From NCBI RefSeq assembly GCF_003265365.1, contig NZ_AUPM01000043.1, positions 1-59,415 on the forward strand: 59,415 nt of DNA, written 5' to 3'. Source of the DNA: Petrotoga sp. 9PW.55.5.1 (GTDB taxonomy: Bacteria > Thermotogota > Thermotogae > Petrotogales > Petrotogaceae). The notes under the pieces are model-generated. The model was not told the DNA's origin. It did no database searches and was given only the letters and a program-made list of their open reading frames with translations. This document shows positions 1 to 59,415 of the stretch, piece by piece. The position numbers and the translations under genes were made by a program. How positions within the stretch are numbered: position 1 is the stretch's first letter; the number at the start of each line of letters is the position of its first letter.

Positions 1-120
1 CCCGTCTGCAGCATAAAACGCTGCATCCACCCCTTCGTAGAAGGGGAATAGAACCGACTACCCCGTCTGCAGCACAAAACGCTGCATCCACCCCTTCACA
101 GAAGGGGAATTAAACCGACA
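1..120. repeat. Tandem hairpin repeat, two 60-bp units at the contig start
   Basis: Two copies of a 60-base unit lie head to tail (1-60 and 61-120). Each carries a hairpin TGCAGC-7 nt-GCTGCA (7-25 in the first unit) and a second hairpin CCCCTTC-3 nt-GAAGGGG. The same unit recurs at 49489-49606 and 59337-59415. The first unit is cut by the window edge. No ORF is supported here. Confidence 0.9.
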
Positions 121-144
121 TTTAATATGATCTAATGCAATTAC

Positions 145-173
145 TTGAAAAAAATAATCTATTATGTTATAAT
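145..173 (+). promoter_or_regulatory. Promoter of tRNA-Ala
   Basis: TTGAAA at 145-150 and TATAAT at 168-173 are separated by 17 bases, an almost ideal sigma-70 type promoter ending about 32 bases before the tRNA. It is the only convincing promoter upstream of guaB as well. Confidence 0.85.
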
Positions 174-205
174 TTTATTGTCTTTCAAGAGTTCTTATAC
201 TTAAT

Positions 206-281
206 GGGGTCGTGGCGCAGCTGGGAGCGCGCTACCATGGCACGGTAGAGGTCGTGGGTTCAAGTCCCATCGACTCCACCA
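206..281 (+). tRNA. tRNA-Ala (anticodon GGC)
   Basis: A 76-base cloverleaf. The acceptor arm GGGGTCG pairs with CGACTCC (one G-U pair). The anticodon stem CTACC/GGTAG encloses the loop ATGGCAC, so the anticodon is GGC, reading GCC alanine codons. The T arm is GTGGG-TTCAAGT-CCCAT. The 3' ACCA is encoded in the DNA. It is followed at once by an intrinsic terminator. Confidence 0.96.
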
Positions 282-285
282 AGAT

Positions 286-309
286 GAGGGAAGTTTTCCC
301 TCTTTTTTT
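286..309 (+). terminator. Intrinsic terminator after tRNA-Ala
   Basis: GAGGGAA (286-292), loop GTT, TTCCCTC (296-302), then seven T. It lies only about 30 bases before the guaB ribosome binding site. Confidence 0.88.
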
Positions 310-350
310 ATATATGGATGGATCAATGAAAACTTCGAGGAGGGGGAAAG

Positions 351-1802
351 ATGGAAGAGTATCTCACGTTCGATGATGTTTTATTGTTACCTCAATATAG
401 TGAAGTAACGCCTAGCAGAGTTGATACCACCTCTCGTTTATTGGAAGGTATAAGTTTAAGAATACCTTTTCTTTCAGCTGCCATGGATACAGTTACAGAA
501 TCCGAAATGGCAAAAGCCATGGCAAGAGAGGGAGCTGTAGGGGTTATTCATAAGAACATGTCTATAGAACAACAGGTTCATGAGGTTTCAAAGGTAAAAA
601 AAACAGAAAATGGTATAATCTACGATCCCATAACAATATCTCCTAATACTACGATTAAAGAGGCAGAAGACCTGATGAAAGATTATAGAATAGGAGGATT
701 ACCGGTTGTTGATGAAGATAACCGTTTGGTAGGAATACTCACAAATAGAGATATTAGATTCGAAAAAAACATGAGCAAGAAAGCCAAAGAGCTTATGACT
801 AGCTATAAAAATTTAATCGTGGCAGGAACAAATATAACTTTGGATGAAGCAAAAGAGATACTTCATCAAAATAAAATTGAAAAGTTACCAATAGTCGATA
901 ACGAAAGACGACTGAAAGGTTTAATTACTATAAAAGATATTACTTCCGTTATTGAAAATCCTAATGCAACAAGGGATGATAAAGGACGATTGGTGGTAGG
1001 AGCCGCAGTTGGAGTTTCTGATGCGATAACACGAACTGAAGAGTTAGTTAAGGCGGGAGTCGATTTTGTCGTTTTAGATTCTGCTCACGGTCATTCAAAA
1101 AATATTATAGAAAACTTGGCAAAGATAAAGGAGAAATTTCCATATCTACATGTAATAGCAGGAAATATAGCTACTGAAGAAGCGGCAAGAGTTTTAATAG
1201 AAAATGGCGCAGATGCTTTAAAAGTTGGTATTGGACCAGGTTCAATATGCACAACCAGAGTAATTTCTGGTGTCGGTGTCCCACAACTCACAGCTATTAT
1301 GAAAGTTTGTAAGGAAGCTAATAAATATAATATTCCTGTAATAGCTGATGGCGGGATTAGATATTCAGGGGATATTGTTAAGGCTTTGGCAGCTGGTGCA
1401 TCGTCTGTTATGATGGGAAGTATTTTTGCAGGAACTGAAGAAGCACCAGGAGAAACGATTATATATCAAGGTAGAAAGTTTAAAACTTACAGAGGTATGG
1501 GTTCTATTGCTGCTATGGAGAAAGGTAGTAAAGATAGATATTTTCAAGATGAGATCCCTAACGAGAAACTTGTTCCAGAGGGTGTGGAAGCAATGGTTGC
1601 TTACAAAGGTGAGGTAAAAGATGTTATAATACAATTAGTTGGTGGAGTTAAAGCAGGAATGGGATACTTGGGAGCAAAAGATATTAACTCTTTGCAGGAA
1701 AAGGCTAAGTTTATAAAAATCACCCAAGCAAGTATCACCGAAAGTCATCCACACGATGTTAAAATTACTAGAGAAGCACCGAATTATTTCTTTTCATCCT
1801 GA
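351..1802 (+). CDS. guaB: IMP dehydrogenase
   Basis: This enzyme oxidises IMP to XMP with NAD+, the committed step of GMP synthesis in the cytosol. The 483-residue length is typical. The N-terminal part of the barrel starts with the conserved [13 protein letters not shown] segment. A CBS-domain pair interrupts the barrel at roughly residues 95-205. The catalytic loop GPGSICTTR places the nucleophilic cysteine at residue 300. The start is ATG after a strong GAGGAGGGGG ribosome site. It is the first gene of a run with rlmN, a PASTA gene, rsgA, rpe and rdgB. No separate promoter is obvious in the 40 bases after the tRNA terminator. Confidence 0.97.
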
Positions 1803-1848
1803 AATAATAGATTATATTTAGATTATTATATATAGAGAGGAATTAAAC

Positions 1849-2892
1849 ATGAAGTTGAAAAATATTTTAGATTTTGATTATTCGGGTTTACAAAGTTACT
1901 TAATTAATGAAATTGGTATAGAGAAATATCGAACCGATCAAATCTGTAATTGGATTTATAAAAAAAGGGTATTTGATTTTGAAGAAATGACTAATTTATC
2001 TAAGCAAGATAGGTCTTTTCTTAAAGATAATTTTGTAATATCCATCCCTCAAATAATTAAAAAACAAGTTTCAAAGATTGATGGTACAACGAAATATCTT
2101 TTTGGGTTGGATGATGGAAATACTATTGAATCTGTTATAATTTATTACCCTTCAAGAACGATAGCTTGCATTTCTACGCAAGTTGGGTGCCCTTTAAGGT
2201 GTGAGTTCTGCTCTACTGGTCAAAATGGTTTCGTTAGAAATTTAACCACAGGAGAGATTGCAGGTCAACTTTTAGCAATGGAAAAGGATATAAATATAGA
2301 TGTTAAAAATATTGTTTACATGGGAATGGGAGAACCTCTTTTGAACTTTGAAAATGTTTTAAATAGTATCGAGATTTTGAATCATCCAAAGATGAAAAAA
2401 ATTGGAGCAAGGCATATAACTATTTCTACTGCCGGAATTCCTCATAGAATTGAAGAATTGGGAGATGTGGATAAAGAGTTTAGACTTTCTGTTTCCCTTC
2501 ACGCCCCTTCAAACGTTCAAAGAGATAAGATAATGCCTATTAATCATAAATACCCTGTAGAACAGGTTATGCAAGCTTGTCGTATTTACCAAGAAAAAAC
2601 AAACAAGAGAGTTACTTTTGAATATATATTGATTAAAGGATTTAACGATACAAGAGAAGACGCCTTGAAATTGGTTGAGTTGTTTGGAGATATGAAAGTA
2701 ATGGTGAATCTAATCCCAGTTAATTCTAACCCCGCTAATTTTGAAAAACCTTCAAAAAAATTCATCGATAGGTTTCTTGATACCTTGATTAACAAAGGAA
2801 TAGATGCAGTTGTTAGAGCAGAAAAAGGAAGCGACATATTAGCCGCATGTGGTCAGTTGAAAGGAAAGGTTAAAGAAGAAAATCTAAGGTGA
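1849..2892 (+). CDS. rlmN: Dual-specificity 23S rRNA/tRNA adenine-C2 methyltransferase RlmN
   Basis: A radical-SAM enzyme that methylates C2 of A2503 in 23S rRNA and of A37 in some tRNAs. The cluster-binding motif CPLRCEFC gives Cys114, Cys118 and Cys121. The downstream GMGEPLLN segment and the C-terminal RAEKGSDILAACGQL, which holds a catalytic cysteine, are typical of the family. At 347 residues it is full length. ATG follows GAGAGGAATTAAAC. It is 46 bases downstream of guaB, and its stop overlaps the ribosome site of the next gene. Confidence 0.97.
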   Translation: MKLKNILDFDYSGLQSYLINEIGIEKYRTDQICNWIYKKRVFDFEEMTNLSKQDRSFLKDNFVISIPQIIKKQVSKIDGTTKYLFGLDDGNTIESVIIYYPSRTIACISTQVGCPLRCEFCSTGQNGFVRNLTTGEIAGQLLAMEKDINIDVKNIVYMGMGEPLLNFENVLNSIEILNHPKMKKIGARHITISTAGIPHRIEELGDVDKEFRLSVSLHAPSNVQRDKIMPINHKYPVEQVMQACRIYQEKTNKRVTFEYILIKGFNDTREDALKLVELFGDMKVMVNLIPVNSNPANFEKPSKKFIDRFLDTLINKGIDAVVRAEKGSDILAACGQLKGKVKEENLR

Positions 2893-2897
2893 AATTG

Positions 2898-3401
2898 ATG
2901 GAGAAGCTTAAAAAGACCATAAAAAATTTAATATTTTTTATTTTAGGTATAATTTCATCAGGAATATTTGCTTATTTTTTTATGACTGCCTTTGTTAACA
3001 GTTCTGATATAGTAGAGGTTCCTTATTTAATTGGAGAAGACAAAGAAGTCGCTATTTCTTCTTTAAAAGAGTTAAATTTGATTCCTACAGTAGTAGGAAA
3101 TGGTGAAACGGTTTTGTATACTGATCCGCAACCGGGTATAAAAGTTAAAGAAGGTCATCACGTTATAGTTCAACTCAGAGATATGGATTCATTAAAGATA
3201 CCAGATCTTTTAGGGGTTCCTTCTGGCGTTGCAGAACAATTCTTAAAGCAATATGGTATAAATTATGAAGTAAGAAATCAATTGACTAACAAACCAGAAG
3301 AAAACGATATTGTTTTAAGTATATCTCCAAAACCAGGAAGTACATACAGAGGTGAGAAAGTGTTAATTTTTATTGGAAAATACGAAGGAGTCAATAGATG
3401 A
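2898..3401 (+). CDS. Membrane-anchored PASTA-domain protein
   Basis: This 167-residue protein has a short cytosolic N-terminus and one transmembrane helix (about residues 12-34). Two extracytoplasmic PASTA repeats follow, roughly 38-100 and 101-165 (VEVPYLIGEDKEVA..., LKIPDLLGVPSGVA...). PASTA domains bind peptidoglycan or muropeptides. There is no kinase or transpeptidase domain, so its partner is unknown. I chose ATG 2898 because AAGGTGA, overlapping the rlmN stop, sits 5 bases upstream. GTG 2889 would add three residues. Its last four bases overlap rsgA (ATGA), indicating translational coupling. Confidence 0.85.
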   Translation: MEKLKKTIKNLIFFILGIISSGIFAYFFMTAFVNSSDIVEVPYLIGEDKEVAISSLKELNLIPTVVGNGETVLYTDPQPGIKVKEGHHVIVQLRDMDSLKIPDLLGVPSGVAEQFLKQYGINYEVRNQLTNKPEENDIVLSISPKPGSTYRGEKVLIFIGKYEGVNR

Positions 3402-4288
3402 ATTGGAAAAAGGCCATAGTACTTAGATTTCATTCGGATATGGTCACGGTACAAGATTTAAAGAGCAATCAAAAGATTAATTGTTATCTTCCTGGTAAAT
3501 TTAAATTACAGAAAATAAGACCTATAGTGGGGGATTACGTAGAATATTCTGTAGATAAAAAGAGTGATTATGGAAGAATTGAAAATATTCTTAAAAGAAA
3601 GAACGAATTGTATAGGCCAAAAGTTGCTAATCTTGACCAATTAGTTTTGGTAACAACTATTAAAAATCCTCAAGTTGATTTGCTAATTGTCGATAAGATT
3701 CTTGCACTTGCTGAAAAAGAAAGGCTAGATGTTCTAATAGTTTTAAACAAGATAGATCTATTGAAAGACTATTTAGATAAAGAAAAAATGAAAAGATTTA
3801 TAAACATATATAGTAAAATCTACCCAGTAGTAACAACATCTAAATTAACTAAAGAAAACATCGATACTTTAGAAAAGTACCTAAAAGATAAAGTTTCTAC
3901 GTTTGCTGGACTTTCTGGAGTAGGGAAATCAAGTTTGTTGAACACCCTTGATCCTAATTTAAACCTTCGTGAGGGAGAAATTTCTGAAAAGTTAGGCAGA
4001 GGAAAACACACAACTACCTACGCTGAACTTTTATATTTTAATTTCGGTGGGTTTATAGTAGATACTCCAGGTTTTTCAAATTTAGAGTTAAAAGGAATTA
4101 AAAAAGATGAATTAAAGTTTTATTTTAAAGAGTTCCAAGAATATTATGGATTTTGTAACTATTCCAATTGTTCACATATAGTAGAACCCGGCTGTGCTGT
4201 TAAAGAAGCTTTAAAAAACAATTTAATTTCAGAAAGTCGATATGAGAATTATTGTAATATATACAGAGAGTTAGAAAAAGATAAATGA
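3398..4288 (+). CDS. rsgA: Ribosome small subunit-dependent GTPase A
   Basis: A circularly permuted GTPase for late 30S maturation. An OB-fold N-terminus (about 1-70) is followed by G4 NKID at 117-120, then the P-loop GLSGVGKSS at 171-179 and DTPG at 222-225, so G4 precedes G1 as in RsgA/YjeQ. A C-terminal zinc site is visible as Cys253, Cys258, His260 and Cys266. The length of 296 is normal. The start overlaps the preceding stop by four bases. Confidence 0.96.
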   Translation: MNWKKAIVLRFHSDMVTVQDLKSNQKINCYLPGKFKLQKIRPIVGDYVEYSVDKKSDYGRIENILKRKNELYRPKVANLDQLVLVTTIKNPQVDLLIVDKILALAEKERLDVLIVLNKIDLLKDYLDKEKMKRFINIYSKIYPVVTTSKLTKENIDTLEKYLKDKVSTFAGLSGVGKSSLLNTLDPNLNLREGEISEKLGRGKHTTTYAELLYFNFGGFIVDTPGFSNLELKGIKKDELKFYFKEFQEYYGFCNYSNCSHIVEPGCAVKEALKNNLISESRYENYCNIYRELEKDK

Positions 4289-4304
4289 TTGTGAGGTGGA
4301 ACAT

Positions 4305-4961
4305 TTGACAAAAATATATCCTTCGATATTAGCCGCAGATTTTTTAAACCTAGAAGAAGAGATAAATAAAGTTTCTAAAGAAGCCGATGGCATTCACCTT
4401 GATATTATGGATGGAATTTTTGTTCCAAACATAACGTTTGGAATTCCTATTATAGAATCAATTAGAAAAATATTTGATATCTATTTAGATGCTCACTTAA
4501 TGATAGTTGAACCTGAAAAGTACTTAGAAATATTCTCTAAGTATGTAAATTCTATAACCGTTCATTATGAAACTGTTACTCATCTTCACAGAACTGTATC
4601 AAGGATTAAAGAATTGGGTTGTAAGGCAGGGGTCAGTTTGAATCCACACACGCCAGTTTTTTTGCTTGAAGAGATATTACCATATCTTGATAAGGTCTTA
4701 ATAATGTCTGTTAATCCCGGATTTACTGGGCAGAAATTTATTGAAAGTACATATAGCAAAGTTGAAAAATTAAAGAAAATGGCCCAAGAAAAAGAGGTAG
4801 ATATAGATATTATGGTTGATGGAGGAGTTAATATTAATAACATAAATCTTCTTCATAAAAGTGGAGTAAATACATTTGTAGTTGGTGCCAGTGTATTTTA
4901 TTCAAATAACCCTTCCCAAGAAATCATAGATTTAAAAAAGATGGCTGAAAAAAATGGATGA
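4305..4961 (+). CDS. rpe: Ribulose-phosphate 3-epimerase
   Basis: It interconverts ribulose 5-phosphate and xylulose 5-phosphate in the pentose phosphate pathway. TIM-barrel hallmarks are PSILAADF at the N-terminus, the metal ligands in HLDIMDG (His31, Asp33) and AHLMI (His64), and the late MVDGGV strand. I prefer the TTG start at 4305, five bases after AGGTGG, giving 218 residues. An in-frame GTG at 4296 lies inside that ribosome site. The 3' end overlaps rdgB by eight bases. Confidence 0.94.
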   Translation: MTKIYPSILAADFLNLEEEINKVSKEADGIHLDIMDGIFVPNITFGIPIIESIRKIFDIYLDAHLMIVEPEKYLEIFSKYVNSITVHYETVTHLHRTVSRIKELGCKAGVSLNPHTPVFLLEEILPYLDKVLIMSVNPGFTGQKFIESTYSKVEKLKKMAQEKEVDIDIMVDGGVNINNINLLHKSGVNTFVVGASVFYSNNPSQEIIDLKKMAEKNG

Positions 4962-5565
4962 GATTTATCTAGCTTCTTCCAATAAGAATAAAGTAAGAGA
5001 GATTAACGAAATTCTTGAAAATATTGAGATTAACGGAAGTATAAACCTTAAATATATATTTGATGAAATTGAAGTTGGAGATTTTGATGTAGATGAATGT
5101 GGAGAAACATTCGTTGAAAATTCTATAATTAAAGCTTTAGCTTATGGAAAATTAATAAATAAACCAGTAATTTCTGATGATTCTGGTTTGTCAATAGTTG
5201 CCTTAGATGGGTTCCCTGGAATTAATTCTGCTCGGTTTATGAAAGGAGAAAGTTATACAAAAAAGATGGAAAGCATACTCTCCTTGTTGAAGAATAAAGA
5301 AGATAGATCAGCATTTTTTGCATGTGCAGCTACATACTATGACCCAGAAAAAAACATTTTATTGAGTTGCCAAGCAGAAGTTTATGGTAAAATAGCATAT
5401 GAAGTGAGAGGAAACAATGGATTTGGATATGATCCTTTTTTTATCCCTTCAGGATACAATAAAACATTTGGAGAACTACCTAAAGAATCAAAAAACTTAA
5501 TAAGTCATCGCGCAAAAGCTATAAAAAAGTTGCTTATTTTATTAAAAAGTGCTAAAATACTATAA
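4954..5565 (+). CDS. rdgB: XTP/dITP diphosphatase (RdgB/HAM1 family)
   Basis: It hydrolyses non-canonical purine nucleoside triphosphates (XTP, dITP, ITP) to monophosphates, cleaning the nucleotide pool. It starts with the family signature LASSNKNKVREI. It contains ISDDSGL (metal and catalytic aspartates, about residue 74), the substrate loop GNNGFGYDPFF and the C-terminal SHRAKA. At 203 residues it is full length. It is translationally coupled to rpe and is the last gene of the operon; the next gene has its own promoter. Confidence 0.95.
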   Translation: MDEIYLASSNKNKVREINEILENIEINGSINLKYIFDEIEVGDFDVDECGETFVENSIIKALAYGKLINKPVISDDSGLSIVALDGFPGINSARFMKGESYTKKMESILSLLKNKEDRSAFFACAATYYDPEKNILLSCQAEVYGKIAYEVRGNNGFGYDPFFIPSGYNKTFGELPKESKNLISHRAKAIKKLLILLKSAKIL

Positions 5566-5620
5566 AATATGATATTATTCTAATAAACATTGCAGTTTGT
5601 GTAGATATATCTATTTTTTA

Positions 5621-5629
5621 TGGTATAAT
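5621..5629 (+). promoter_or_regulatory. Extended -10 promoter of the HU gene
   Basis: TGGTATAAT at 5621-5629 is a perfect extended -10 element. No good -35 hexamer is seen at 17 bases, as is usual for extended -10 promoters. It lies about 60 bases before the HU start. Confidence 0.6.
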
Positions 5630-5691
5630 AGCTTTGAAGTTTTAGAAAATATGGGAATACAGGATTTTCATCTTTGAAAGGGGGAATGTTT

Positions 5692-5964
5692 GTGAATAAG
5701 AAAGAGTTAGTTGATGCTTTCGCAAAAAAAGCTGGGGTAACAAAGAAAGATGCTGAAACCTACATTGATTCATTCGTTGATGTAGTGTCAGAGGCTTTAG
5801 GTCAAGGGGAAGAGGTTAAGTTAGTTGGATTTGGAACTTTCAAAGTTCAGAAGAGAGCTGCCAGAAAAGGAGTCAATCCACAAACTGGTAAACCTATAAA
5901 AATTCCTGAAAAGATGGTTCCAAAATTTGTTCCAGGTAAAGAATTAAAAGATATGGTAAAGTAA
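5692..5964 (+). CDS. hup: HU family DNA-binding protein
   Basis: A nucleoid protein that bends and compacts DNA as a dimer. The 90-residue length is exactly that of HU. NKKELVDAFAKKAGVTKKD forms the dimerisation helices. The beta-arm carries GFGTFKVQKRAARKGVNPQT, with the intercalating proline in NPQTG. GTG 5692 is chosen because AAAGGGGG ends seven bases upstream and the protein then begins at the family's usual position. The ATG at 5686 is too close to that site. It is monocistronic, between an extended -10 promoter and a strong terminator. Confidence 0.96.
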   Translation: MNKKELVDAFAKKAGVTKKDAETYIDSFVDVVSEALGQGEEVKLVGFGTFKVQKRAARKGVNPQTGKPIKIPEKMVPKFVPGKELKDMVK

Positions 5965-5970
5965 TTTAGC

Positions 5971-5999
5971 AAAATGGGCAGATAATCTGCCCATTTTTT
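5971..5999 (+). terminator. Intrinsic terminator of the HU gene
   Basis: ATGGGCAGA (5974-5982), loop TAA, TCTGCCCAT (5986-5994), flanked by an A tract and a T tract that extend the stem. Confidence 0.92.
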
Positions 6000-6095
6000 A
6001 TTAACTCTCAGAAAAGACAATTTACTTGCTTTCTAATTCTCCTCTTTGAGGATGATGTTAGCTTCAATTCCGTTTGCAGGTGCAATCATGTATAT

Positions 6096-6276
6096 TATGC
6101 TAAAGTATTGCCTGATCAAAAAGCTGAAAAAGTGAAAGAATAAATATAATACTATTGAAATGGTAGGTGACGGAATAAACGATGCTCCAACTTTAGTTAC
6201 ATCTGACATTGGTATAGCAATTGGGGCAAGAACGAATATAGCTATTGAAATCGCATATATAATTATAAGGATTTGA
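6096..6276 (+). pseudogene. Decayed fragment of a heavy-metal P-type ATPase
   Basis: Two fragments in different frames spell the end of the catalytic core of a P1B ATPase. Frame one (6096-6143) reads [15 protein letters not shown] then stop. Frame two (6151-6276) reads [15 protein letters not shown] then a [13 protein letters not shown]-like stretch and a stop. Intact CopA/ZntA proteins have A-VLPEDKAEKI...[14 protein letters not shown]...GIAIGSGTDVAIE in this order. The phosphorylation site, the actuator domain and the final membrane helices are missing, so this cannot be functional. Nothing else is seen in 6000-6280. Confidence 0.8.
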
Positions 6277-6279
6277 TTT

Positions 6280-6926
6280 TTACATTTGCCAACCGTATTT
6301 TCCTAGTAATGGTACAAACATACATCCATCGGAATATTCAACTTTTATACTGCCATCCTTATTTTTTGTTATAATATTCAAATGTTGGAAAGTTCTAGAT
6401 CCAATGGGTATTACCATCTTTCCTTCTTCTTTTAGCTGTTTTAATAATGGATCAGGTACAGATGGGGCACTTGCAGAAACAATTATTTTATCAAATTTAA
6501 TTTCCTCATCTGGCCATCCCATAGTTCCATCCCCTACTACAATCTTAATATTTTTATATCCCAGCTTTTCTAACTTTTTCTTAGCATTTTTTGCCAAACT
6601 TTCATTTCTTTCTATAGAATAAACGTAGGGAGCAATTTCAGCTAACAACGCGGTTTGATACCCAGAGCCTGTACCTATTTCTAAAACGATATCGTCTTTA
6701 TCTATTTCCAAAATTTGAAGCATAAAAGCAATAATATACGGTTGAGAAATAGTTTGCCCCTCACCAATCGGCAAAGGGCAATCATCATAGGCATACTTTT
6801 CGAGACTTTTTGGAACAAAAAGATGTCTTTTAACTTTTAAAAAGGCGTTTAAAACTTTTTCATCGTGTATTCCTCTATTTTTTAGCTGATATTTCACCAT
6901 ATTTCTGTTTTCTTCTTCAAGGTTCA

Positions 6927-6927
<1 letters not shown>
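6280..6927 (-). CDS. pcm: Protein-L-isoaspartate O-methyltransferase
   Basis: A SAM-dependent repair enzyme that methylates isoaspartyl residues in damaged proteins. Motif I LEIGTGSGY is at residues 82-90, preceded by the conserved TISQPYI that binds the isoaspartyl substrate. The C-terminal VPIGSR...VEYSDGCMFVPLLG is typical. Its 215 residues are a normal length. The ATG overlaps the stop of the Nfn gene by one base (TAATG), so it is translationally coupled. An inner ATG ten codons in (MVKYQLKNRGI) is possible but less well placed. Confidence 0.95.
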
Positions 6928-9182
<2,255 letters not shown>

Positions 9183-9216
9183 TCAGTGTACATTTTCGAA
9201 TAATAAACACTCTTTT

Positions 9217-9792
9217 TTAAAACCTATCAAAATGAATTACTTTTTCAAGAGGTCTTTTAGGAACGTGAAAGTCACCCTTCTCATCCATGTAATATTTCAC
9301 AGTCTCATCGTTATCTACTACAGTAGAATCATGCCCTTTATACCCTAAAGCGACAATGGTATCTACCTCATAATCATCTGGGACATTTAAAATCTTTTTT
9401 ACGTTATCTTTTTTAACTGAACCTATTATGCAACTTCCTATTCCTAATTCCCAACCAGCTAAAACAATATTTTCAAATGCTGCCCCAACATCGTGGCCTA
9501 TCCATTTTGTGGCTCTTGACTTATTAACTAATATAACGATATAAGCTGTAGGCCTTTCTCCTTCTTTAGGTGTTCCCTTTGGGGCAATGTATCCTGCCCA
9601 TCCGGTATTTTCAAAAATTTTATCGCATATTTCCTTTTCATCAACTACAATAAACTCTAATGGTTGCTTGTTTGAAGCACAAGGAGCTAACCTTGCACAG
9701 TCAACTAATTCTTTTAAAATTTCTTTGTCAATAGGCGTTTGTTTAAACTTTCTAATGGTTCTTCTTTGCTTGATAATATCACGAAAATTCAT
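9217..9792 (-). CDS. Nitroreductase family protein
   Basis: An FMN-dependent NAD(P)H oxidoreductase of unknown substrate. The N-terminus MNFRDIIKQRRTIRKF contains the FMN-binding RRTIRKF, and LAPCASNKQP and the C-terminal ALGYKG segment are also typical. ATG 9792 is chosen because AAAAGGGG lies just upstream; an ATG seven codons earlier overlaps that site. It is 191 residues long. It is the second gene of a minus-strand cluster with the acidic unknown, nfnAB and pcm, about 47 bases from the latter pair. Confidence 0.87.
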   Translation of the reverse strand: MNFRDIIKQRRTIRKFKQTPIDKEILKELVDCARLAPCASNKQPLEFIVVDEKEICDKIFENTGWAGYIAPKGTPKEGERPTAYIVILVNKSRATKWIGHDVGAAFENIVLAGWELGIGSCIIGSVKKDNVKKILNVPDDYEVDTIVALGYKGHDSTVVDNDETVKYYMDEKGDFHVPKRPLEKVIHFDRF

Positions 9793-9839
9793 TATATTTT
9801 TACCCCTTTTCATTATGGAATTTAAATATTATAAACTTT

Positions 9840-10373
9840 CTAAAACAAGTTTAATCGAAGAAATTTTATATTTTCATCATCCTTTTCAAACACACCCGAT
9901 CTTTCTTCTATTTCGTTCATATCCCAATCAAGTACCGATAAGTAACAAGCACCGTCTTTTTCTTCTGTAAAGACACATGGATTACCTTCGAAATCATCAT
10001 CTATATCCTCTTGGTTACTTTCTTCTTCTAAGGATACTTCGTTAATAAAAGAATATGCAACTATATCTACAACATTTTTTAAACTTATCAAAAACTCAAA
10101 AAAAGGATCAACTTCTTCTATATCATTAAAAACTAATACAAAACTCAAAGGAACTATATCGTCCGTTTCTTTAAACTCTTTTAAACCATCTTTGTATTCT
10201 TGATACATCTCTTCATCAAACTTTTTTATTTCATTTAAAAGTTTTTGTTTTGAGTCCTCTGTAAATTTCACCCAATAAATTACTTGTGGTATAATTTTTC
10301 CGTCACTGGTAACCTCTTCTTCTTGCATAAAACCCAATACTGTATCGTGATAAATAGAAAAATCGATTTTCAT
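9840..10373 (-). CDS. Acidic protein of unknown function
   Basis: I do not recognise this 177-residue protein. It has no signal peptide or membrane segment and is strongly acidic, with runs such as EEESNQEDIDDDFEG near residue 125. It looks like a soluble alpha/beta protein (IYWVKFTED, LSFVLVFNDIEEVDPFFEFLI, ACYLSVLDWDMNEI). ATG 10373 follows AAAAGGGG at a short distance; an in-frame TTG is immediately upstream. It leads the nitroreductase-nfnAB-pcm cluster with a 47-base gap. Confidence 0.75.
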   Translation of the reverse strand: MKIDFSIYHDTVLGFMQEEEVTSDGKIIPQVIYWVKFTEDSKQKLLNEIKKFDEEMYQEYKDGLKEFKETDDIVPLSFVLVFNDIEEVDPFFEFLISLKNVVDIVAYSFINEVSLEEESNQEDIDDDFEGNPCVFTEEKDGACYLSVLDWDMNEIEERSGVFEKDDENIKFLRLNLF

Positions 10374-10512
10374 CAACCCCTTTTATAATTAATAATATTT
10401 AGTTCTATTATATTTTAATATTATCACATTTTTCCTTCTACTATGGAAATGAATTTATTAACAATTTATAATTTTTCTATTTACCCCATATGGAAGTATG
10501 GAGCTTAATTAA

Positions 10513-10533
10513 ATATGATTAATTTAATCATAT
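10513..10533. promoter_or_regulatory. 21-bp perfect palindrome upstream of surE
   Basis: ATATGATTAA-T-TTAATCATAT is a perfect inverted repeat with a one-base centre, in the divergent gap (10374-10603) between the acidic-protein gene and surE. It could be an operator serving both directions, or a chance AT-rich palindrome. Nothing else clear is visible in this 230-base gap. Confidence 0.35.
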
Positions 10534-10603
10534 ATTTATTCTTTCATAAAAAAAATGTGTTAAAATTATTTAGAAAAAAATATAAAGAGGTGCGAATTTA
10601 CAT

Positions 10604-11362
10604 ATGAATATACTACTTTCTAATGATGATGGAATTATGTCTCCAGGCATCATTACATTAAAAAAGTACTTAGAAGAAAAACACAAGGTTTATGTATCTG
10701 CTCCAGATATAGAAAGAAGTGCCACCGGACACGGGATTACTGTTAGAAATCCCCTTTGGGCAAAGAAAGTAAAATTTGGAGACACCTTTTTTGGACATGC
10801 AGTAAATGGTACTCCTGCTGATTGCGTTAAAATTGGATTGGAGGCAATATATAAAGATATAAAATTCGATATAGTGATTTCAGGCATTAATCGAGGCGCT
10901 AACTTAGGAACGGATATATTATATTCAGGCACTGTTTCAGCAGCACTTGAAGGAGCTGTCAACGGTTATCCTTCAATAGCTGTTTCTTGTGTGGATTTTT
11001 CTGAACCAAACTTTGAGGACGCAGCCAAGGTAGTTTTAGATATTTTAGAAAAGATGGAAATTAAATTTTGGCCTGAATTTACTACCTTGAATGTAAACGT
11101 GCCAAAGATACCGTATGATGAAATTAAAGGAATAAAGGTTACAAGGCAAAGTAAAAGAAGGTACGAAGACTATTTTGAAGAGAGAAAGGATCCTTTTGGA
11201 AATTCATATTACTGGATGTTAGGTAATATTATAGAAGACGATAAGGATCCAAATTCTGATTATCATGTAATACAAGAGGGATATGTATCCGTAACTCCAT
11301 TGAGTGTTTTCCTTACCAAATACGATTTTATAAATGATTTAAAGTCAATATTGGAGGTGTAA
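10604..11362 (+). CDS. surE: 5'-nucleotidase SurE
   Basis: A metal-dependent phosphatase of nucleoside monophosphates. The N-terminal LSNDDGIMSPGI holds the metal-binding Asp pair. ERSATGHGIT, NGTPADCVKIG and SGINRGANLGTDILYSGTVSAALEG are classic SurE segments. The 252 residues are full length. ATG lies ten bases after AGAGGTG. It leads a short operon with def (8-base gap) and fmt. Confidence 0.97.
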   Translation: MNILLSNDDGIMSPGIITLKKYLEEKHKVYVSAPDIERSATGHGITVRNPLWAKKVKFGDTFFGHAVNGTPADCVKIGLEAIYKDIKFDIVISGINRGANLGTDILYSGTVSAALEGAVNGYPSIAVSCVDFSEPNFEDAAKVVLDILEKMEIKFWPEFTTLNVNVPKIPYDEIKGIKVTRQSKRRYEDYFEERKDPFGNSYYWMLGNIIEDDKDPNSDYHVIQEGYVSVTPLSVFLTKYDFINDLKSILEV

Positions 11363-11370
11363 TTAAAATA

Positions 11371-11901
11371 ATGGAATTGAGGCTCATAGGTGACCCTATA
11401 CTCAGAAAAAGGGCAAAGAAAGTAAACAATTTCGATAATATTATAAAAGAGCTCACAGAAGAAATGTTCTCCACAATGTATTTATATGAAGGTGTTGGAT
11501 TAGCCGCACCACAGATAGGAGTATCTTTGAGACTCTTTATAATGGATTCAAGAGAAGAAAACGGTAAAAAAGTTGTAATTAATCCTGAAATAATTGAGTT
11601 TTTAGGAGAAGAAGTTTCTGAAGAAGAAGGATGTCTAAGTATACCCGAAATATTTGAGGATGTTGTAAGGCCTGAAGGTGTAAAAGTAAAGTATCAAGAT
11701 TTAGAAGGAAAATTAATTGAAGAGGAGTTGCACGGTTATCAAGCAAGAATCTTTCAACATGAAAATGACCATCTAGATGGCATCTTATTCACAGACAAGC
11801 TTTCATTGTTGAAAAAAACTAGAATTAAAAAAGAATTGAACAATTTGACACAAAAAGGTAAGAAAAGATCACAAGAATTGGGTAGTCAAGTAAGATCATG
11901 A
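11371..11901 (+). CDS. def: Peptide deformylase
   Basis: It removes the N-formyl group from nascent proteins. All three family motifs are present: GVGLAAPQ at 41-48, EEGCLS with the metal-ligand Cys88, and QHENDHLDG with His130, Glu131 and His134. The length of 176 is typical. The upstream ribosome site is embedded in the end of surE (TTGGAGGTG). Pairing with fmt is the standard bacterial arrangement, since Fmt adds the group that Def removes. Confidence 0.97.
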   Translation: MELRLIGDPILRKRAKKVNNFDNIIKELTEEMFSTMYLYEGVGLAAPQIGVSLRLFIMDSREENGKKVVINPEIIEFLGEEVSEEEGCLSIPEIFEDVVRPEGVKVKYQDLEGKLIEEELHGYQARIFQHENDHLDGILFTDKLSLLKKTRIKKELNNLTQKGKKRSQELGSQVRS

Positions 11902-12854
11902 TGAAAAAAAATAATTTTAGGATTGTTTTCATGGGCACTCCGGAATTTGGAGCTGAAATATTAGAAGAACTTCTAAAAAATAAATATAACGTAGTTGGTG
12001 TTTTTTCTCAACCAGATAAGCCTAGGGGAAGAGGAAAAAAGTTACAACCAACTCCTGTTAAACATATAGCTGAAAAATATGATATTCCCGTATATCAACC
12101 AAAATCTGTCAGTAAAGGTGAAGGTTTTCAAATATTATCAGAGCTTAACCCTAACCTAATAATAACTGCTGCATTTGGAAAGATTTTAAGAAAGAATGTT
12201 TTAGAACTTCCAGAAAAAGGGTGTTGGAACGTTCATGCTTCCCTTTTACCAAAATATAGAGGAGCGGCTCCCATCCAAAGGGCGATAGAAAATGGCGAAA
12301 GAGAAAGCGGAATTACTGTATTTAAAATGGTTGAAGCTTTAGATGCAGGAGATATGGCCATTCAAAGGAAAGTTGCTATTGATATAAACGATAATTTTGA
12401 AACTGTCTATAATAAGTTGTTATCTGTTGCAAAAATAACGGTTATAGAATTTTTAGAAAGATTTGATGAACTTAAATTAACCCCTCAAAATGATCAAGAA
12501 GCTTGTTATGCCGAAAAACTAACAAAAGGTGACTTAATAATAGATTTTAATAAGTCGGCATTCGAAGTTCATAACAAAATTAGGGCTTACGATCCATATC
12601 CTGGTGCTAAAGCTCGATATGAAGGAGAAGAAGTTAAATTGTTCTCATCAGTGTGGTTTGATGAATTATCCTTCGAAAACGGTAATGAAGCTCCTGGAAG
12701 TATAATCAAAAAAAAAGAAACTGGAATATTAATAAAATGCAAACAAGGTGCTATAAAAATAAAAGAGATTCAATTCCCAGGTAGAAAAAGAATTTGTGTA
12801 ATAGACGCTATAAACGGAAATAAATTGAAAATACCTGGTCATTTTAACAGTTGA
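11898..12854 (+). CDS. fmt: Methionyl-tRNA formyltransferase
   Basis: It formylates Met-tRNAfMet using 10-formyltetrahydrofolate. FMGTPEFG at the N-terminus and WNVHASLLPKYRGAAPIQ carry the catalytic Asn111 and His113, with Asp152 in LDAGDM. The C-terminal OB-like domain (about 210-318) is present. The length of 318 is typical. Its first ATG overlaps the def stop by four bases; a second ATG follows immediately. Its 3' end overlaps the convergent tatD by 11 bases. Confidence 0.97.
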   Translation: MMKKNNFRIVFMGTPEFGAEILEELLKNKYNVVGVFSQPDKPRGRGKKLQPTPVKHIAEKYDIPVYQPKSVSKGEGFQILSELNPNLIITAAFGKILRKNVLELPEKGCWNVHASLLPKYRGAAPIQRAIENGERESGITVFKMVEALDAGDMAIQRKVAIDINDNFETVYNKLLSVAKITVIEFLERFDELKLTPQNDQEACYAEKLTKGDLIIDFNKSAFEVHNKIRAYDPYPGAKARYEGEEVKLFSSVWFDELSFENGNEAPGSIIKKKETGILIKCKQGAIKIKEIQFPGRKRICVIDAINGNKLKIPGHFNS

Positions 12855-13611
12855 TAGAAAAAAGATCGCCTGCATTTTTCTTTAATATATCTTTCAGTTC
12901 TTCTTCTTCAATCCCTTTTATTTCTGAAATCTTTTCATAAACATATTTCACTAAGCTGGGATTGTTTCGTTTGCCTCTAAAAGGAACAGGAGGCAAAAAA
13001 GGAGAATCAGTTTCAGGTAGTATTCTATCTATGGGAGAGTTCTCAACAACTTTCCTTAATTCATTGTTTTTCGGATAGGTTATAGGACCATCAAATCCTA
13101 AATATAATCCTAAATCTAAAAACTTTTTAGCAATTTCCCAATCCCCTGAAAAACAGTGAATAACCCCCATTTTTTCGGGTAAGTTCTTTGATTTTAAAAA
13201 GTTATAAGCTTCTTCGTATGCTTCTCTAATGTGTAAAACAACAGGTAAATCTAATTCTACAGCGAGATTTATCTGTTCATCGAAACTTTTAAACTGATCT
13301 TTTCTATTGGTATCCCAATGAAAGTCTAAACCAATCTCGCCAATTGCTACAATTTTCTTGTTGTTTGTTAAATTTGCTAAATAATCTATATCTTCTTTCT
13401 TTATACCTTCACTTTCTGTTGGATGTATACCCACAACACCATATGCCTTTTCTTCTTTTTGAACAAAATTCAATACTTTTATTGATGACTCAATATTTAT
13501 TCCTATTTCTATATAATAATCTAAATTCTCGTTAATTTGATCGATTACTGTATCTCTATCATCGTCGAATTGTTTCATCAGTAAATGACAATGAGTATCT
13601 ATATAACTCAA
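12844..13611 (-). CDS. tatD: TatD family metal-dependent hydrolase (DNase)
   Basis: An amidohydrolase-fold nuclease of the TatD family. Metal ligands are visible as DTHCH (His7, His9), GEIGLDFHW (Glu), VVLHIREA (His), VIHCFSG (His) and PETDSPFLPP (Asp). The 255 residues are full length. The start is TTG at 13611, seven bases after AAGGGAGA. The PPC-domain gene lies 27 bases upstream and is probably co-transcribed. Confidence 0.95.
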   Translation of the reverse strand: MSYIDTHCHLLMKQFDDDRDTVIDQINENLDYYIEIGINIESSIKVLNFVQKEEKAYGVVGIHPTESEGIKKEDIDYLANLTNNKKIVAIGEIGLDFHWDTNRKDQFKSFDEQINLAVELDLPVVLHIREAYEEAYNFLKSKNLPEKMGVIHCFSGDWEIAKKFLDLGLYLGFDGPITYPKNNELRKVVENSPIDRILPETDSPFLPPVPFRGKRNNPSLVKYVYEKISEIKGIEEEELKDILKKNAGDLFSINC

Positions 13612-13638
13612 AATCGTATCTCCCTTCTAATCCATAAA

Positions 13639-14064
13639 TTATTTTTTAAAATCAAATAGATTCAGACCAATATTTGGATTATACGTTCTTTCAATAGAAC
13701 CTTCAATCGTTTCTATGATGATTTCTGCTGTTCCACTAACTATCGCAGAATTCAAATGCCCCCCATAAGAATGTAGTTCTGAATCAGAAATGGTAACGTG
13801 AACATGAAGATAAATTTCTCCATCCATAGTAGAAATATTGCCGGTTAGATTTAATATTTCAAAATCACCTGTAAATTCTTTTGAAAAATACTCTTTTTTT
13901 GTCGTATCGAATAAACCAATTTTTATTGAATTTGTAGATCCTAAACCACTTATATTTCCTAATCTAATAGAATTATTTATACAAAAATCTTTTAATGAAC
14001 TTATTATCTCTTCTCCCTTGTCCAGTCTTAATATATATTTATTTTCAAATTTTGAATATTCCAT
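13639..14064 (-). CDS. PPC (DUF296) domain protein
   Basis: The whole 141 residues form a single PPC/DUF296 domain, a fold found alone in bacteria and fused to AT-hooks in plant DNA-binding proteins. Family signs are the YILRLDKGEEIISSLKDFC start, ISGLGS, and the histidine-rich LHVHVTISD...SYGGHL that can bind metal. The molecular function of the stand-alone bacterial form is not established. ATG follows AGGAGGGAATAATAA. Confidence 0.88.
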   Translation of the reverse strand: MEYSKFENKYILRLDKGEEIISSLKDFCINNSIRLGNISGLGSTNSIKIGLFDTTKKEYFSKEFTGDFEILNLTGNISTMDGEIYLHVHVTISDSELHSYGGHLNSAIVSGTAEIIIETIEGSIERTYNPNIGLNLFDFKK

Positions 14065-14158
14065 TTATTATTCCCTCCTATTCATTTGATTTCAATCATA
14101 CCATTTTATTGTTATGTCATGTTTAAGCGTATGAAAATCATTTGAGGAACGCAATTAA

Positions 14159-14187
14159 TTTCAAATTCATACAATTTATGATACAAT
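14159..14187 (+). promoter_or_regulatory. Promoter upstream of the HAD phosphatase gene
   Basis: TTTCAA (14159-14164), 17-base spacer, TACAAT (14182-14187) with a TG one base upstream of the -10. It lies about 57 bases before the HAD start. Confidence 0.55.
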
Positions 14188-14243
14188 AATAAAGTAAAGG
14201 TTATTAAAGTAAAGCCAAGAAAGTTTTTTTCGGGGAGGTAAAT

Positions 14244-15077
14244 ATGAAAAAAGCATTTATCTTTGATTTGGATGGAACTCTATTAAAATCAGATTTAACA
14301 ATTTCTTGTAGAACTAAATCTGCTCTCCGTGAAATCAAAGAAAGAAATCATATTATTATCATATCAACTGGAAGAATGTACGCTTCAACGATGTATATAA
14401 TTGAAAACTTTTTACCATTTCTAAAAGAATACGTTATAGTATCTGCATACAACGGGGGATATGTTGTTTCCCCAGAAGGTAGAATAATTTTTGAAAAAGG
14501 AATAGAAAAGGACTTAGCTATTAAATGCGTCGAATTTTTAAGAAAATTAGATATCCATCGACATATATACATAAACGATAAATTAATTTCAGAGCAAGAT
14601 GATAAAGAAATCAAAGATTATGCCGTCCACTCATTCGTTGATTATTTTTTAGTCGATGACCTAATAAAAGAAATCAGAAATTCAAAACATCCTCCATTAA
14701 AATTGTTGGCTATTGGCGAACCACATAAAATTAACGAAGTGAAATTTCTCTCCGAGAAAGAATTTGATGGCAAATTTAATATTATGAAATCATGGGATAT
14801 TTATTTGGATTTTATACCTTCTGACGTTTCTAAAGGAACAAGTTTAAAAATAATCTCTGATTTATATAACTTTGAGATTGAACATTGTTATGTCTTTGGA
14901 GATTCCGAAAATGATATAGAAATGCTAAAGCTAACCAAAAATAGTTATGCCATGGGAAACTCTACGGATGAAGTAAAAAATACGTCTAATAATATTTTAC
15001 CTACCAACGATGAGGATGGTGTAGCTTATGCCATTGAAAAGATTTTGGCTGACGATTTTAATAACGTTAATAATTAG
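14244..15077 (+). CDS. Cof-type HAD-IIB family hydrolase
   Basis: A cytosolic phosphatase of the Cof/YidA group, probably acting on sugar phosphates. The nucleophile motif FDLDGTLL gives Asp8 and Asp10. STGR at 41-44 supplies motif II, Lys198 motif III, and GDSEND at 219-224 motif IV. A C2-type cap lies between about 85 and 190. The 277 residues are normal. ATG follows GGGGAGGTAAAT. The next gene starts inside its last 50 bases. Confidence 0.92.
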   Translation: MKKAFIFDLDGTLLKSDLTISCRTKSALREIKERNHIIIISTGRMYASTMYIIENFLPFLKEYVIVSAYNGGYVVSPEGRIIFEKGIEKDLAIKCVEFLRKLDIHRHIYINDKLISEQDDKEIKDYAVHSFVDYFLVDDLIKEIRNSKHPPLKLLAIGEPHKINEVKFLSEKEFDGKFNIMKSWDIYLDFIPSDVSKGTSLKIISDLYNFEIEHCYVFGDSENDIEMLKLTKNSYAMGNSTDEVKNTSNNILPTNDEDGVAYAIEKILADDFNNVNN

Positions 15078-15840
15078 CTTTACTTTTAGCAGTATATACG
15101 ATATAATAGCAAAAGATGGAAAAATATTAGGAAAATTTTTTCATTCCTTAGATCATTTAAAAAATGCGGAACTAGAAAAAAATCAATTAATAGGATATAT
15201 GCTCAATTTAAGTGAAATAGATCCTGAGCTTTGTTATTTAGCTTTGGGAAGCGTCAGAAATTTTTCAATGATTCAACAATTCTCTAGAGAATTAGGGTAC
15301 TATCTAAAAAGTTTAGGAATTGATTTTGTAGTTTTTGGGAACCTTAGAACTTTAGATCAGAATGTTGAAAATCCTTTAGATTTCATAGGAAATTCTCCTT
15401 ATTTAGTTTCCGAATTACTTTATAGAATGATTCGAGGTTTTGAAACAAGTGGTGTTACACCCGTTATAGTTGTTGCATCAAACGACGATAGAATAACCAC
15501 TCAATCCTTACTTCAAAAAGGTGGTTCGTTTTATTCATATTCGAATCATTTAAAAAATGTAGATATTTTTTTTGATGGAGATAAAGTATTCTTAAACAGT
15601 GAAAGTTTTTATACCCTTCCATGGATATACGGTGAGGGAAATATGGAATCTTTAATCCAAGAAATATATAATAACAGTATTATATTAACAGGTTGGCGAG
15701 TTGAAGGAGAAAATCTATTATACCGTGAAATAAATTATACGGATAAAAAATCTGTTACTTATTTTTCCAAATCAGTTGAAGAAAAAGCAAAAAAGGTTTA
15801 CAGCGGTGAATTATTACCCACTGGTAATAAAAATTGGTGA
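15028..15840 (+). CDS. Membrane-anchored GH3-like (NagZ-related) protein, catalytic motif not seen
   Basis: This 270-residue protein has an N-terminal hydrophobic anchor or signal (about 5-25). The body resembles the N-terminal barrel of family 3 glycoside hydrolases: MIQQFSRELGYYLKSLGIDFVVFGNLRTLDQN matches the segment before the active site in NagZ. Where NagZ has KHFPGHG this protein reads VIVVASNDDRI, so the signature is absent and activity is doubtful. The start overlaps the HAD gene by 50 bases. It is followed 33 bases later by murA, so a cell-wall role is plausible but inferred. The fold call rests on remote similarity. Confidence 0.6.
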   Translation: MPLKRFWLTILITLIISFTFSSIYDIIAKDGKILGKFFHSLDHLKNAELEKNQLIGYMLNLSEIDPELCYLALGSVRNFSMIQQFSRELGYYLKSLGIDFVVFGNLRTLDQNVENPLDFIGNSPYLVSELLYRMIRGFETSGVTPVIVVASNDDRITTQSLLQKGGSFYSYSNHLKNVDIFFDGDKVFLNSESFYTLPWIYGEGNMESLIQEIYNNSIILTGWRVEGENLLYREINYTDKKSVTYFSKSVEEKAKKVYSGELLPTGNKNW

Positions 15841-15873
15841 ACTTTCTTTTATAATTACTTAGGGGGGCTTAAA

Positions 15874-17166
15874 TTGAAAAGTATTGGCTTAGATACATCA
15901 GGTAAAATGATCGTAAAAGGACCTCAGAAAGCAAGCGGGGTTTTAACTGTTTCCGGCTCAAAAAACGCAGTACTTCCAATTATGGGAGCTTCTTTATTGA
16001 CTGATGAAGATGTAGAGTTAAAGAACGTTCCTGATTTAGCTGATGTTAGAACAATGATAGAAATCTTAGAAAGTTCTGGCAAAAAAATAGACAGAATAGA
16101 AGATAGACTGATTATAAAGAGTTCCGGTTACATTAATTCTGAAATACCTTATGAACCAGTAAGAAAAATGAGAGCTTCATTCAATGTCTACGGCCCTTTA
16201 ACTTTAAGAAAAGGATTTGCAAAAGTTGCTCTACCAGGAGGTTGTTCTATTGGGGCTCGACCCGTAGATTTTCATTTAGATGGACTAAGAAGATTAGGAA
16301 TAGAAAGCACAATAGAACATGGTTTTGTTACTAGTAAACTAACAGATATTATGGGTTCAATAAATATATCATTACCTTTCCCAAGTGTGGGTGCAACAGA
16401 GCATGTTTTAACAACTGCTTGTTTACTTGAAGGAGTTAAAACTACCATAACTAACTGTGCTATAGAACCAGAAGTTACTGATTTAGTCAACTTTTTAAAT
16501 AGAATGGGTGCAAAGATATTTGGAGCGGGTTCTTCTATTTTAAAAATAGAAGGCGTTAAAAAGTTATCTGGAATAAGTTATAATATTATCCCTGATAGAA
16601 TTGAAGCCGGTACATATATAATATTAGGCAAATTAGCAGGTGAAAATCTAACCATAAAAAATGTATCCGCAGATCATTTAAACAGTTTATTTTCCATTTT
16701 TGAAAATATTGGTAGCCCTATCTTATACGATGATATAAAAAGAGAAGTAACAGTTACTAAAGCTAACTTTGATATTTTAAAGAACATAAGCATGGAAACT
16801 TCACCTTTTCCTGGATTTCCAACTGACTTACAACCCCAAATAACAACCTTTTTATCTTTAGTTCCAGGAAGATCGACTATAACCGAAACAGTTTTCAAAA
16901 GTAGATTTTATCATATTGACGAACTAAATAGAATGGGTGCAAAAATAAGGGTGGAAGATAACACAGCTATAATAGAAGGTGTTAATAAACTTTCTGGAGC
17001 CCCAGTTGAAGCAACGGATCTAAGAGCTGCAGCAGCACTACTAATCGCAGGGCTTGTAGCAGAAGGCGAAACTGTAATAACTAATGTGGACCATATATTC
17101 CGAGGTTATGAGAATATACATGAAAAATTAGAAAATGTTGGTATAGACTTAGTCTACTTAAAATAA
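15874..17166 (+). CDS. murA: UDP-N-acetylglucosamine 1-carboxyvinyltransferase
   Basis: It transfers enolpyruvate from PEP to UDP-GlcNAc, the first committed step of peptidoglycan synthesis. SGSKNAVLPIMGASLL is the conserved N-terminus. The active-site loop GGCSIGARPVDFHL places the fosfomycin-target cysteine at residue 124. TDLQPQ and DLRAAAAL are further family blocks. The 430 residues are full length. The start is TTG after AGGGGGGCTTAAA. It is followed by a strong terminator. Confidence 0.97.
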   Translation: MKSIGLDTSGKMIVKGPQKASGVLTVSGSKNAVLPIMGASLLTDEDVELKNVPDLADVRTMIEILESSGKKIDRIEDRLIIKSSGYINSEIPYEPVRKMRASFNVYGPLTLRKGFAKVALPGGCSIGARPVDFHLDGLRRLGIESTIEHGFVTSKLTDIMGSINISLPFPSVGATEHVLTTACLLEGVKTTITNCAIEPEVTDLVNFLNRMGAKIFGAGSSILKIEGVKKLSGISYNIIPDRIEAGTYIILGKLAGENLTIKNVSADHLNSLFSIFENIGSPILYDDIKREVTVTKANFDILKNISMETSPFPGFPTDLQPQITTFLSLVPGRSTITETVFKSRFYHIDELNRMGAKIRVEDNTAIIEGVNKLSGAPVEATDLRAAAALLIAGLVAEGETVITNVDHIFRGYENIHEKLENVGIDLVYLK

Positions 17167-17197
17167 AAAATCAGGGAATTATTTCCCTGATTTTTTT
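17165..17197 (+). terminator. Intrinsic terminator of murA
   Basis: TCAGGGAA (17171-17178), loop TTAT, TTCCCTGA (17183-17190), with flanking A and T tracts that can extend the stem. Confidence 0.93.
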
Positions 17198-17244
17198 ATC
17201 GCTTCATAAACATAAATTAAAAATACTTTTTATCAAATATTATT

Positions 17245-17272
17245 AAAAAAAGCTGGCTTTTATAAGCCAGCT
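17245..17272 (-). terminator. Intrinsic terminator of the toga beta-barrel gene
   Basis: On the minus strand, AGCTGGCTT and AAGCCAGCT pair around a 4-base loop (17251-17272) and run into a T tract (the A tract at 17245-17250 on the plus strand). It faces the murA terminator. Confidence 0.92.
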
Positions 17273-17297
17273 CATAATTTCATTTATCTTATCCTTC

Positions 17298-18578
17298 TTA
17301 GAATTCAAATTCTGTCTTAAAGAATAAGTACCAGTGCAAATCAGCTAACGTATCTGCACCAACTACGTTTCCATCAGCATCTAATTTTTCATTACCTGCA
17401 TGGAAACCTGCTTTCATATAATCATTAACTGCATATGATAATGTTGTTAAGTATGCAATAGAATTTTCAGCTACTTCTCCATCTTCAAAGAAATAGTAGA
17501 CGTCTCCATCAATAGTAACTGAATAATCTTCAAGTACATAAGTTATATATCCATGAGGTGTTATGGATAAAGTAGTTGCGGCATCTGTTAAATCTTTTAT
17601 AGAAACAGGGACTGATACACCAACCAAGCTTGAATCAGCCAGAGCATATTCAACAGTTGGAGTTAAGCTTAAGGAATAAAGAATAGGATCTTCTAATAAA
17701 TCAATTGTTAATGTATCTGTTAATTCAACGCTCAAAGGACCGGCAGCATATTCCACATCTGCACCAGCTGTAACTGACCGTGTATCAGCTACAGAAAAAC
17801 CTGCAGCAACTTCAGCTGCGAAAACAACATCCAAGTTATCTTGCCATGTAAATCCTACGTGAGGAGTTACAGTTACAGGATCCATCTCCAAAGGATATTT
17901 ATAAGATGCGTTTATTCTGTAAGCTGTGGTAGCATCAGGAGAAACACTCTCATCATTCAACATTCCGAATACCATACCAGCTGTTAATTCACCAGGAACA
18001 GGAACTTCAGTTAATTTTCCTTCAACGGAAAGCCTTGTATTGTTAGTTGCTTCAAACTTATATGCTCCTGCCACTAAACCTTTTACTCCACTTACATCAA
18101 GATCATAACTAGCACCTAAAATCCATCCTTCCGGGATAGCAAAATCACCAGTAGCATGAGGAGTAACATCACCTGCAACTAAATCTGCTAGAACTAAATT
18201 CACTCCAAAATCTTTTAATGATAACTTTAAGGCGCTAACCGCTGCAGTATAATCCGCATTTATTGTGTATGTACTTAAACCAATAACATCGGGTACAAAT
18301 CTTACTAACCAAGCTTCTTCTTCGTATTCAATATTATTCAAAGTAACACCTGGTACTAACGGATTAAAGGTGAAGCTTGCTGTCAAACCTTCAAAAGGTT
18401 TTACTAAAAAATCAATAGTTATATAACTGTCATCAACTAATACCGATGATATATCCAATCCTTGTTCATCAATCATTAGTTCGAATCCAGCCGTCCCACT
18501 TACGTTATAAACTGGTTCAAGAGCAAAAATAGCCAGTGTTGCAAAAACTACTAAAAAAGATAATAAAGCTTTTTTCAT
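17298..18578 (-). CDS. Toga outer-membrane beta-barrel protein (Omp-beta type)
   Basis: A secreted 426-residue protein with a signal peptide (about 1-19, cleavage near FALEP). It consists of alternating beta-strand segments and ends in a C-terminal phenylalanine (FFKTEFEF), as outer-membrane barrels do. It has no recognisable enzymatic motif. It lies directly downstream of the gene for the SLH/coiled-coil toga protein. Thermotogota togas are built of an anchoring Omp-alpha and a porin-like Omp-beta, so this is the likely porin; that is inference from context and composition. It has its own TTGACA-17-TATAAT promoter, implying high expression. Confidence 0.75.
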   Translation of the reverse strand: MKKALLSFLVVFATLAIFALEPVYNVSGTAGFELMIDEQGLDISSVLVDDSYITIDFLVKPFEGLTASFTFNPLVPGVTLNNIEYEEEAWLVRFVPDVIGLSTYTINADYTAAVSALKLSLKDFGVNLVLADLVAGDVTPHATGDFAIPEGWILGASYDLDVSGVKGLVAGAYKFEATNNTRLSVEGKLTEVPVPGELTAGMVFGMLNDESVSPDATTAYRINASYKYPLEMDPVTVTPHVGFTWQDNLDVVFAAEVAAGFSVADTRSVTAGADVEYAAGPLSVELTDTLTIDLLEDPILYSLSLTPTVEYALADSSLVGVSVPVSIKDLTDAATTLSITPHGYITYVLEDYSVTIDGDVYYFFEDGEVAENSIAYLTTLSYAVNDYMKAGFHAGNEKLDADGNVVGADTLADLHWYLFFKTEFEF

Positions 18579-18629
18579 ACTAATAAACCCCCTCCTACTT
18601 TTAATTTGTTTTTTTGATAAATCCTTTTA

Positions 18630-18658
18630 ATTATAACAAAATTTCTATAAACTGTCAA
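18630..18658 (-). promoter_or_regulatory. Consensus promoter of the toga beta-barrel gene
   Basis: On the minus strand TTGACA (18658-18653), 17 bases, TATAAT (18635-18630): a perfect consensus sigma-70 promoter, about 50 bases upstream of the start codon. Confidence 0.92.
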
Positions 18659-18696
18659 TAAAAATTCTATTTTCACATATCTTTTTTTACTGATTA

Positions 18697-19680
18697 CTAT
18701 GGTAAGAAAATGCCTACTACTCCCAAAACTACTCCTAAACCTGCTACTAACCATAGCATAGTATTATCTTGTGCCTTAGCTATTTCTTCATTCTGGGCTT
18801 CTACTTGTTGACTCAGTTCTAATATTTTTGCTTCGTTTAAGTCTACCTGATTATTTAAAACATCAATTTTGTCGTATGTGTCATATTTTAAATTTAGATG
18901 TTGTTGAGCCATAGTAGTTCGAAACTTCTCTAATTCTGCAACTTTATTCTCAGTAGCGTTAACCTTTTTTTCTAAATTTGCAACTTTAGTTGACAAAGCA
19001 GGCAGAGCTTTTATGAACATGTTGTTTTCTTCAGCTAATTGTTTTGTTTGATTTAATGTGCTTTCCATTTTTTCTAAATCTGAAACTTTTCTTTCTATAG
19101 CTACAACTTTAGTTGACAAAGCAGGAAGAGCTTTTACGAACATGTTGTTTTCTTGTGCTAATTGTTTTGTTTGATTCAATGTGCTTTCCATGCTTGAAAC
19201 CTTTGCATTCAAGCCAGAAACTTCTTGACTAAGAGCTAAAAGATCTTTTTCAAGTGAATCTCCTATGTTTTTTGCTCTATAAGCGGTCTTTTTAACATCG
19301 GAATATGTCGCTTGTAAGTCAGCAAGTAGATCGTTTTGATTTAACTCTTCGCTTAAAGCATTCAAATTGCTTTCAACGGTGTTGACCTTTTTTGAAGCGT
19401 TGTTAACTTTCTCTTCTAAATAATTAAGATCTCTCGTTTTAGCAATCTCAGGTGAATTTTCCAAGTAAGTTACCAACCTTGACATCCAAACTGCTGCATC
19501 TGATCTTGTTAATGGTTCATAACCTCTAAATGTGGGTTCATCAACCGGTATAACTCCTTTTTCTACTAATTTCATAACGTAGTCATAAGCCCAGTGATCT
19601 TCTCCGACATCGGTAAATCCTAATGAAAACGCTGATACTACTAAAACCATTATAGCGACAAACGCTAAAGTTTTTTTCAT
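18697..19680 (-). CDS. Toga anchor protein Omp-alpha (SLH domain, coiled coil, C-terminal membrane segment)
   Basis: This 327-residue protein bridges the cell wall and the toga. After a signal peptide (1-20) an SLH domain spans about 21-80 (FTDVGEDHWAYDYVMKLVEKG, then LTRSDAAVWMSRL). A long coiled coil runs from about 85 to 300, and a hydrophobic C-terminal segment at 306-327 (MLWLVAGLGVVLGVVGIFLP) inserts in the outer membrane. This is the architecture of Thermotoga OmpA1. A 41-residue unit is duplicated inside the coiled coil (residues 164-199 and 205-240 nearly identical). It precedes the barrel gene and has its own promoter. Confidence 0.9.
   Translation of the reverse strand: MKKTLAFVAIMVLVVSAFSLGFTDVGEDHWAYDYVMKLVEKGVIPVDEPTFRGYEPLTRSDAAVWMSRLVTYLENSPEIAKTRDLNYLEEKVNNASKKVNTVESNLNALSEELNQNDLLADLQATYSDVKKTAYRAKNIGDSLEKDLLALSQEVSGLNAKVSSMESTLNQTKQLAQENNMFVKALPALSTKVVAIERKVSDLEKMESTLNQTKQLAEENNMFIKALPALSTKVANLEKKVNATENKVAELEKFRTTMAQQHLNLKYDTYDKIDVLNNQVDLNEAKILELSQQVEAQNEEIAKAQDNTMLWLVAGLGVVLGVVGIFLP
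18961..19191 (-). repeat. Tandem 123-bp duplication inside the Omp-alpha coiled coil
   Basis: Two copies offset by 123 bases (41 codons) start at 19191 and 19068 on the minus strand. Both encode MESTLNQTKQLA(Q/E)ENNMF followed by KALPALSTKV, with only a few differences. The reading frame is kept. Because 41 is not a multiple of 7, the duplication shifts the heptad phase. Confidence 0.85.
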
Positions 19681-19757
19681 TCTTCCTTACCCCCTTTTTA
19701 TGATTTTGTTTTATTAATAAACCTTCTGTAGAAAACTTATTTTTTAACTATAATAAT

Positions 19758-19786
19758 ATTATACTATATTTACAAAAACAATGCAA
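19758..19786 (-). promoter_or_regulatory. Promoter of the Omp-alpha gene
   Basis: On the minus strand TTGCAT (19786-19781), 17 bases, TATAAT (19763-19758), beginning just after the tyrS stop codon. It gives a 5' leader of roughly 70 bases. Confidence 0.85.
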
Positions 19787-19792
19787 AGCTTA

Positions 19793-20983
19793 TTAAACTT
19801 TTTTTATTTTAAAAAAATTCTTTTTTCCTACTTTCAATATAGATCCGTTCTCAAAATCAAATAAACCTTTAAAATCATTTATTTTTTCTTCATTGATTCT
19901 AATGGCTCCTTGATTTATGGCTCTTTTAATTTCACTGTTACTAGAAAAAACACCAGTTTTTGTAATTACATCCAAAATTGTTTCGCCATCTTTTACTTCT
20001 ATCTCAGGAAGATCTTCAGGCATTTCTTTTTTTTGAAATATTTTTATAAAATTTTCTTTAGCTTTTTTTGATTCTTCTTTATTATACAACATTGAAACAA
20101 TTTCTTCTGCCAAGATCATTTTTACATCCCTAGGATTGATTTTTGAGTTTTTGATTTTTTCTTCATACGATTTTATTTCTTCTTTGGGAATATCCGTAAG
20201 ATACTTCATATATTTAATGATAAGATCATCTGGTATCGACATCATTTTACCATAAACATCTTTTGGTGAATCGTTGAAAGCGATATAATTATCATAACTT
20301 TTGCTCATTTTTAAATGTCCATCTGTTCCTTCAATTAAAGGCATGGTAATAACAACTTGCGGGGATTGATCAAACTCTTCTTGTAACTTTCTTCCAACCA
20401 AAAGATTAAAAAGTTGATCAGTTCCTCCTATTTCTACATCAGCTTCAATCATTACAGAATCATAAGCTTGGGCTAGTGGATACAAAAATTCGGAAATGCT
20501 TATAGGTTGGTTATCTTTCAATCTTTTATTAAAATCGTCTCTTTCCAACATTCTAGCAACTGTATATCTTGAAGTTAAATTAATTATATCAGCAAAAGAT
20601 AATTTTGAAAGCCATTCACTATTATATTTTACAATTGTTTTCTTGGGATCAAGTATTTTAAAAGCTTGTTCTACATATGATTTTGAATTTTCTTTGACTT
20701 CATCTTCCGAAAGCAAAGGACGTGTTTTAGATCTTCCAGAAGGATCGCCAATTCTAGCGGTAAAATCCCCTATTATTAAATATACCATATGACCTAACTT
20801 TTGAAACTGTTTTAATTTTTTTAATACTACTGCATGCCCTAGATGCAGATCTGGCCTGGATGGATCGACACCTAATTTAACTTTTAATTCTTTTTTATTA
20901 TTTATTTTTTCTATAAAATCTTTATTTGTAATAAAATCGACGGTATTGCTTTCTATTATTTTGAGTTGATCTATGGGATTCAA
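19793..20983 (-). CDS. tyrS: Tyrosyl-tRNA synthetase
   Basis: It charges tRNA-Tyr. The class I signatures are HLGH at 47-50 and KMSKS at 225-229. A C-terminal S4-like RNA-binding domain is present from about 330 (FSSNSEIKRAINQGAIRINEEKI). The length of 396 and the HLGH/KMSKS spacing match the TyrS type common in thermophiles. The start is TTG at 20983, nine bases after GGAGGA. It is 15 bases downstream of secG and shares its promoter. Confidence 0.96.
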   Translation of the reverse strand: MNPIDQLKIIESNTVDFITNKDFIEKINNKKELKVKLGVDPSRPDLHLGHAVVLKKLKQFQKLGHMVYLIIGDFTARIGDPSGRSKTRPLLSEDEVKENSKSYVEQAFKILDPKKTIVKYNSEWLSKLSFADIINLTSRYTVARMLERDDFNKRLKDNQPISISEFLYPLAQAYDSVMIEADVEIGGTDQLFNLLVGRKLQEEFDQSPQVVITMPLIEGTDGHLKMSKSYDNYIAFNDSPKDVYGKMMSIPDDLIIKYMKYLTDIPKEEIKSYEEKIKNSKINPRDVKMILAEEIVSMLYNKEESKKAKENFIKIFQKKEMPEDLPEIEVKDGETILDVITKTGVFSSNSEIKRAINQGAIRINEEKINDFKGLFDFENGSILKVGKKNFFKIKKV

Positions 20984-20998
20984 GTATTATGTCCTCCT

Positions 20999-21235
20999 CT
21001 AGACTATTATCCACGTCACCAAAAAACAGTTTATCATAAAAAGGATGCCAAATGTTAGAGCAATTTTTGATGTTTTATCTAATCCTTTCTCTCTTCCGAA
21101 ATTAGTAGCAGATGCACCTGCACCGAATGCACCACCTATTTCACTATTTTTTTGCATTCTTTGTAAAGCAAAATATATAACTCCAAAAGCTAAGATAATG
21201 TGAATAATTATCAATAAAATAGATAAAAAACCCAT
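20999..21235 (-). CDS. secG: Preprotein translocase subunit SecG
   Basis: A 78-residue membrane protein of the SecYEG channel. Two transmembrane helices (about 3-22 and 55-77) flank a short loop with the GGAFGAGASATNFG segment typical of SecG. ATG follows AGGAGGAACAGT. A good promoter lies upstream, and tyrS follows after 15 bases. Confidence 0.93.
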   Translation of the reverse strand: MGFLSILLIIIHIILAFGVIYFALQRMQKNSEIGGAFGAGASATNFGREKGLDKTSKIALTFGILFMINCFLVTWIIV

Positions 21236-21297
21236 ACTGTTCCTCCTTTTGCTTATTCTACTTATTTTTTAAAGAAAATTATAACAACTTCTTTGTT

Positions 21298-21326
21298 ATT
21301 ATATCACACGAAATATCGTTATGCAA
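21298..21326 (-). promoter_or_regulatory. Promoter of secG-tyrS
   Basis: On the minus strand TTGCAT (21326-21321), 17 bases, TATAAT (21303-21298). Same hexamers and spacing as the Omp-alpha promoter. Confidence 0.83.
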
Positions 21327-21461
21327 ACCTTTTATGATTTCTTTTCTATTCAAAAATCCAAGAATTCGCTCTCTAATCGAAAATAATCCTTGTTAATCCT
21401 TCATAATTGGAAATAATAAGATTAGTATTTTTTTATGAAAAGAAGTAAAATATAAATTAGG

Positions 21462-21473
21462 GAAACGTTTTCT
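21462..21473. promoter_or_regulatory. Candidate LacI-family operator upstream of the regulator gene
   Basis: GGAAACGTTTTC resembles the central-CG palindromes bound by LacI/CcpA-type regulators. It lies about 55 bases upstream of the -35 of the LacI-family gene. The rest of the 350-base gap 21236-21587 contains only the two divergent promoters. Confidence 0.45.
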
Positions 21474-21515
21474 ATCTATTAGAAAGGGATTCCTAACGAT
21501 AGTATTTTTATATTT

Positions 21516-21545
21516 TTGTTAATTTAATCTTTTTTATGATATAAT
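21516..21545 (+). promoter_or_regulatory. Promoter of the LacI-family gene
   Basis: TTGTTA (21516-21521), 18 bases, TATAAT (21540-21545) preceded by TGA, an extended -10. The start codon is 43 bases downstream. Confidence 0.65.
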
Positions 21546-21587
21546 AACAAAAATTATCAGATAAGATTTTTTAAGAGGTGCTAACTA

Positions 21588-22592
21588 ATGAAAGAGAAAA
21601 AAAGAAATCCAAATCCAACAATAAAAGACGTAGCCAGGCTTGCTAATGTCGGTATAGCTACTGTGTCAAGGGTTTTAAACAATTCTGATAAAGTTAGCGA
21701 AAAAACTAAAGAAAAAGTCATAGAAATTATCGAAGAATTGGGGTACACTCCAAATATTAGCGCTAGAACTCTTTCTTCAAAAAATATCAATTCACTCTCT
21801 TTTCTTACTCCAGATATAGGAAATGAATTCTATGGTATTATGTATTCTTTATTAGAAAAAAGAATATCGAACCATAATTATCGTTTAATTGTTTTCCCAC
21901 TCATAGATCAAATTTCCTTAGAAAAAATAAAACAAAATACAGATCTTGTTTATCAGACTGATGGTGTTTTTATCTCTTCTTTTTCAGTATCAAGTATATT
22001 TCAAAATAGAATTCCTCCAAATAAAATAATATTAATAGACTCTTTTGATGAAAGGTTTGATTCTGTTTATGTTGATAACTATGATATTGGAAGAAAAGCT
22101 GCTGAGTATTTATTGAAGAATTCTCCCTATAAAAGTACTTTTTATTTGGTAACTTTTAAAGAATTATATAATGAATTTACCTCTTTTGTTTTTAAAAAAA
22201 GAGACGAGGGATTTTTAGAAGTTATGGATAAAAATAATAAGGAAGTAAAAATAATATACAGCGATTTAATGTGGGATGGTGGATACAAATCTTTCGAAAA
22301 AATAATTAAAAAGAAACCGAGAAACTATCTTTCAATTTTTGCTACTTGTGATATGTTAGGAGTCGGTATTAAAAAATTTTTAGAAGAAAAACGTATGATT
22401 CCAAAAAAACACTACTCTTTAATAGGTGTAGATAATCTTCCAATTAGCAGACTTTTCAAACTAACAACTATAAGGCAACCTATCAGCGAAATGGTTGAAA
22501 TAGCTTATGAAATGTTCATATCTTATTTAAATGGAAGAAATAAGGTTGAACATTTTAAACTTGATGGGAAATTAATAGAAAGAGAAACCTAA
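21588..22592 (+). CDS. LacI family transcriptional regulator
   Basis: A 334-residue repressor. The N-terminal helix-turn-helix (TIKDVARLANVGIATVSRVL, from about residue 11) is followed by the hinge region and a periplasmic-binding-protein-like effector domain (about 68-334). Its ligand cannot be read from sequence. Because it is next to and codirectional with the pullulanase gene, and a TGGAAACCTTTCCA palindrome sits in that promoter, it probably controls alpha-glucan use and senses a malto-oligosaccharide. ATG follows AAGAGGTGCTAACTA. Confidence 0.92.
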   Translation: MKEKKRNPNPTIKDVARLANVGIATVSRVLNNSDKVSEKTKEKVIEIIEELGYTPNISARTLSSKNINSLSFLTPDIGNEFYGIMYSLLEKRISNHNYRLIVFPLIDQISLEKIKQNTDLVYQTDGVFISSFSVSSIFQNRIPPNKIILIDSFDERFDSVYVDNYDIGRKAAEYLLKNSPYKSTFYLVTFKELYNEFTSFVFKKRDEGFLEVMDKNNKEVKIIYSDLMWDGGYKSFEKIIKKKPRNYLSIFATCDMLGVGIKKFLEEKRMIPKKHYSLIGVDNLPISRLFKLTTIRQPISEMVEIAYEMFISYLNGRNKVEHFKLDGKLIERET

Positions 22593-22607
22593 TCATATTT
22601 TTTTTAT

Positions 22608-22636
22608 TTAAAGTGGAAACCTTTCCATTATATAAT
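22608..22636 (+). promoter_or_regulatory. Pullulanase promoter with internal palindromic operator
   Basis: TATAAT at 22631-22636 with a weak -35 (TTAAAG, 22608-22613). Between them lies the perfect palindrome TGGAAA-CC-TTTCCA (22614-22627). A repressor bound there would block RNA polymerase. The adjacent LacI-family protein is the natural candidate. Confidence 0.6.
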
Positions 22637-22669
22637 TTTTTCACAACATTTCTAAGGAGGTAGAAAAGT

Positions 22670-25369
22670 ATGAAAAGAGTAGGATATCTTTTGATTTTGT
22701 TAATTCTTGTTTTTTCGTTGTTGGGTTGTTCTGCCGAAGCATCTCAAGATGATAAAACTCCTGTTTTACCGCAAGGTTTAGAACAATCAGTTGATAATGA
22801 ATTTGAAAGTCTTGCGGAAGGAAAGACAGCTCAAGATTTTGAAGCTGAAACTGTTTTAATAGTACATTATCACAGGCCAGACGGAAATTATGATCCTTGG
22901 AACCTATGGATTTGGCCGAGTAAACCCACTTCAAAAGAAGGAGATAGATACTTATTTGAAGGAGAAGATAGCTTTGGTAAATATGCTATTATAGAATTTG
23001 ATGAGAAACATTCAGAACTAGGTTTTATTGTAAGAACAGATAGTTGGGAAAAGGACGTTTCCGCTGATAGATTTGTGACTATTCCTGAGACTGCAGTTGC
23101 TGAGATATGGGTATTATCTGGGGTTGAAAATTTCTATACCGATCCAAAAACACTCGATTTAAGTCCAAGGGTGATTGCTGCTATTATGGATAAATTTGAT
23201 GAAATTAAAATTGATCTTACAGTACCCTTTGACACTAAAGAATGGGAAGGCAAAGTTGATTTTTATACTTTAGATGGACAAGAGAAAACAAGTTATGAAA
23301 TTGAAGATGTATATAAAACGGATCCAACAGATCTTTCTATAACCAATAAAATAACTATAAAACTCTCCACACCAATATCTCCAGAGGATATAGATAAGTT
23401 ATATAAAGTGGAGATTGATGGTTACGTATCTGAAAATTATGTTATTATGAGAAATATATTAGACCAAGAAATTTTTCATTATTATGGAGATGATTTAGGA
23501 GTAAGTTATACTCCAAATAAAGCTACTTTTAAGGTTTGGTCTCCTGTTTCTTCAACTGCTTCTTTACTTCTTTTCAATGAATATAATGATGATGAACCTT
23601 ATAAAACTATCCCTATGAGCAAAAACATAAATGGCGTTTGGGAAGTAACAGTCGATGAAGATCTTAAAGGAAAATATTATTTATATGAGTTTGAATCATA
23701 TGGAGAGAAAAGAAGAACTATCGATATTTATTCTACTGCGGTTTCAGTAAACTCAAAAAAATCAGCAATAATAGATTTAAAAGACACTGATCCTTTTGGT
23801 TGGGAAAATGATGAGAGACCACCTTTAGAAAATATAGAAGATTCAATTATATATGAAATTCATGTCAAAGACTTCACTATTGATGAAAGTTCCGGAGTTC
23901 CAGAACAATATAGAGGAAAGTATTTAGGTTTGACAGTTGATAATACAACTGCTCCATCAGGAGTAAAAACTGGTCTTGCCCATTTAAAGGAATTAGGTGT
24001 AACGCACGTTCATATAATGCCTATTCAAGACGCAGGATCCTTAGATGAAACTAAATTCGAAGAACAATATGGGTGGGGATATGATCCTTTGGTATATAAC
24101 GTTCCTGAAGGGATTTACTCTAGTGACCCTTACGATCCTTTAGTTAGAATCAATGAAGTAAAAAAAGTTGTTCAAACTTTTCATGATAACAATATCCGTG
24201 TGATTTTAGATGTTGTATATAACCACACCTATCAAGTTGGTAGAAATTCTCCATTTGATCAAACGGTACCTTATTTTTATTACAGGACTGATGATTCACT
24301 TAAATATACCAATGGTTCAGGAGTAGGTAATGAAATTGCTACAGAAAGATTTATGGTAAGAAAATACATAGTAGATAGCTTAAAATACTGGGTGGAAGAA
24401 TATCATGTAGATGGTTTCAGGTTTGATTTGTTGGGATTATTTGACAAAGAAACTGTAGAGACAATTTCTGAAGAGTTACACATAATTCTTCCTGATATCC
24501 TTTTGTACGGTGAGCCATGGACAGGGGGAGGACCAATAACTTTTGGAAAAGGAGATCAAAAAGGTTTAGAAGTTGCAGTATTCAATGACGATGTTAGAAA
24601 TGCCATTAGGGGAAGTGTTTTTGATGCACAAGTTAAAGGTTTTGGATTAGGAGCAGTAGGTCAGCAGTTGAAAATCCAAAGAGGAGTTGTTGGTTCTATA
24701 GAGTACAACAGCAGGATTAGATCTTGGGCTGATGACCCTCAAGAAACAATAAACTATGTTTCAAATCATGACAATCATACATTATGGGATAAAAACGCTT
24801 TGGCTCTTGGAGTAAGACCATGGGAAGAAGAAATTGATTCTGAAACTTTAGAAACATTAAAGCGTTCTCAAAAATTTTCAAACTCAATGATTTTAACTAT
24901 GCAAGGAGTTCCTTTTTTGCATGGTGGAGTTGATTTTGCACGAACAAAGAATGGACATGACAATCCTTACAACGTTCTAGAACCAAATATCTATGACTGG
25001 AATAGAAAAAGTGAATTTTATGATGTATTTGAATATTATAAAGGAATGATAGAATTAAGAAAAACCCACCCTGCTTTTAGAATGACTAATAGTGAAGATA
25101 TTATAGAAAAATTACAATTTTTGGAACTTCCAAAAGAATATAGAAAAACCGTTGCATATGTTCTAAAAGATCATGCCAATGGAGATTCTTGGCGAAATAT
25201 ATTAGTTATATACAATGGAGAACCCGAAGATTTTGTTAATATATCTCTACCTGCTGGTAGCTGGAATATAGTTGTAAATGAGAATAATGCCGGAACAACA
25301 ATTTTAGATTCTGTTTCAGGTGAAGTCAGTGTTCCTCCATTATCGACTTACGTTTTATTTCAAAAATAA
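22670..25369 (+). CDS. pulA: Type I pullulanase, surface lipoprotein
   Basis: A debranching enzyme that cuts alpha-1,6 bonds in pullulan and branched dextrins. The lipoprotein signal ends in LLGC (Cys20). A CBM41-like starch-binding domain is at about 60-165 (LIVHYHRPDGNYDPWNLWIWP), followed by a middle domain and a CBM48-like domain near 268-375. The catalytic GH13 barrel follows. The type I signature YGWGYDP is at 467-473, with nucleophile Asp586 (DGFRFD), acid/base Glu615 (YGEPW) and Asp701 (SNHDN). The 899 residues are full length. ATG follows AAGGAGGTAGAAAAGT. Confidence 0.94.
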   Translation: MKRVGYLLILLILVFSLLGCSAEASQDDKTPVLPQGLEQSVDNEFESLAEGKTAQDFEAETVLIVHYHRPDGNYDPWNLWIWPSKPTSKEGDRYLFEGEDSFGKYAIIEFDEKHSELGFIVRTDSWEKDVSADRFVTIPETAVAEIWVLSGVENFYTDPKTLDLSPRVIAAIMDKFDEIKIDLTVPFDTKEWEGKVDFYTLDGQEKTSYEIEDVYKTDPTDLSITNKITIKLSTPISPEDIDKLYKVEIDGYVSENYVIMRNILDQEIFHYYGDDLGVSYTPNKATFKVWSPVSSTASLLLFNEYNDDEPYKTIPMSKNINGVWEVTVDEDLKGKYYLYEFESYGEKRRTIDIYSTAVSVNSKKSAIIDLKDTDPFGWENDERPPLENIEDSIIYEIHVKDFTIDESSGVPEQYRGKYLGLTVDNTTAPSGVKTGLAHLKELGVTHVHIMPIQDAGSLDETKFEEQYGWGYDPLVYNVPEGIYSSDPYDPLVRINEVKKVVQTFHDNNIRVILDVVYNHTYQVGRNSPFDQTVPYFYYRTDDSLKYTNGSGVGNEIATERFMVRKYIVDSLKYWVEEYHVDGFRFDLLGLFDKETVETISEELHIILPDILLYGEPWTGGGPITFGKGDQKGLEVAVFNDDVRNAIRGSVFDAQVKGFGLGAVGQQLKIQRGVVGSIEYNSRIRSWADDPQETINYVSNHDNHTLWDKNALALGVRPWEEEIDSETLETLKRSQKFSNSMILTMQGVPFLHGGVDFARTKNGHDNPYNVLEPNIYDWNRKSEFYDVFEYYKGMIELRKTHPAFRMTNSEDIIEKLQFLELPKEYRKTVAYVLKDHANGDSWRNILVIYNGEPEDFVNISLPAGSWNIVVNENNAGTTILDSVSGEVSVPPLSTYVLFQK

Positions 25370-25397
25370 ATTAAAAATTTTCAAAAATAGGGCAGAT

Positions 25398-25502
25398 TGA
25401 ACTGCCCCATATCAAGTAGAAACAAAAATTAATAAAAAACTATATACATTTGGATGCTTGGTTTCTGAACTCAGCAGGAGTCAAGCATCCAAGTTTTTTC
25501 TG
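25398..25502 (-). mobile_element. IS3-family remnant: right end and transposase C-terminus
   Basis: On the minus strand, 25502-25440 reads QKKLGCLTPAEFRNQASKCI then stop, the C-terminus typical of IS3-family OrfB transposases. The 26-base end at 25398-25423 (TGAACTGCCCC...AAGTAGAAAC) matches the element end at 32090. Everything upstream of these last 20 codons is gone. It lies just after the pulA stop. Confidence 0.8.
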
Positions 25503-25504
25503 GT

Positions 25505-25636
25505 GGTTTAATTCCCCTTCCTCGAAGGGGTAAATATAATAGAAATTCCCCTCTTGAGAGGGGAATTAAAGCTAATTCTGCTTCTATGAAGGTAAATCAA
25601 AAGCAACTACCCCGTCTGTGACAATAATCGTCACAA
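25505..25636. repeat. Dispersed hairpin repeat block
   Basis: It contains CCCCTTC-CTC-GAAGGGG, an AATTCCCCTC-TT-GAGAGGGGAATT palindrome, and the hairpin TGTGAC-AATAATC-GTCACA (25617-25635) after ACTACCCCGTC. It is the same family as at 1, 32040, 49395 and 59141. It separates pulA from nqrB. Confidence 0.8.
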
Positions 25637-25654
25637 AAAATCGACCCATAGTTA

Positions 25655-25683
25655 TTGATATATAAGTTCGATTATGTTAAAAT
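25655..25683 (+). promoter_or_regulatory. Promoter of the nqr-arc operon
   Basis: TTGATA (25655-25660), 17 bases, TAAAAT (25678-25683). It lies immediately downstream of the repeat block and about 50 bases before nqrB. Confidence 0.72.
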
Positions 25684-25704
25684 ATTAATGTGTTTATTAA
25701 TATT
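25681..25704. promoter_or_regulatory. Palindrome over the predicted nqr transcription start
   Basis: AATATTAAT-GTGTTT-ATTAATATT is a 9+9 perfect inverted repeat that overlaps the end of the -10 box and covers the expected start site. It is a candidate operator or short 5' hairpin of unknown cognate factor. Confidence 0.4.
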
Positions 25705-25735
25705 AATTTTCAAATTTTAATGAGGGGGTGTTTCT

Positions 25736-26644
25736 GTGGCATCGGGTTTTTTTCAAAAACAAGTTATGATGAGAAAAGTTTTGTACTCGCTGATTCCTAT
25801 TTACATATTTGCTTTTTACATGTACGGAGTTAGACTTTTATTTCTTTCAATTTTCGTCTATGGTTTTGGTATTTTAACTGAATATATTATGGAAAAATCT
25901 AAAAAAAGAAAAGTCAGCGAAGCAGTTTTAGTCACATGTACTTTATTTGTTCTATCTTTACCTCCTGCAACTCCTTGGTGGATTGCAAGTATAGGAATTG
26001 TATTTGGCGTTTTGTTTGCTAAAGAAGTATACGGAGGATTTGGTCGAAATATATTCAATCCCGCCATTGCTGGAAGGCTTTTTATTTACATTACCTTTCC
26101 AAATATAATGACTCAAGCTTGGCGTCAACCAGGTAATTTTGGAAGAATGATGTCTGATACTATGACTTCTGCTACACCTCTTCAAACGTTAGCTAATGGT
26201 GAAAGTATAGGTTTATTCAACGCTTTTTTTGGTCTTCATCCAGGTTCTATGGGAGAAGGGCCAATATTTCTAATTATTATTGCAGCGATATATTTAATAT
26301 TTACAAAAACTGCAAGCTGGAAGATTATGTTATCAACTTTTTTAAGTGCTGGAATATTAACCGGATTTTTTTCTATTATAGGTATTCAGCAAACTATGCA
26401 TCCTTTAGAATTTTTGATGTCAGGTAGTTTGATTTTTGTGACTGTATTTATGGCAACTGATCCTGTTACAGCACCAAAAAATGAAACTTCTAAATGGTTC
26501 TATGGAATAATTATAGGAGTTACTGCCGTATTAGTCAGATCTTTTTCTCTCTTTCCAGAAGGTACAAGTTTTGGTGTTTTAATGGGAAATACATTTGCTG
26601 CTTTACTTGACACTGCATTTGCTAAAAAGAAGGTGAAAGCATGA
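25736..26644 (+). CDS. nqrB: Na+-translocating NADH oxidoreductase (NQR-type) subunit B; RnfD homologue
   Basis: An integral membrane flavoprotein of the NQR/Rnf superfamily. Segments such as FAKEVYGGFGRNIFNPAIAGR and FMATDPVTAP...KWFYGIIIG resemble NqrB more than RnfD. MTSATPLQ contains the probable FMN-attachment Thr147. At 302 residues it lacks the N-terminal extension of about 100 residues found in Vibrio NqrB, starting close to the first membrane helix. GTG follows GAGGGGGTGTTTCT. It is the first gene of the operon; no nqrA precedes it. The next gene overlaps by four bases. Confidence 0.85.
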   Translation: MASGFFQKQVMMRKVLYSLIPIYIFAFYMYGVRLLFLSIFVYGFGILTEYIMEKSKKRKVSEAVLVTCTLFVLSLPPATPWWIASIGIVFGVLFAKEVYGGFGRNIFNPAIAGRLFIYITFPNIMTQAWRQPGNFGRMMSDTMTSATPLQTLANGESIGLFNAFFGLHPGSMGEGPIFLIIIAAIYLIFTKTASWKIMLSTFLSAGILTGFFSIIGIQQTMHPLEFLMSGSLIFVTVFMATDPVTAPKNETSKWFYGIIIGVTAVLVRSFSLFPEGTSFGVLMGNTFAALLDTAFAKKKVKA

Positions 26645-27252
26645 AAAGAGAAGGAAGAGTTTACACTATTATATTCACCTTTATAATTTCTTTTGTATTT
26701 GTTTTTGTTTTGGCGGTAGCCAATGAATTAACCAAAGATACCGTTGCTAAAAATCAAGAGTTATTTCAAATCAAAGCTATACTTTCTGCTATGGGAATAG
26801 ACTATCAAAACGACGATGATGCCTTCCAAAAATACAATTCTTTGGTAGAAACAGAAACAATAGAAGATAAAATTATTTATAAAGCAAATATAAACGGAGA
26901 AGAAGTATATGCAACTATCTTTTCAGGAAGTGGATTATGGGGAACAATAACTGGAGTTTTAGCGGTGAATGATGATGCATCTAGAATAGTTGGAATCGAT
27001 TTTATCTCTCAAAACGAAACGCCAGGTTTAGGTGGAAGAATTGAAGAAGAATGGTTCAAAGAACAATTTTCCGGATTAAAATTAGTCGATAATAAGATAC
27101 AAGTTGTCAGAGGAGAAGGTAGCGGAGATTATAATTATGAAAACGGGAAAGTGGATGCCATAACTGGAGCAACAAGAACGTCAGAATCGATAGAAAAGAT
27201 AGTAAACGATACTATTTCCGAATTAAAAGAAATATTGGGGGTGAATAGTTGA
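26641..27252 (+). CDS. nqrC: NQR-type complex subunit C (FMN-binding; RnfG homologue)
   Basis: A 203-residue protein with one N-terminal membrane helix (about 8-30) and an extracytoplasmic FMN-binding domain. The covalent flavin site motif TGATRT is at 175-180, with Thr180 the expected attachment residue. GLWGTITGVLAV and NETPGLGGRIEE are conserved family blocks. It overlaps nqrB by four bases (ATGA). In NQR it passes electrons from the Fe site in NqrD/E to NqrB. Confidence 0.9.
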   Translation: MKREGRVYTIIFTFIISFVFVFVLAVANELTKDTVAKNQELFQIKAILSAMGIDYQNDDDAFQKYNSLVETETIEDKIIYKANINGEEVYATIFSGSGLWGTITGVLAVNDDASRIVGIDFISQNETPGLGGRIEEEWFKEQFSGLKLVDNKIQVVRGEGSGDYNYENGKVDAITGATRTSESIEKIVNDTISELKEILGVNS

Positions 27253-27863
27253 TGGCCCAAAAAGATATGATTTCCATAGCTAAAGAAAATTTGTGGTACA
27301 ATAACCCTGTTTTCATCCAAATTTTAGGAATTTGTTCAACTTTAGCTGTTACTAATACTCTTATAAACACTTCAATTATGACAATAGGGGTAGTTTTTGT
27401 TACCGGGTTATCTGCTTTAACTGTTTCACTTTTAAAATCTTTTATACCAAGAAAAGTTAGAATGATAGCACAAACTTTGATAATCTCTTTTTATGTTATA
27501 ATAGTTGATATCGTATTAAGAGCTTATGTACCTGAAGTAAGTAGGGCGTTGGGTCCTTATGTTGGTCTTATAATTACTAACTGTATAATAATGGGAAGAA
27601 CTGAGGCATTTGCTCAGTCAAATCCTCCTTTATTGTCTTTATGGGATGGAATAACTACAGGTGTTGGCTATATGTATATTCTTATGATGGTTGCATTTGT
27701 TAGAGAATTATTAGGCTTTGGCACACTCTTCGGTTTTCAAGTTTTACCTGATACATTTATAAATTGGACAATTATGGTTATGCCTCCAAGTGCATTTTTC
27801 ATGTTAGCTATTTTCATATGGATATTGAAAGGTTATATGTTCAGAAAGGAGGTTAAAAAATAA
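27252..27863 (+). CDS. nqrD: NQR-type complex subunit D (RnfE homologue)
   Basis: A six-helix membrane subunit of 203 residues. NNPVFIQILGICSTLAVT and VGLIITNCIIMGRTEAFA follow NqrD closely, and MPPSAFFMLAIFIW is the NqrD-type C-terminus rather than that of RnfE. Cys28 and Cys111 match the conserved cysteines that, with two from NqrE, hold the intramembrane iron centre. I chose ATG 27252 (overlap TGATG) with GGGGGTG eight bases upstream; TTG 27249 is the alternative. Confidence 0.88.
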   Translation: MAQKDMISIAKENLWYNNPVFIQILGICSTLAVTNTLINTSIMTIGVVFVTGLSALTVSLLKSFIPRKVRMIAQTLIISFYVIIVDIVLRAYVPEVSRALGPYVGLIITNCIIMGRTEAFAQSNPPLLSLWDGITTGVGYMYILMMVAFVRELLGFGTLFGFQVLPDTFINWTIMVMPPSAFFMLAIFIWILKGYMFRKEVKK

Positions 27864-28456
27864 TGGCTCCTGATGTTGGACTAATCTCATTGTTCTTTGC
27901 TTCTATATTTACAAGTAATATACTTCTTTCAAATTTTTTGGGAATGTGTTCTTTTATTTCTGTATCGAAAGATTTTACCTCTTCAAATGGTTTGGGATTA
28001 GCCGTTACTTTTGTTATGACTATAACAACTGCTATTAACTGGCTGGTTTATAATTATTTATTACTTCCTTTTGGATTAGAATATTTAAGGTATATAGTTT
28101 TTATAATAGTTATTGCAGCTATCGTTCAAATTTCAGAAATGATTATAGAAAGAATGTCTACAAATTTATACATGAGTTTGGGAATCTTTCTTCCTTTAAT
28201 AACAGTTAATTGTGCGATATTAGGTGTTGCTTTATTCATGCAAATAAGAAATTATAACTTCTTGCAATCAATTATATTTGGATTAGGTTCAGGTTTAGGT
28301 TGGTGGCTTGCGATAGTGTCATTAGCTTCTATCAGAAAGAAAGTTGATAACTCTCCTGTACCAGCTCCATTGAAAGGGCCAGGAATAACTTTAATAACTA
28401 TAGGACTTATGGCAATGGCTTTTATGGGATTTTCCGGAATGCTAAACGTACAGTGA
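27863..28456 (+). CDS. nqrE: NQR-type complex subunit E (RnfA homologue)
   Basis: The inverted-topology partner of NqrD, 197 residues with six helices. NFLGMCSFISVS and GIFLPLITVNCAILG carry Cys29 and Cys117, completing the four-cysteine iron site. The end GPGITLITIGLMAMAFMGFSGM is clearly NqrE-like. ATG lies nine bases after AAAGGAGG and overlaps the previous stop by one base. Confidence 0.9.
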   Translation: MAPDVGLISLFFASIFTSNILLSNFLGMCSFISVSKDFTSSNGLGLAVTFVMTITTAINWLVYNYLLLPFGLEYLRYIVFIIVIAAIVQISEMIIERMSTNLYMSLGIFLPLITVNCAILGVALFMQIRNYNFLQSIIFGLGSGLGWWLAIVSLASIRKKVDNSPVPAPLKGPGITLITIGLMAMAFMGFSGMLNVQ

Positions 28457-28467
28457 GGTGAAAATTC

Positions 28468-29586
28468 ATGAATTCAATTTTAACTGCATCACTTTTAATA
28501 GGTGGACTTAGTGCTGTTTTATCAGCTTTAATAGTAATAGTTGATAGTATAGTAAATAATTATGGAGAAGTAACTATTGATATAAATAGTGGAAAGAAAA
28601 ATTTGAAGGTTAATGGAGGGGCTTCACTTCTAACTACATTATCTGAACAAGGGATTTTTATCCCTTCTGCCTGCGGCGGGAGAGGAAGTTGCGGTGCTTG
28701 TAAAGTTAAAGTTTTATCGGATATTGGACCAATTTTACCAACAGAGGCACCTCTTTTAGAAAAAGAAGAGATGGAGAATAACGTTCGACTTTCCTGCCAA
28801 ATAAAAGTTAAATCTGATATTTCTATCGAAATACCAGAAGAGCTTTTTTCTGCAAAAAGGTATAAAGCTAAGGTAACAAAAATTCAAGATATGACATACG
28901 ACATTAAAGAAGCAAAAATAGATTTAATTGATCCTAATGAGATAGATTTCAAGGCTGGGCAATACATGCAGTTGGTTGTACCTCCTTATGAAAAGATTAA
29001 AGAATACACACAAAGAGCTTATTCCATATCTTCATCTCCTAGTCAGAAAAATTCTGTGGAGTTTTTTATAAGGCTTGTCCCAGGCGGTATCGCTACAACT
29101 TATGTTCATCAGTATTTAAAAGAAAACGATGAAATAGAATTGGTAGGGCCTTTTGGAGATTTTTATATGAGAGATACTGATGCAGATATGATTTGTGTGG
29201 CTGGTGGTTCAGGTCTTGCTCCTATTAAATCTATAGTATCTGATATGTTTGAAAGAGGTATAACCAACAGAAACGTTTGGTTATTCTTTGGAGCAAGAAG
29301 TTTAAGAGACCTTTATTATCTTGACTTTTTCCAAGAAAAGGAGAAAAAGTGGGAAAAGTTTCACTTTGTACCAGCTTTATCAGAACCACAACCTGATGAT
29401 AATTGGAAAGGAGAAGTGGGACTAATAACGGATGTATTAGCAAAGTATTTCAAAGAAAAGATGGACCAAGATACTCAAAAAGAAGGATATTTATGTGGAA
29501 GTCCAGGTATGATAAATGCTTGCGTTAAAGTAATGACAGATAACGGCATCGAAGAAGAAAAAATTTATTACGATAAATTTGCATAA
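28468..29586 (+). CDS. nqrF: NQR-type complex subunit F (NADH-oxidising, 2Fe-2S and FAD)
   Basis: The electron-input subunit. One N-terminal membrane helix (about 5-27) precedes a [2Fe-2S] ferredoxin domain with Cys69, Cys75, Cys78 and Cys110. An FAD/NAD(P)H reductase domain follows (RAYSISSSP flavin motif, GGSGLAPI nucleotide motif, LCGSPGM near the C-terminus). The domain order is that of NqrF; RnfB has no such reductase domain. At 372 residues it is slightly shorter than the 407 of Vibrio. ATG follows GAGGTGAAAATTC. Confidence 0.92.
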   Translation: MNSILTASLLIGGLSAVLSALIVIVDSIVNNYGEVTIDINSGKKNLKVNGGASLLTTLSEQGIFIPSACGGRGSCGACKVKVLSDIGPILPTEAPLLEKEEMENNVRLSCQIKVKSDISIEIPEELFSAKRYKAKVTKIQDMTYDIKEAKIDLIDPNEIDFKAGQYMQLVVPPYEKIKEYTQRAYSISSSPSQKNSVEFFIRLVPGGIATTYVHQYLKENDEIELVGPFGDFYMRDTDADMICVAGGSGLAPIKSIVSDMFERGITNRNVWLFFGARSLRDLYYLDFFQEKEKKWEKFHFVPALSEPQPDDNWKGEVGLITDVLAKYFKEKMDQDTQKEGYLCGSPGMINACVKVMTDNGIEEEKIYYDKFA

Positions 29587-29613
29587 AAAGCGCCCATAGG
29601 AGGTGTTTTAAAT

Positions 29614-30066
29614 ATGAAGATGACTGAAGATTTAAAAAAAGCCGCGGAAAATATGAAACCAGGAATAATAACAGCGGAAGGATTTTTAGGCGATGATGAT
29701 AGATCTCTTGTTGATATTATAGAAAGTGACGAAGAAAATATTCAGTCTTTAAAAATCAATCTATATGACGATATAAAAAGGATAAAATATCTATTTGAAA
29801 AGGGGAAAGAAGCTTTTGATGAACCAATTACCGTTGATAATAAATGGTTGGTAAAAACGGATGAAGCAAGAGGACATTTGCCTTGCCCATTTGAAGATGG
29901 AATCTTTAGAAAAGTTAATCTAAGGGTTAAGAATCTTAGAAACAATGAAGAACTTTTTATAACAGATTTATCTCTTCATTTAATAGAAAAACATCATTTC
30001 TTTCAGGGGAAAGGTTCGAAGTTCAGGGTAGAACCAGAACAATTAAAAAAAGTTATAGAGGGTTAA
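29614..30066 (+). CDS. Unknown protein encoded in the nqr operon
   Basis: I do not recognise this 150-residue protein. It is soluble and has no signal peptide. It is rich in Asp, Glu and Lys in the first half (FLGDDDRSLVDIIESDEENIQ) with a conserved-looking centre KTDEARGHLPCPFEDGIFRKV and a C-terminal LIEKHHFFQGKGSKFRVEPEQL. It has one cysteine. It sits 27 bases after nqrF with its own AGGAGGTG site and 28 bases before arcB, so it is co-transcribed. A role as an accessory or partner of the NqrA-less complex is a guess from position only. Confidence 0.8.
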   Translation: MKMTEDLKKAAENMKPGIITAEGFLGDDDRSLVDIIESDEENIQSLKINLYDDIKRIKYLFEKGKEAFDEPITVDNKWLVKTDEARGHLPCPFEDGIFRKVNLRVKNLRNNEELFITDLSLHLIEKHHFFQGKGSKFRVEPEQLKKVIEG

Positions 30067-30094
30067 ATATTTGTATGAGGAGGAGATTTAAGAT

Positions 30095-31084
30095 ATGCCA
30101 GTAAATTTAAGAGGAAGAAGTTTTTTAACACTGAAAGATTTTTCGCCAGAAGAAATAAAGTACCTTTTAAACCTTTCTCAAAATCTTAAAACAAAAAAAA
30201 GGATGGGTATAAAAGGAGATTTATTAAATGGTAAAAACATTGTACTTCTATTTGAAAAAACCTCAACTAGAACTAGATGTGCTTTTGAAGTCGCCGCTTT
30301 TGATGAAGGAGCACACGTTACTTTTTTAACCAACAGTCAAATGGGGAAAAAAGAATCTATTGAAGATACAGCAAGGGTTTTAGGGAGATTCTACGATGGA
30401 ATAGAATTCAGGGGTTTCAAACAAGAAACCGTAGAAACATTGGCAAAATATTCAGGTGTCCCTGTATGGAACGGATTAACAGACGAAGATCATCCAACAC
30501 AGGTTTTAGCTGACTTTTTAACGATTATGGAAAACTTTGAAAAACCATTATCAAAGATAAAATTTGTATATATAGGTGATGGAAGAAACAACATGGCCAA
30601 TGCTTTAATGATAGGTGGTTCAAAAATGGGCATGGACTTTGTAATAATCTCTCCAAAAGAGCTCTTCCCTAACAAATCATTAGTTGATGAAATGGAAATA
30701 GTTGCAAAAGAAAACGGTGGAAAAATCACGATATCTGATAAACTTGATTCTGTTGTAAATGCAGATGTTATATACACAGACGTGTGGTTCTCCATGGGAG
30801 AAGAGGATAAGATACAGGAACGTTTAAACTTATTAACACCTTATCAAGTCAATATGGACTTAATTAAAAGAACAAACAATCCTGATGTAATATTTTTGCA
30901 TTGTTTACCATCTTTTCACGATACAAAAACAGAGATGGGGAAGATGGTATATGAAAAATACGGTATTGAAGAGATGGAAGTTACCAATGAAGTATTCGAA
31001 AGTAGATATTCTAAAGTATTTGATGAAGCAGAAAACAGAATGCACACCATAAAAGCAGTCATGGTTGCTACACTGGTAGGTTGA
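30095..31084 (+). CDS. arcB: Ornithine carbamoyltransferase
   Basis: It interconverts ornithine plus carbamoyl phosphate and citrulline plus phosphate. The carbamoyl-phosphate motif STRTR is at 57-61, HPTQ at 133-136 and the ornithine loop HCLP at 269-272. The 329 residues are typical. Pairing with carbamate kinase five bases downstream suggests the catabolic direction (citrulline phosphorolysis), so arcB is preferred to argF; the sequence alone does not settle this. No arginine deiminase gene is in the window. ATG follows AGGAGGAGATTTAAGAT. Confidence 0.94.
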
Positions 31085-31089
31085 TATGA

Positions 31090-32031
31090 ATGAGTGAAAA
31101 ATTGGCAATAGTTGCTATTGGAGGGAACGCTCTAATTCAGCATAAAGAACCCCCCACAGCAGATAATATATTCAAAAATTTAGAATTTACATCCAAATGT
31201 TTATTAGGTCTTATAAAAAAAAGTTATAAAATTGTAGTTACACATGGCAATGGTCCCCAAGTAGGTAATATATTACTTCAGCAAGATATAGCTAAAGAGG
31301 TAATTCCTCCTTTTCCATTAGATGTAAATGGTGCAATGACACAAGGTTATATTGGTTACATGATATCTCAATCATTGAAGAATGTTCTTGAAAAAGAAAA
31401 TATTGAAAAAGACGTTTCCTGTGTCGTAACTCAAGTTTTAGTTGATAAAAATGACTCCTCTTTTCAAAATCCTTCAAAACCCGTAGGGCCATTCTACACT
31501 AAAGAAGAAGCTGAAACTTTAATTAAAGAGAAAGGTTGGAGTATGGTTGAAGATGCGGGAAGAGGTTGGAGAAGAGTTGTTCCTTCACCTTATCCTCTTG
31601 ATATAGTAGAAATCAAAGCTATAAAAAAACTTGTTAAAGATAATCATATTACTATTGCAGCTGGTGGTGGTGGAATACCGGTAATAAAAGAAGATGGCAG
31701 CCTAAAAGGTGTCGAAGGAGTTATAGACAAAGACAGAGCATCGGCTTTATTAGCAGTAGAACTTGATGCAGATGAATTTATTATCTTAACTGCTGTAGAA
31801 AAAGCATACATAAACTTCAAAAAACCAAACCAAGAAGCTTTATCAAAAATATCTGTTACAGAGGCAAAAAAATACATAATGGAAGGCCATTTTTCTAAAG
31901 GCAGTATGTTACCTAAAATTGAAGCATGCATTGACTTTGTAGAAAAGACTGGAAGAAGTGCGTTAATAACTGATTTAAAAAAGTTAGAAGAAGCTATGGA
32001 TGGTAAAACAGGTACAATAATCACAAAATAA
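31090..32031 (+). CDS. arcC: Carbamate kinase
   Basis: It transfers phosphate from carbamoyl phosphate to ADP, giving ATP, ammonia and CO2. The start AIVAIGGNALIQ, then THGNGPQVGNILLQ, WRRVVPSPYP, AAGGGGIPV, VIDKDRASALLA and GHFSKGSMLPKIEA are characteristic of the amino-acid-kinase fold enzyme. Its 313 residues are full length. The ribosome site is weak, as expected if it is coupled to arcB. It is the last gene of the nqr-arc operon; no terminator is visible before the repeat block. Confidence 0.95.
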   Translation: MSEKLAIVAIGGNALIQHKEPPTADNIFKNLEFTSKCLLGLIKKSYKIVVTHGNGPQVGNILLQQDIAKEVIPPFPLDVNGAMTQGYIGYMISQSLKNVLEKENIEKDVSCVVTQVLVDKNDSSFQNPSKPVGPFYTKEEAETLIKEKGWSMVEDAGRGWRRVVPSPYPLDIVEIKAIKKLVKDNHITIAAGGGGIPVIKEDGSLKGVEGVIDKDRASALLAVELDADEFIILTAVEKAYINFKKPNQEALSKISVTEAKKYIMEGHFSKGSMLPKIEACIDFVEKTGRSALITDLKKLEEAMDGKTGTIITK

Positions 32032-32039
32032 CAATATCA

Positions 32040-32430
32040 GCTTAAATTCCCATTTTTGAAGGGTTAATATAATAGAATTCCCCTCTTGCTGAACTGCCCC
32101 ATGTCAAGTAGACACAAAAATTAATAAAAACTATATACATTTGGATGCTTGGTTTCTGAACTCAACAGGAGCCAAGCATCCGAGTTTTTTCTGAAATCTA
32201 TTTTCGTTATAAAAACAGTGAAATTCCCTTTTCTCGAAGGGGTGGATGCAGCGTTTTGTACTGCAGACGAGGTAGTCACTCTTTAATTTGCTTTTAGCAA
32301 ATTGAAAATCCAATTCAAAAGCAACTACCCCGTCTGTGACCACACCCTGTCAGACTTTCAGTCTGACACCCCTCTCAAGAGGGGAATTCTATTATATTAA
32401 CCCTTCAAAAAGGGGAATTAAACCTCAACA
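32040..32430. repeat. Dispersed hairpin repeats around and inside the IS3-ended element
   Basis: The block contains several family modules: CCCC/GGGG hairpins, TGCAGC-GTTTTGT-ACTGCA (32247-32265, one mismatch), the conserved A/T-rich spacer with AATTTGCTTTTAGCAAATT, ACTACCCCGTC, and an 8-bp hairpin TGTCAGAC-TTTCA-GTCTGACA (32348-32368). Confidence 0.8.
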
Positions 32431-32482
32431 GCAGTTTTGTAATTTTTATTAATTACGTGTCTACTTTGGAGGTATCATATCA
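32090..32482 (-). mobile_element. 393-bp IS3-ended element with gutted interior (MITE-like)
   Basis: The ends form 26-base inverted repeats. One, at 32090-32115, reads TGAACTGCCCC...AAGTAGACAC. The other, at 32482-32457 on the minus strand, reads TGATATGATACC...AAGTAGACAC. They are followed symmetrically by AATTAATAAAAA. Inside the first end, minus-strand 32214-32131 encodes FYNENRFQKKLGCLAPVEF and the rest of an IS3 OrfB C-terminus. The remaining transposase is replaced by hairpin repeats. I see no matching 3-base target duplication. Confidence 0.75.
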
Positions 32483-32531
32483 GTACAAGGGGAATTTAAT
32501 TATCTTTTATTTAAGTATCTTTTTTAAAAAA

Positions 32532-32960
32532 CTAAAATTTAAATATCATTCCTGCGCCCCCGCTAAGATTAAATTTAGGCTCAGGGATTACATTAAAACT
32601 TGGGGCAAATTCTAAAAAGAATTCAAGCGGAGATTGGGGTATAGCATAGTTAAGAGAAACAGGAAATCTTACTCCAAAATTCAATCCATCCCCAATACCT
32701 ATATGAACTCCCCCTCCATATCCAAGGTCAATAGCACCAAATGTTCCTTTTGATATAGAGTTATAATCAAAGCCCAACCATAAGTAATCTTCTGTAAAAG
32801 ACCAAGCAGCAGTTATCCCTATGAAAGTTGTTGAACTTGTGTAACTTCTAATATATAGCCCGGTTGGATCTCCAACTTTTGCTCCTAAACCTAATGGGGC
32901 AGTGAAAATCACCGACGATAATACCACTAATATTCCTAAAATGATTAATGCTTTTTTCAT
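32532..32960 (-). CDS. Small secreted outer-membrane beta-barrel-like protein
   Basis: This 142-residue protein has a clear signal peptide (1-18, ending near VIFTAP). The body alternates polar and hydrophobic residues (LWLGFDYNS, GAIDLGYGGGVHIGIGDGLNFGVRFPVSLNY) and ends in GGAGMIFKF with a terminal Phe. The pattern LEFFLEFAPSFNVIPEPKFNLSGGAG resembles small eight-strand barrel proteins annotated DUF3996 in spirochaetes. ATG 32960 follows AGGAGGAGAAAAAGA; an upstream in-frame ATG would destroy the signal peptide. Function unknown. Confidence 0.75.
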   Translation of the reverse strand: MKKALIILGILVVLSSVIFTAPLGLGAKVGDPTGLYIRSYTSSTTFIGITAAWSFTEDYLWLGFDYNSISKGTFGAIDLGYGGGVHIGIGDGLNFGVRFPVSLNYAIPQSPLEFFLEFAPSFNVIPEPKFNLSGGAGMIFKF

Positions 32961-33122
32961 TCTTTTTCTCCTCCTAAAATTATTTTTAAGAACAAAATAC
33001 AACCAAAACATAAATTATTTCTAAATACTTTTCTTAGTTAAAAACTATTATATAATAATTAACTAAAATTTTCATTAAATTTCCTAAAATGTTTCATTTA
33101 TCAATAATTCAACGTATTTTTT

Positions 33123-34133
33123 CTAATATTCTCCTTTTTCTTTTAATTTTTGCGATATCTTTCTTACTTCTTGAGATTTCTCTTCTGTAGTTATTAGAAT
33201 TCCGTCTTCTCCTTCAACTACGATTATGTTTGATAATCCTATTATTCCAACATGCTTGTTTGATTTTACATAAACATTTTCCCCATCTATGATTTCTACA
33301 TTTTCGTTTTTATCAGAATATCCCAATAGTTCCCTCACGGATACCCAGCTTCCAACATCCGACCACTTAAAATCCGCTTTTACTACATAAACATTTTCTG
33401 ATTTTTCTAAGAGAGCATAATCTATACTTATTTTTTTGACTTCGGGCATGATTTTTCGCAAAGTATCGGTGTCTTTTGGTGAGATACTTACTAATTTAGT
33501 ATATATGTCAGTTGTATGTTTTTTCATTTCCTTTAAAAAAGTATTTTTATTCCATACAAACATTCCACTGTTCCAAAAGAAGTTTTCTTTTGATAAAAAA
33601 TCTTTAGCAGTTTGGAGATTCGGTTTTTCTTTGAAAGATTTAACGTCATAAATATTTTTACTAATATATTTTCCTGCTTCTATATATCCGTATCCTGTTT
33701 CAGGTCTGTTTGGATTTATTCCTAAAGTAAATAGACCGTTATATTTTTTTGCTCCTTCAATTGCTAAATTTAATGTTTCCCAAAATTTTTCTTTTTCAGG
33801 GATATAATGATCTGCGGGAAGTATTGTGACTATTTCATCTTCTTCAGCTAGCAATGTCCCTAGCATACAAGCAGGGGCAGTGTTTCTTGGAATAGGTTCC
33901 AAGATTATATTTCCTTCGGGAATCTCTGGTATTTCTTTTGTTGTTAAATCTAAATACTTCTCTGAAGTTATTATGAAAATATCGTTTTTATTTAATTTAT
34001 AATTCATTCTTTCAAATGTTTCTCTGATTAAAGATTTATCTGAAAAGAGTTTTAAAAACTGTTTTGGTTTTTTTGAAGTTGATAATGGCCAAAACCTTTC
34101 TCCTGATCCACCTGCTAATATTATTGCTTTCAT
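33123..34133 (-). CDS. manC: Mannose-1-phosphate guanylyltransferase
   Basis: It makes GDP-mannose from GTP and mannose 1-phosphate. The nucleotidyltransferase signature ILAGGSGERFWPLST is at the N-terminus, with LEPIPRNTAPAC, ILPADHYI, FKEKP and KADFKWSDVGSW downstream. It is 336 residues, thus the single-domain form without the isomerase cupin domain. ATG follows AAGGAGGTAAAT. It is the last gene of the hflK-to-manC run, 23 bases after glgB. GDP-mannose may feed glycans or compatible solutes such as mannosylglycerate; that is not decidable here. Confidence 0.94.
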   Translation of the reverse strand: MKAIILAGGSGERFWPLSTSKKPKQFLKLFSDKSLIRETFERMNYKLNKNDIFIITSEKYLDLTTKEIPEIPEGNIILEPIPRNTAPACMLGTLLAEEDEIVTILPADHYIPEKEKFWETLNLAIEGAKKYNGLFTLGINPNRPETGYGYIEAGKYISKNIYDVKSFKEKPNLQTAKDFLSKENFFWNSGMFVWNKNTFLKEMKKHTTDIYTKLVSISPKDTDTLRKIMPEVKKISIDYALLEKSENVYVVKADFKWSDVGSWVSVRELLGYSDKNENVEIIDGENVYVKSNKHVGIIGLSNIIVVEGEDGILITTEEKSQEVRKISQKLKEKGEY

Positions 34134-34156
34134 ATTTACCTCCTTTTTTGCTGAAT

Positions 34157-36343
34157 TTATTTTTGAATATATTGGAAGTAAAGTCCAGCTAAAGGTGGTA
34201 AAGTAATTATAATTGACTGCTCTCTTCCGTGCATAGCAATATCTTGTGAGAAAACCTCTTTAGGATTATCTACGTTACTTCCGTAATAATCTGACCAATC
34301 TGTGTTTAGTATTTCTTGGTAGGCTCCTTTTTTTGGAACTCCTATTCGATAATTTTCTCGTGGTACAGGTGTAAAATTGAATATACATACCAACAATTCA
34401 TCTTTATTCTTTGATTTTCTACAGAAAGATATTACACTATTATCTGAATCACTGAAATCGATCCATTCAAAGCCTTCATAGTTAAAATCTATTTCAAATA
34501 AAGAGTTATGTTGTTTGTATAATATATTTAAGTCTTTTAGGAATTTTTGTAATTTATTATGTGGTTCGTATTGTAATAAATGCCAATCTAAACTAAAATT
34601 ACAGTCCCATTCTTTTCTTTGAGCTATATCTGATCCCATAAACAATAATTTTTTACCCGGATGAGCAAACATATATGAGTAAAAGAGTCTTAGGTTTGCA
34701 AATTTCTGCCAATCGTCTCCAGGCATTTTTTCAAGAAGTGACCTTTTACCATGGACCACTTCGTCGTGAGAAATAGATAAGATAAAGTTTTCAGAAAAAG
34801 CGTAAACCAGTGAAAATGTAAGATCATTTTGATGATACTTTCTGAATATAGGTTCTTTGCTAAAATACCTTAGGGTATCATTCATCCATCCCATGTTCCA
34901 TTTGAATAGAAATCCTAATCCACCCTCATGTACAGGAGTTGTTACTCCTGGAAAAGCAGTTGACTCTTCTGCTATGGTCATTATACCAGGAAATTGCTGA
35001 TAAGAAACCGTATTTAGATGTTTAATAAAATCTATTGCTTCTAAGTTTTCTCTACCACCGTATTTGTTTGGTATCCATTCTCCATCTTTTCTACTGTAAT
35101 CTAAGTAAAGCATAGATGCAACAGCATCGAATCTTAATCCATCAATATGGTATTTATCTAGCCAAAATAAAGCATTTGCTAATAAGAAGTTTTTTACTTC
35201 ATGCCTTCCATAGTTAAATATATAGGTTCCCCAGTCTTTGTGCTCACCTAATCTAGCATCATAATGTTCGTAAAGGGCTGTCCCATCGAACCTTCCTAAA
35301 GAATGTTCGTCTTTCGGGAAGTGTCCAGGTACCCAATCAACAATTACCCCTATATCGTTTTGATGCATTGTATCAACAAAGTACATAAAATCTTCAGGTT
35401 TACCAAATCTACTAGTTGGGGCGTAATACCCTGTTACCTGATATCCCCAGGATATATCTAAAGGATGTTCGCTAACTGGCAGTAATTCTATATGAGTAAA
35501 ATTATGTTCTGTAACATATTTTGCAAGTTTATCGGCTAATTCGCGATAATTTAAGAATTCGCTCCCATCTTTTTTTGCCCAAGACCCAAGGTGTACCTCA
35601 TAAACTGAGATAGGTTCTTCTAACCAATTCTTGCTTCTTCTTTCATTCATCCATTTGTCATCGTTCCATTTGTGTTTGTTGTTAATATCATAGACAATAG
35701 CAGCTGTTTTCGGTCTAACTTCGAAATATTTCCCATATGGATCTGTTTTTAATACCAGATTTCCGCTTTGTGTTTTAATTTCAAATTTGTATAGATCGCC
35801 TTCAACAACCCCAGGTATAAATATCTCCCATATGCCTGATTGTCCTAAAACTCTCATTTGATGAACCCTTCCATCCCAATTGTTAAAGTCCCCTACAACG
35901 CTTACTCTCCTAGCATTTGGAGCCCATGTAGAAAATAAAACACCTTTTGTTCCATTTAATTCCATTAAATGAGAACCTAGTTTTTCGTATACCTTATAAT
36001 GATTTCCTTCATTAAACAAATACCTATCGTATTCTGAAATTACAGGTAGAAATGAATATGGGTCTTTATATGACCACTTTTGACCATCGTATGAAAGACA
36101 TTCCACTATATACTCAAAAATTTCACTTCGCGATATTTTTTTCTCAAATAGTCCTGCTTCGTGTATTTTTTCAAGTTTAATCTTTTGATTATCAAAGATT
36201 ATATAAGCTTCCTTAGCAAAAGGTTGTAATACTCTCATAACTAAATTTGAGTCGTCTAATTTTCTCAGCCCTAAAAATATGAAAGGATCATGGCAATCTC
36301 CATTGACAAGCATCTTAATCTCTTCATTTGTTAATATAGCCAT
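34157..36343 (-). CDS. glgB: 1,4-alpha-glucan branching enzyme
   Basis: It introduces alpha-1,6 branches into glycogen. An N-terminal domain (about 1-105) and a CBM48 domain (about 110-215) precede the GH13 barrel with nucleophile Asp406 ([11 protein letters not shown]), acid/base Glu459 (IAEEST) and Asp527 (SHDEVVHGK). These lie within a residue of their E. coli positions. The C-terminal beta domain ends in [10 protein letters not shown]. It has 728 residues with ATG 36343, eight bases after AGGAGG; a GTG three codons earlier overlaps the ribosome site. Confidence 0.96.
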
Positions 36344-36370
36344 CACTTCCACCTCCTGAAGAACTTATAT

Positions 36371-37363
36371 TTAATTCATATAGAAATAAGTTCCATTTTC
36401 TTGTCCTATTTTTCCATCAATTTCAAGTTGCATTAAAAGAGATAATATCGAGGAAACATCTTCTTTTAGAAAATCACAAATTAAATCTAGCGTATTTTTT
36501 CCTTCTGATATTAACTTTAGAATTTTATTTTCTAAGTTGGTATTTTCTTCCTTGCCAGAAAAATATTGCCCTTCTAAATTAGTATATCCGAACATTTCTC
36601 TAAGTTGCTCCATAGAAATCACTGGAGTTGCTCCAGAATATATCAAATAATTTGTTCCGTATGAGTTTACTCTTGTTATATCACCAGGTATTGCTAATAC
36701 TTCTCTTCCATAGTCTAAAGCATATCTTGCGGTTATTAGTGAACCACTTTTCTTAGCTGCTTCTACTACGATGGATCTTTCAGATAGTCCTGCTATTATA
36801 CGATTTCTGTATGGAAAAGTGTATCTTGTTGCTCTTGTCCCTGGAAAATATTCTGAGATTATCAAGCCTTCTTTTTTAATTTTATTATATAACGATTCGT
36901 TTGATTTTGGGTAAATAATATCTATTCCGTTTCCTAAAACAGCTATGGTTTTCTTTGATCGCTTTTGAGCTATAGAATCTATACCATATGCCATCCCACT
37001 TACTATTGTATAACCATTAAGGTTTTTGACAATTTCTTCACATATTGATTTTCCATATTCCGTAGGTTTCCTAGTACCAACAATTGATACAGTTTTACTT
37101 TTTAAAAGGGATATGTCTCCAAAATAATAAAGAATTACAGGAGGATCGTTAATGTTTTTTAAAAGATCTGGATACTCGTCATCCCAATAAGTTATTATTC
37201 CCAAATCTCGAATTTTATTTAATTTTTTGACGATAGATTTTTTGTTTTCTTCAAAATCTTCTTTGAATAAAGTAGGCATTTTACCATCCTTGGAATAAAT
37301 CAAGAGCTCCGTATTTGATTTTTTATAGCATTCTTTTAGGGTAATAATATCCAGAACATTCAA
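36371..37363 (-). CDS. dprA: DNA-processing protein DprA
   Basis: It loads RecA on incoming single-stranded DNA during natural transformation. The Rossmann-like core shows VSIVGTRKPTEYGK, YTIVSGMAYGIDSIAQ, TIAVLGNGIDIIYP, FPYRNRIIAGLS and EAAKKSGSLITA in order. A C-terminal winged-helix region (about 275-330) follows. It has 330 residues. The start is TTG at 37363, about ten bases after AAAGGGG. It lies between a methyltransferase gene (50-base gap) and glgB (27-base gap). Confidence 0.94.
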   Translation of the reverse strand: MNVLDIITLKECYKKSNTELLIYSKDGKMPTLFKEDFEENKKSIVKKLNKIRDLGIITYWDDEYPDLLKNINDPPVILYYFGDISLLKSKTVSIVGTRKPTEYGKSICEEIVKNLNGYTIVSGMAYGIDSIAQKRSKKTIAVLGNGIDIIYPKSNESLYNKIKKEGLIISEYFPGTRATRYTFPYRNRIIAGLSERSIVVEAAKKSGSLITARYALDYGREVLAIPGDITRVNSYGTNYLIYSGATPVISMEQLREMFGYTNLEGQYFSGKEENTNLENKILKLISEGKNTLDLICDFLKEDVSSILSLLMQLEIDGKIGQENGTYFYMN

Positions 37364-37413
37364 ATAATTTAAACCCCTTTCAAAATGTATTTGATAATAT
37401 TCTTAATGATTGT

Positions 37414-38103
37414 TTAATTTTTTCCAATCCGAAAAAAAATAGGAGAGTGAATAATTAAGTTTCTACCCCCGTTTTTTCTAAATACTATGGAAACAAGTTG
37501 AGCATCATTTTTTTTATCCCCATATGCTACATATATATGCTGTGCTTTTAAGTGATTTTTTTCTAAAAGAACTACTGTATCGGATAAAATATACGGATGA
37601 ATTACCAAAGAACCTAAACTTTTATTTTTCAGAAGATACTTCGAAGCATATAAAAAGTTATCAAGAATTTCTAAATTTTCTGATGAACGGGCAGTTCTTC
37701 TATCTTCTAATTTATTTTTTATACCATCAAAATAATGCGGAGGATTAAAAATTAAGTAATCAGCAACTTCGGTATTGAATTGTTCTTTAATGTTTTTAAC
37801 AGATAGATTGTAAAATTCTACATTTGTTGATTGGTTGGCATTTTTATTTTTTAATGAACACTCATATAACTTTTTTTGTATCTCAATCCCTATTATTTGA
37901 CTTTTCGGATAAATTTTCCCTAAAACCAAACTTACATGACCTATACCGCTTCCCAACTCAAATATCTTAAAATTTTCCTTTGCAAAACAAGTTAATAACA
38001 GTAATACACTAGCGTGTGTTGGCAAATGACTTTCGTTAGGAGTTTCAAGTTTTAAATTTCTATAAATATGGTCAATTTGTCTTATTTTATCTTCCATCAT
38101 CAT
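37414..38103 (-). CDS. tRNA1(Val) N6-adenine methyltransferase-like protein
   Basis: A Rossmann-fold SAM-dependent methyltransferase of 229 residues. Motif I is FELGSGIGHVSLVLG (about 47-61) and the catalytic motif of N6-adenine methylases is NPPHYF. The layout, with RRTARSSENLEI after the catalytic loop, matches the TrmN6/YfiC group that modifies A37 of tRNA-Val1. It starts with three ATG codons in a row, overlapping the end of the lipoprotein gene by 17 bases. The substrate assignment is from family resemblance. Confidence 0.82.
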   Translation of the reverse strand: MMMEDKIRQIDHIYRNLKLETPNESHLPTHASVLLLLTCFAKENFKIFELGSGIGHVSLVLGKIYPKSQIIGIEIQKKLYECSLKNKNANQSTNVEFYNLSVKNIKEQFNTEVADYLIFNPPHYFDGIKNKLEDRRTARSSENLEILDNFLYASKYLLKNKSLGSLVIHPYILSDTVVLLEKNHLKAQHIYVAYGDKKNDAQLVSIVFRKNGGRNLIIHSPIFFRIGKN

Positions 38104-39883
38104 TAGTTATAACAGTACCTCTTTCTTGAAGTATTATATTTGGTATCTTCCCATTATTAACAAATACAGAGAATTCTCTAATACTTGCCTGCGCGATTTG
38201 AGAATTTATGGAGTTCAAATAAGAAAAAGATGAAATATTTAATAGCCTTATACCCGTGTTTTCTAATACTGTTCTGGTATTAATAGAAGTGGTTAATAAA
38301 TCTATGTTAGAATCAGCAATAAAAGCTTCTTTGGTGTTTTCTAAAGAAATTTCTTTTAGACTGGAATCTAGGATGTAAACCCCAGATGAGTTTATTACTT
38401 GAATGTAATTACTACTTTTACCATCATATATGCATACTCTTTCAGTGTTTTCTATTTCGATAAAACCATAATCATCTATAGAAACATTTTTTAAAAAAAG
38501 CAAACTTCCATTTCCCGTTATTTTTATTCCTTCAAGATCCGTGTCATAAAAAATTACTGTTCCTCCATTTAGTCTTATTTCTCCATCCCCAAAAATGTTA
38601 GTTTTCTCTGCTCCAGGCATCACATACAAAGTACCTTCAACTAGTATAACCGATCCATTATAAAATCTAATAGAGCTTCCTGATTCAATAATCATTTTTC
38701 TGTTTTCAGAAAGTAAAATATTTGAAGCTACTACATATGGAGAATTCATATGAGACAAAAAAATATTTTCATCTACTCTTCTGATAGTTTCAGATGTATA
38801 AAGTCGAAAATTATCCGCAACTGAAATTATAGGTTCAGAAGGGAATCCGTGAGTATTATTACTTGTTACACCTCTAATAAACAAAATGTTTTCATGTGGA
38901 TTTTTTAAAAAATTATTTTGTATATTGTATACTTCTTTCCAACCAAATATTTTCTCATAATTTTCAATAGAATATTTTTGAAAATCCTGGTCATACTTCC
39001 AGGATATATAATCTACTTCATTTGAAATTAGCGTAGTCGCAACTTTAGGATACCTTGGTATAGATTGATCTACTTCTACTTTCATAAATTTTTGAGCCAT
39101 GTTCTTTTTAGAATCAAAAACCATAACGGTGGCTTCTTTAGAATGGTACAATAGTGATTCTGAAATGTATTCGACTTGATTTCCATCATCAATAAAAATT
39201 AGAAAGGTATCATCCCAGTCATCGATTATATCTAAATAACTTTCGGAAAAGACATTAACTTTTAGTGTATCAGAATTTATAATCGGAGGCTTGTCTACAT
39301 TGGTATCTATTTCAAAAACATTAGTAAAGAAATTATTCACATCATCTTTAAAAATAATTTTGAAAGTCTCGATACCTTTATTTTTCTCTAAATCAATAAA
39401 AAAAGTTTCTTTATTAGATGAGGAGGTTGCTATAAGTGTTTCATTTTGAAACAATTTGGCCACTGAAAAATCATTATCTTCCAAAAAATACTCGACGATC
39501 AATGTACCCTTATCCAAATTATAGTTAAAATAGGAAGGCGAAGGAGGAGTGTTATCATAAACTATAGTTGTTGAATAATCCGTAATTAATCGTTTCCTGT
39601 TATCCAAAAAATTAATAGTTAATTTATGTTCTCCTTCTTCTAAACCTTCTAAATATATATCTTGTGTTATTTCAAAAGTATCGTAATAAGAATCATTTGT
39701 AGTTATTTCTACAAATTCTGTGTAAAAGTTGGTTTGCAATCTCAAGGGGTAGTTGCCAGAAACTTTATTGTTGAGTTCTATCCCTAAATTAGATTTATTC
39801 TGGTTCAAAGGAAAAATGGATTCACAACCCACTAATATGATTATTAAAGTTATGGGAATTAAAACCTTAACCAAGAGTTTCAA
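38087..39883 (-). CDS. Lipoprotein of unknown function with beta-rich C-terminus
   Basis: A 598-residue lipoprotein with lipobox ILVGC (Cys20). Residues about 25-300 look like beta-sandwich modules (EGEHKLTINFLDN...VYDNTPPSP). Residues about 370-590 contain many short strands with N, G and D turns (GSVILVEGTLYVMPGAE, GEIRLNGGTVIFYDTD, IEIENTERVCIYDG), suggesting a right-handed beta-helix. I recognise no enzymatic motif. TTG 39883 follows GAGGTGG, inside the end of hflC, with a 3-base gap, so it is co-translated with the HflKC pair. Confidence 0.8.
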   Translation of the reverse strand: MKLLVKVLIPITLIIILVGCESIFPLNQNKSNLGIELNNKVSGNYPLRLQTNFYTEFVEITTNDSYYDTFEITQDIYLEGLEEGEHKLTINFLDNRKRLITDYSTTIVYDNTPPSPSYFNYNLDKGTLIVEYFLEDNDFSVAKLFQNETLIATSSSNKETFFIDLEKNKGIETFKIIFKDDVNNFFTNVFEIDTNVDKPPIINSDTLKVNVFSESYLDIIDDWDDTFLIFIDDGNQVEYISESLLYHSKEATVMVFDSKKNMAQKFMKVEVDQSIPRYPKVATTLISNEVDYISWKYDQDFQKYSIENYEKIFGWKEVYNIQNNFLKNPHENILFIRGVTSNNTHGFPSEPIISVADNFRLYTSETIRRVDENIFLSHMNSPYVVASNILLSENRKMIIESGSSIRFYNGSVILVEGTLYVMPGAEKTNIFGDGEIRLNGGTVIFYDTDLEGIKITGNGSLLFLKNVSIDDYGFIEIENTERVCIYDGKSSNYIQVINSSGVYILDSSLKEISLENTKEAFIADSNIDLLTTSINTRTVLENTGIRLLNISSFSYLNSINSQIAQASIREFSVFVNNGKIPNIILQERGTVITNDDGR

Positions 39884-39886
39884 ATA

Positions 39887-40747
39887 TTATTCCACCTCAT
39901 AAAAATATTTCAACAAAGGTGAATCGTTTGGAAACACCAGTATACTATCCTTGAAAGAATCTTTATAAATATCTGTTATTTTTTGTAATTCATAAAAGTC
40001 TGTATCAAGAGAATATGCCTCTGAATAGATATTGATAGCACTAGCTTCACCTGTACCTCTAATTATATTGGCTTCTTTTTCTGCTTCAGAAACTATTATG
40101 CTTGCTTGTTTATCTGCCTCAGCTTTCATTCTTTGAGATTCCTTTTCACCCTCGGCTCTTAATTGTGCAGCCATCGCGTATCTTTCGCTTTTCATTCTTT
40201 CATACACTGCTTCGGTGTTTTCTTTAGGAAGATCGGTTCTTTTAAGTCTTACTTCTACAACTTCAATTCCGAAACTTTTTAAGGAATTAGAGCTTCTTTT
40301 TTTAATTTCCTCCAAAATAGCTGGTCTTTCAGTGGATAAAACTTCCAAGAAATTGTAATTTCCGATAACATCTCTAGCATGTGAATATACAATGTCATCA
40401 ATCCTTGTTAGAGCAACTTCAACAGTTCTTAGAGTCTCTATGAATTTTTGAGGATCTTCTATTCTCCATATTGCATAAGTATCTGCTAGTATAGTTCTTC
40501 TATCAGAAGTAATTACCCTTTCAACTGGAATGTCGTAAATCATTAACCTTTTTTCAAACTTCTCAACATTATCTACAAATGGAACTTTAGTATATATACC
40601 CGGTTCTGTTCTTATACTTTTAATATTTCCAAATCTAAGAACGATTGCTTGTTGAGTTTGATCTACAATATAGAAGGAAGTAAGAGCAAAAAATATTCCT
40701 AAAAAAACCACTATTATAACTACGGCCCAAAGTGTCATATTTTTCAT
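39887..40747 (-). CDS. hflC: HflC, SPFH-domain modulator of the FtsH protease
   Basis: A 286-residue membrane protein with one N-terminal helix (about 7-27) and an SPFH/prohibitin domain (DQTQQAIVLRFGNIKSIRTEPGIYTKVPFVDNVEKF). A helical stretch rich in Ala, Glu and Arg (AQLRAEGEKESQRMKAEADKQA) and the C-terminal LDTDFYELQKITDIY follow. With HflK it forms the cage around FtsH. It overlaps hflK by four bases. Confidence 0.92.
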   Translation of the reverse strand: MKNMTLWAVVIIVVFLGIFFALTSFYIVDQTQQAIVLRFGNIKSIRTEPGIYTKVPFVDNVEKFEKRLMIYDIPVERVITSDRRTILADTYAIWRIEDPQKFIETLRTVEVALTRIDDIVYSHARDVIGNYNFLEVLSTERPAILEEIKKRSSNSLKSFGIEVVEVRLKRTDLPKENTEAVYERMKSERYAMAAQLRAEGEKESQRMKAEADKQASIIVSEAEKEANIIRGTGEASAINIYSEAYSLDTDFYELQKITDIYKDSFKDSILVFPNDSPLLKYFYEVE

Positions 40748-41745
40748 TGTTGTTCACCACCAATTATCTCACTTAAATTCAAGAAGTTTAAAGTATCACC
40801 CTTTTCAGAAATAACTTGCATTTTTGAATTCTCTATCATCTGCTGAACAGAATCCAAAATCAACCTTTTTTTCGTTACTTCTTCGGAATTTTGATATTCT
40901 TCCAGTAAGGCTTTGAATCTTTCAGCCTCTCCAGTTGCTTTAGCAACTTGTTGATATGCATAAGCTTCAGCATCGTTTATGATTCTTTGAGCTTGTCCTT
41001 CAGCTCTTGGAATAACATCGTTGGTATATCTTTGAGCTTCGTTTATAAACGTTTGTTGATCCTGTCTTGCATTATTTACATCATCAAAAGCAGGAACTAC
41101 AGGAGCTGGAGGGGTAACTGCTTGTAAATATACATTTTCTATCTGAACTCCCGAGTTGTAACTATCCATTATTTCTTGTATTGTTTGTGAGGTTTCCATT
41201 GCAATTTTATCTCTTTCTATTGTCAAAACCTTTTCCAACTCTGATGAGGCAACTTTCTCTCTTAGAACGCTTTCAGCGGTTGATTTTACAAGATCATAAC
41301 CTTGAATAACATTGAAAGCGTATGCTACAGGGTCATTTACCTTATACTGTACTACCGCTTCAATACTAATAATATTTTGATCCCCAGTAATCATCTCAGC
41401 CTCTTCATTAACACTTCTATAGGAAGGAGTCCTTCCATCGCTCGTTGTTCGAAATCCTATTTCAATTTTGTTTATAGTTCTTACATCAACTATAACATGA
41501 GATTGAAAAGGAACAGGAAGATGAAAATGTATTCCGGGTCCTGTTGTTGAAGTATATTCTCCAAATGTCTTAACCAACGCTACTTCTGAAGGCCCTACCT
41601 GATAAACACCTGTTAGCATATAAATACCTATAGCAACAATAATAGCAACTATTATTATATTTTTCCACCATCCAGAGCCTCTGCCTTTTTTAGTTTCATT
41701 TTTAAACTCATCATTAGGATCAAATATTTCGTACTCAGCCAACAT
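40744..41745 (-). CDS. hflK: HflK, SPFH-domain modulator of the FtsH protease
   Basis: A 333-residue partner of HflC. A short cytosolic tail with GRGSGWW precedes a membrane helix (about 28-48), then the SPFH domain (VGPSEVALVKTFGEYTSTTGPGIHFHLP) and a long helix (VNNARQDQQTFINEAQRYTNDVIPRAEGQAQRI). ATG 41745 is preferred because GGAGG lies five bases upstream; the in-frame ATG four codons earlier overlaps that site. It is the first gene of the long minus-strand operon. Confidence 0.92.
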   Translation of the reverse strand: MLAEYEIFDPNDEFKNETKKGRGSGWWKNIIIVAIIVAIGIYMLTGVYQVGPSEVALVKTFGEYTSTTGPGIHFHLPVPFQSHVIVDVRTINKIEIGFRTTSDGRTPSYRSVNEEAEMITGDQNIISIEAVVQYKVNDPVAYAFNVIQGYDLVKSTAESVLREKVASSELEKVLTIERDKIAMETSQTIQEIMDSYNSGVQIENVYLQAVTPPAPVVPAFDDVNNARQDQQTFINEAQRYTNDVIPRAEGQAQRIINDAEAYAYQQVAKATGEAERFKALLEEYQNSEEVTKKRLILDSVQQMIENSKMQVISEKGDTLNFLNLSEIIGGEQQ

Positions 41746-41878
41746 AAACACCTCCATAAAAACAAAATAAAAGACTTAATTAAGATTATAACACAAAAGT
41801 TGCCTTCAATGATATATTTTTTTACAAGAAAAAAATTTAGTTTGTGACCGTGTTTTTCAATTAAAATCAAGATGTGGG

Positions 41879-41948
41879 TATGAAAATATTTTCTTGCTTG
41901 CAAGATGTTTTTAGTATTATTGAAATTTTTTTCATTATTTGGGAATAA
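41879..41948 (+). repeat. 70-bp block duplicated upstream of the two ABC operons, copy 1
   Basis: This block matches 52081-52150 at 68 of 70 positions. It ends 46 bases before the -35 box of the first ABC operon; the second copy ends 45 bases before its own. It is non-coding in both places. Confidence 0.85.
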
Positions 41949-41994
41949 ACAGTAATATTTTTATATAAATGCTTTTAATCAAATCTTATCTTAC

Positions 41995-42024
41995 TTGACA
42001 ATTATAGGTAATATCTATTATAAT
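41995..42024 (+). promoter_or_regulatory. Promoter of the first peptide-type ABC operon
   Basis: TTGACA (41995-42000), 18 bases, TATAAT (42019-42024). The spacer ATTATAGGTAATATCTAT is identical to that of the promoter at 52196, which suggests an operator inside it. The predicted 5' leader is about 220 bases and holds a short ORF. Confidence 0.82.
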
Positions 42025-42126
42025 AGATATATAGTTTTGACTTGTTGAAATTATTGTTCTAAGTTTGAAAAATGTTTGATTTTTTAAGTACTTATTATTT
42101 AGCAAAAGTAATAGGAGTTAATAAAT

Positions 42127-42189
42127 ATGTTGCACAAATTCAGAGACTTTAAAAATCAGAATTTTCTAAAAATAAGTCTAAGAATTTGA
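42127..42189 (+). CDS. Candidate 20-residue leader peptide ORF
   Basis: ATG preceded by AGGAG nine bases upstream opens a 20-codon frame, MLHKFRDFKNQNFLKISLRI, ending in TGA 63 bases before the substrate-binding-protein gene. It has a good ribosome site but no homology I recognise. It could be a regulatory leader or chance. Confidence 0.35.
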   Translation: MLHKFRDFKNQNFLKISLRI

Positions 42190-42252
42190 AATGGATCTAA
42201 GGCGTTTTAAAATTTTTAACGACAGTAACACAAATTGTAAAGGAGGGGTATT

Positions 42253-44757
42253 ATGAAAAAAGCAACTGTTCTTTGCGTGATGTTGGTAGTATTACTTTCT
42301 GCGTTTGTTTTTGCAGAAAAAGGTCCTATGCCTGACAAGGTGTATTTTGATGTTAGGATGCAACAAGAAGTTGCGGTTCAAGATGTTGCTGCGGGAAATC
42401 TTGATATATATATGAATTCTGTTCCAGCAGCTATTATGAACGCTTTACCCCAGTCCATCTTGAATAATTTGGAGGTTTATTCTGTTCCATCTGGTTCGTG
42501 GTCCTTACTTTTTAACCCTGTTCCGAACGAACCCCCTTATACTGTGAAAGTTGGAGATAAAGAATATTTTAATCCATTGGCTATACAAGAAGTAAGATTT
42601 GCTATGAACTTTTTGATAAATAGACAGTATATTGTAGACGAGATTCAACAAGGTGCAGGTGGTCCAATGTTTACCATGGCAACTCCTGGTCAACCAGGTA
42701 CCCAGCCTTACGTAGATATCGGTGCTAAGATGGGGTTCACACCTGAAGGAAACCAGGAATTGGCTCTTGAAATGATTGAAAATGCGATGAGAGAAGCGGC
42801 CAATCTTCCTGAAAACCAAGGAAGGTTAATAAAACAAGGACAATGGTGGACGTTTGACGGAGAACCTGTAACGTTGAAATTCTTGATTCGTGTTGATGAT
42901 CCTGAAGGAAGATTAAGATCGGGAAGATACATTGCTGATCAGATAGAAAAAGCTGGGATAAAAGTAGAAAGATTGGAAAGGGATAGAAGTGCTATCACAA
43001 CAGCGTACTACTCAAATCCAGCTGATCTTGAATGGCATATTTATACTGAAGGTTGGGGTGCAGGAGCGACAAGAAAGTATTGGCATCATATCGTAAGTCA
43101 AATGTATGCTCCATGGTATGCCAATATGCCAGGTGGCGGAGACCCCGCTAATTGGAATTATGTTCAAGAAGAAATTGATTATTTAACTCAAAAGGTTTAT
43201 ACTGGTAACTTTTCTACTGAAGAAGAATATTGGGATTCTATTTTAAGAGCAACAGAATTAGGAATTGAAGATTCTGTAAGATTGTATATTTCATATCAGG
43301 ATGATTATTATGTAGCGAACAAAAATAATTACAATAGAAGAGTGGCCTATGGATTAGGTGATGGCTTAAATCAATGGTCTATTATAACCTCAGATACTAA
43401 AAATAGAGAAGTAAGGGCAACTCAATATTCTGCACAAGGTGTTTTATTTATGAGTGCATGGAATCCGGTAGGAACAGCTGGATTCAATGATGTTTTCTCC
43501 ATAAATGTCGCTTCTACCATGTACGACTATGGTATGTTCGAAAGTCCTGCTTCTGCTGATATCACACCCTCAAAGATTATTCCAAGATTAGATACTTTGG
43601 ATACTAAATTTGAGATGGATGAAGATGGAGAACTTGTCGGATTAATTCAGGTTCCTGAAGATGCCATTAAGTTTGATCCACACACCAAACAATGGGTTAA
43701 TGTTGGCTCTGGATTAACTTCTATAAGTGTTTGTACGTATGATATTGTATACGGTGTTTGGAATAATGGTGTTTCAGAAAGCTTGGCAGATTATATGTTT
43801 GCACCCGCTTATGCATGGGATCTTTCAGTTGACTCTGGAAGTGGTGATACAAGGTATGATGTAACTTATTCGACAAATACGTTGCCAGGATTAGAAGTTG
43901 AAGTTGCAAGAAAGCTTAACCCAGATGGTTCTATAACGGTATGGTTTAATTATAACTTCCCTGTTGATCTTATGTATCTTGCTTCATGGGGAGCACCGAG
44001 TTGGAATGTATCTGCTTCTGGTCACCCTGTGGGAGTTTCATGGGAAATAGTCGAAGCCTTAACAAGATTAGTCGAGAATGGAGGAGCTTCTGGCAGACAG
44101 TATACTTTCTCTGCAACAGCAGCTGGTGGTAATGTTTATGAAGTAGATGTTATAGAACCGGTATGTGTTGGTGATATAAAAGTTGAATTGCAAAAAATGA
44201 TAAATGAAAATTATGTCCCAGTTTATATAAAAGATTATGTGACCCCTAAAGAAGCTGTTGAAAGATATCAAAAAACACTTGATTTTGTTAACAAACACAA
44301 CCATGCTTATATAGGAAATGGGCCATTTTTCATGGAAAGATACGATCCTGTTGGAAGATTTGTTGAATTAACAGCAGTAAGAGATGAAAGATATCCTTTT
44401 GAACGTGGTTATTGGAATGAATATTTTGAGACCACAAGATTGAATGTTGATGGAATAGATTTAGCTTTTGCAGCTCTTGCAGTTCTTGATTTACCAGTGT
44501 ATATAAATGTATCTGAAGTTCTTTATCCTTACGATACAGCTACACCTGCAGAAGGAGGAAACGTTGAAGTTACATTGATAGCTCCCGATAATCAATGGAC
44601 TTTTAAAGCAGAACCTGAAGCACCTGGTTTGTTCTTGGCAACAATTCCATCGAGTGTTCTTTCGACTTTGGAACCAGGTACTTATTCAATAGTTGTTACA
44701 GCAAGAGCTGAAGGAGCTATTCCTTCAACATATTCCACTTCAATAATTGTTTATTAA
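42253..44757 (+). CDS. Peptide-type ABC transporter substrate-binding protein, 834 residues
   Basis: An exported solute-binding protein of the SBP_bac_5 (OppA/DppA) class. The signal peptide is 1-21 (ending VFA). It contains the family's AVRFAMNFLINRQYIVDEI-like block (residues about 113-135). At 834 residues it is about 250 longer than usual. The extra length includes a C-terminal beta-sandwich (about 750-834, GGNVEVTLIAPDNQWTFKAEP to the end), like those on archaeal and Thermotogota binding proteins. The ligand may be peptides or oligosaccharides. It is first in an SBP-permease-permease-ATPase-ATPase operon. ATG follows AAAGGAGGGGTATT. Confidence 0.87.
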   Translation: MKKATVLCVMLVVLLSAFVFAEKGPMPDKVYFDVRMQQEVAVQDVAAGNLDIYMNSVPAAIMNALPQSILNNLEVYSVPSGSWSLLFNPVPNEPPYTVKVGDKEYFNPLAIQEVRFAMNFLINRQYIVDEIQQGAGGPMFTMATPGQPGTQPYVDIGAKMGFTPEGNQELALEMIENAMREAANLPENQGRLIKQGQWWTFDGEPVTLKFLIRVDDPEGRLRSGRYIADQIEKAGIKVERLERDRSAITTAYYSNPADLEWHIYTEGWGAGATRKYWHHIVSQMYAPWYANMPGGGDPANWNYVQEEIDYLTQKVYTGNFSTEEEYWDSILRATELGIEDSVRLYISYQDDYYVANKNNYNRRVAYGLGDGLNQWSIITSDTKNREVRATQYSAQGVLFMSAWNPVGTAGFNDVFSINVASTMYDYGMFESPASADITPSKIIPRLDTLDTKFEMDEDGELVGLIQVPEDAIKFDPHTKQWVNVGSGLTSISVCTYDIVYGVWNNGVSESLADYMFAPAYAWDLSVDSGSGDTRYDVTYSTNTLPGLEVEVARKLNPDGSITVWFNYNFPVDLMYLASWGAPSWNVSASGHPVGVSWEIVEALTRLVENGGASGRQYTFSATAAGGNVYEVDVIEPVCVGDIKVELQKMINENYVPVYIKDYVTPKEAVERYQKTLDFVNKHNHAYIGNGPFFMERYDPVGRFVELTAVRDERYPFERGYWNEYFETTRLNVDGIDLAFAALAVLDLPVYINVSEVLYPYDTATPAEGGNVEVTLIAPDNQWTFKAEPEAPGLFLATIPSSVLSTLEPGTYSIVVTARAEGAIPSTYSTSIIVY

Positions 44758-44783
44758 AACCAATATTTTTTAGAAACATATTT

Positions 44784-44815
44784 TATGGGCATCCCCTTTT
44801 ATGGGGACGCCCATA
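44784..44815 (+). terminator. Hairpin between binding-protein and permease genes (attenuator-like)
   Basis: TATGGGC (44784-44790) pairs with GCCCATA (44809-44815), with inner CCCC/GGGG. The following T tract is weak (TTTAT), so it probably reduces read-through or protects upstream mRNA rather than ending transcription. A similar arrangement occurs at 56340. Confidence 0.6.
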
Positions 44816-44863
44816 TTTATCGAACTTTTACGAAGTTCATACACAAAGAGGTGGTTGAATTAT

Positions 44864-45913
44864 ATGTATTGGAGATACGCTATAAAAAGAATTCTTATGG
44901 GAATACTGATTTATGTAATCATTATTTTTATATATTCTATCCTTTTCAATACAGTAATGGAAGAAACTCTGAATGGTCAGATAATAGAGATAGTTAATGG
45001 AGAAATGCTTAAAATGTCACAAGTTGGGACGGATCCAGAATATTTGTTACAATATAGACAAACAAGGATCCAAGAGTTACGAACTTTGTATCATTTAGAT
45101 GAGCCTCTTCCCACCAGAATTTTTTGGCGAGCTGTAAATACATTAACTTTTAATTACGGTAACTCGACAATAATGAGGTCTTTCAAAGGAGAAACAGACG
45201 TTCTTGCCATAGTTTTAGAAAGAATTCCTTATACTTTGCTTCTTTTTACCTTCGCTATATTAATTGATATAGTTGTAGGAGTATCTCTCGGTATAAAAAA
45301 AGCACAAAGAGCGGGAAAATTAATGGATCAAAGCACTTCGATTATAACAATGGTAGTGTATGGTTTGCCAAGTTGGTGGTTTGGAATGGTGATGATAATG
45401 TTGTTTGCTTTTACCATTCCTATTTTCCCTTCTGGTGGATTCAACAGTGTTCCGCCTCCTGATACCTTTTTGGCAAGGGTTGTTGATACTTTGTACCATC
45501 TGGCTCTTCCTGTATTAACTTTGGTTTTCATAGGATTTTGGGGAAGGGCATATTTAACAAGAAACATTGTTTTGGGGAATTTACAAGAAGATTTTATAAT
45601 GTCTGCAAGAGCAAGAGGTATACCTGAAAGGTCTGTTTTGTATGGTCATGCTATGAGAACTTCTGCGCCTCCTATTCTCACTATGTCTTTATTGTCTTTG
45701 TTGGCTTCCTTTAATGGAGCCCTTGTATTTGAAGGTATATTCAGTTGGCCAGGCATGGGTAGTTTATATTGGGCTGCTGTTCAACAAAACGATATTCCTG
45801 TTTTATTGGGTAACCTTTCAATAACAACAGCTATTTATATAGCGGGTATTGTAGTTTTGGACTTAATCTATGGATTTCTTGATCCAAGAATAAAAGTAGG
45901 TGGAAAGGCGTGA
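44864..45913 (+). CDS. Peptide-type ABC transporter permease (DppB/OppB-like)
   Basis: An inner-membrane permease of 349 residues. The N-terminal WRYAIKRILMGILIYVIIIF helix starts the DppB pattern. The EAA-loop region reads DFIMSARARGIPERSVLYGHAMRTSAPPILT, where the ATPase docks, and the end LIYGFLDPRIKV is typical. I chose ATG 44864, about nine bases after AGAGGTGG; an ATG at 44801 lies inside the upstream hairpin. It overlaps the next gene by four bases (GTGA). Confidence 0.9.
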   Translation: MYWRYAIKRILMGILIYVIIIFIYSILFNTVMEETLNGQIIEIVNGEMLKMSQVGTDPEYLLQYRQTRIQELRTLYHLDEPLPTRIFWRAVNTLTFNYGNSTIMRSFKGETDVLAIVLERIPYTLLLFTFAILIDIVVGVSLGIKKAQRAGKLMDQSTSIITMVVYGLPSWWFGMVMIMLFAFTIPIFPSGGFNSVPPPDTFLARVVDTLYHLALPVLTLVFIGFWGRAYLTRNIVLGNLQEDFIMSARARGIPERSVLYGHAMRTSAPPILTMSLLSLLASFNGALVFEGIFSWPGMGSLYWAAVQQNDIPVLLGNLSITTAIYIAGIVVLDLIYGFLDPRIKVGGKA

Positions 45914-47301
45914 GAAATAATAAATCAACTAAAGGACCAATTCAAGATTTTTGGAATGAATTTAAGCAATATAAGTATGGTATTGTAGGACTTATTTTTC
46001 TCATAATTTTTATCATTTTGGTAATTTTTGAAAGCTTTTTGATTCCTTTTCCAGAAGCATCAAGTAGATGGAGAGACATCACTTACTGGGAAGATAACCC
46101 AAGAAGTGTTCCTCCTGTTTGGATTAATTTTTTCAGTTCAAAGGACTATGCACCTACTATTTACTTTGAAGATTTGGAATTTACAGAAAATCAACTTTCA
46201 CCAACCATTACAACTATGAATTATATTTTAGAATATGATTATGATTACGATGTTCCTCCTGTTGATATTATTTTGAGAGGTAGATTTGAAGGGAACTTTA
46301 CTGCTAACATCGTTGTCGAAAGACCTGATGGGGCTACTATAAATTTAGTTAATAAAAATTTTTCTGCACCTACTATGAGAGATTTTCGTATTCCTTTGGT
46401 AAATGAATCACAAAACAATGTAAGAAATTTTGTGAGAAGATATCAACCCAATGTTCCACAAAATATTAATACTTTTAGGATTTTATTTTCGCAAGCCGAC
46501 GAAAATATCATATCAAACCCACAGCCTTTAAAGGGGACATATAAATTTAATATAAACTTGATTAAAACTTCTCCCAATACTGTTATCGAAGAACCAAGGT
46601 TTGTTGTTTCCGGTAGTGTTTCTGGTTTATTAGGAACAGATAACTCTAAAAGAGATATTTGGAGCGGTTTAGTTGCTGGATTAAAATGGGCTTTGTTTAT
46701 AGGTCTTCTTACTTCTGCTATTTCTGTGGGAGTGGGAGTGATTTATGGTACTATATCTGCCTATTATGGGGGTATAGTCGATTCGATTATGCAAAGAATA
46801 TGGGAAGTATTTATAAATATCCCGCTGTTACCTGTTTTAATTGTATTGTCCGCTATATTTCAACCAAGCATTTGGACATTGATAACTATGATGTGCCTAT
46901 TTTTTTGGGTTGGGCCTGTTAAGACTGTTAGAAGCATGGCTTTACAAATAAAAGAAGAAACTTTTGTAGAATCGGCAAAGGCTTTAGGTGCCTCTAATTT
47001 CAGAATAATTTTCAAACATATAGTTCCAATGCTCATACCTTATGCCTTTGCAAGCATGGCGTTAAATGTACCGAGCGCTATAGTATACGAAGCTACTGTT
47101 AGTTTATTAGGATTAGGAGATGCTTCAGTAGTAACATGGGGACAGATTCTACACGATGCTTTTAGTGGTGGTGCTGTTATAAGTGGTTATTGGTGGTGGA
47201 TAATCCCACCAGGAATAGCAATTGCCCTTGTTGGAATGACATTCGCATTTTTAGGTTTTGCTATGGATACTATCCTAAATCCAAAATTAAGAACGAGGTA
47301 G
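45910..47301 (+). CDS. Peptide-type ABC transporter permease (DppC/OppC-like) with a large extracytoplasmic insert
   Basis: A 463-residue permease, about 160 longer than usual. TM1 is at about 24-46. A hydrophilic insert of roughly 185 residues (about 50-235), including YDYDYDVPPVDIILRG, precedes the standard LGTDNSKRDIWSGL and the remaining helices. The EAA loop ETFVESAKALGASNFRIIFKHIVP docks the ATPase. The insert should face outward and may contact the binding protein. GTG 45910 follows AGGTGGAAAGGC. Confidence 0.88.
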   Translation: MRNNKSTKGPIQDFWNEFKQYKYGIVGLIFLIIFIILVIFESFLIPFPEASSRWRDITYWEDNPRSVPPVWINFFSSKDYAPTIYFEDLEFTENQLSPTITTMNYILEYDYDYDVPPVDIILRGRFEGNFTANIVVERPDGATINLVNKNFSAPTMRDFRIPLVNESQNNVRNFVRRYQPNVPQNINTFRILFSQADENIISNPQPLKGTYKFNINLIKTSPNTVIEEPRFVVSGSVSGLLGTDNSKRDIWSGLVAGLKWALFIGLLTSAISVGVGVIYGTISAYYGGIVDSIMQRIWEVFINIPLLPVLIVLSAIFQPSIWTLITMMCLFFWVGPVKTVRSMALQIKEETFVESAKALGASNFRIIFKHIVPMLIPYAFASMALNVPSAIVYEATVSLLGLGDASVVTWGQILHDAFSGGAVISGYWWWIIPPGIAIALVGMTFAFLGFAMDTILNPKLRTR

Positions 47302-47307
47302 ATAATA

Positions 47308-48282
47308 ATGAGCGAAGTTTTAAATGTAAAAAATTTAAAAGTTTACTATTATACACGTAAAGGAGTAGTTAAGGGATTAGATGATGTAAGTTTTTCTCTT
47401 AAGCAAGGAGAAACATTAGGTTTGGTTGGAGAATCCGGTTGTGGTAAAACTACTTTGGGAATGGGTTTATTAAGAATGCCTAATCCTCCTGGAAAGATTG
47501 TAGGAGGAGAAATTATTATAGATAATGAAAACATTGTTCCTTTAAAGGAAAATGAAATAAGGAAAAGAATTAGATGGAATAAGATTTCTATGGTTTTTCA
47601 AGGGGCAATGAACAGTTTAACCCCTGTTTATACTATAAAAAAACAGATGGTGGAAACACTCCAGAATCATAAGGAAATTGAAGAGAAAGAAGCGATTAAT
47701 ATTATAAAAAAATATCTTAATCATGTGGGCTTGTCTGAAGATATTTTAAGAAGATATCCTCACGAACTTTCTGGTGGAATGAAACAACGTGTTGTAATTG
47801 CTATGGCTTTGTTTTTGGAACCCAAAATAATCATTGCTGATGAGCCTACAACAGCCTTAGATGTTGTTGTTCAAGCACAAATAATAAATTTATTGAAAAG
47901 TTTAAAAAAAGAACTTAATCTTTCTTTTATTTTTATAACACATGATTTAGCTACAGAAGCCGAGGTTTCTGATAGAATAATGGTTATGTATGCCGGGAAA
48001 ACTGCTGAAATAGGAACAAATTACCAAATTTATGGCCCTCAAGGTCCTGCACATCCATATACCAAAGGTTTGTTATCTTCTACTCCCAGATTGCATCAAA
48101 AAGTAGATGTGTTAGATTTTATACCGGGTGTGCCACCTGATCTTCTAAATCCTCCAACCGGATGCAGATTCCACCTCCGTTGTCCTGTTGCTTTTGACAA
48201 ATGTAAAATGAAAGAACCACCTTTAAAAGAAATAGAACCTGAGCATTTTGTTGCTTGTTGGAGGTGTTACGAAGATGAATGA
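47308..48282 (+). CDS. Peptide-type ABC transporter ATP-binding protein (DppD/OppD-like)
   Basis: A 324-residue ATPase. Walker [10 protein letters not shown] is at 41-49, the Q-loop in VFQGAMNSL, the signature LSGGMKQR near 157, Walker B IIIADEPTTALD and the H-loop THD follow. The C-terminal oligopeptide extension has the cysteine cluster GCRFHLRCPVAFDKC with a later Cys, a likely [4Fe-4S] or zinc site of this subfamily. ATG follows GAGGTAGATAATA. It overlaps the next ATPase gene by eight bases. Confidence 0.93.
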   Translation: MSEVLNVKNLKVYYYTRKGVVKGLDDVSFSLKQGETLGLVGESGCGKTTLGMGLLRMPNPPGKIVGGEIIIDNENIVPLKENEIRKRIRWNKISMVFQGAMNSLTPVYTIKKQMVETLQNHKEIEEKEAINIIKKYLNHVGLSEDILRRYPHELSGGMKQRVVIAMALFLEPKIIIADEPTTALDVVVQAQIINLLKSLKKELNLSFIFITHDLATEAEVSDRIMVMYAGKTAEIGTNYQIYGPQGPAHPYTKGLLSSTPRLHQKVDVLDFIPGVPPDLLNPPTGCRFHLRCPVAFDKCKMKEPPLKEIEPEHFVACWRCYEDE

Positions 48283-49306
48283 TGAAATAATATTGAGTGT
48301 AAAGAATTTAAAAAAATGGTTTCCTCTTCGTAGAACTATTGAAGAATTTTTTTCTGGCAATAGAAGATGGGTGAAAGCAGTCGATGGAATAAGTTTTGAT
48401 GTAAAAAGGGGAGAGATATTTTCTCTTATAGGAGAGTCTGGATGTGGTAAAACAACGACAGGAAGATTAATAATGAAGTTGGAAGAAGCAACAGATGGAG
48501 AAATAATTTTCAAAAATGAAGATATAACTTCTTTTACGAGTGCGGAAAAAGTTAAAACATATAAAGAGCATGTTCAAATGGTTTTCCAGGATCCGTATGC
48601 CTCAATGAATCCAAGGTTTAGGGTAAGGGATGTTTTATCCGAACCTTTGATAATTCATAAAAAGGTCCACACATTACAAGAAAGAGAAGATTTGGTAAGA
48701 AGAGCACTTGAAGAAGTAAAGCTCACCCCTGTGGAAGAGTTTATGGATAGATATCCTCACATGTTAAGTGGAGGACAAAGGCAGAGAGTTGCAACTGCAA
48801 GGACTTTAATATTATCACCTGAATTAATAGTGGCAGATGAACCGGTTTCTATGATAGATTTATCAACACGTGCTGAGATTTTACATATGATGAAAGAAGT
48901 CCAAAAAGATTTACAATTAACATATATTTATATAACTCATGATTTATCTACGGCAAGATACTTTTGTGATAGAATAGCCGTAATGTATCTTGGAAGAATA
49001 GTCGAACTGGGTAATGCAGATGAAATAATTGAAAATCCATTACATCCTTACACTAAAGCTCTTATAGAAGCGGTACCAGAACCTTTACCTGGAAAAGAAA
49101 ATAAGATTAAAGAGATTCCAATAAAAGGTGAAGTACCATCTGCTGCAAATATACCTAAAGGTTGTAGATTTCATCCGAGATGTATTTATGCCGAGCCAAA
49201 ATGCTATGAAGGTGTAGAAGATCCTGATCTTGTAGAAGATTCAAATGAACATTTTGTTGCTTGTTATAGGTATAAAGAAATTAATAATGTAGCTGAAAAT
49301 GCTTAG
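48275..49306 (+). CDS. Peptide-type ABC transporter ATP-binding protein (DppF/OppF-like)
   Basis: The second ATPase, 343 residues. Walker [10 protein letters not shown] is at 53-61, VFQDPYASMNPR is the Q-loop, LSGGQRQRV the signature, ELIVADEPVSMIDLS the Walker B. The C-terminal GCRFHPRC with later cysteines matches the family extension. ATG 48275 is chosen because GGAGGTG lies about eight bases upstream; the longer frame opens inside dppD. It is the last gene of the operon, before a strong terminator. Confidence 0.93.
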   Translation: MNDEIILSVKNLKKWFPLRRTIEEFFSGNRRWVKAVDGISFDVKRGEIFSLIGESGCGKTTTGRLIMKLEEATDGEIIFKNEDITSFTSAEKVKTYKEHVQMVFQDPYASMNPRFRVRDVLSEPLIIHKKVHTLQEREDLVRRALEEVKLTPVEEFMDRYPHMLSGGQRQRVATARTLILSPELIVADEPVSMIDLSTRAEILHMMKEVQKDLQLTYIYITHDLSTARYFCDRIAVMYLGRIVELGNADEIIENPLHPYTKALIEAVPEPLPGKENKIKEIPIKGEVPSAANIPKGCRFHPRCIYAEPKCYEGVEDPDLVEDSNEHFVACYRYKEINNVAENA

Positions 49307-49333
49307 GTATTTAATAGGTAGATAAAAATAAAG

Positions 49334-49367
49334 ACACCTCACAATTATTTATTGTGGGGTGTTTTTT
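49334..49367 (+). terminator. Intrinsic terminator of the first ABC operon
   Basis: ACACCTCACAAT (49334-49345), loop TATTT, ATTGTGGGGTGT (49351-49362), then a T tract: a 12-bp stem with one G-U pair. Confidence 0.92.
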
Positions 49368-49394
49368 AGATGTTTTCTAAAGCAATTTTAGTCC

Positions 49395-49606
49395 AAAATT
49401 CCCCTCTTGAGAGGGGTGTATGCGACGTTCTTTGTCGCAGCCGGGGTGTGGTAAATATTAATTTGCTTTTAGCAAATTAAAGAGTGACTACCCCGTCTGC
49501 AGCATAAAACGCTGCATCCACCCCTTCAAGGAAGGGGAATAGAACCGACTACCCCGTCTAGCAGCATAAAACGCTGCATCCACCCCTTCGAGGAAGGGGA
49601 ATTTTA
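49395..49606. repeat. Dispersed hairpin repeat block
   Basis: In order: a CCCCTC-TT-GAGGGG palindrome, the hairpin TGCGAC-GTTCTTT-GTCGCA (49421-49439), the AATTTGCTTTTAGCAAATT spacer, then two 60-bp units of the TGCAGC hairpin type (from 49489), the second with one inserted A. The remaining bases to 49850 show no gene; a TATAAT at 49851-49856 may serve the epimerase gene. Confidence 0.85.
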
Positions 49607-49920
49607 CTTCAAAATCAAAACCATAGACGAATTAAAAGAAATTTTGAAATAAAAGTATAAGACATCTTAAATTGACCGTTGATTCCCCTTTTTGAAGTGG
49701 AATGGCGGAGACCTCTTGCTCTCTTTTGGTACAAGTGCCGAGAAGGATATGATATCATTTCAAAGACATCTAATTATGATCCAACCAATTATTTTCACGG
49801 ACATTTAATATGATCTAATGCGTAACTGTTTTTTTCAAGTAAAATAATGTTATAATCAAAATATAAAAATAATAACAAAAAAGTCACAAATCATCTTTTT
49901 CTAAAATGAAGGAGGCAATC

Positions 49921-50862
49921 ATGAAACAAACAAATAAAAAAAGGATTCTTGTAACTGGGGGAGCTGGGTTCATAGGTTCCAATTTAGTTGATAGATTGAT
50001 AAACGATGAACGTAGTGTCGTAGTTATAGATAACCTTTCAACAGGAAACGTAAATTTTGTTTCTCCCATAGCTCTATTCTATCAGCAAGATATCTGTGAT
50101 TATGAAGTTTTAGAAAAAATATTTGAAACTCACAGTTTTGATTATGTATTCCATCTTGCCGCTCAAATATCCGTTCCTGATTCAGTTAAAAATCCTAACT
50201 ATGATGCAGAGATTAATATAATGGGGACGTTGAATTTATTAAAATTGTCAGTAAAATATGGGATAAAAAAGTTTATTTTTTCTTCTACGGGAGGAGCTAT
50301 TTATGGTGATAATGCACCTATACCAACTGCAGAAGATTATTGCCCACACCCAATAAGCCCGTATGCTATTTCAAAGTTGGCTTGTGAAAAGTATATAGAA
50401 TTTTATTCACAATATCATTCTTTAGATTATACCATATTAAGATATGCAAATGTATACGGTCCAAGGCAAACCCCCAAAGGAGAGGCTGGGGTTGTTGCTA
50501 TATTTACAGAAAATATGGTCAATAAAAAAAATATCATTATATACGGAGATGGGCTTCAAGTTAGAGATTTTGTTCATGTTTATGATGTTGTAGATGCCAA
50601 CATATTAGCTATGAATAAAGGAAGTAGAGAAATTATAAATATTTCCACAAACAAAAAGACTGATATAAATACTCTTTATGAACTTATGAAAAGAAAAACT
50701 AATTATGAAAGAGCACCCATATATAATGAAAAAAGAGATGGAGATGTCAAGGTAAGTCTTTTATCAAACGAAAAGGCTAAAAAAGTTTTAGAGTGGCAAC
50801 CTAAATTCGATTTGGAAGAGGGAGTGAAAAACACTATTGAGTGGTACAGAACCTCTGTATGA
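49921..50862 (+). CDS. NAD-dependent sugar-nucleotide epimerase/dehydratase (GalE-like)
   Basis: A 313-residue short-chain-dehydrogenase-fold enzyme. NAD binding is by GGAGFIGSNLVDRL at the N-terminus. The catalytic region has SSTGGAIYG and the Tyr-Lys pair in SPYAISKLACEKY. NVYGPRQTPKGEAGVV and RDFVHVYDVVDAN are typical of UDP-glucose 4-epimerase-like proteins. The exact sugar is not certain. ATG 49921 lies six bases after GGAGGC; an ATG 15 bases earlier precedes that site. Its end overlaps rarA by 26 bases. Confidence 0.88.
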   Translation: MKQTNKKRILVTGGAGFIGSNLVDRLINDERSVVVIDNLSTGNVNFVSPIALFYQQDICDYEVLEKIFETHSFDYVFHLAAQISVPDSVKNPNYDAEINIMGTLNLLKLSVKYGIKKFIFSSTGGAIYGDNAPIPTAEDYCPHPISPYAISKLACEKYIEFYSQYHSLDYTILRYANVYGPRQTPKGEAGVVAIFTENMVNKKNIIIYGDGLQVRDFVHVYDVVDANILAMNKGSREIINISTNKKTDINTLYELMKRKTNYERAPIYNEKRDGDVKVSLLSNEKAKKVLEWQPKFDLEEGVKNTIEWYRTSV

Positions 50863-52072
50863 AATAATTAGACCAAAAAAGGTCGATGAAATTTTAGGTA
50901 ATGAAAAATTGAAAGAAATACTTATCACCTGGGTTAAAAACAAAAAAATAAGATCTTTTATTATTTTTGGTGAACCAGGTAGCGGTAAATCTACCGTTGT
51001 AAGAGCATTGATTAACGAATTAAAAGATGTGTATGAAGTTTTTAGCTTTTCGGGAGCTTTGGAAGGAAAGAAAACTATAAAAAGTATAATAGAGAAACAG
51101 AGTAATTTATTTTCTAAACCAAAACTTTTGTTTGTAGACGAAATTCATAGACTAAACAAAGCCGAACAAGATACCTTACTTTTAAGTGTTGAAACTGGTG
51201 AGTTAACTTTGATAGGAGCAACTACAGAAAACCCTGCAATTAGTATAAACCCGGCATTACTTTCTAGAGTTATTGTACTCAAAACAAAAGAGTTATCTCC
51301 AAAAGATTTTGAAAAATTATTTGATAATATTGAAAATTATTACCGTGATTTGACTATTAAAAAAGAAGCTAGAAAAGCCTTGATAGATTATGCGGGTAAA
51401 GATTTAAGAAGAATAATGAATCTTATTGAAATTGCAAAAGAAGCGGGAAATAAGATTATCGATTTGGAATTTTTAAAAGATTTTACTGGTTATAGGCTAA
51501 GTTATGATAAAAACGCCAAGTATAGCTTTATCTCCGCTTACATAAAAAGTGTCAGAGGTAGTGACCCAGACGCAGCACTTTTGTATCTTTCTTATATGCT
51601 CGAAAGCGGAGAAGATCCCATGTATATAGCCAGAAGAATGGTTATACTGTCTGCTGAAGATGTAGGTTTAGCTGATCCAAATGCGATAAACATAGCAGTT
51701 TCCGCCATGATTGCAACAGAACATATAGGTTATCCCGAATGTTATCTTCCCTTATCTGAAGTTACTTTGTATCTTTGTGCCTGTCCAAAATCTAATTCTG
51801 CATATGTGTCTTACGCAAAAGCCAAAGAATTTATAAGCCAAAATAATTTCGAAATCCCATCAAAAATCATAAATCCTTTGAACAAAAGGATGGAAAAACA
51901 AGGGTATGGTAAAGGCTATAAGTATCCCCATGATTATGGAGGATTTGTGAGAGAAAGTTATATGCCTGAAGGCTATGAAGACACTCAGTTTTTTGTTCCT
52001 AAAGATATAGGAGTTGAAAAAAGAATAAAAGAACGGTTGAAAGAACTTTGGAAAAATAAAAAGAAATATTGA
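50837..52072 (+). CDS. rarA: Replication-associated recombination protein A (AAA+ ATPase)
   Basis: A 411-residue RarA/MgsA/WRNIP1 homologue acting at stalled forks. It starts EPLYEIIRPKKVDEILG. Walker A GEPGSGKST and Walker B KLLFVDEIHR are followed by the sensor ATTENPAISINPALLSR and the C-terminal tetramerisation region (SFISAYIKSVRGSDPDAALLYL). The start is TTG 50837 inside the end of the epimerase gene, with GGGAGTG about 13 bases upstream. Confidence 0.94.
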   Translation: MSGTEPLYEIIRPKKVDEILGNEKLKEILITWVKNKKIRSFIIFGEPGSGKSTVVRALINELKDVYEVFSFSGALEGKKTIKSIIEKQSNLFSKPKLLFVDEIHRLNKAEQDTLLLSVETGELTLIGATTENPAISINPALLSRVIVLKTKELSPKDFEKLFDNIENYYRDLTIKKEARKALIDYAGKDLRRIMNLIEIAKEAGNKIIDLEFLKDFTGYRLSYDKNAKYSFISAYIKSVRGSDPDAALLYLSYMLESGEDPMYIARRMVILSAEDVGLADPNAINIAVSAMIATEHIGYPECYLPLSEVTLYLCACPKSNSAYVSYAKAKEFISQNNFEIPSKIINPLNKRMEKQGYGKGYKYPHDYGGFVRESYMPEGYEDTQFFVPKDIGVEKRIKERLKELWKNKKKY

Positions 52073-52080
52073 TTTAAAAC

Positions 52081-52150
52081 TATGAAAATATTTTCTTGCT
52101 TGCATGATATTTTTAGTATTATTGAAATTTTTTTCATTATTTGGGAATAA
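52081..52150 (+). repeat. 70-bp block duplicated upstream of the two ABC operons, copy 2
   Basis: It matches 41879-41948 at 68 of 70 positions and ends 45 bases before the -35 box of the second ABC operon. Confidence 0.85.
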
Positions 52151-52195
52151 TTCTCAATAATTTGCTTAGATTCCTGTTAATTATATTTTTCTCAC

Positions 52196-52225
52196 TTGAC
52201 AATTATAGGTAATATCTATTATAAT
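52196..52225 (+). promoter_or_regulatory. Promoter of the second peptide-type ABC operon
   Basis: TTGACA (52196-52201), 18 bases, TATAAT (52220-52225). The spacer is identical to that of the promoter at 41995. The start codon is only about 42 bases downstream. Confidence 0.85.
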
Positions 52226-52267
52226 ATAATTTAGGAATTAAGGATATTTGATTATGAGGTGACTATA

Positions 52268-53323
52268 TTGGATAATATAATCTTAGATGTCAGACATTTA
52301 GGAACCCGTTTTCCTGTTGCTGAAGGTGAAATCAAAGCTGTTAATGATATTTCATTCACTCTGAGTAACAACGAAACTTTAGGAATTGTTGGAGAAACTG
52401 GGTCTGGTAAGAGTGTATCAATGAAATCAGTGATGGGGATGATAAAAAGCCCAGGTTACCTTACAAAAGAAACACAGATTTTATTCAAAACTGACGAGTT
52501 TAGTAAAAATGGGCAAAAAGAGTTCGTTGATCTAGCAAAATTAAAACCTAAAGATTTCACCAGAATTCGAGGGAAACACATAGGTATGGTTTTTCAAGAT
52601 CCTATGTCTTCACTAAATCCAATGTTCACCATAGCTGATCAAATGATAGAAACTATAGTTTTCCATCAAAATGTGTCATTAGTAGAAGCACGAGAAAGAG
52701 CTATCAAGCTTTTAGAAGATGTTGGAATTCCAAATCCCGAAGAAAGAATAAACGATTACCCATTTCAACTTTCAGGTGGGCAAAGACAAAGAGTTATAAT
52801 TGCAATAGGGTTATCTTGTAATCCTGAGATATTAATTGCAGATGAACCAACTACTGCTTTAGACGTAACGATTCAAGCGCAGATATTAGAATTAATGAAA
52901 GATTTGCAAGAAAAATACGACATGGGTATGATATACATTACGCATGATCTTTCTGTTATTGCAGAAGTTGCTGACAAAGTAATAGTAATGTACGGTGGTA
53001 ATCAAATGGAAATGACGGATATTTATAGATTGTTTGAGAAACCGTTTCACCCATATACTCATGCTTTACTTTCTTGTATTCCAAGACACGACATAAAAAA
53101 GGATCAGTTGAATCCTATAAAAGGGCAACCCCCTGTAATGTTAGATCCTCCACCACTTTGTCCTTTCTTACCAAGATGTCCTAAGGCTACTGATAAGTGT
53201 AAGAAAGATTGGCCAGAGTGGAGAGAGATTGAAGAAAATCACTATGTAAGATGTTTTAACCCTGTAAATGAACCATCTCCTGCAAATCTAGCAGACATAG
53301 TTGATAAAAAGGAGGCTATTTGA
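52268..53323 (+). CDS. Peptide-type ABC transporter ATP-binding protein (DppD/OppD-like)
   Basis: A 351-residue ATPase. Walker A GETGSGKSV is at 42-50, the Q-loop in VFQDPMSSLNP, signature LSGGQRQRV, Walker B ILIADEPTTALD. The C-terminal extension has CPFLPRCPKATDKC with a later Cys. TTG 52268 is preferred, five bases after GAGGTGA; GTG 52259 overlaps that site. In this operon the ATPase genes come first, before the binding protein and permeases, the reverse of the first operon. Confidence 0.93.
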   Translation: MDNIILDVRHLGTRFPVAEGEIKAVNDISFTLSNNETLGIVGETGSGKSVSMKSVMGMIKSPGYLTKETQILFKTDEFSKNGQKEFVDLAKLKPKDFTRIRGKHIGMVFQDPMSSLNPMFTIADQMIETIVFHQNVSLVEARERAIKLLEDVGIPNPEERINDYPFQLSGGQRQRVIIAIGLSCNPEILIADEPTTALDVTIQAQILELMKDLQEKYDMGMIYITHDLSVIAEVADKVIVMYGGNQMEMTDIYRLFEKPFHPYTHALLSCIPRHDIKKDQLNPIKGQPPVMLDPPPLCPFLPRCPKATDKCKKDWPEWREIEENHYVRCFNPVNEPSPANLADIVDKKEAI

Positions 53324-54531
53324 TGCTTTTAAAGGTTCGCAATATTAAAAAATACTTTCCTATTAAACAGGGGTTCCTAATTAATAGAACCGTAGGATAC
53401 ATTAAAGCAGTTGATGGGGTTGATTTTGAACTTGACATAAACGAAACCTACGGTTTGGTGGGTGAATCAGGTTGTGGAAAAACTACAATTGGTAAAACTA
53501 TTTTAAGATTAGAAGATCCCACTGCTGGAAATATTTTTTTAGATGGAGAGGAAACCTCTCACTATTTTATGAGTAAAAGAGAAGGGGCAAAACATTTAGA
53601 AAGAGAATATCTAGAAAAAGCTGAAAAACTTGAGAAAGAACTGGGTAGTAAAGAAAAAGTTCTTGAAAGTTTAGAAGAAGAAGAAAGAAGATATATTAAA
53701 TATTATTTTGATAATGGAAAAGATAAATTCTTTGATTATATGTTTAAAGATATTGATAAAAAAAGAGCAGAGTTCAGAAGAAACGTACAAATAGTATTTC
53801 AAGATCCCACTTCTTCTTTAAATCCTAGAATGACGGTGGGACAAACATTAATTGAGCCCCTACTATTTCATAAAATTGCTAAGAACAAAATAGAAGCTAA
53901 AAAAATAGCCCTTGATATATTGCAAAAAGTTGGATTAAAACCTTATCACGCCGACAGATATCCTCATCAATTTTCTGGAGGTCAAAGACAAAGAGTAGCT
54001 GTAGCTAGAGCAATAATCTTAAATCCAAAATTAATTATTTTGGACGAACCTACCTCTGCTTTAGACGTATCTGTTCAAGCACAAATAATTAACTTATTAA
54101 AAAATTTGCAAGAAGAGTTTAACGTAGGATATATTTTTATTTCTCATGATTTGGGTGTTGTAAGGTTTATCTCCAATCATGTTGGAGTAATGTACTTAGG
54201 AAGAGTTGTTGAATTTGGAGAAGGATCACAAATATTTGACAGCACTCTTCATCCGTATTCACAAGCTTTATTGAATTCAGCTCCACTTCCAGATCCTAGA
54301 AAAAAAAGAGATAGAAAAAAATTTCTAGTAAAGGGACAAGTTCCAAGCCCTGTTAACAGACCAAAAGGATGTTTCTTTAACCCTCGATGTCCATTTGTAA
54401 TGGATATTTGCAAAGAAGAGTATCCAGGATATTACAAAACAAATGAAAATCATTCTGTTGCTTGTTTTTTATACGAAGAAGGAATAAATAAAGGGTTATC
54501 TAGGGAAAAAGAGAGTAAATTAGTTAAATAA
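53323..54531 (+). CDS. Peptide-type ABC transporter ATP-binding protein (DppF/OppF-like) with a helical insert
   Basis: A 402-residue ATPase, about 70 longer than its paralogue at 48275. Walker [10 protein letters not shown] is at 47-55. A charged, coiled-coil-like insert spans about 80-150 ([20 protein letters not shown] and on) between the Walker A strand and the Q-loop [12 protein letters not shown]. The signature FSGGQRQRV and Walker [13 protein letters not shown] are normal. The C-terminus has CFFNPRCP with later cysteines. ATG 53323 overlaps the preceding stop by one base, with GGAGG seven bases upstream. Confidence 0.92.
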
Positions 54532-54553
54532 CTTAAAAAAAGGAGGGATTTAC

Positions 54554-56314
54554 ATGAAAAAGTTGTTGGTTTTACTGGTTGTATTATCAAGCACTTTAGC
54601 ACTTTTCGCTCAGGCTGCATACAATCCTGAGTGGTTAATTGCTGATGTAGAAGGTGGACAAAGAGGTGGAACACTATATCTTGGAACCACTGCTGGTCCT
54701 AAAACATTAAACACATATTGGGCCCAAGAAACTTCTTCTTCAGTTATTATAAACCAAGGAGATGTATCGCTTTTAAGTAGTGATTTTTATGGTCAACCTA
54801 CTCAACCTGGTTTGGCTAAAGAATGGGGAGTAGAGGCAACTGAAGATGGAGGTACATTGTATTGGTTTGTTATGAGAGAAGGAGTGAGATGGTCCGATGG
54901 TCATCCATTAACCGTAGAAGATGTTATTTTCACATGGGAAAAGATTATAGTTCCCGATCTTACTGCAGATGGTAACGATGTGTATATGGATGCTGAGGAT
55001 AACCTTCCAGAACTAACCGTAGAAGGCAATAAGATAATGTTCAAATATCCAACAAGATTCCGCTTTGGATTCGAAACGGTTGGTGGATTTGCCATAATGC
55101 CTAAACATGTTCTAGAAGATAAAGTAACAGATGCTGAAACCTTCCAATCCACTTGGACCGTTGAACAGGTTGATCAACTAGTTGTAGCAGGTCCGTTCAA
55201 AGTTACAGAATATACTGAAGGTGTAAGAGTTGTATTGGAAAGAAATCCTTACTACTTTGAAAAATCCAAAGATGGAGTACAACTACCATATTTAGATAAA
55301 ATTGTATTCGAGATAGTTTCTGATAGTAACGTTGAAAGGTTGAGATTTGAAGCTGGAGAAATAGACATGATGGGTGTTCAGGCTAAAGATTTCCCATCTT
55401 TAAGAGCACAAGCTGATCAAAAAGGATGGAACGTTATAATTGGTCCTGCAACTGCAGGTTCTAACTTTGTTGCCTTTAACTTTAACACCGCAGATCCTGT
55501 GAAGAGAGAATGGTTTAGGAATGATAACTTTAGAAAAGCAATTGCTTACGCTTTTGATAAACAAACTATCATCGATACACTATACAACGGTTTAGGAGAA
55601 CCTACTTATGGTCCAAGAACAAGTTCTTCTGCTTTTTACAATCCTGAAATTGAGACCTTAGGTTACAGATATTCATTGGTAACTGCTCAAAGATTACTAA
55701 GAGAAGCAGGTTTTACATGGAATGATAAAGGCCAGTTAGTAGATTGGTACGGAAACGTAGTAGAATTTGAATTGAATACCAACGGCGAAAATGTTATGAG
55801 AAATGAAATTTCAATCATATTAGTTGATGCATTAGGAAAATTAGGAATCAAAGTAAATTACAGACCCGTTCAATTCAACGCGTTGGTTCAAAGAATGTAT
55901 TCAGAAAACTGGGATGCAATCATCATAGGTTTAGTTGGTGGAGATGATCCTGGATGGGGTACCAATGTTTGGTTGTTAGATGGTGGACTTCATTTCTGGA
56001 ATTGGTCACCTGAAGTCATGGATTGGGTAGATCCTGATGAGTATTGGGTACATCCAGCTGAAAAGAGAATAGATGAAATCATGAGGATACAGAGATCTAT
56101 TTTAGACCAAGACGAACTTCAAAAACTTTGGGATGAATGGCAGATGTTGGTTGCAGAAAATCAAATCCTTGTTTACACAATATCTCAAAACTATTTGAAC
56201 ATGCATAAAAATACTTTACACCTTTATCCAGTAGAAAAATATGGAACTATTAATCCTTACGGATACTCTTACTCTCCTGGTTTATGGAAGATTGAGTACG
56301 CCTGGAAAGAATAA
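54554..56314 (+). CDS. Peptide-type ABC transporter substrate-binding protein, 586 residues
   Basis: A secreted SBP_bac_5 protein with signal peptide 1-20 (ending LFAQA). The family signature region reads WFVMREGVRWSDGHPLTVEDV (about 97-117), followed by FKVTEYTEGVRVVLERNPYYF and FRKAIAYAFDKQTI. Length is normal, unlike the 834-residue paralogue. No cysteine follows the signal, so it is not a classical lipoprotein. The ligand is unknown. ATG follows AAAAAGGAGGGATTTAC. Confidence 0.93.
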   Translation: MKKLLVLLVVLSSTLALFAQAAYNPEWLIADVEGGQRGGTLYLGTTAGPKTLNTYWAQETSSSVIINQGDVSLLSSDFYGQPTQPGLAKEWGVEATEDGGTLYWFVMREGVRWSDGHPLTVEDVIFTWEKIIVPDLTADGNDVYMDAEDNLPELTVEGNKIMFKYPTRFRFGFETVGGFAIMPKHVLEDKVTDAETFQSTWTVEQVDQLVVAGPFKVTEYTEGVRVVLERNPYYFEKSKDGVQLPYLDKIVFEIVSDSNVERLRFEAGEIDMMGVQAKDFPSLRAQADQKGWNVIIGPATAGSNFVAFNFNTADPVKREWFRNDNFRKAIAYAFDKQTIIDTLYNGLGEPTYGPRTSSSAFYNPEIETLGYRYSLVTAQRLLREAGFTWNDKGQLVDWYGNVVEFELNTNGENVMRNEISIILVDALGKLGIKVNYRPVQFNALVQRMYSENWDAIIIGLVGGDDPGWGTNVWLLDGGLHFWNWSPEVMDWVDPDEYWVHPAEKRIDEIMRIQRSILDQDELQKLWDEWQMLVAENQILVYTISQNYLNMHKNTLHLYPVEKYGTINPYGYSYSPGLWKIEYAWKE

Positions 56315-56339
56315 TAATTCTCCTTTTACTTAGGAAAAG

Positions 56340-56366
56340 GGCGGAAGGGAAACCTTCTGCCTTTTT
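56340..56366 (+). terminator. Hairpin with T tract between binding-protein and permease genes
   Basis: GGCGGAAGG (56340-56348), tetraloop GAAA, CCTTCTGCC (56353-56361), five T. It has the form of an intrinsic terminator, yet the two permease genes follow with no clear promoter, so partial termination is likely. Confidence 0.8.
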
Positions 56367-56391
56367 AAAATTAAATTGAGGAGGTTTAGTT

Positions 56392-57366
56392 GTGCTCAAA
56401 TATATTATTAGAAGAATTATTCTGGCTATTCCTGTTTTGTTAGGTGTATCGGTTATTTCTTTTTTTGTTATGCAACTAGCTCCAGGTGATTTTCTGGATA
56501 CTTACCGTATAAATCCCAATATTTCTCGTGAAAAGATTCAAGAATTAGAAACCTTATACGGTCTAGATAAAGATCCAGTAACTCAATATTTTCTGTGGTT
56601 GGGAAACGTATTAAAAGGAAACTGGGGATATTCATTTGTATATAAAATAGATGTATGGCAAGTTATGTTGAGAAGATTAGAAGCGACACTTCTTTTAGGA
56701 GTCACTACTTTTATTTTTACCTGGGGAATAGGAATTCCATTAGGTATTACTGCTGCTTTACATCAGTACAAATTCACTGATCAAACTCTTTCAACTATTG
56801 GACTTATTGGTATTTCAATTCCAAATTTCTTTTTTGCACTTCTTTGGTTAATGTTTGCTGCAAACACTGGAATCTTTCCAATTGGAGGGATGCTATCCCG
56901 GGAGTTTGCCAACATGCCATGGTATGCACAAATAGGTGACTTTTTTTGGCATGTTGCAGGTCCCGTAATAACATTAGGAACAGCATCGCTTGCAGGTACT
57001 ATGCGTATAATGAGGGGACAGATGTTGGATGAAATGAACCAAGACTACGCAGAGTTTGCCAGAGCAAAAGGAATGCCTTCAGATGTTGTTATTTACAAAC
57101 ATACCCTTAGGAATGCTATTAACCCTGTAATAACTTCTCTTGGATTCAGCTTATCGGCCATTTTAGGAGGAGCTTTAATAACTGAGTATGTTTTTTCTTG
57201 GCCAGGTCTTGGAACATTGATGAGAGATGCAATCTTTCAACAAGATATTTATTTAGTAATGGCTAATTTACTTCTTCAAGGTATATTATTGATTATTGGT
57301 AACTTGTTGGCAGACATAATGTTAGCAGCTTCTGATCCTCGAGTTAGACTGAGAATGAGCGCCTGA
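56392..57366 (+). CDS. Peptide-type ABC transporter permease (DppB/OppB-like)
   Basis: A 324-residue six-helix permease. The start LKYIIRRIILAIPVLLGVSVISFF is the DppB N-terminus, and the EAA loop is QDYAEFARAKGMPSDVVIYKHTLRNAINPVIT. GTG 56392 lies eight bases after GAGGAGG. It pairs with the DppC-type gene 17 bases downstream. Confidence 0.94.
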   Translation: MLKYIIRRIILAIPVLLGVSVISFFVMQLAPGDFLDTYRINPNISREKIQELETLYGLDKDPVTQYFLWLGNVLKGNWGYSFVYKIDVWQVMLRRLEATLLLGVTTFIFTWGIGIPLGITAALHQYKFTDQTLSTIGLIGISIPNFFFALLWLMFAANTGIFPIGGMLSREFANMPWYAQIGDFFWHVAGPVITLGTASLAGTMRIMRGQMLDEMNQDYAEFARAKGMPSDVVIYKHTLRNAINPVITSLGFSLSAILGGALITEYVFSWPGLGTLMRDAIFQQDIYLVMANLLLQGILLIIGNLLADIMLAASDPRVRLRMSA

Positions 57367-57383
57367 ATTGGAGGGATTTTTAA

Positions 57384-59060
57384 GTGAAAGGCAAAGATAA
57401 AAATAACACCAAAAATAACACACAAAAAATCATGAATGAAGAAGATCTTTTTGAGAGAGAATTTATGTCCACACCTGCACTAATATGGAGAGCTCTAAGA
57501 AGGCATAAATTAGGTATGATATCTTTGTGGGTATTGATCATTCTTTATTTATTATCGATATTTGCAGATTTTGTTTCTCCAATGAATCCTTTTAACAATC
57601 ATATTCAATACCGATTTGCTCCGCCTTCCAATATCTATAGAGTTGATCCAATAACAGGTAACAGAATAGGTCCCCACACTTATATTTATATGATTCAACG
57701 TGACCCTATTACTTATCAAAGTGAATATGTAGAAGCAACTCATTTTGATATAATTAGAGCTAGAGATCCTGAAACAGGTGAAATAGTAACCTTTGAATTA
57801 GGGGAGTATAATCCAGCTTACGATGCAACTGTATCGGATATTACGTATACCTTAAAAAATGTTGTTATGGCTAAAACAGCAAATGGAGAATATATAGAAC
57901 TTGCCACTAATTATAAAAATGATCAAAGTTTACTTCCCATATCTTATTTTACAAACGATCAATTTAGAGATGAAGATATTTCATTTAAGGACGGACTTTT
58001 AGATACTAATTTTTCAAAGTTTTTAAAAGGAGAACCTATTCTTTCTATAAATGACGATAGGTCTGTAACAATTAATAGTTATAAAAGTGATTATAGATAT
58101 GCAACAAAAATTAGAAATCAAGAAATTGTTAGTATAGATACGTTAACAACTTTAGAAGAAATCAACGTATATTTTGATTTTTTACCTGTTGTTTTAACTC
58201 CATCAGACTTGGAAGCAGTTAATATAAAAAATTATAAAATAGAATTTTTTATAAATTCTTGGGAGTATAAACTCTTAGGCCTTTTCCCTTCCAATTTGCA
58301 TTTATTTGGTGTAGAAAAACCCAAATTACCTGCAATTTCAGATTACTCTTCAAACGATGGAATTTTTTATGTGTGGGGTGCTGACCAGTATGGCAGGGAC
58401 ATTTTTAGTAGGATATTTTTTGCTTCTAGAATCTCCCTTTCTATAGGATTAGTTGGGATATTACTAACTTTTACTATTGGTATATTTTTGGGTGGATTAG
58501 CAGGATACTTCGGAGGATGGGTTGATGAAGTAACGATGAGATTTACTGAAATATTGATGTCGATTCCTAGTCTTTATCTTATACTAACACTCAGTGCTGT
58601 TCTACCAACCCGTATTTCTCCAGAAATACGGTATCTATTGATAGTGGTTATATTATCGTTTATAGGATGGCCAGGCATGACTAGGGTTATAAGAGGTATG
58701 ACTATGGGTCTGAAACAAACAGAGTTTGTACAGGCGGCAATAGCTTTGGGATACCCTCCAAGAAAAGTCATTTGGAATCACCTATTACCAAACACTTATA
58801 CTTATGTTATTGTATCGGCTACATTATCAATTCCTTCTTATATTTTAGGTGAAGCTAGTCTTAGTTTCTTGGGAGTAGGGATAACTGAACCCGGTGCCTC
58901 CTGGGGATTGATGCTTTCACAAGCACAAGATATTGAGGTTTTAACTAATTATCCTTGGGTATTAATTCCAGGTATCTTTATAATAGTTACAGTACTTGCT
59001 TTTAACTTATTTGGAGATGCCATAAGAGACGCATTAGATCCAAGGTCATTGGGATTGTAA
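57384..59060 (+). CDS. Peptide-type ABC transporter permease (DppC/OppC-like) with a very large extracytoplasmic insert
   Basis: At 558 residues this permease is nearly twice the usual length. A basic cytosolic N-terminus precedes TM1 (about 45-65). Then comes a hydrophilic segment of roughly 260 residues (about 70-330) before the conserved WGADQYGRDIFSRIFFASRISLS and the remaining five helices. The EAA loop is TEFVQAAIALGYPPRKVIWNHLLPN. The insert position is the same as in the 463-residue paralogue at 45910. GTG 57384 follows GGAGGGATTTTTAA. It ends the operon; no terminator is seen. Confidence 0.9.
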   Translation: MKGKDKNNTKNNTQKIMNEEDLFEREFMSTPALIWRALRRHKLGMISLWVLIILYLLSIFADFVSPMNPFNNHIQYRFAPPSNIYRVDPITGNRIGPHTYIYMIQRDPITYQSEYVEATHFDIIRARDPETGEIVTFELGEYNPAYDATVSDITYTLKNVVMAKTANGEYIELATNYKNDQSLLPISYFTNDQFRDEDISFKDGLLDTNFSKFLKGEPILSINDDRSVTINSYKSDYRYATKIRNQEIVSIDTLTTLEEINVYFDFLPVVLTPSDLEAVNIKNYKIEFFINSWEYKLLGLFPSNLHLFGVEKPKLPAISDYSSNDGIFYVWGADQYGRDIFSRIFFASRISLSIGLVGILLTFTIGIFLGGLAGYFGGWVDEVTMRFTEILMSIPSLYLILTLSAVLPTRISPEIRYLLIVVILSFIGWPGMTRVIRGMTMGLKQTEFVQAAIALGYPPRKVIWNHLLPNTYTYVIVSATLSIPSYILGEASLSFLGVGITEPGASWGLMLSQAQDIEVLTNYPWVLIPGIFIIVTVLAFNLFGDAIRDALDPRSLGL

Positions 59061-59097
59061 TAAATAAGTTCATTATCAATAAAATCCCCTACAAAAT

Positions 59098-59123
59098 TGA
59101 TATGATACCTACAAAGTAGACAC
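59098..59123 (+). mobile_element. IS3-type left end starting a second repeat-filled element
   Basis: TGATATGATACCTACAAAGTAGACAC matches the end at 32482-32457 (minus) except for one base and is followed by the same GTAATTAATAAAAATTA. The sequence after it runs through the same order of repeat modules as the 393-bp element, so this is probably another copy cut by the contig end. Confidence 0.7.
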
Positions 59124-59140
59124 GTAATTAATAAAAATTA

Positions 59141-59415
59141 GCTTTAATTCCCCTCTTGAGAGGTTTGTTGATTTTTATTCCCCTTTTTGAAGGGGAATTA
59201 GCTTAAATTCCCCTCTTGAGAGGTTTGTTGATTTTTATTCCCCTTTTTGAAGGGGTGGCTGTGACGCTTTTTGTCACAGACGGGGTAGTTGCTTTTGAAT
59301 TGGATTTTCAATTTGCTAAAAGCAAATTAAAGAACGACTACCCCGTCTGCAGCACAAAACGCTGCATCCACCCCTTCACAGAAGGGGAATAAAAATGACT
59401 ACCCCGTCTGCAGCA
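59141..59415. repeat. Dispersed hairpin repeat block at the contig end
   Basis: Two tandem 60-bp copies (59141-59200 and 59201-59260, differing at a few bases) of CCCCTC-TTGAGAGG and CCCCTTTTTGAAGGGG hairpins. Then the hairpin TGTGAC-GCTTTTT-GTCACA (59260-59278), GACGGGGTAGT, the A/T-rich spacer with AATTTGCTAAAAGCAAATT, ACTACCCCGTC, and the TGCAGC-hairpin units from 59337, the last cut by the window edge. Confidence 0.88.

Follow-up and report, generated by a model that had tools for sequence, protein, structure and literature searches.

In the 59,415 nucleotides of Petrotoga sp. 9PW.55.5.1 analysed here (the window), two importer operons, A and B, begin with closely similar promoter regions, referred to as P_A and P_B. 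We consider it probable that both regions belong to one regulon, in which a regulator bound at a palindrome would act from a fixed distance across phased repeats, and that the pattern of identity between them is a scar of recombination. The shared start region would then result from both operons lying in one family-wide regulon and from a foreign copy of one operon having been patched with the promoter of the other. The Petrotogaceae are fermenting bacteria of oil reservoirs. An operator conserved across the family's amino-acid and peptide genes, set in a rigid promoter geometry and without ArgR or Lrp, would amount to a regulon that is testable at once, and its missing regulator could be fished out with one DNA fragment. 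The case also suggests that, where duplicate promoters are unevenly alike, the pattern can record past recombination instead of marking where proteins bind.

The preliminary description had reported that the two regions align with a difference of one base in length, and that a near-identical distal block of about 70 bases is followed by a diverged middle and then by an identical promoter and spacer. All of this was recovered. A search of the 2.08-Mb genome (G000 below) with the 146-base region returned only P_A and P_B as full copies, 86% identical over 146 bases (E = 8e-43), a similarity far beyond chance; the third match consisted of 25 bases and was the palindrome alone. Weak matches of the same query in relatives were mostly the palindrome or AT-rich noise and were set aside. 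When the alignment was split by segment, P_A and P_B were identical at 38/40 positions in the distal part, 24/24 in the palindrome part, 32/51 in the middle, 30/30 from -35 to -10 and 8/25 just downstream of -10. The gap between palindrome and -35 is 60 bp in P_A and 59 bp in P_B, and the one-base difference falls in the middle. Both cores are of the sigma-A (sigma-70) type (TTGACA, 17-18 bp, TATAAT), with exact hexamers in P_A, P_B and most relatives. The two flanking ABC operons are both complete, each encoding an oligopeptide-type (Opp/Dpp) importer with an SBP_bac_5 binding protein, two permeases and two ATPases. Coordinates are collected in the table.

Features of the two operons and their promoter regions in the window
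Feature	Coordinates	Strand	Description
P_A	41879..42024	+	Operon A promoter region (evident mosaic)
P_A distal operator copy	41881..41894	+	Candidate, TGAAAATATTTTCT, one mismatch, 40 bp upstream of main operator
P_A main operator	41921..41934	+	Predicted, TGAAATTTTTTTCA; similarity to donor-like genus begins here
P_A phased repeats	41946..41981	+	TAAACA / TAAATG / TAATCA at -49, -29, -19 from the -35 hexamer
P_A core	41995..42024	+	-35 TTGACA, 18-bp spacer, -10 TATAAT; same as P_B
Operon A	42253..49306	+	834-aa SBP_bac_5 binding protein, two permeases, two ATPases
P_B	52081..52225	+	Operon B promoter region, resident, directly after rarA
P_B distal operator copy	52083..52096	+	Candidate, TGAAAATATTTTCT, one mismatch
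P_B main operator	52123..52136	+	Predicted, TGAAATTTTTTTCA
P_B phased repeats	52148..52183	+	TAATTC / TAATTT / AGATTC / TAATTA at -48, -38, -28, -18 from the -35 hexamer
P_B core	52196..52225	+	-35 TTGACA, 18-bp spacer, -10 TATAAT
Operon B	52259..59060	+	Two ATPases, 586-aa SBP_bac_5 binding protein, two permeases

Within the distal block, the palindrome TGAAA-W4-TTTCA occurs twice, 40 bp apart. A second, often imperfect copy also lies 38-40 bp upstream in P_B of G002-G005, G008, G009 and G011 and in P_A of G007, and this weak upstream operator is degenerate or absent in P_A of the sister species. Genomes of the genus carry 18-22 exact copies of the palindrome each, and all 19 Petrotogaceae counted carry 10-32. 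A composition-matched control, for which the pattern was reversed, gives 0-8 per Petrotogaceae genome, and in the sister family most genomes hold 0-2 copies of the palindrome. Among the 38 sites examined in G000 and G002, 35 are intergenic and one is at the very start of an open reading frame. A literature search for a description of this motif found none: the Petrotoga mobilis motif ATTATA-N18-GTCAA (PMC5217627) is an ordinary promoter, and the Thermotoga maritima regulon paper (PMC3750489) covers sugar regulons. These distributions give good support to the palindrome as a real, conserved regulatory element common to operons A and B. Two directly abutting palindromes (28 bp, centres 14 bp apart) were also seen at the promoters of the aminotransferase divergent from glyA and of an acetokinase-family gene (L070, L086, L122, L131 and L167).

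Most genes beside the palindrome are concerned with amino acids and peptides, and in several genera the site is retained at orthologous genes. The neighbours include 2,4-diaminopentanoate dehydrogenase (ord), two glutamate dehydrogenases (gdh), threonine dehydrogenase (tdh), glyA with its divergent aminotransferase, methylmalonyl-CoA mutase, a sodium-pumping decarboxylase, an Asp/Glu racemase, argJ, prephenate dehydratase, and Trp-, Liv- and peptide-binding proteins. Other genera add arginine deiminase, histidase, urocanase, glutamine synthetase, alanine dehydrogenase, a class V aminotransferase and a CoA transferase. Carbon genes adjoin the palindrome as well, namely FBPase, the acetokinase-family gene and phosphofructokinase (named by its sequence start). 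At argJ, ord and methylmalonyl-CoA mutase, the palindrome lies downstream of the likely -10, between the probable promoter and the gene; this suggests repression there, so the regulatory mode would not be uniform. The earlier proposal that the two operons are controlled together is well supported by the palindrome common to both, its excess throughout the family and its amino-acid and peptide neighbours, which together make a strong case that P_A and P_B are co-regulated within one amino-acid/peptide regulon.

The palindrome also keeps its place. In all 15 aligned P_A and P_B promoters, from five genera, its centre lies 65-67 bases before the -35 hexamer, and the distance is constant even where the intervening sequence has fully diverged. 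In P_A, P_B and several unrelated promoters, the gap from palindrome to -35 is 58-60 bp; the same distance is found upstream of FBPase, the acetokinase-family gene and two aminotransferase genes, one of them divergent from glyA. The palindrome ends 57-59 bases from -35 at 18 promoters, against 0.7 expected and a maximum of 3 in 100 shuffles; pairs of the word TAAWYG spaced by 10, 20 or 30 bp occur 40 times, against 0.28 in shuffles; and all 24 TAAWYG words within 70 bp of -35 in palindrome promoters sit at -8 or -9 modulo 10, although these figures overstate independence because orthologous promoters and abutting double sites were counted; the architecture is present in no fewer than five unrelated transcription units. 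The middles of P_A and P_B in the window keep to this phase, as the positions in the table show. For counting arrays, the exact pattern TAATCGNCTNTAATCG proved too strict (0-2 per genome) and was dropped.

These repeats change the picture of the second element. The preliminary description had taken the distal block and the spacer to be two regulator-binding elements, and had held the middle to be unconserved. The block stands, through its palindrome, and there is evidence for a second element; the core spacer does not, as the P_A and P_B versions of it are unlike in G002, G003, G004 and G011. The statement about the middle did not survive comparison with the sister species, in which it is the better conserved part; it keeps its length in all relatives compared and it holds the phased repeats. 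The second element is likely to be the phased TAAWYG repeats inside this diverged middle.

We propose that a dimeric or higher-order amino-acid/peptide regulator would bind TGAAA-W4-TTTCA, with the centre of its main site 66-67 bp upstream of the -35 hexamer and a weaker site 40 bp beyond. From a fixed distance and helical face, it would act on RNA polymerase at an ordinary TTGACA-18-TATAAT promoter; with the start placed about 7 bases after -10, we infer activation from about -102, presumably in response to an amino-acid or peptide signal. The 10-bp-phased repeats may bind the polymerase alpha subunits or another protein. Operon A would have been swapped in from another Petrotogaceae genus, and P_A would then have become a mosaic of the donor middle with a P_B-type block and core.

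For the array alone, there is a reading that is compatible with this proposal and to which we give somewhat less than an even chance: the phased repeats may be an extended UP element for RNA polymerase alpha that raises basal strength, leaving the palindrome as the sole regulator site. The repeats are indeed A/T-rich and helically phased up to -35, and similar arrays occur without the palindrome before groES and other genes, in phase relative to -35 in the case of the G003 groES gene. On the other hand, the array reaches about 60 bp upstream of -35, and the specificity of the TAAT(C/T)G word exceeds that of known UP elements. OmpR/PhoB-type boxes, BldC and UP elements all present repeats at one-turn intervals up to -35; the Petrotogaceae promoters differ in that TAATYG recurs every 10 bp exactly and is coupled to a palindrome at a fixed distance. 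A more elaborate and rather unlikely version of the mechanism has a regulator, from a family without a known role in amino-acid control, nucleating at the palindrome and spreading head to tail along the 10-bp repeats to polymerase at -35. If true, the Petrotogaceae would have an activation mechanism of fixed geometry that is particular to them and serves in place of ArgR and Lrp.

The palindrome-free TAATCG arrays with a 10-bp period before groES were seen in L139 (G011), L141 (G003) and L143 (G004), and the one in G003 runs up to -35 with the phase of the regulon promoters. More such arrays lie at promoters unlinked to amino acids (L136, L137, L142, L144 and L145), near an antiporter-like gene, a LacI-type regulator and a WrbA-like gene.

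Known amino-acid regulators were considered as candidates for the binding protein. The ARG box, TGAAT-N4-ATTCA, is a 14-bp AT-rich palindrome that starts with TGAA and has its half-sites positioned as in TGAAA-W4-TTTCA. A divergent ArgR, whose site would differ from the ARG box at one symmetric position, is an improbable candidate, in favour of which stands the presence of argJ, arginine deiminase and ornithine breakdown in the regulon. As in the ArgR/AhrC regulon, the targets cover both arginine biosynthesis and breakdown; unlike in it, position 5 of the half-site is A rather than T, and the targets extend far beyond arginine. The ARG box itself was not found at the main sites of P_A and P_B, which read TGAAA-TTTT-TTTCA in the window and in all aligned relatives. 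No credible ArgR was detected in 41 relatives: the DNA-binding domain PF01316 was found in 0/41 at E<=0.001, and the whole-protein model TIGR01529 gave nothing above cut-off (best E 0.005), while T. maritima, the positive control, was detected in both searches.

The site of FL11 of Pyrococcus is TGAAA-W3-TTTCA, and the Petrotogaceae site is one base longer. FL11 belongs to the Lrp/AsnC (feast/famine) proteins and is a master regulator of amino-acid and nitrogen genes (PMC3584215), but searches of 21 Petrotogaceae genomes for the AsnC-type effector domain PF01037 found none, with the controls detected. IclR group 2 (KdgR-like) operators are AT-rich palindromes with GAAA/TTTC half-sites, and only group 2 motifs are reported for Thermotogales (PMC8222616); the Petrotogaceae palindrome has similar half-sites with a different spacing between them. 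The IclR domain PF01614 is absent from G000, G002, G006, G008-G010, the other genomes of that genus-level group (g6) and most of the family, though the motif abounds there. ArgR, Lrp/AsnC and IclR were therefore rejected as general regulators, since all or most Petrotogaceae lack these proteins. We also set aside an ECF sigma factor and a weak HTH_19 protein encoded beside methylmalonyl-CoA mutase, as neither is beside the site in all genera examined and the promoters are of the sigma-A type.

Two further placements were recorded. The ECF sigma factor gene is divergent from glutamate dehydrogenase, with the palindrome between them (L074 1885-2445 in G002 and L090 1903-2496 in G000). A SorC-type regulator gene in G033 (L175 564-1517) has a TGAAAAATATTTCA site 13 bp upstream, which may be a chance occurrence because G033 belongs to the sister family and has 8 sites in all.

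Turning to the origin of the two regions, operon A is 88.8% identical at the nucleotide level to its counterpart in G011, a member of another genus, over 7494 bp, and 74-75% identical to that of its genus mates, whereas operon B and rarA are 77-79% identical to all relatives compared. The similarity of operon A to G011 sets in at position 41921, the very first base of the palindrome. In G002-G005 and G011, the gene order is epimerase, rarA, P_B, operon B, P_A, operon A, with hflK upstream wherever the sequence covers it; in G000, unlike in these genomes, operon A lies between hflK and the epimerase gene. A search of the G000 genome for a second copy of the operon A binding protein found none. 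Judged by these identities and positions, operon A has passed between Petrotogaceae genera by exchange and now occupies a new position.

That operon A is relocated and foreign, and that block and core are near-identical, would fit a recent duplication carried along with the moved operon, with no regulatory meaning and the palindrome an incidental AT-rich word. We regard this as extremely doubtful, as the palindrome is strongly over-represented, lies mostly between genes, keeps to a single functional theme and is fixed in its spacing across genera.

Short intergenic repeats (GACTACCCCGTCTGCAGCA... and CCCCTTC...GAAGGGG) occur in the window at 49400-49700 and 59150-59415, on both sides of the epimerase-rarA-operon B segment and at the contig end, and may be where the rearrangement that relocated operon A took place. 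An extra permease gene resembling those of operon A (60-64% identity) comes after operon A in G002 (L035 18703-19632), G005 (L038 17375-18313), G001 (L039 3580-4518) and G007 (L043 17789-18727); operon A in the window is not followed by it.

The preliminary description had read the uneven identity as the trace of bound proteins and had named even divergence after a recent duplication as the opposite case; the pattern found matches neither an even duplication nor pure selection. If bound proteins had kept the distal block and the core spacer while the middle drifted, the conservation of the palindrome part throughout the family would be accounted for, but the sister genomes show the reverse of the G000 pattern: between their own P_A and P_B, the core matches at 20-23/30 positions in G002, G003, G004 and G011, while in G002-G004 the palindrome part matches at 21-24/24 and the middle at 42-45/50. 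Moreover, the bases between the two palindromes are near-identical between P_A and P_B in G000 and not in other genomes. Pure selection is, on this comparison, very improbable.

The identity pattern in G000 is best explained as a recombination scar and not as a footprint of selection. The middle of P_A matches P_A of G011 at 45/51 positions, against 32/51 for P_B of its own genome, whereas its core is 30/30 identical to P_B of G000, 25/30 to the sister P_B, 22/30 to P_A of G011 and 19/30 to P_A of G003. P_A of G000 is evidently a mosaic, with a donor-type middle set between a distal block and a core that match the resident P_B. Because this core resembles the sister P_B, it would have moved from P_B to P_A. 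It counts against the mosaic that the two P_B-like patches around the donor middle need two short exchanges or one patchy one, and the exact number of exchanges in P_A is one that we infer. A related event is seen in G005, where the cores of P_A and P_B match because P_B carries a core of the P_A type (28/29 to its own P_A, 22/30 to P_B of G004). Taken with the mosaic in G000, this makes short exchanges between P_A and P_B the likeliest cause of the uneven identity. The G005 P_B region (L038 2726-3031) lies upstream of the ATPase gene B_ATPD and contains, besides the P_A-type core, a leader of the P_A type and extra sequence.
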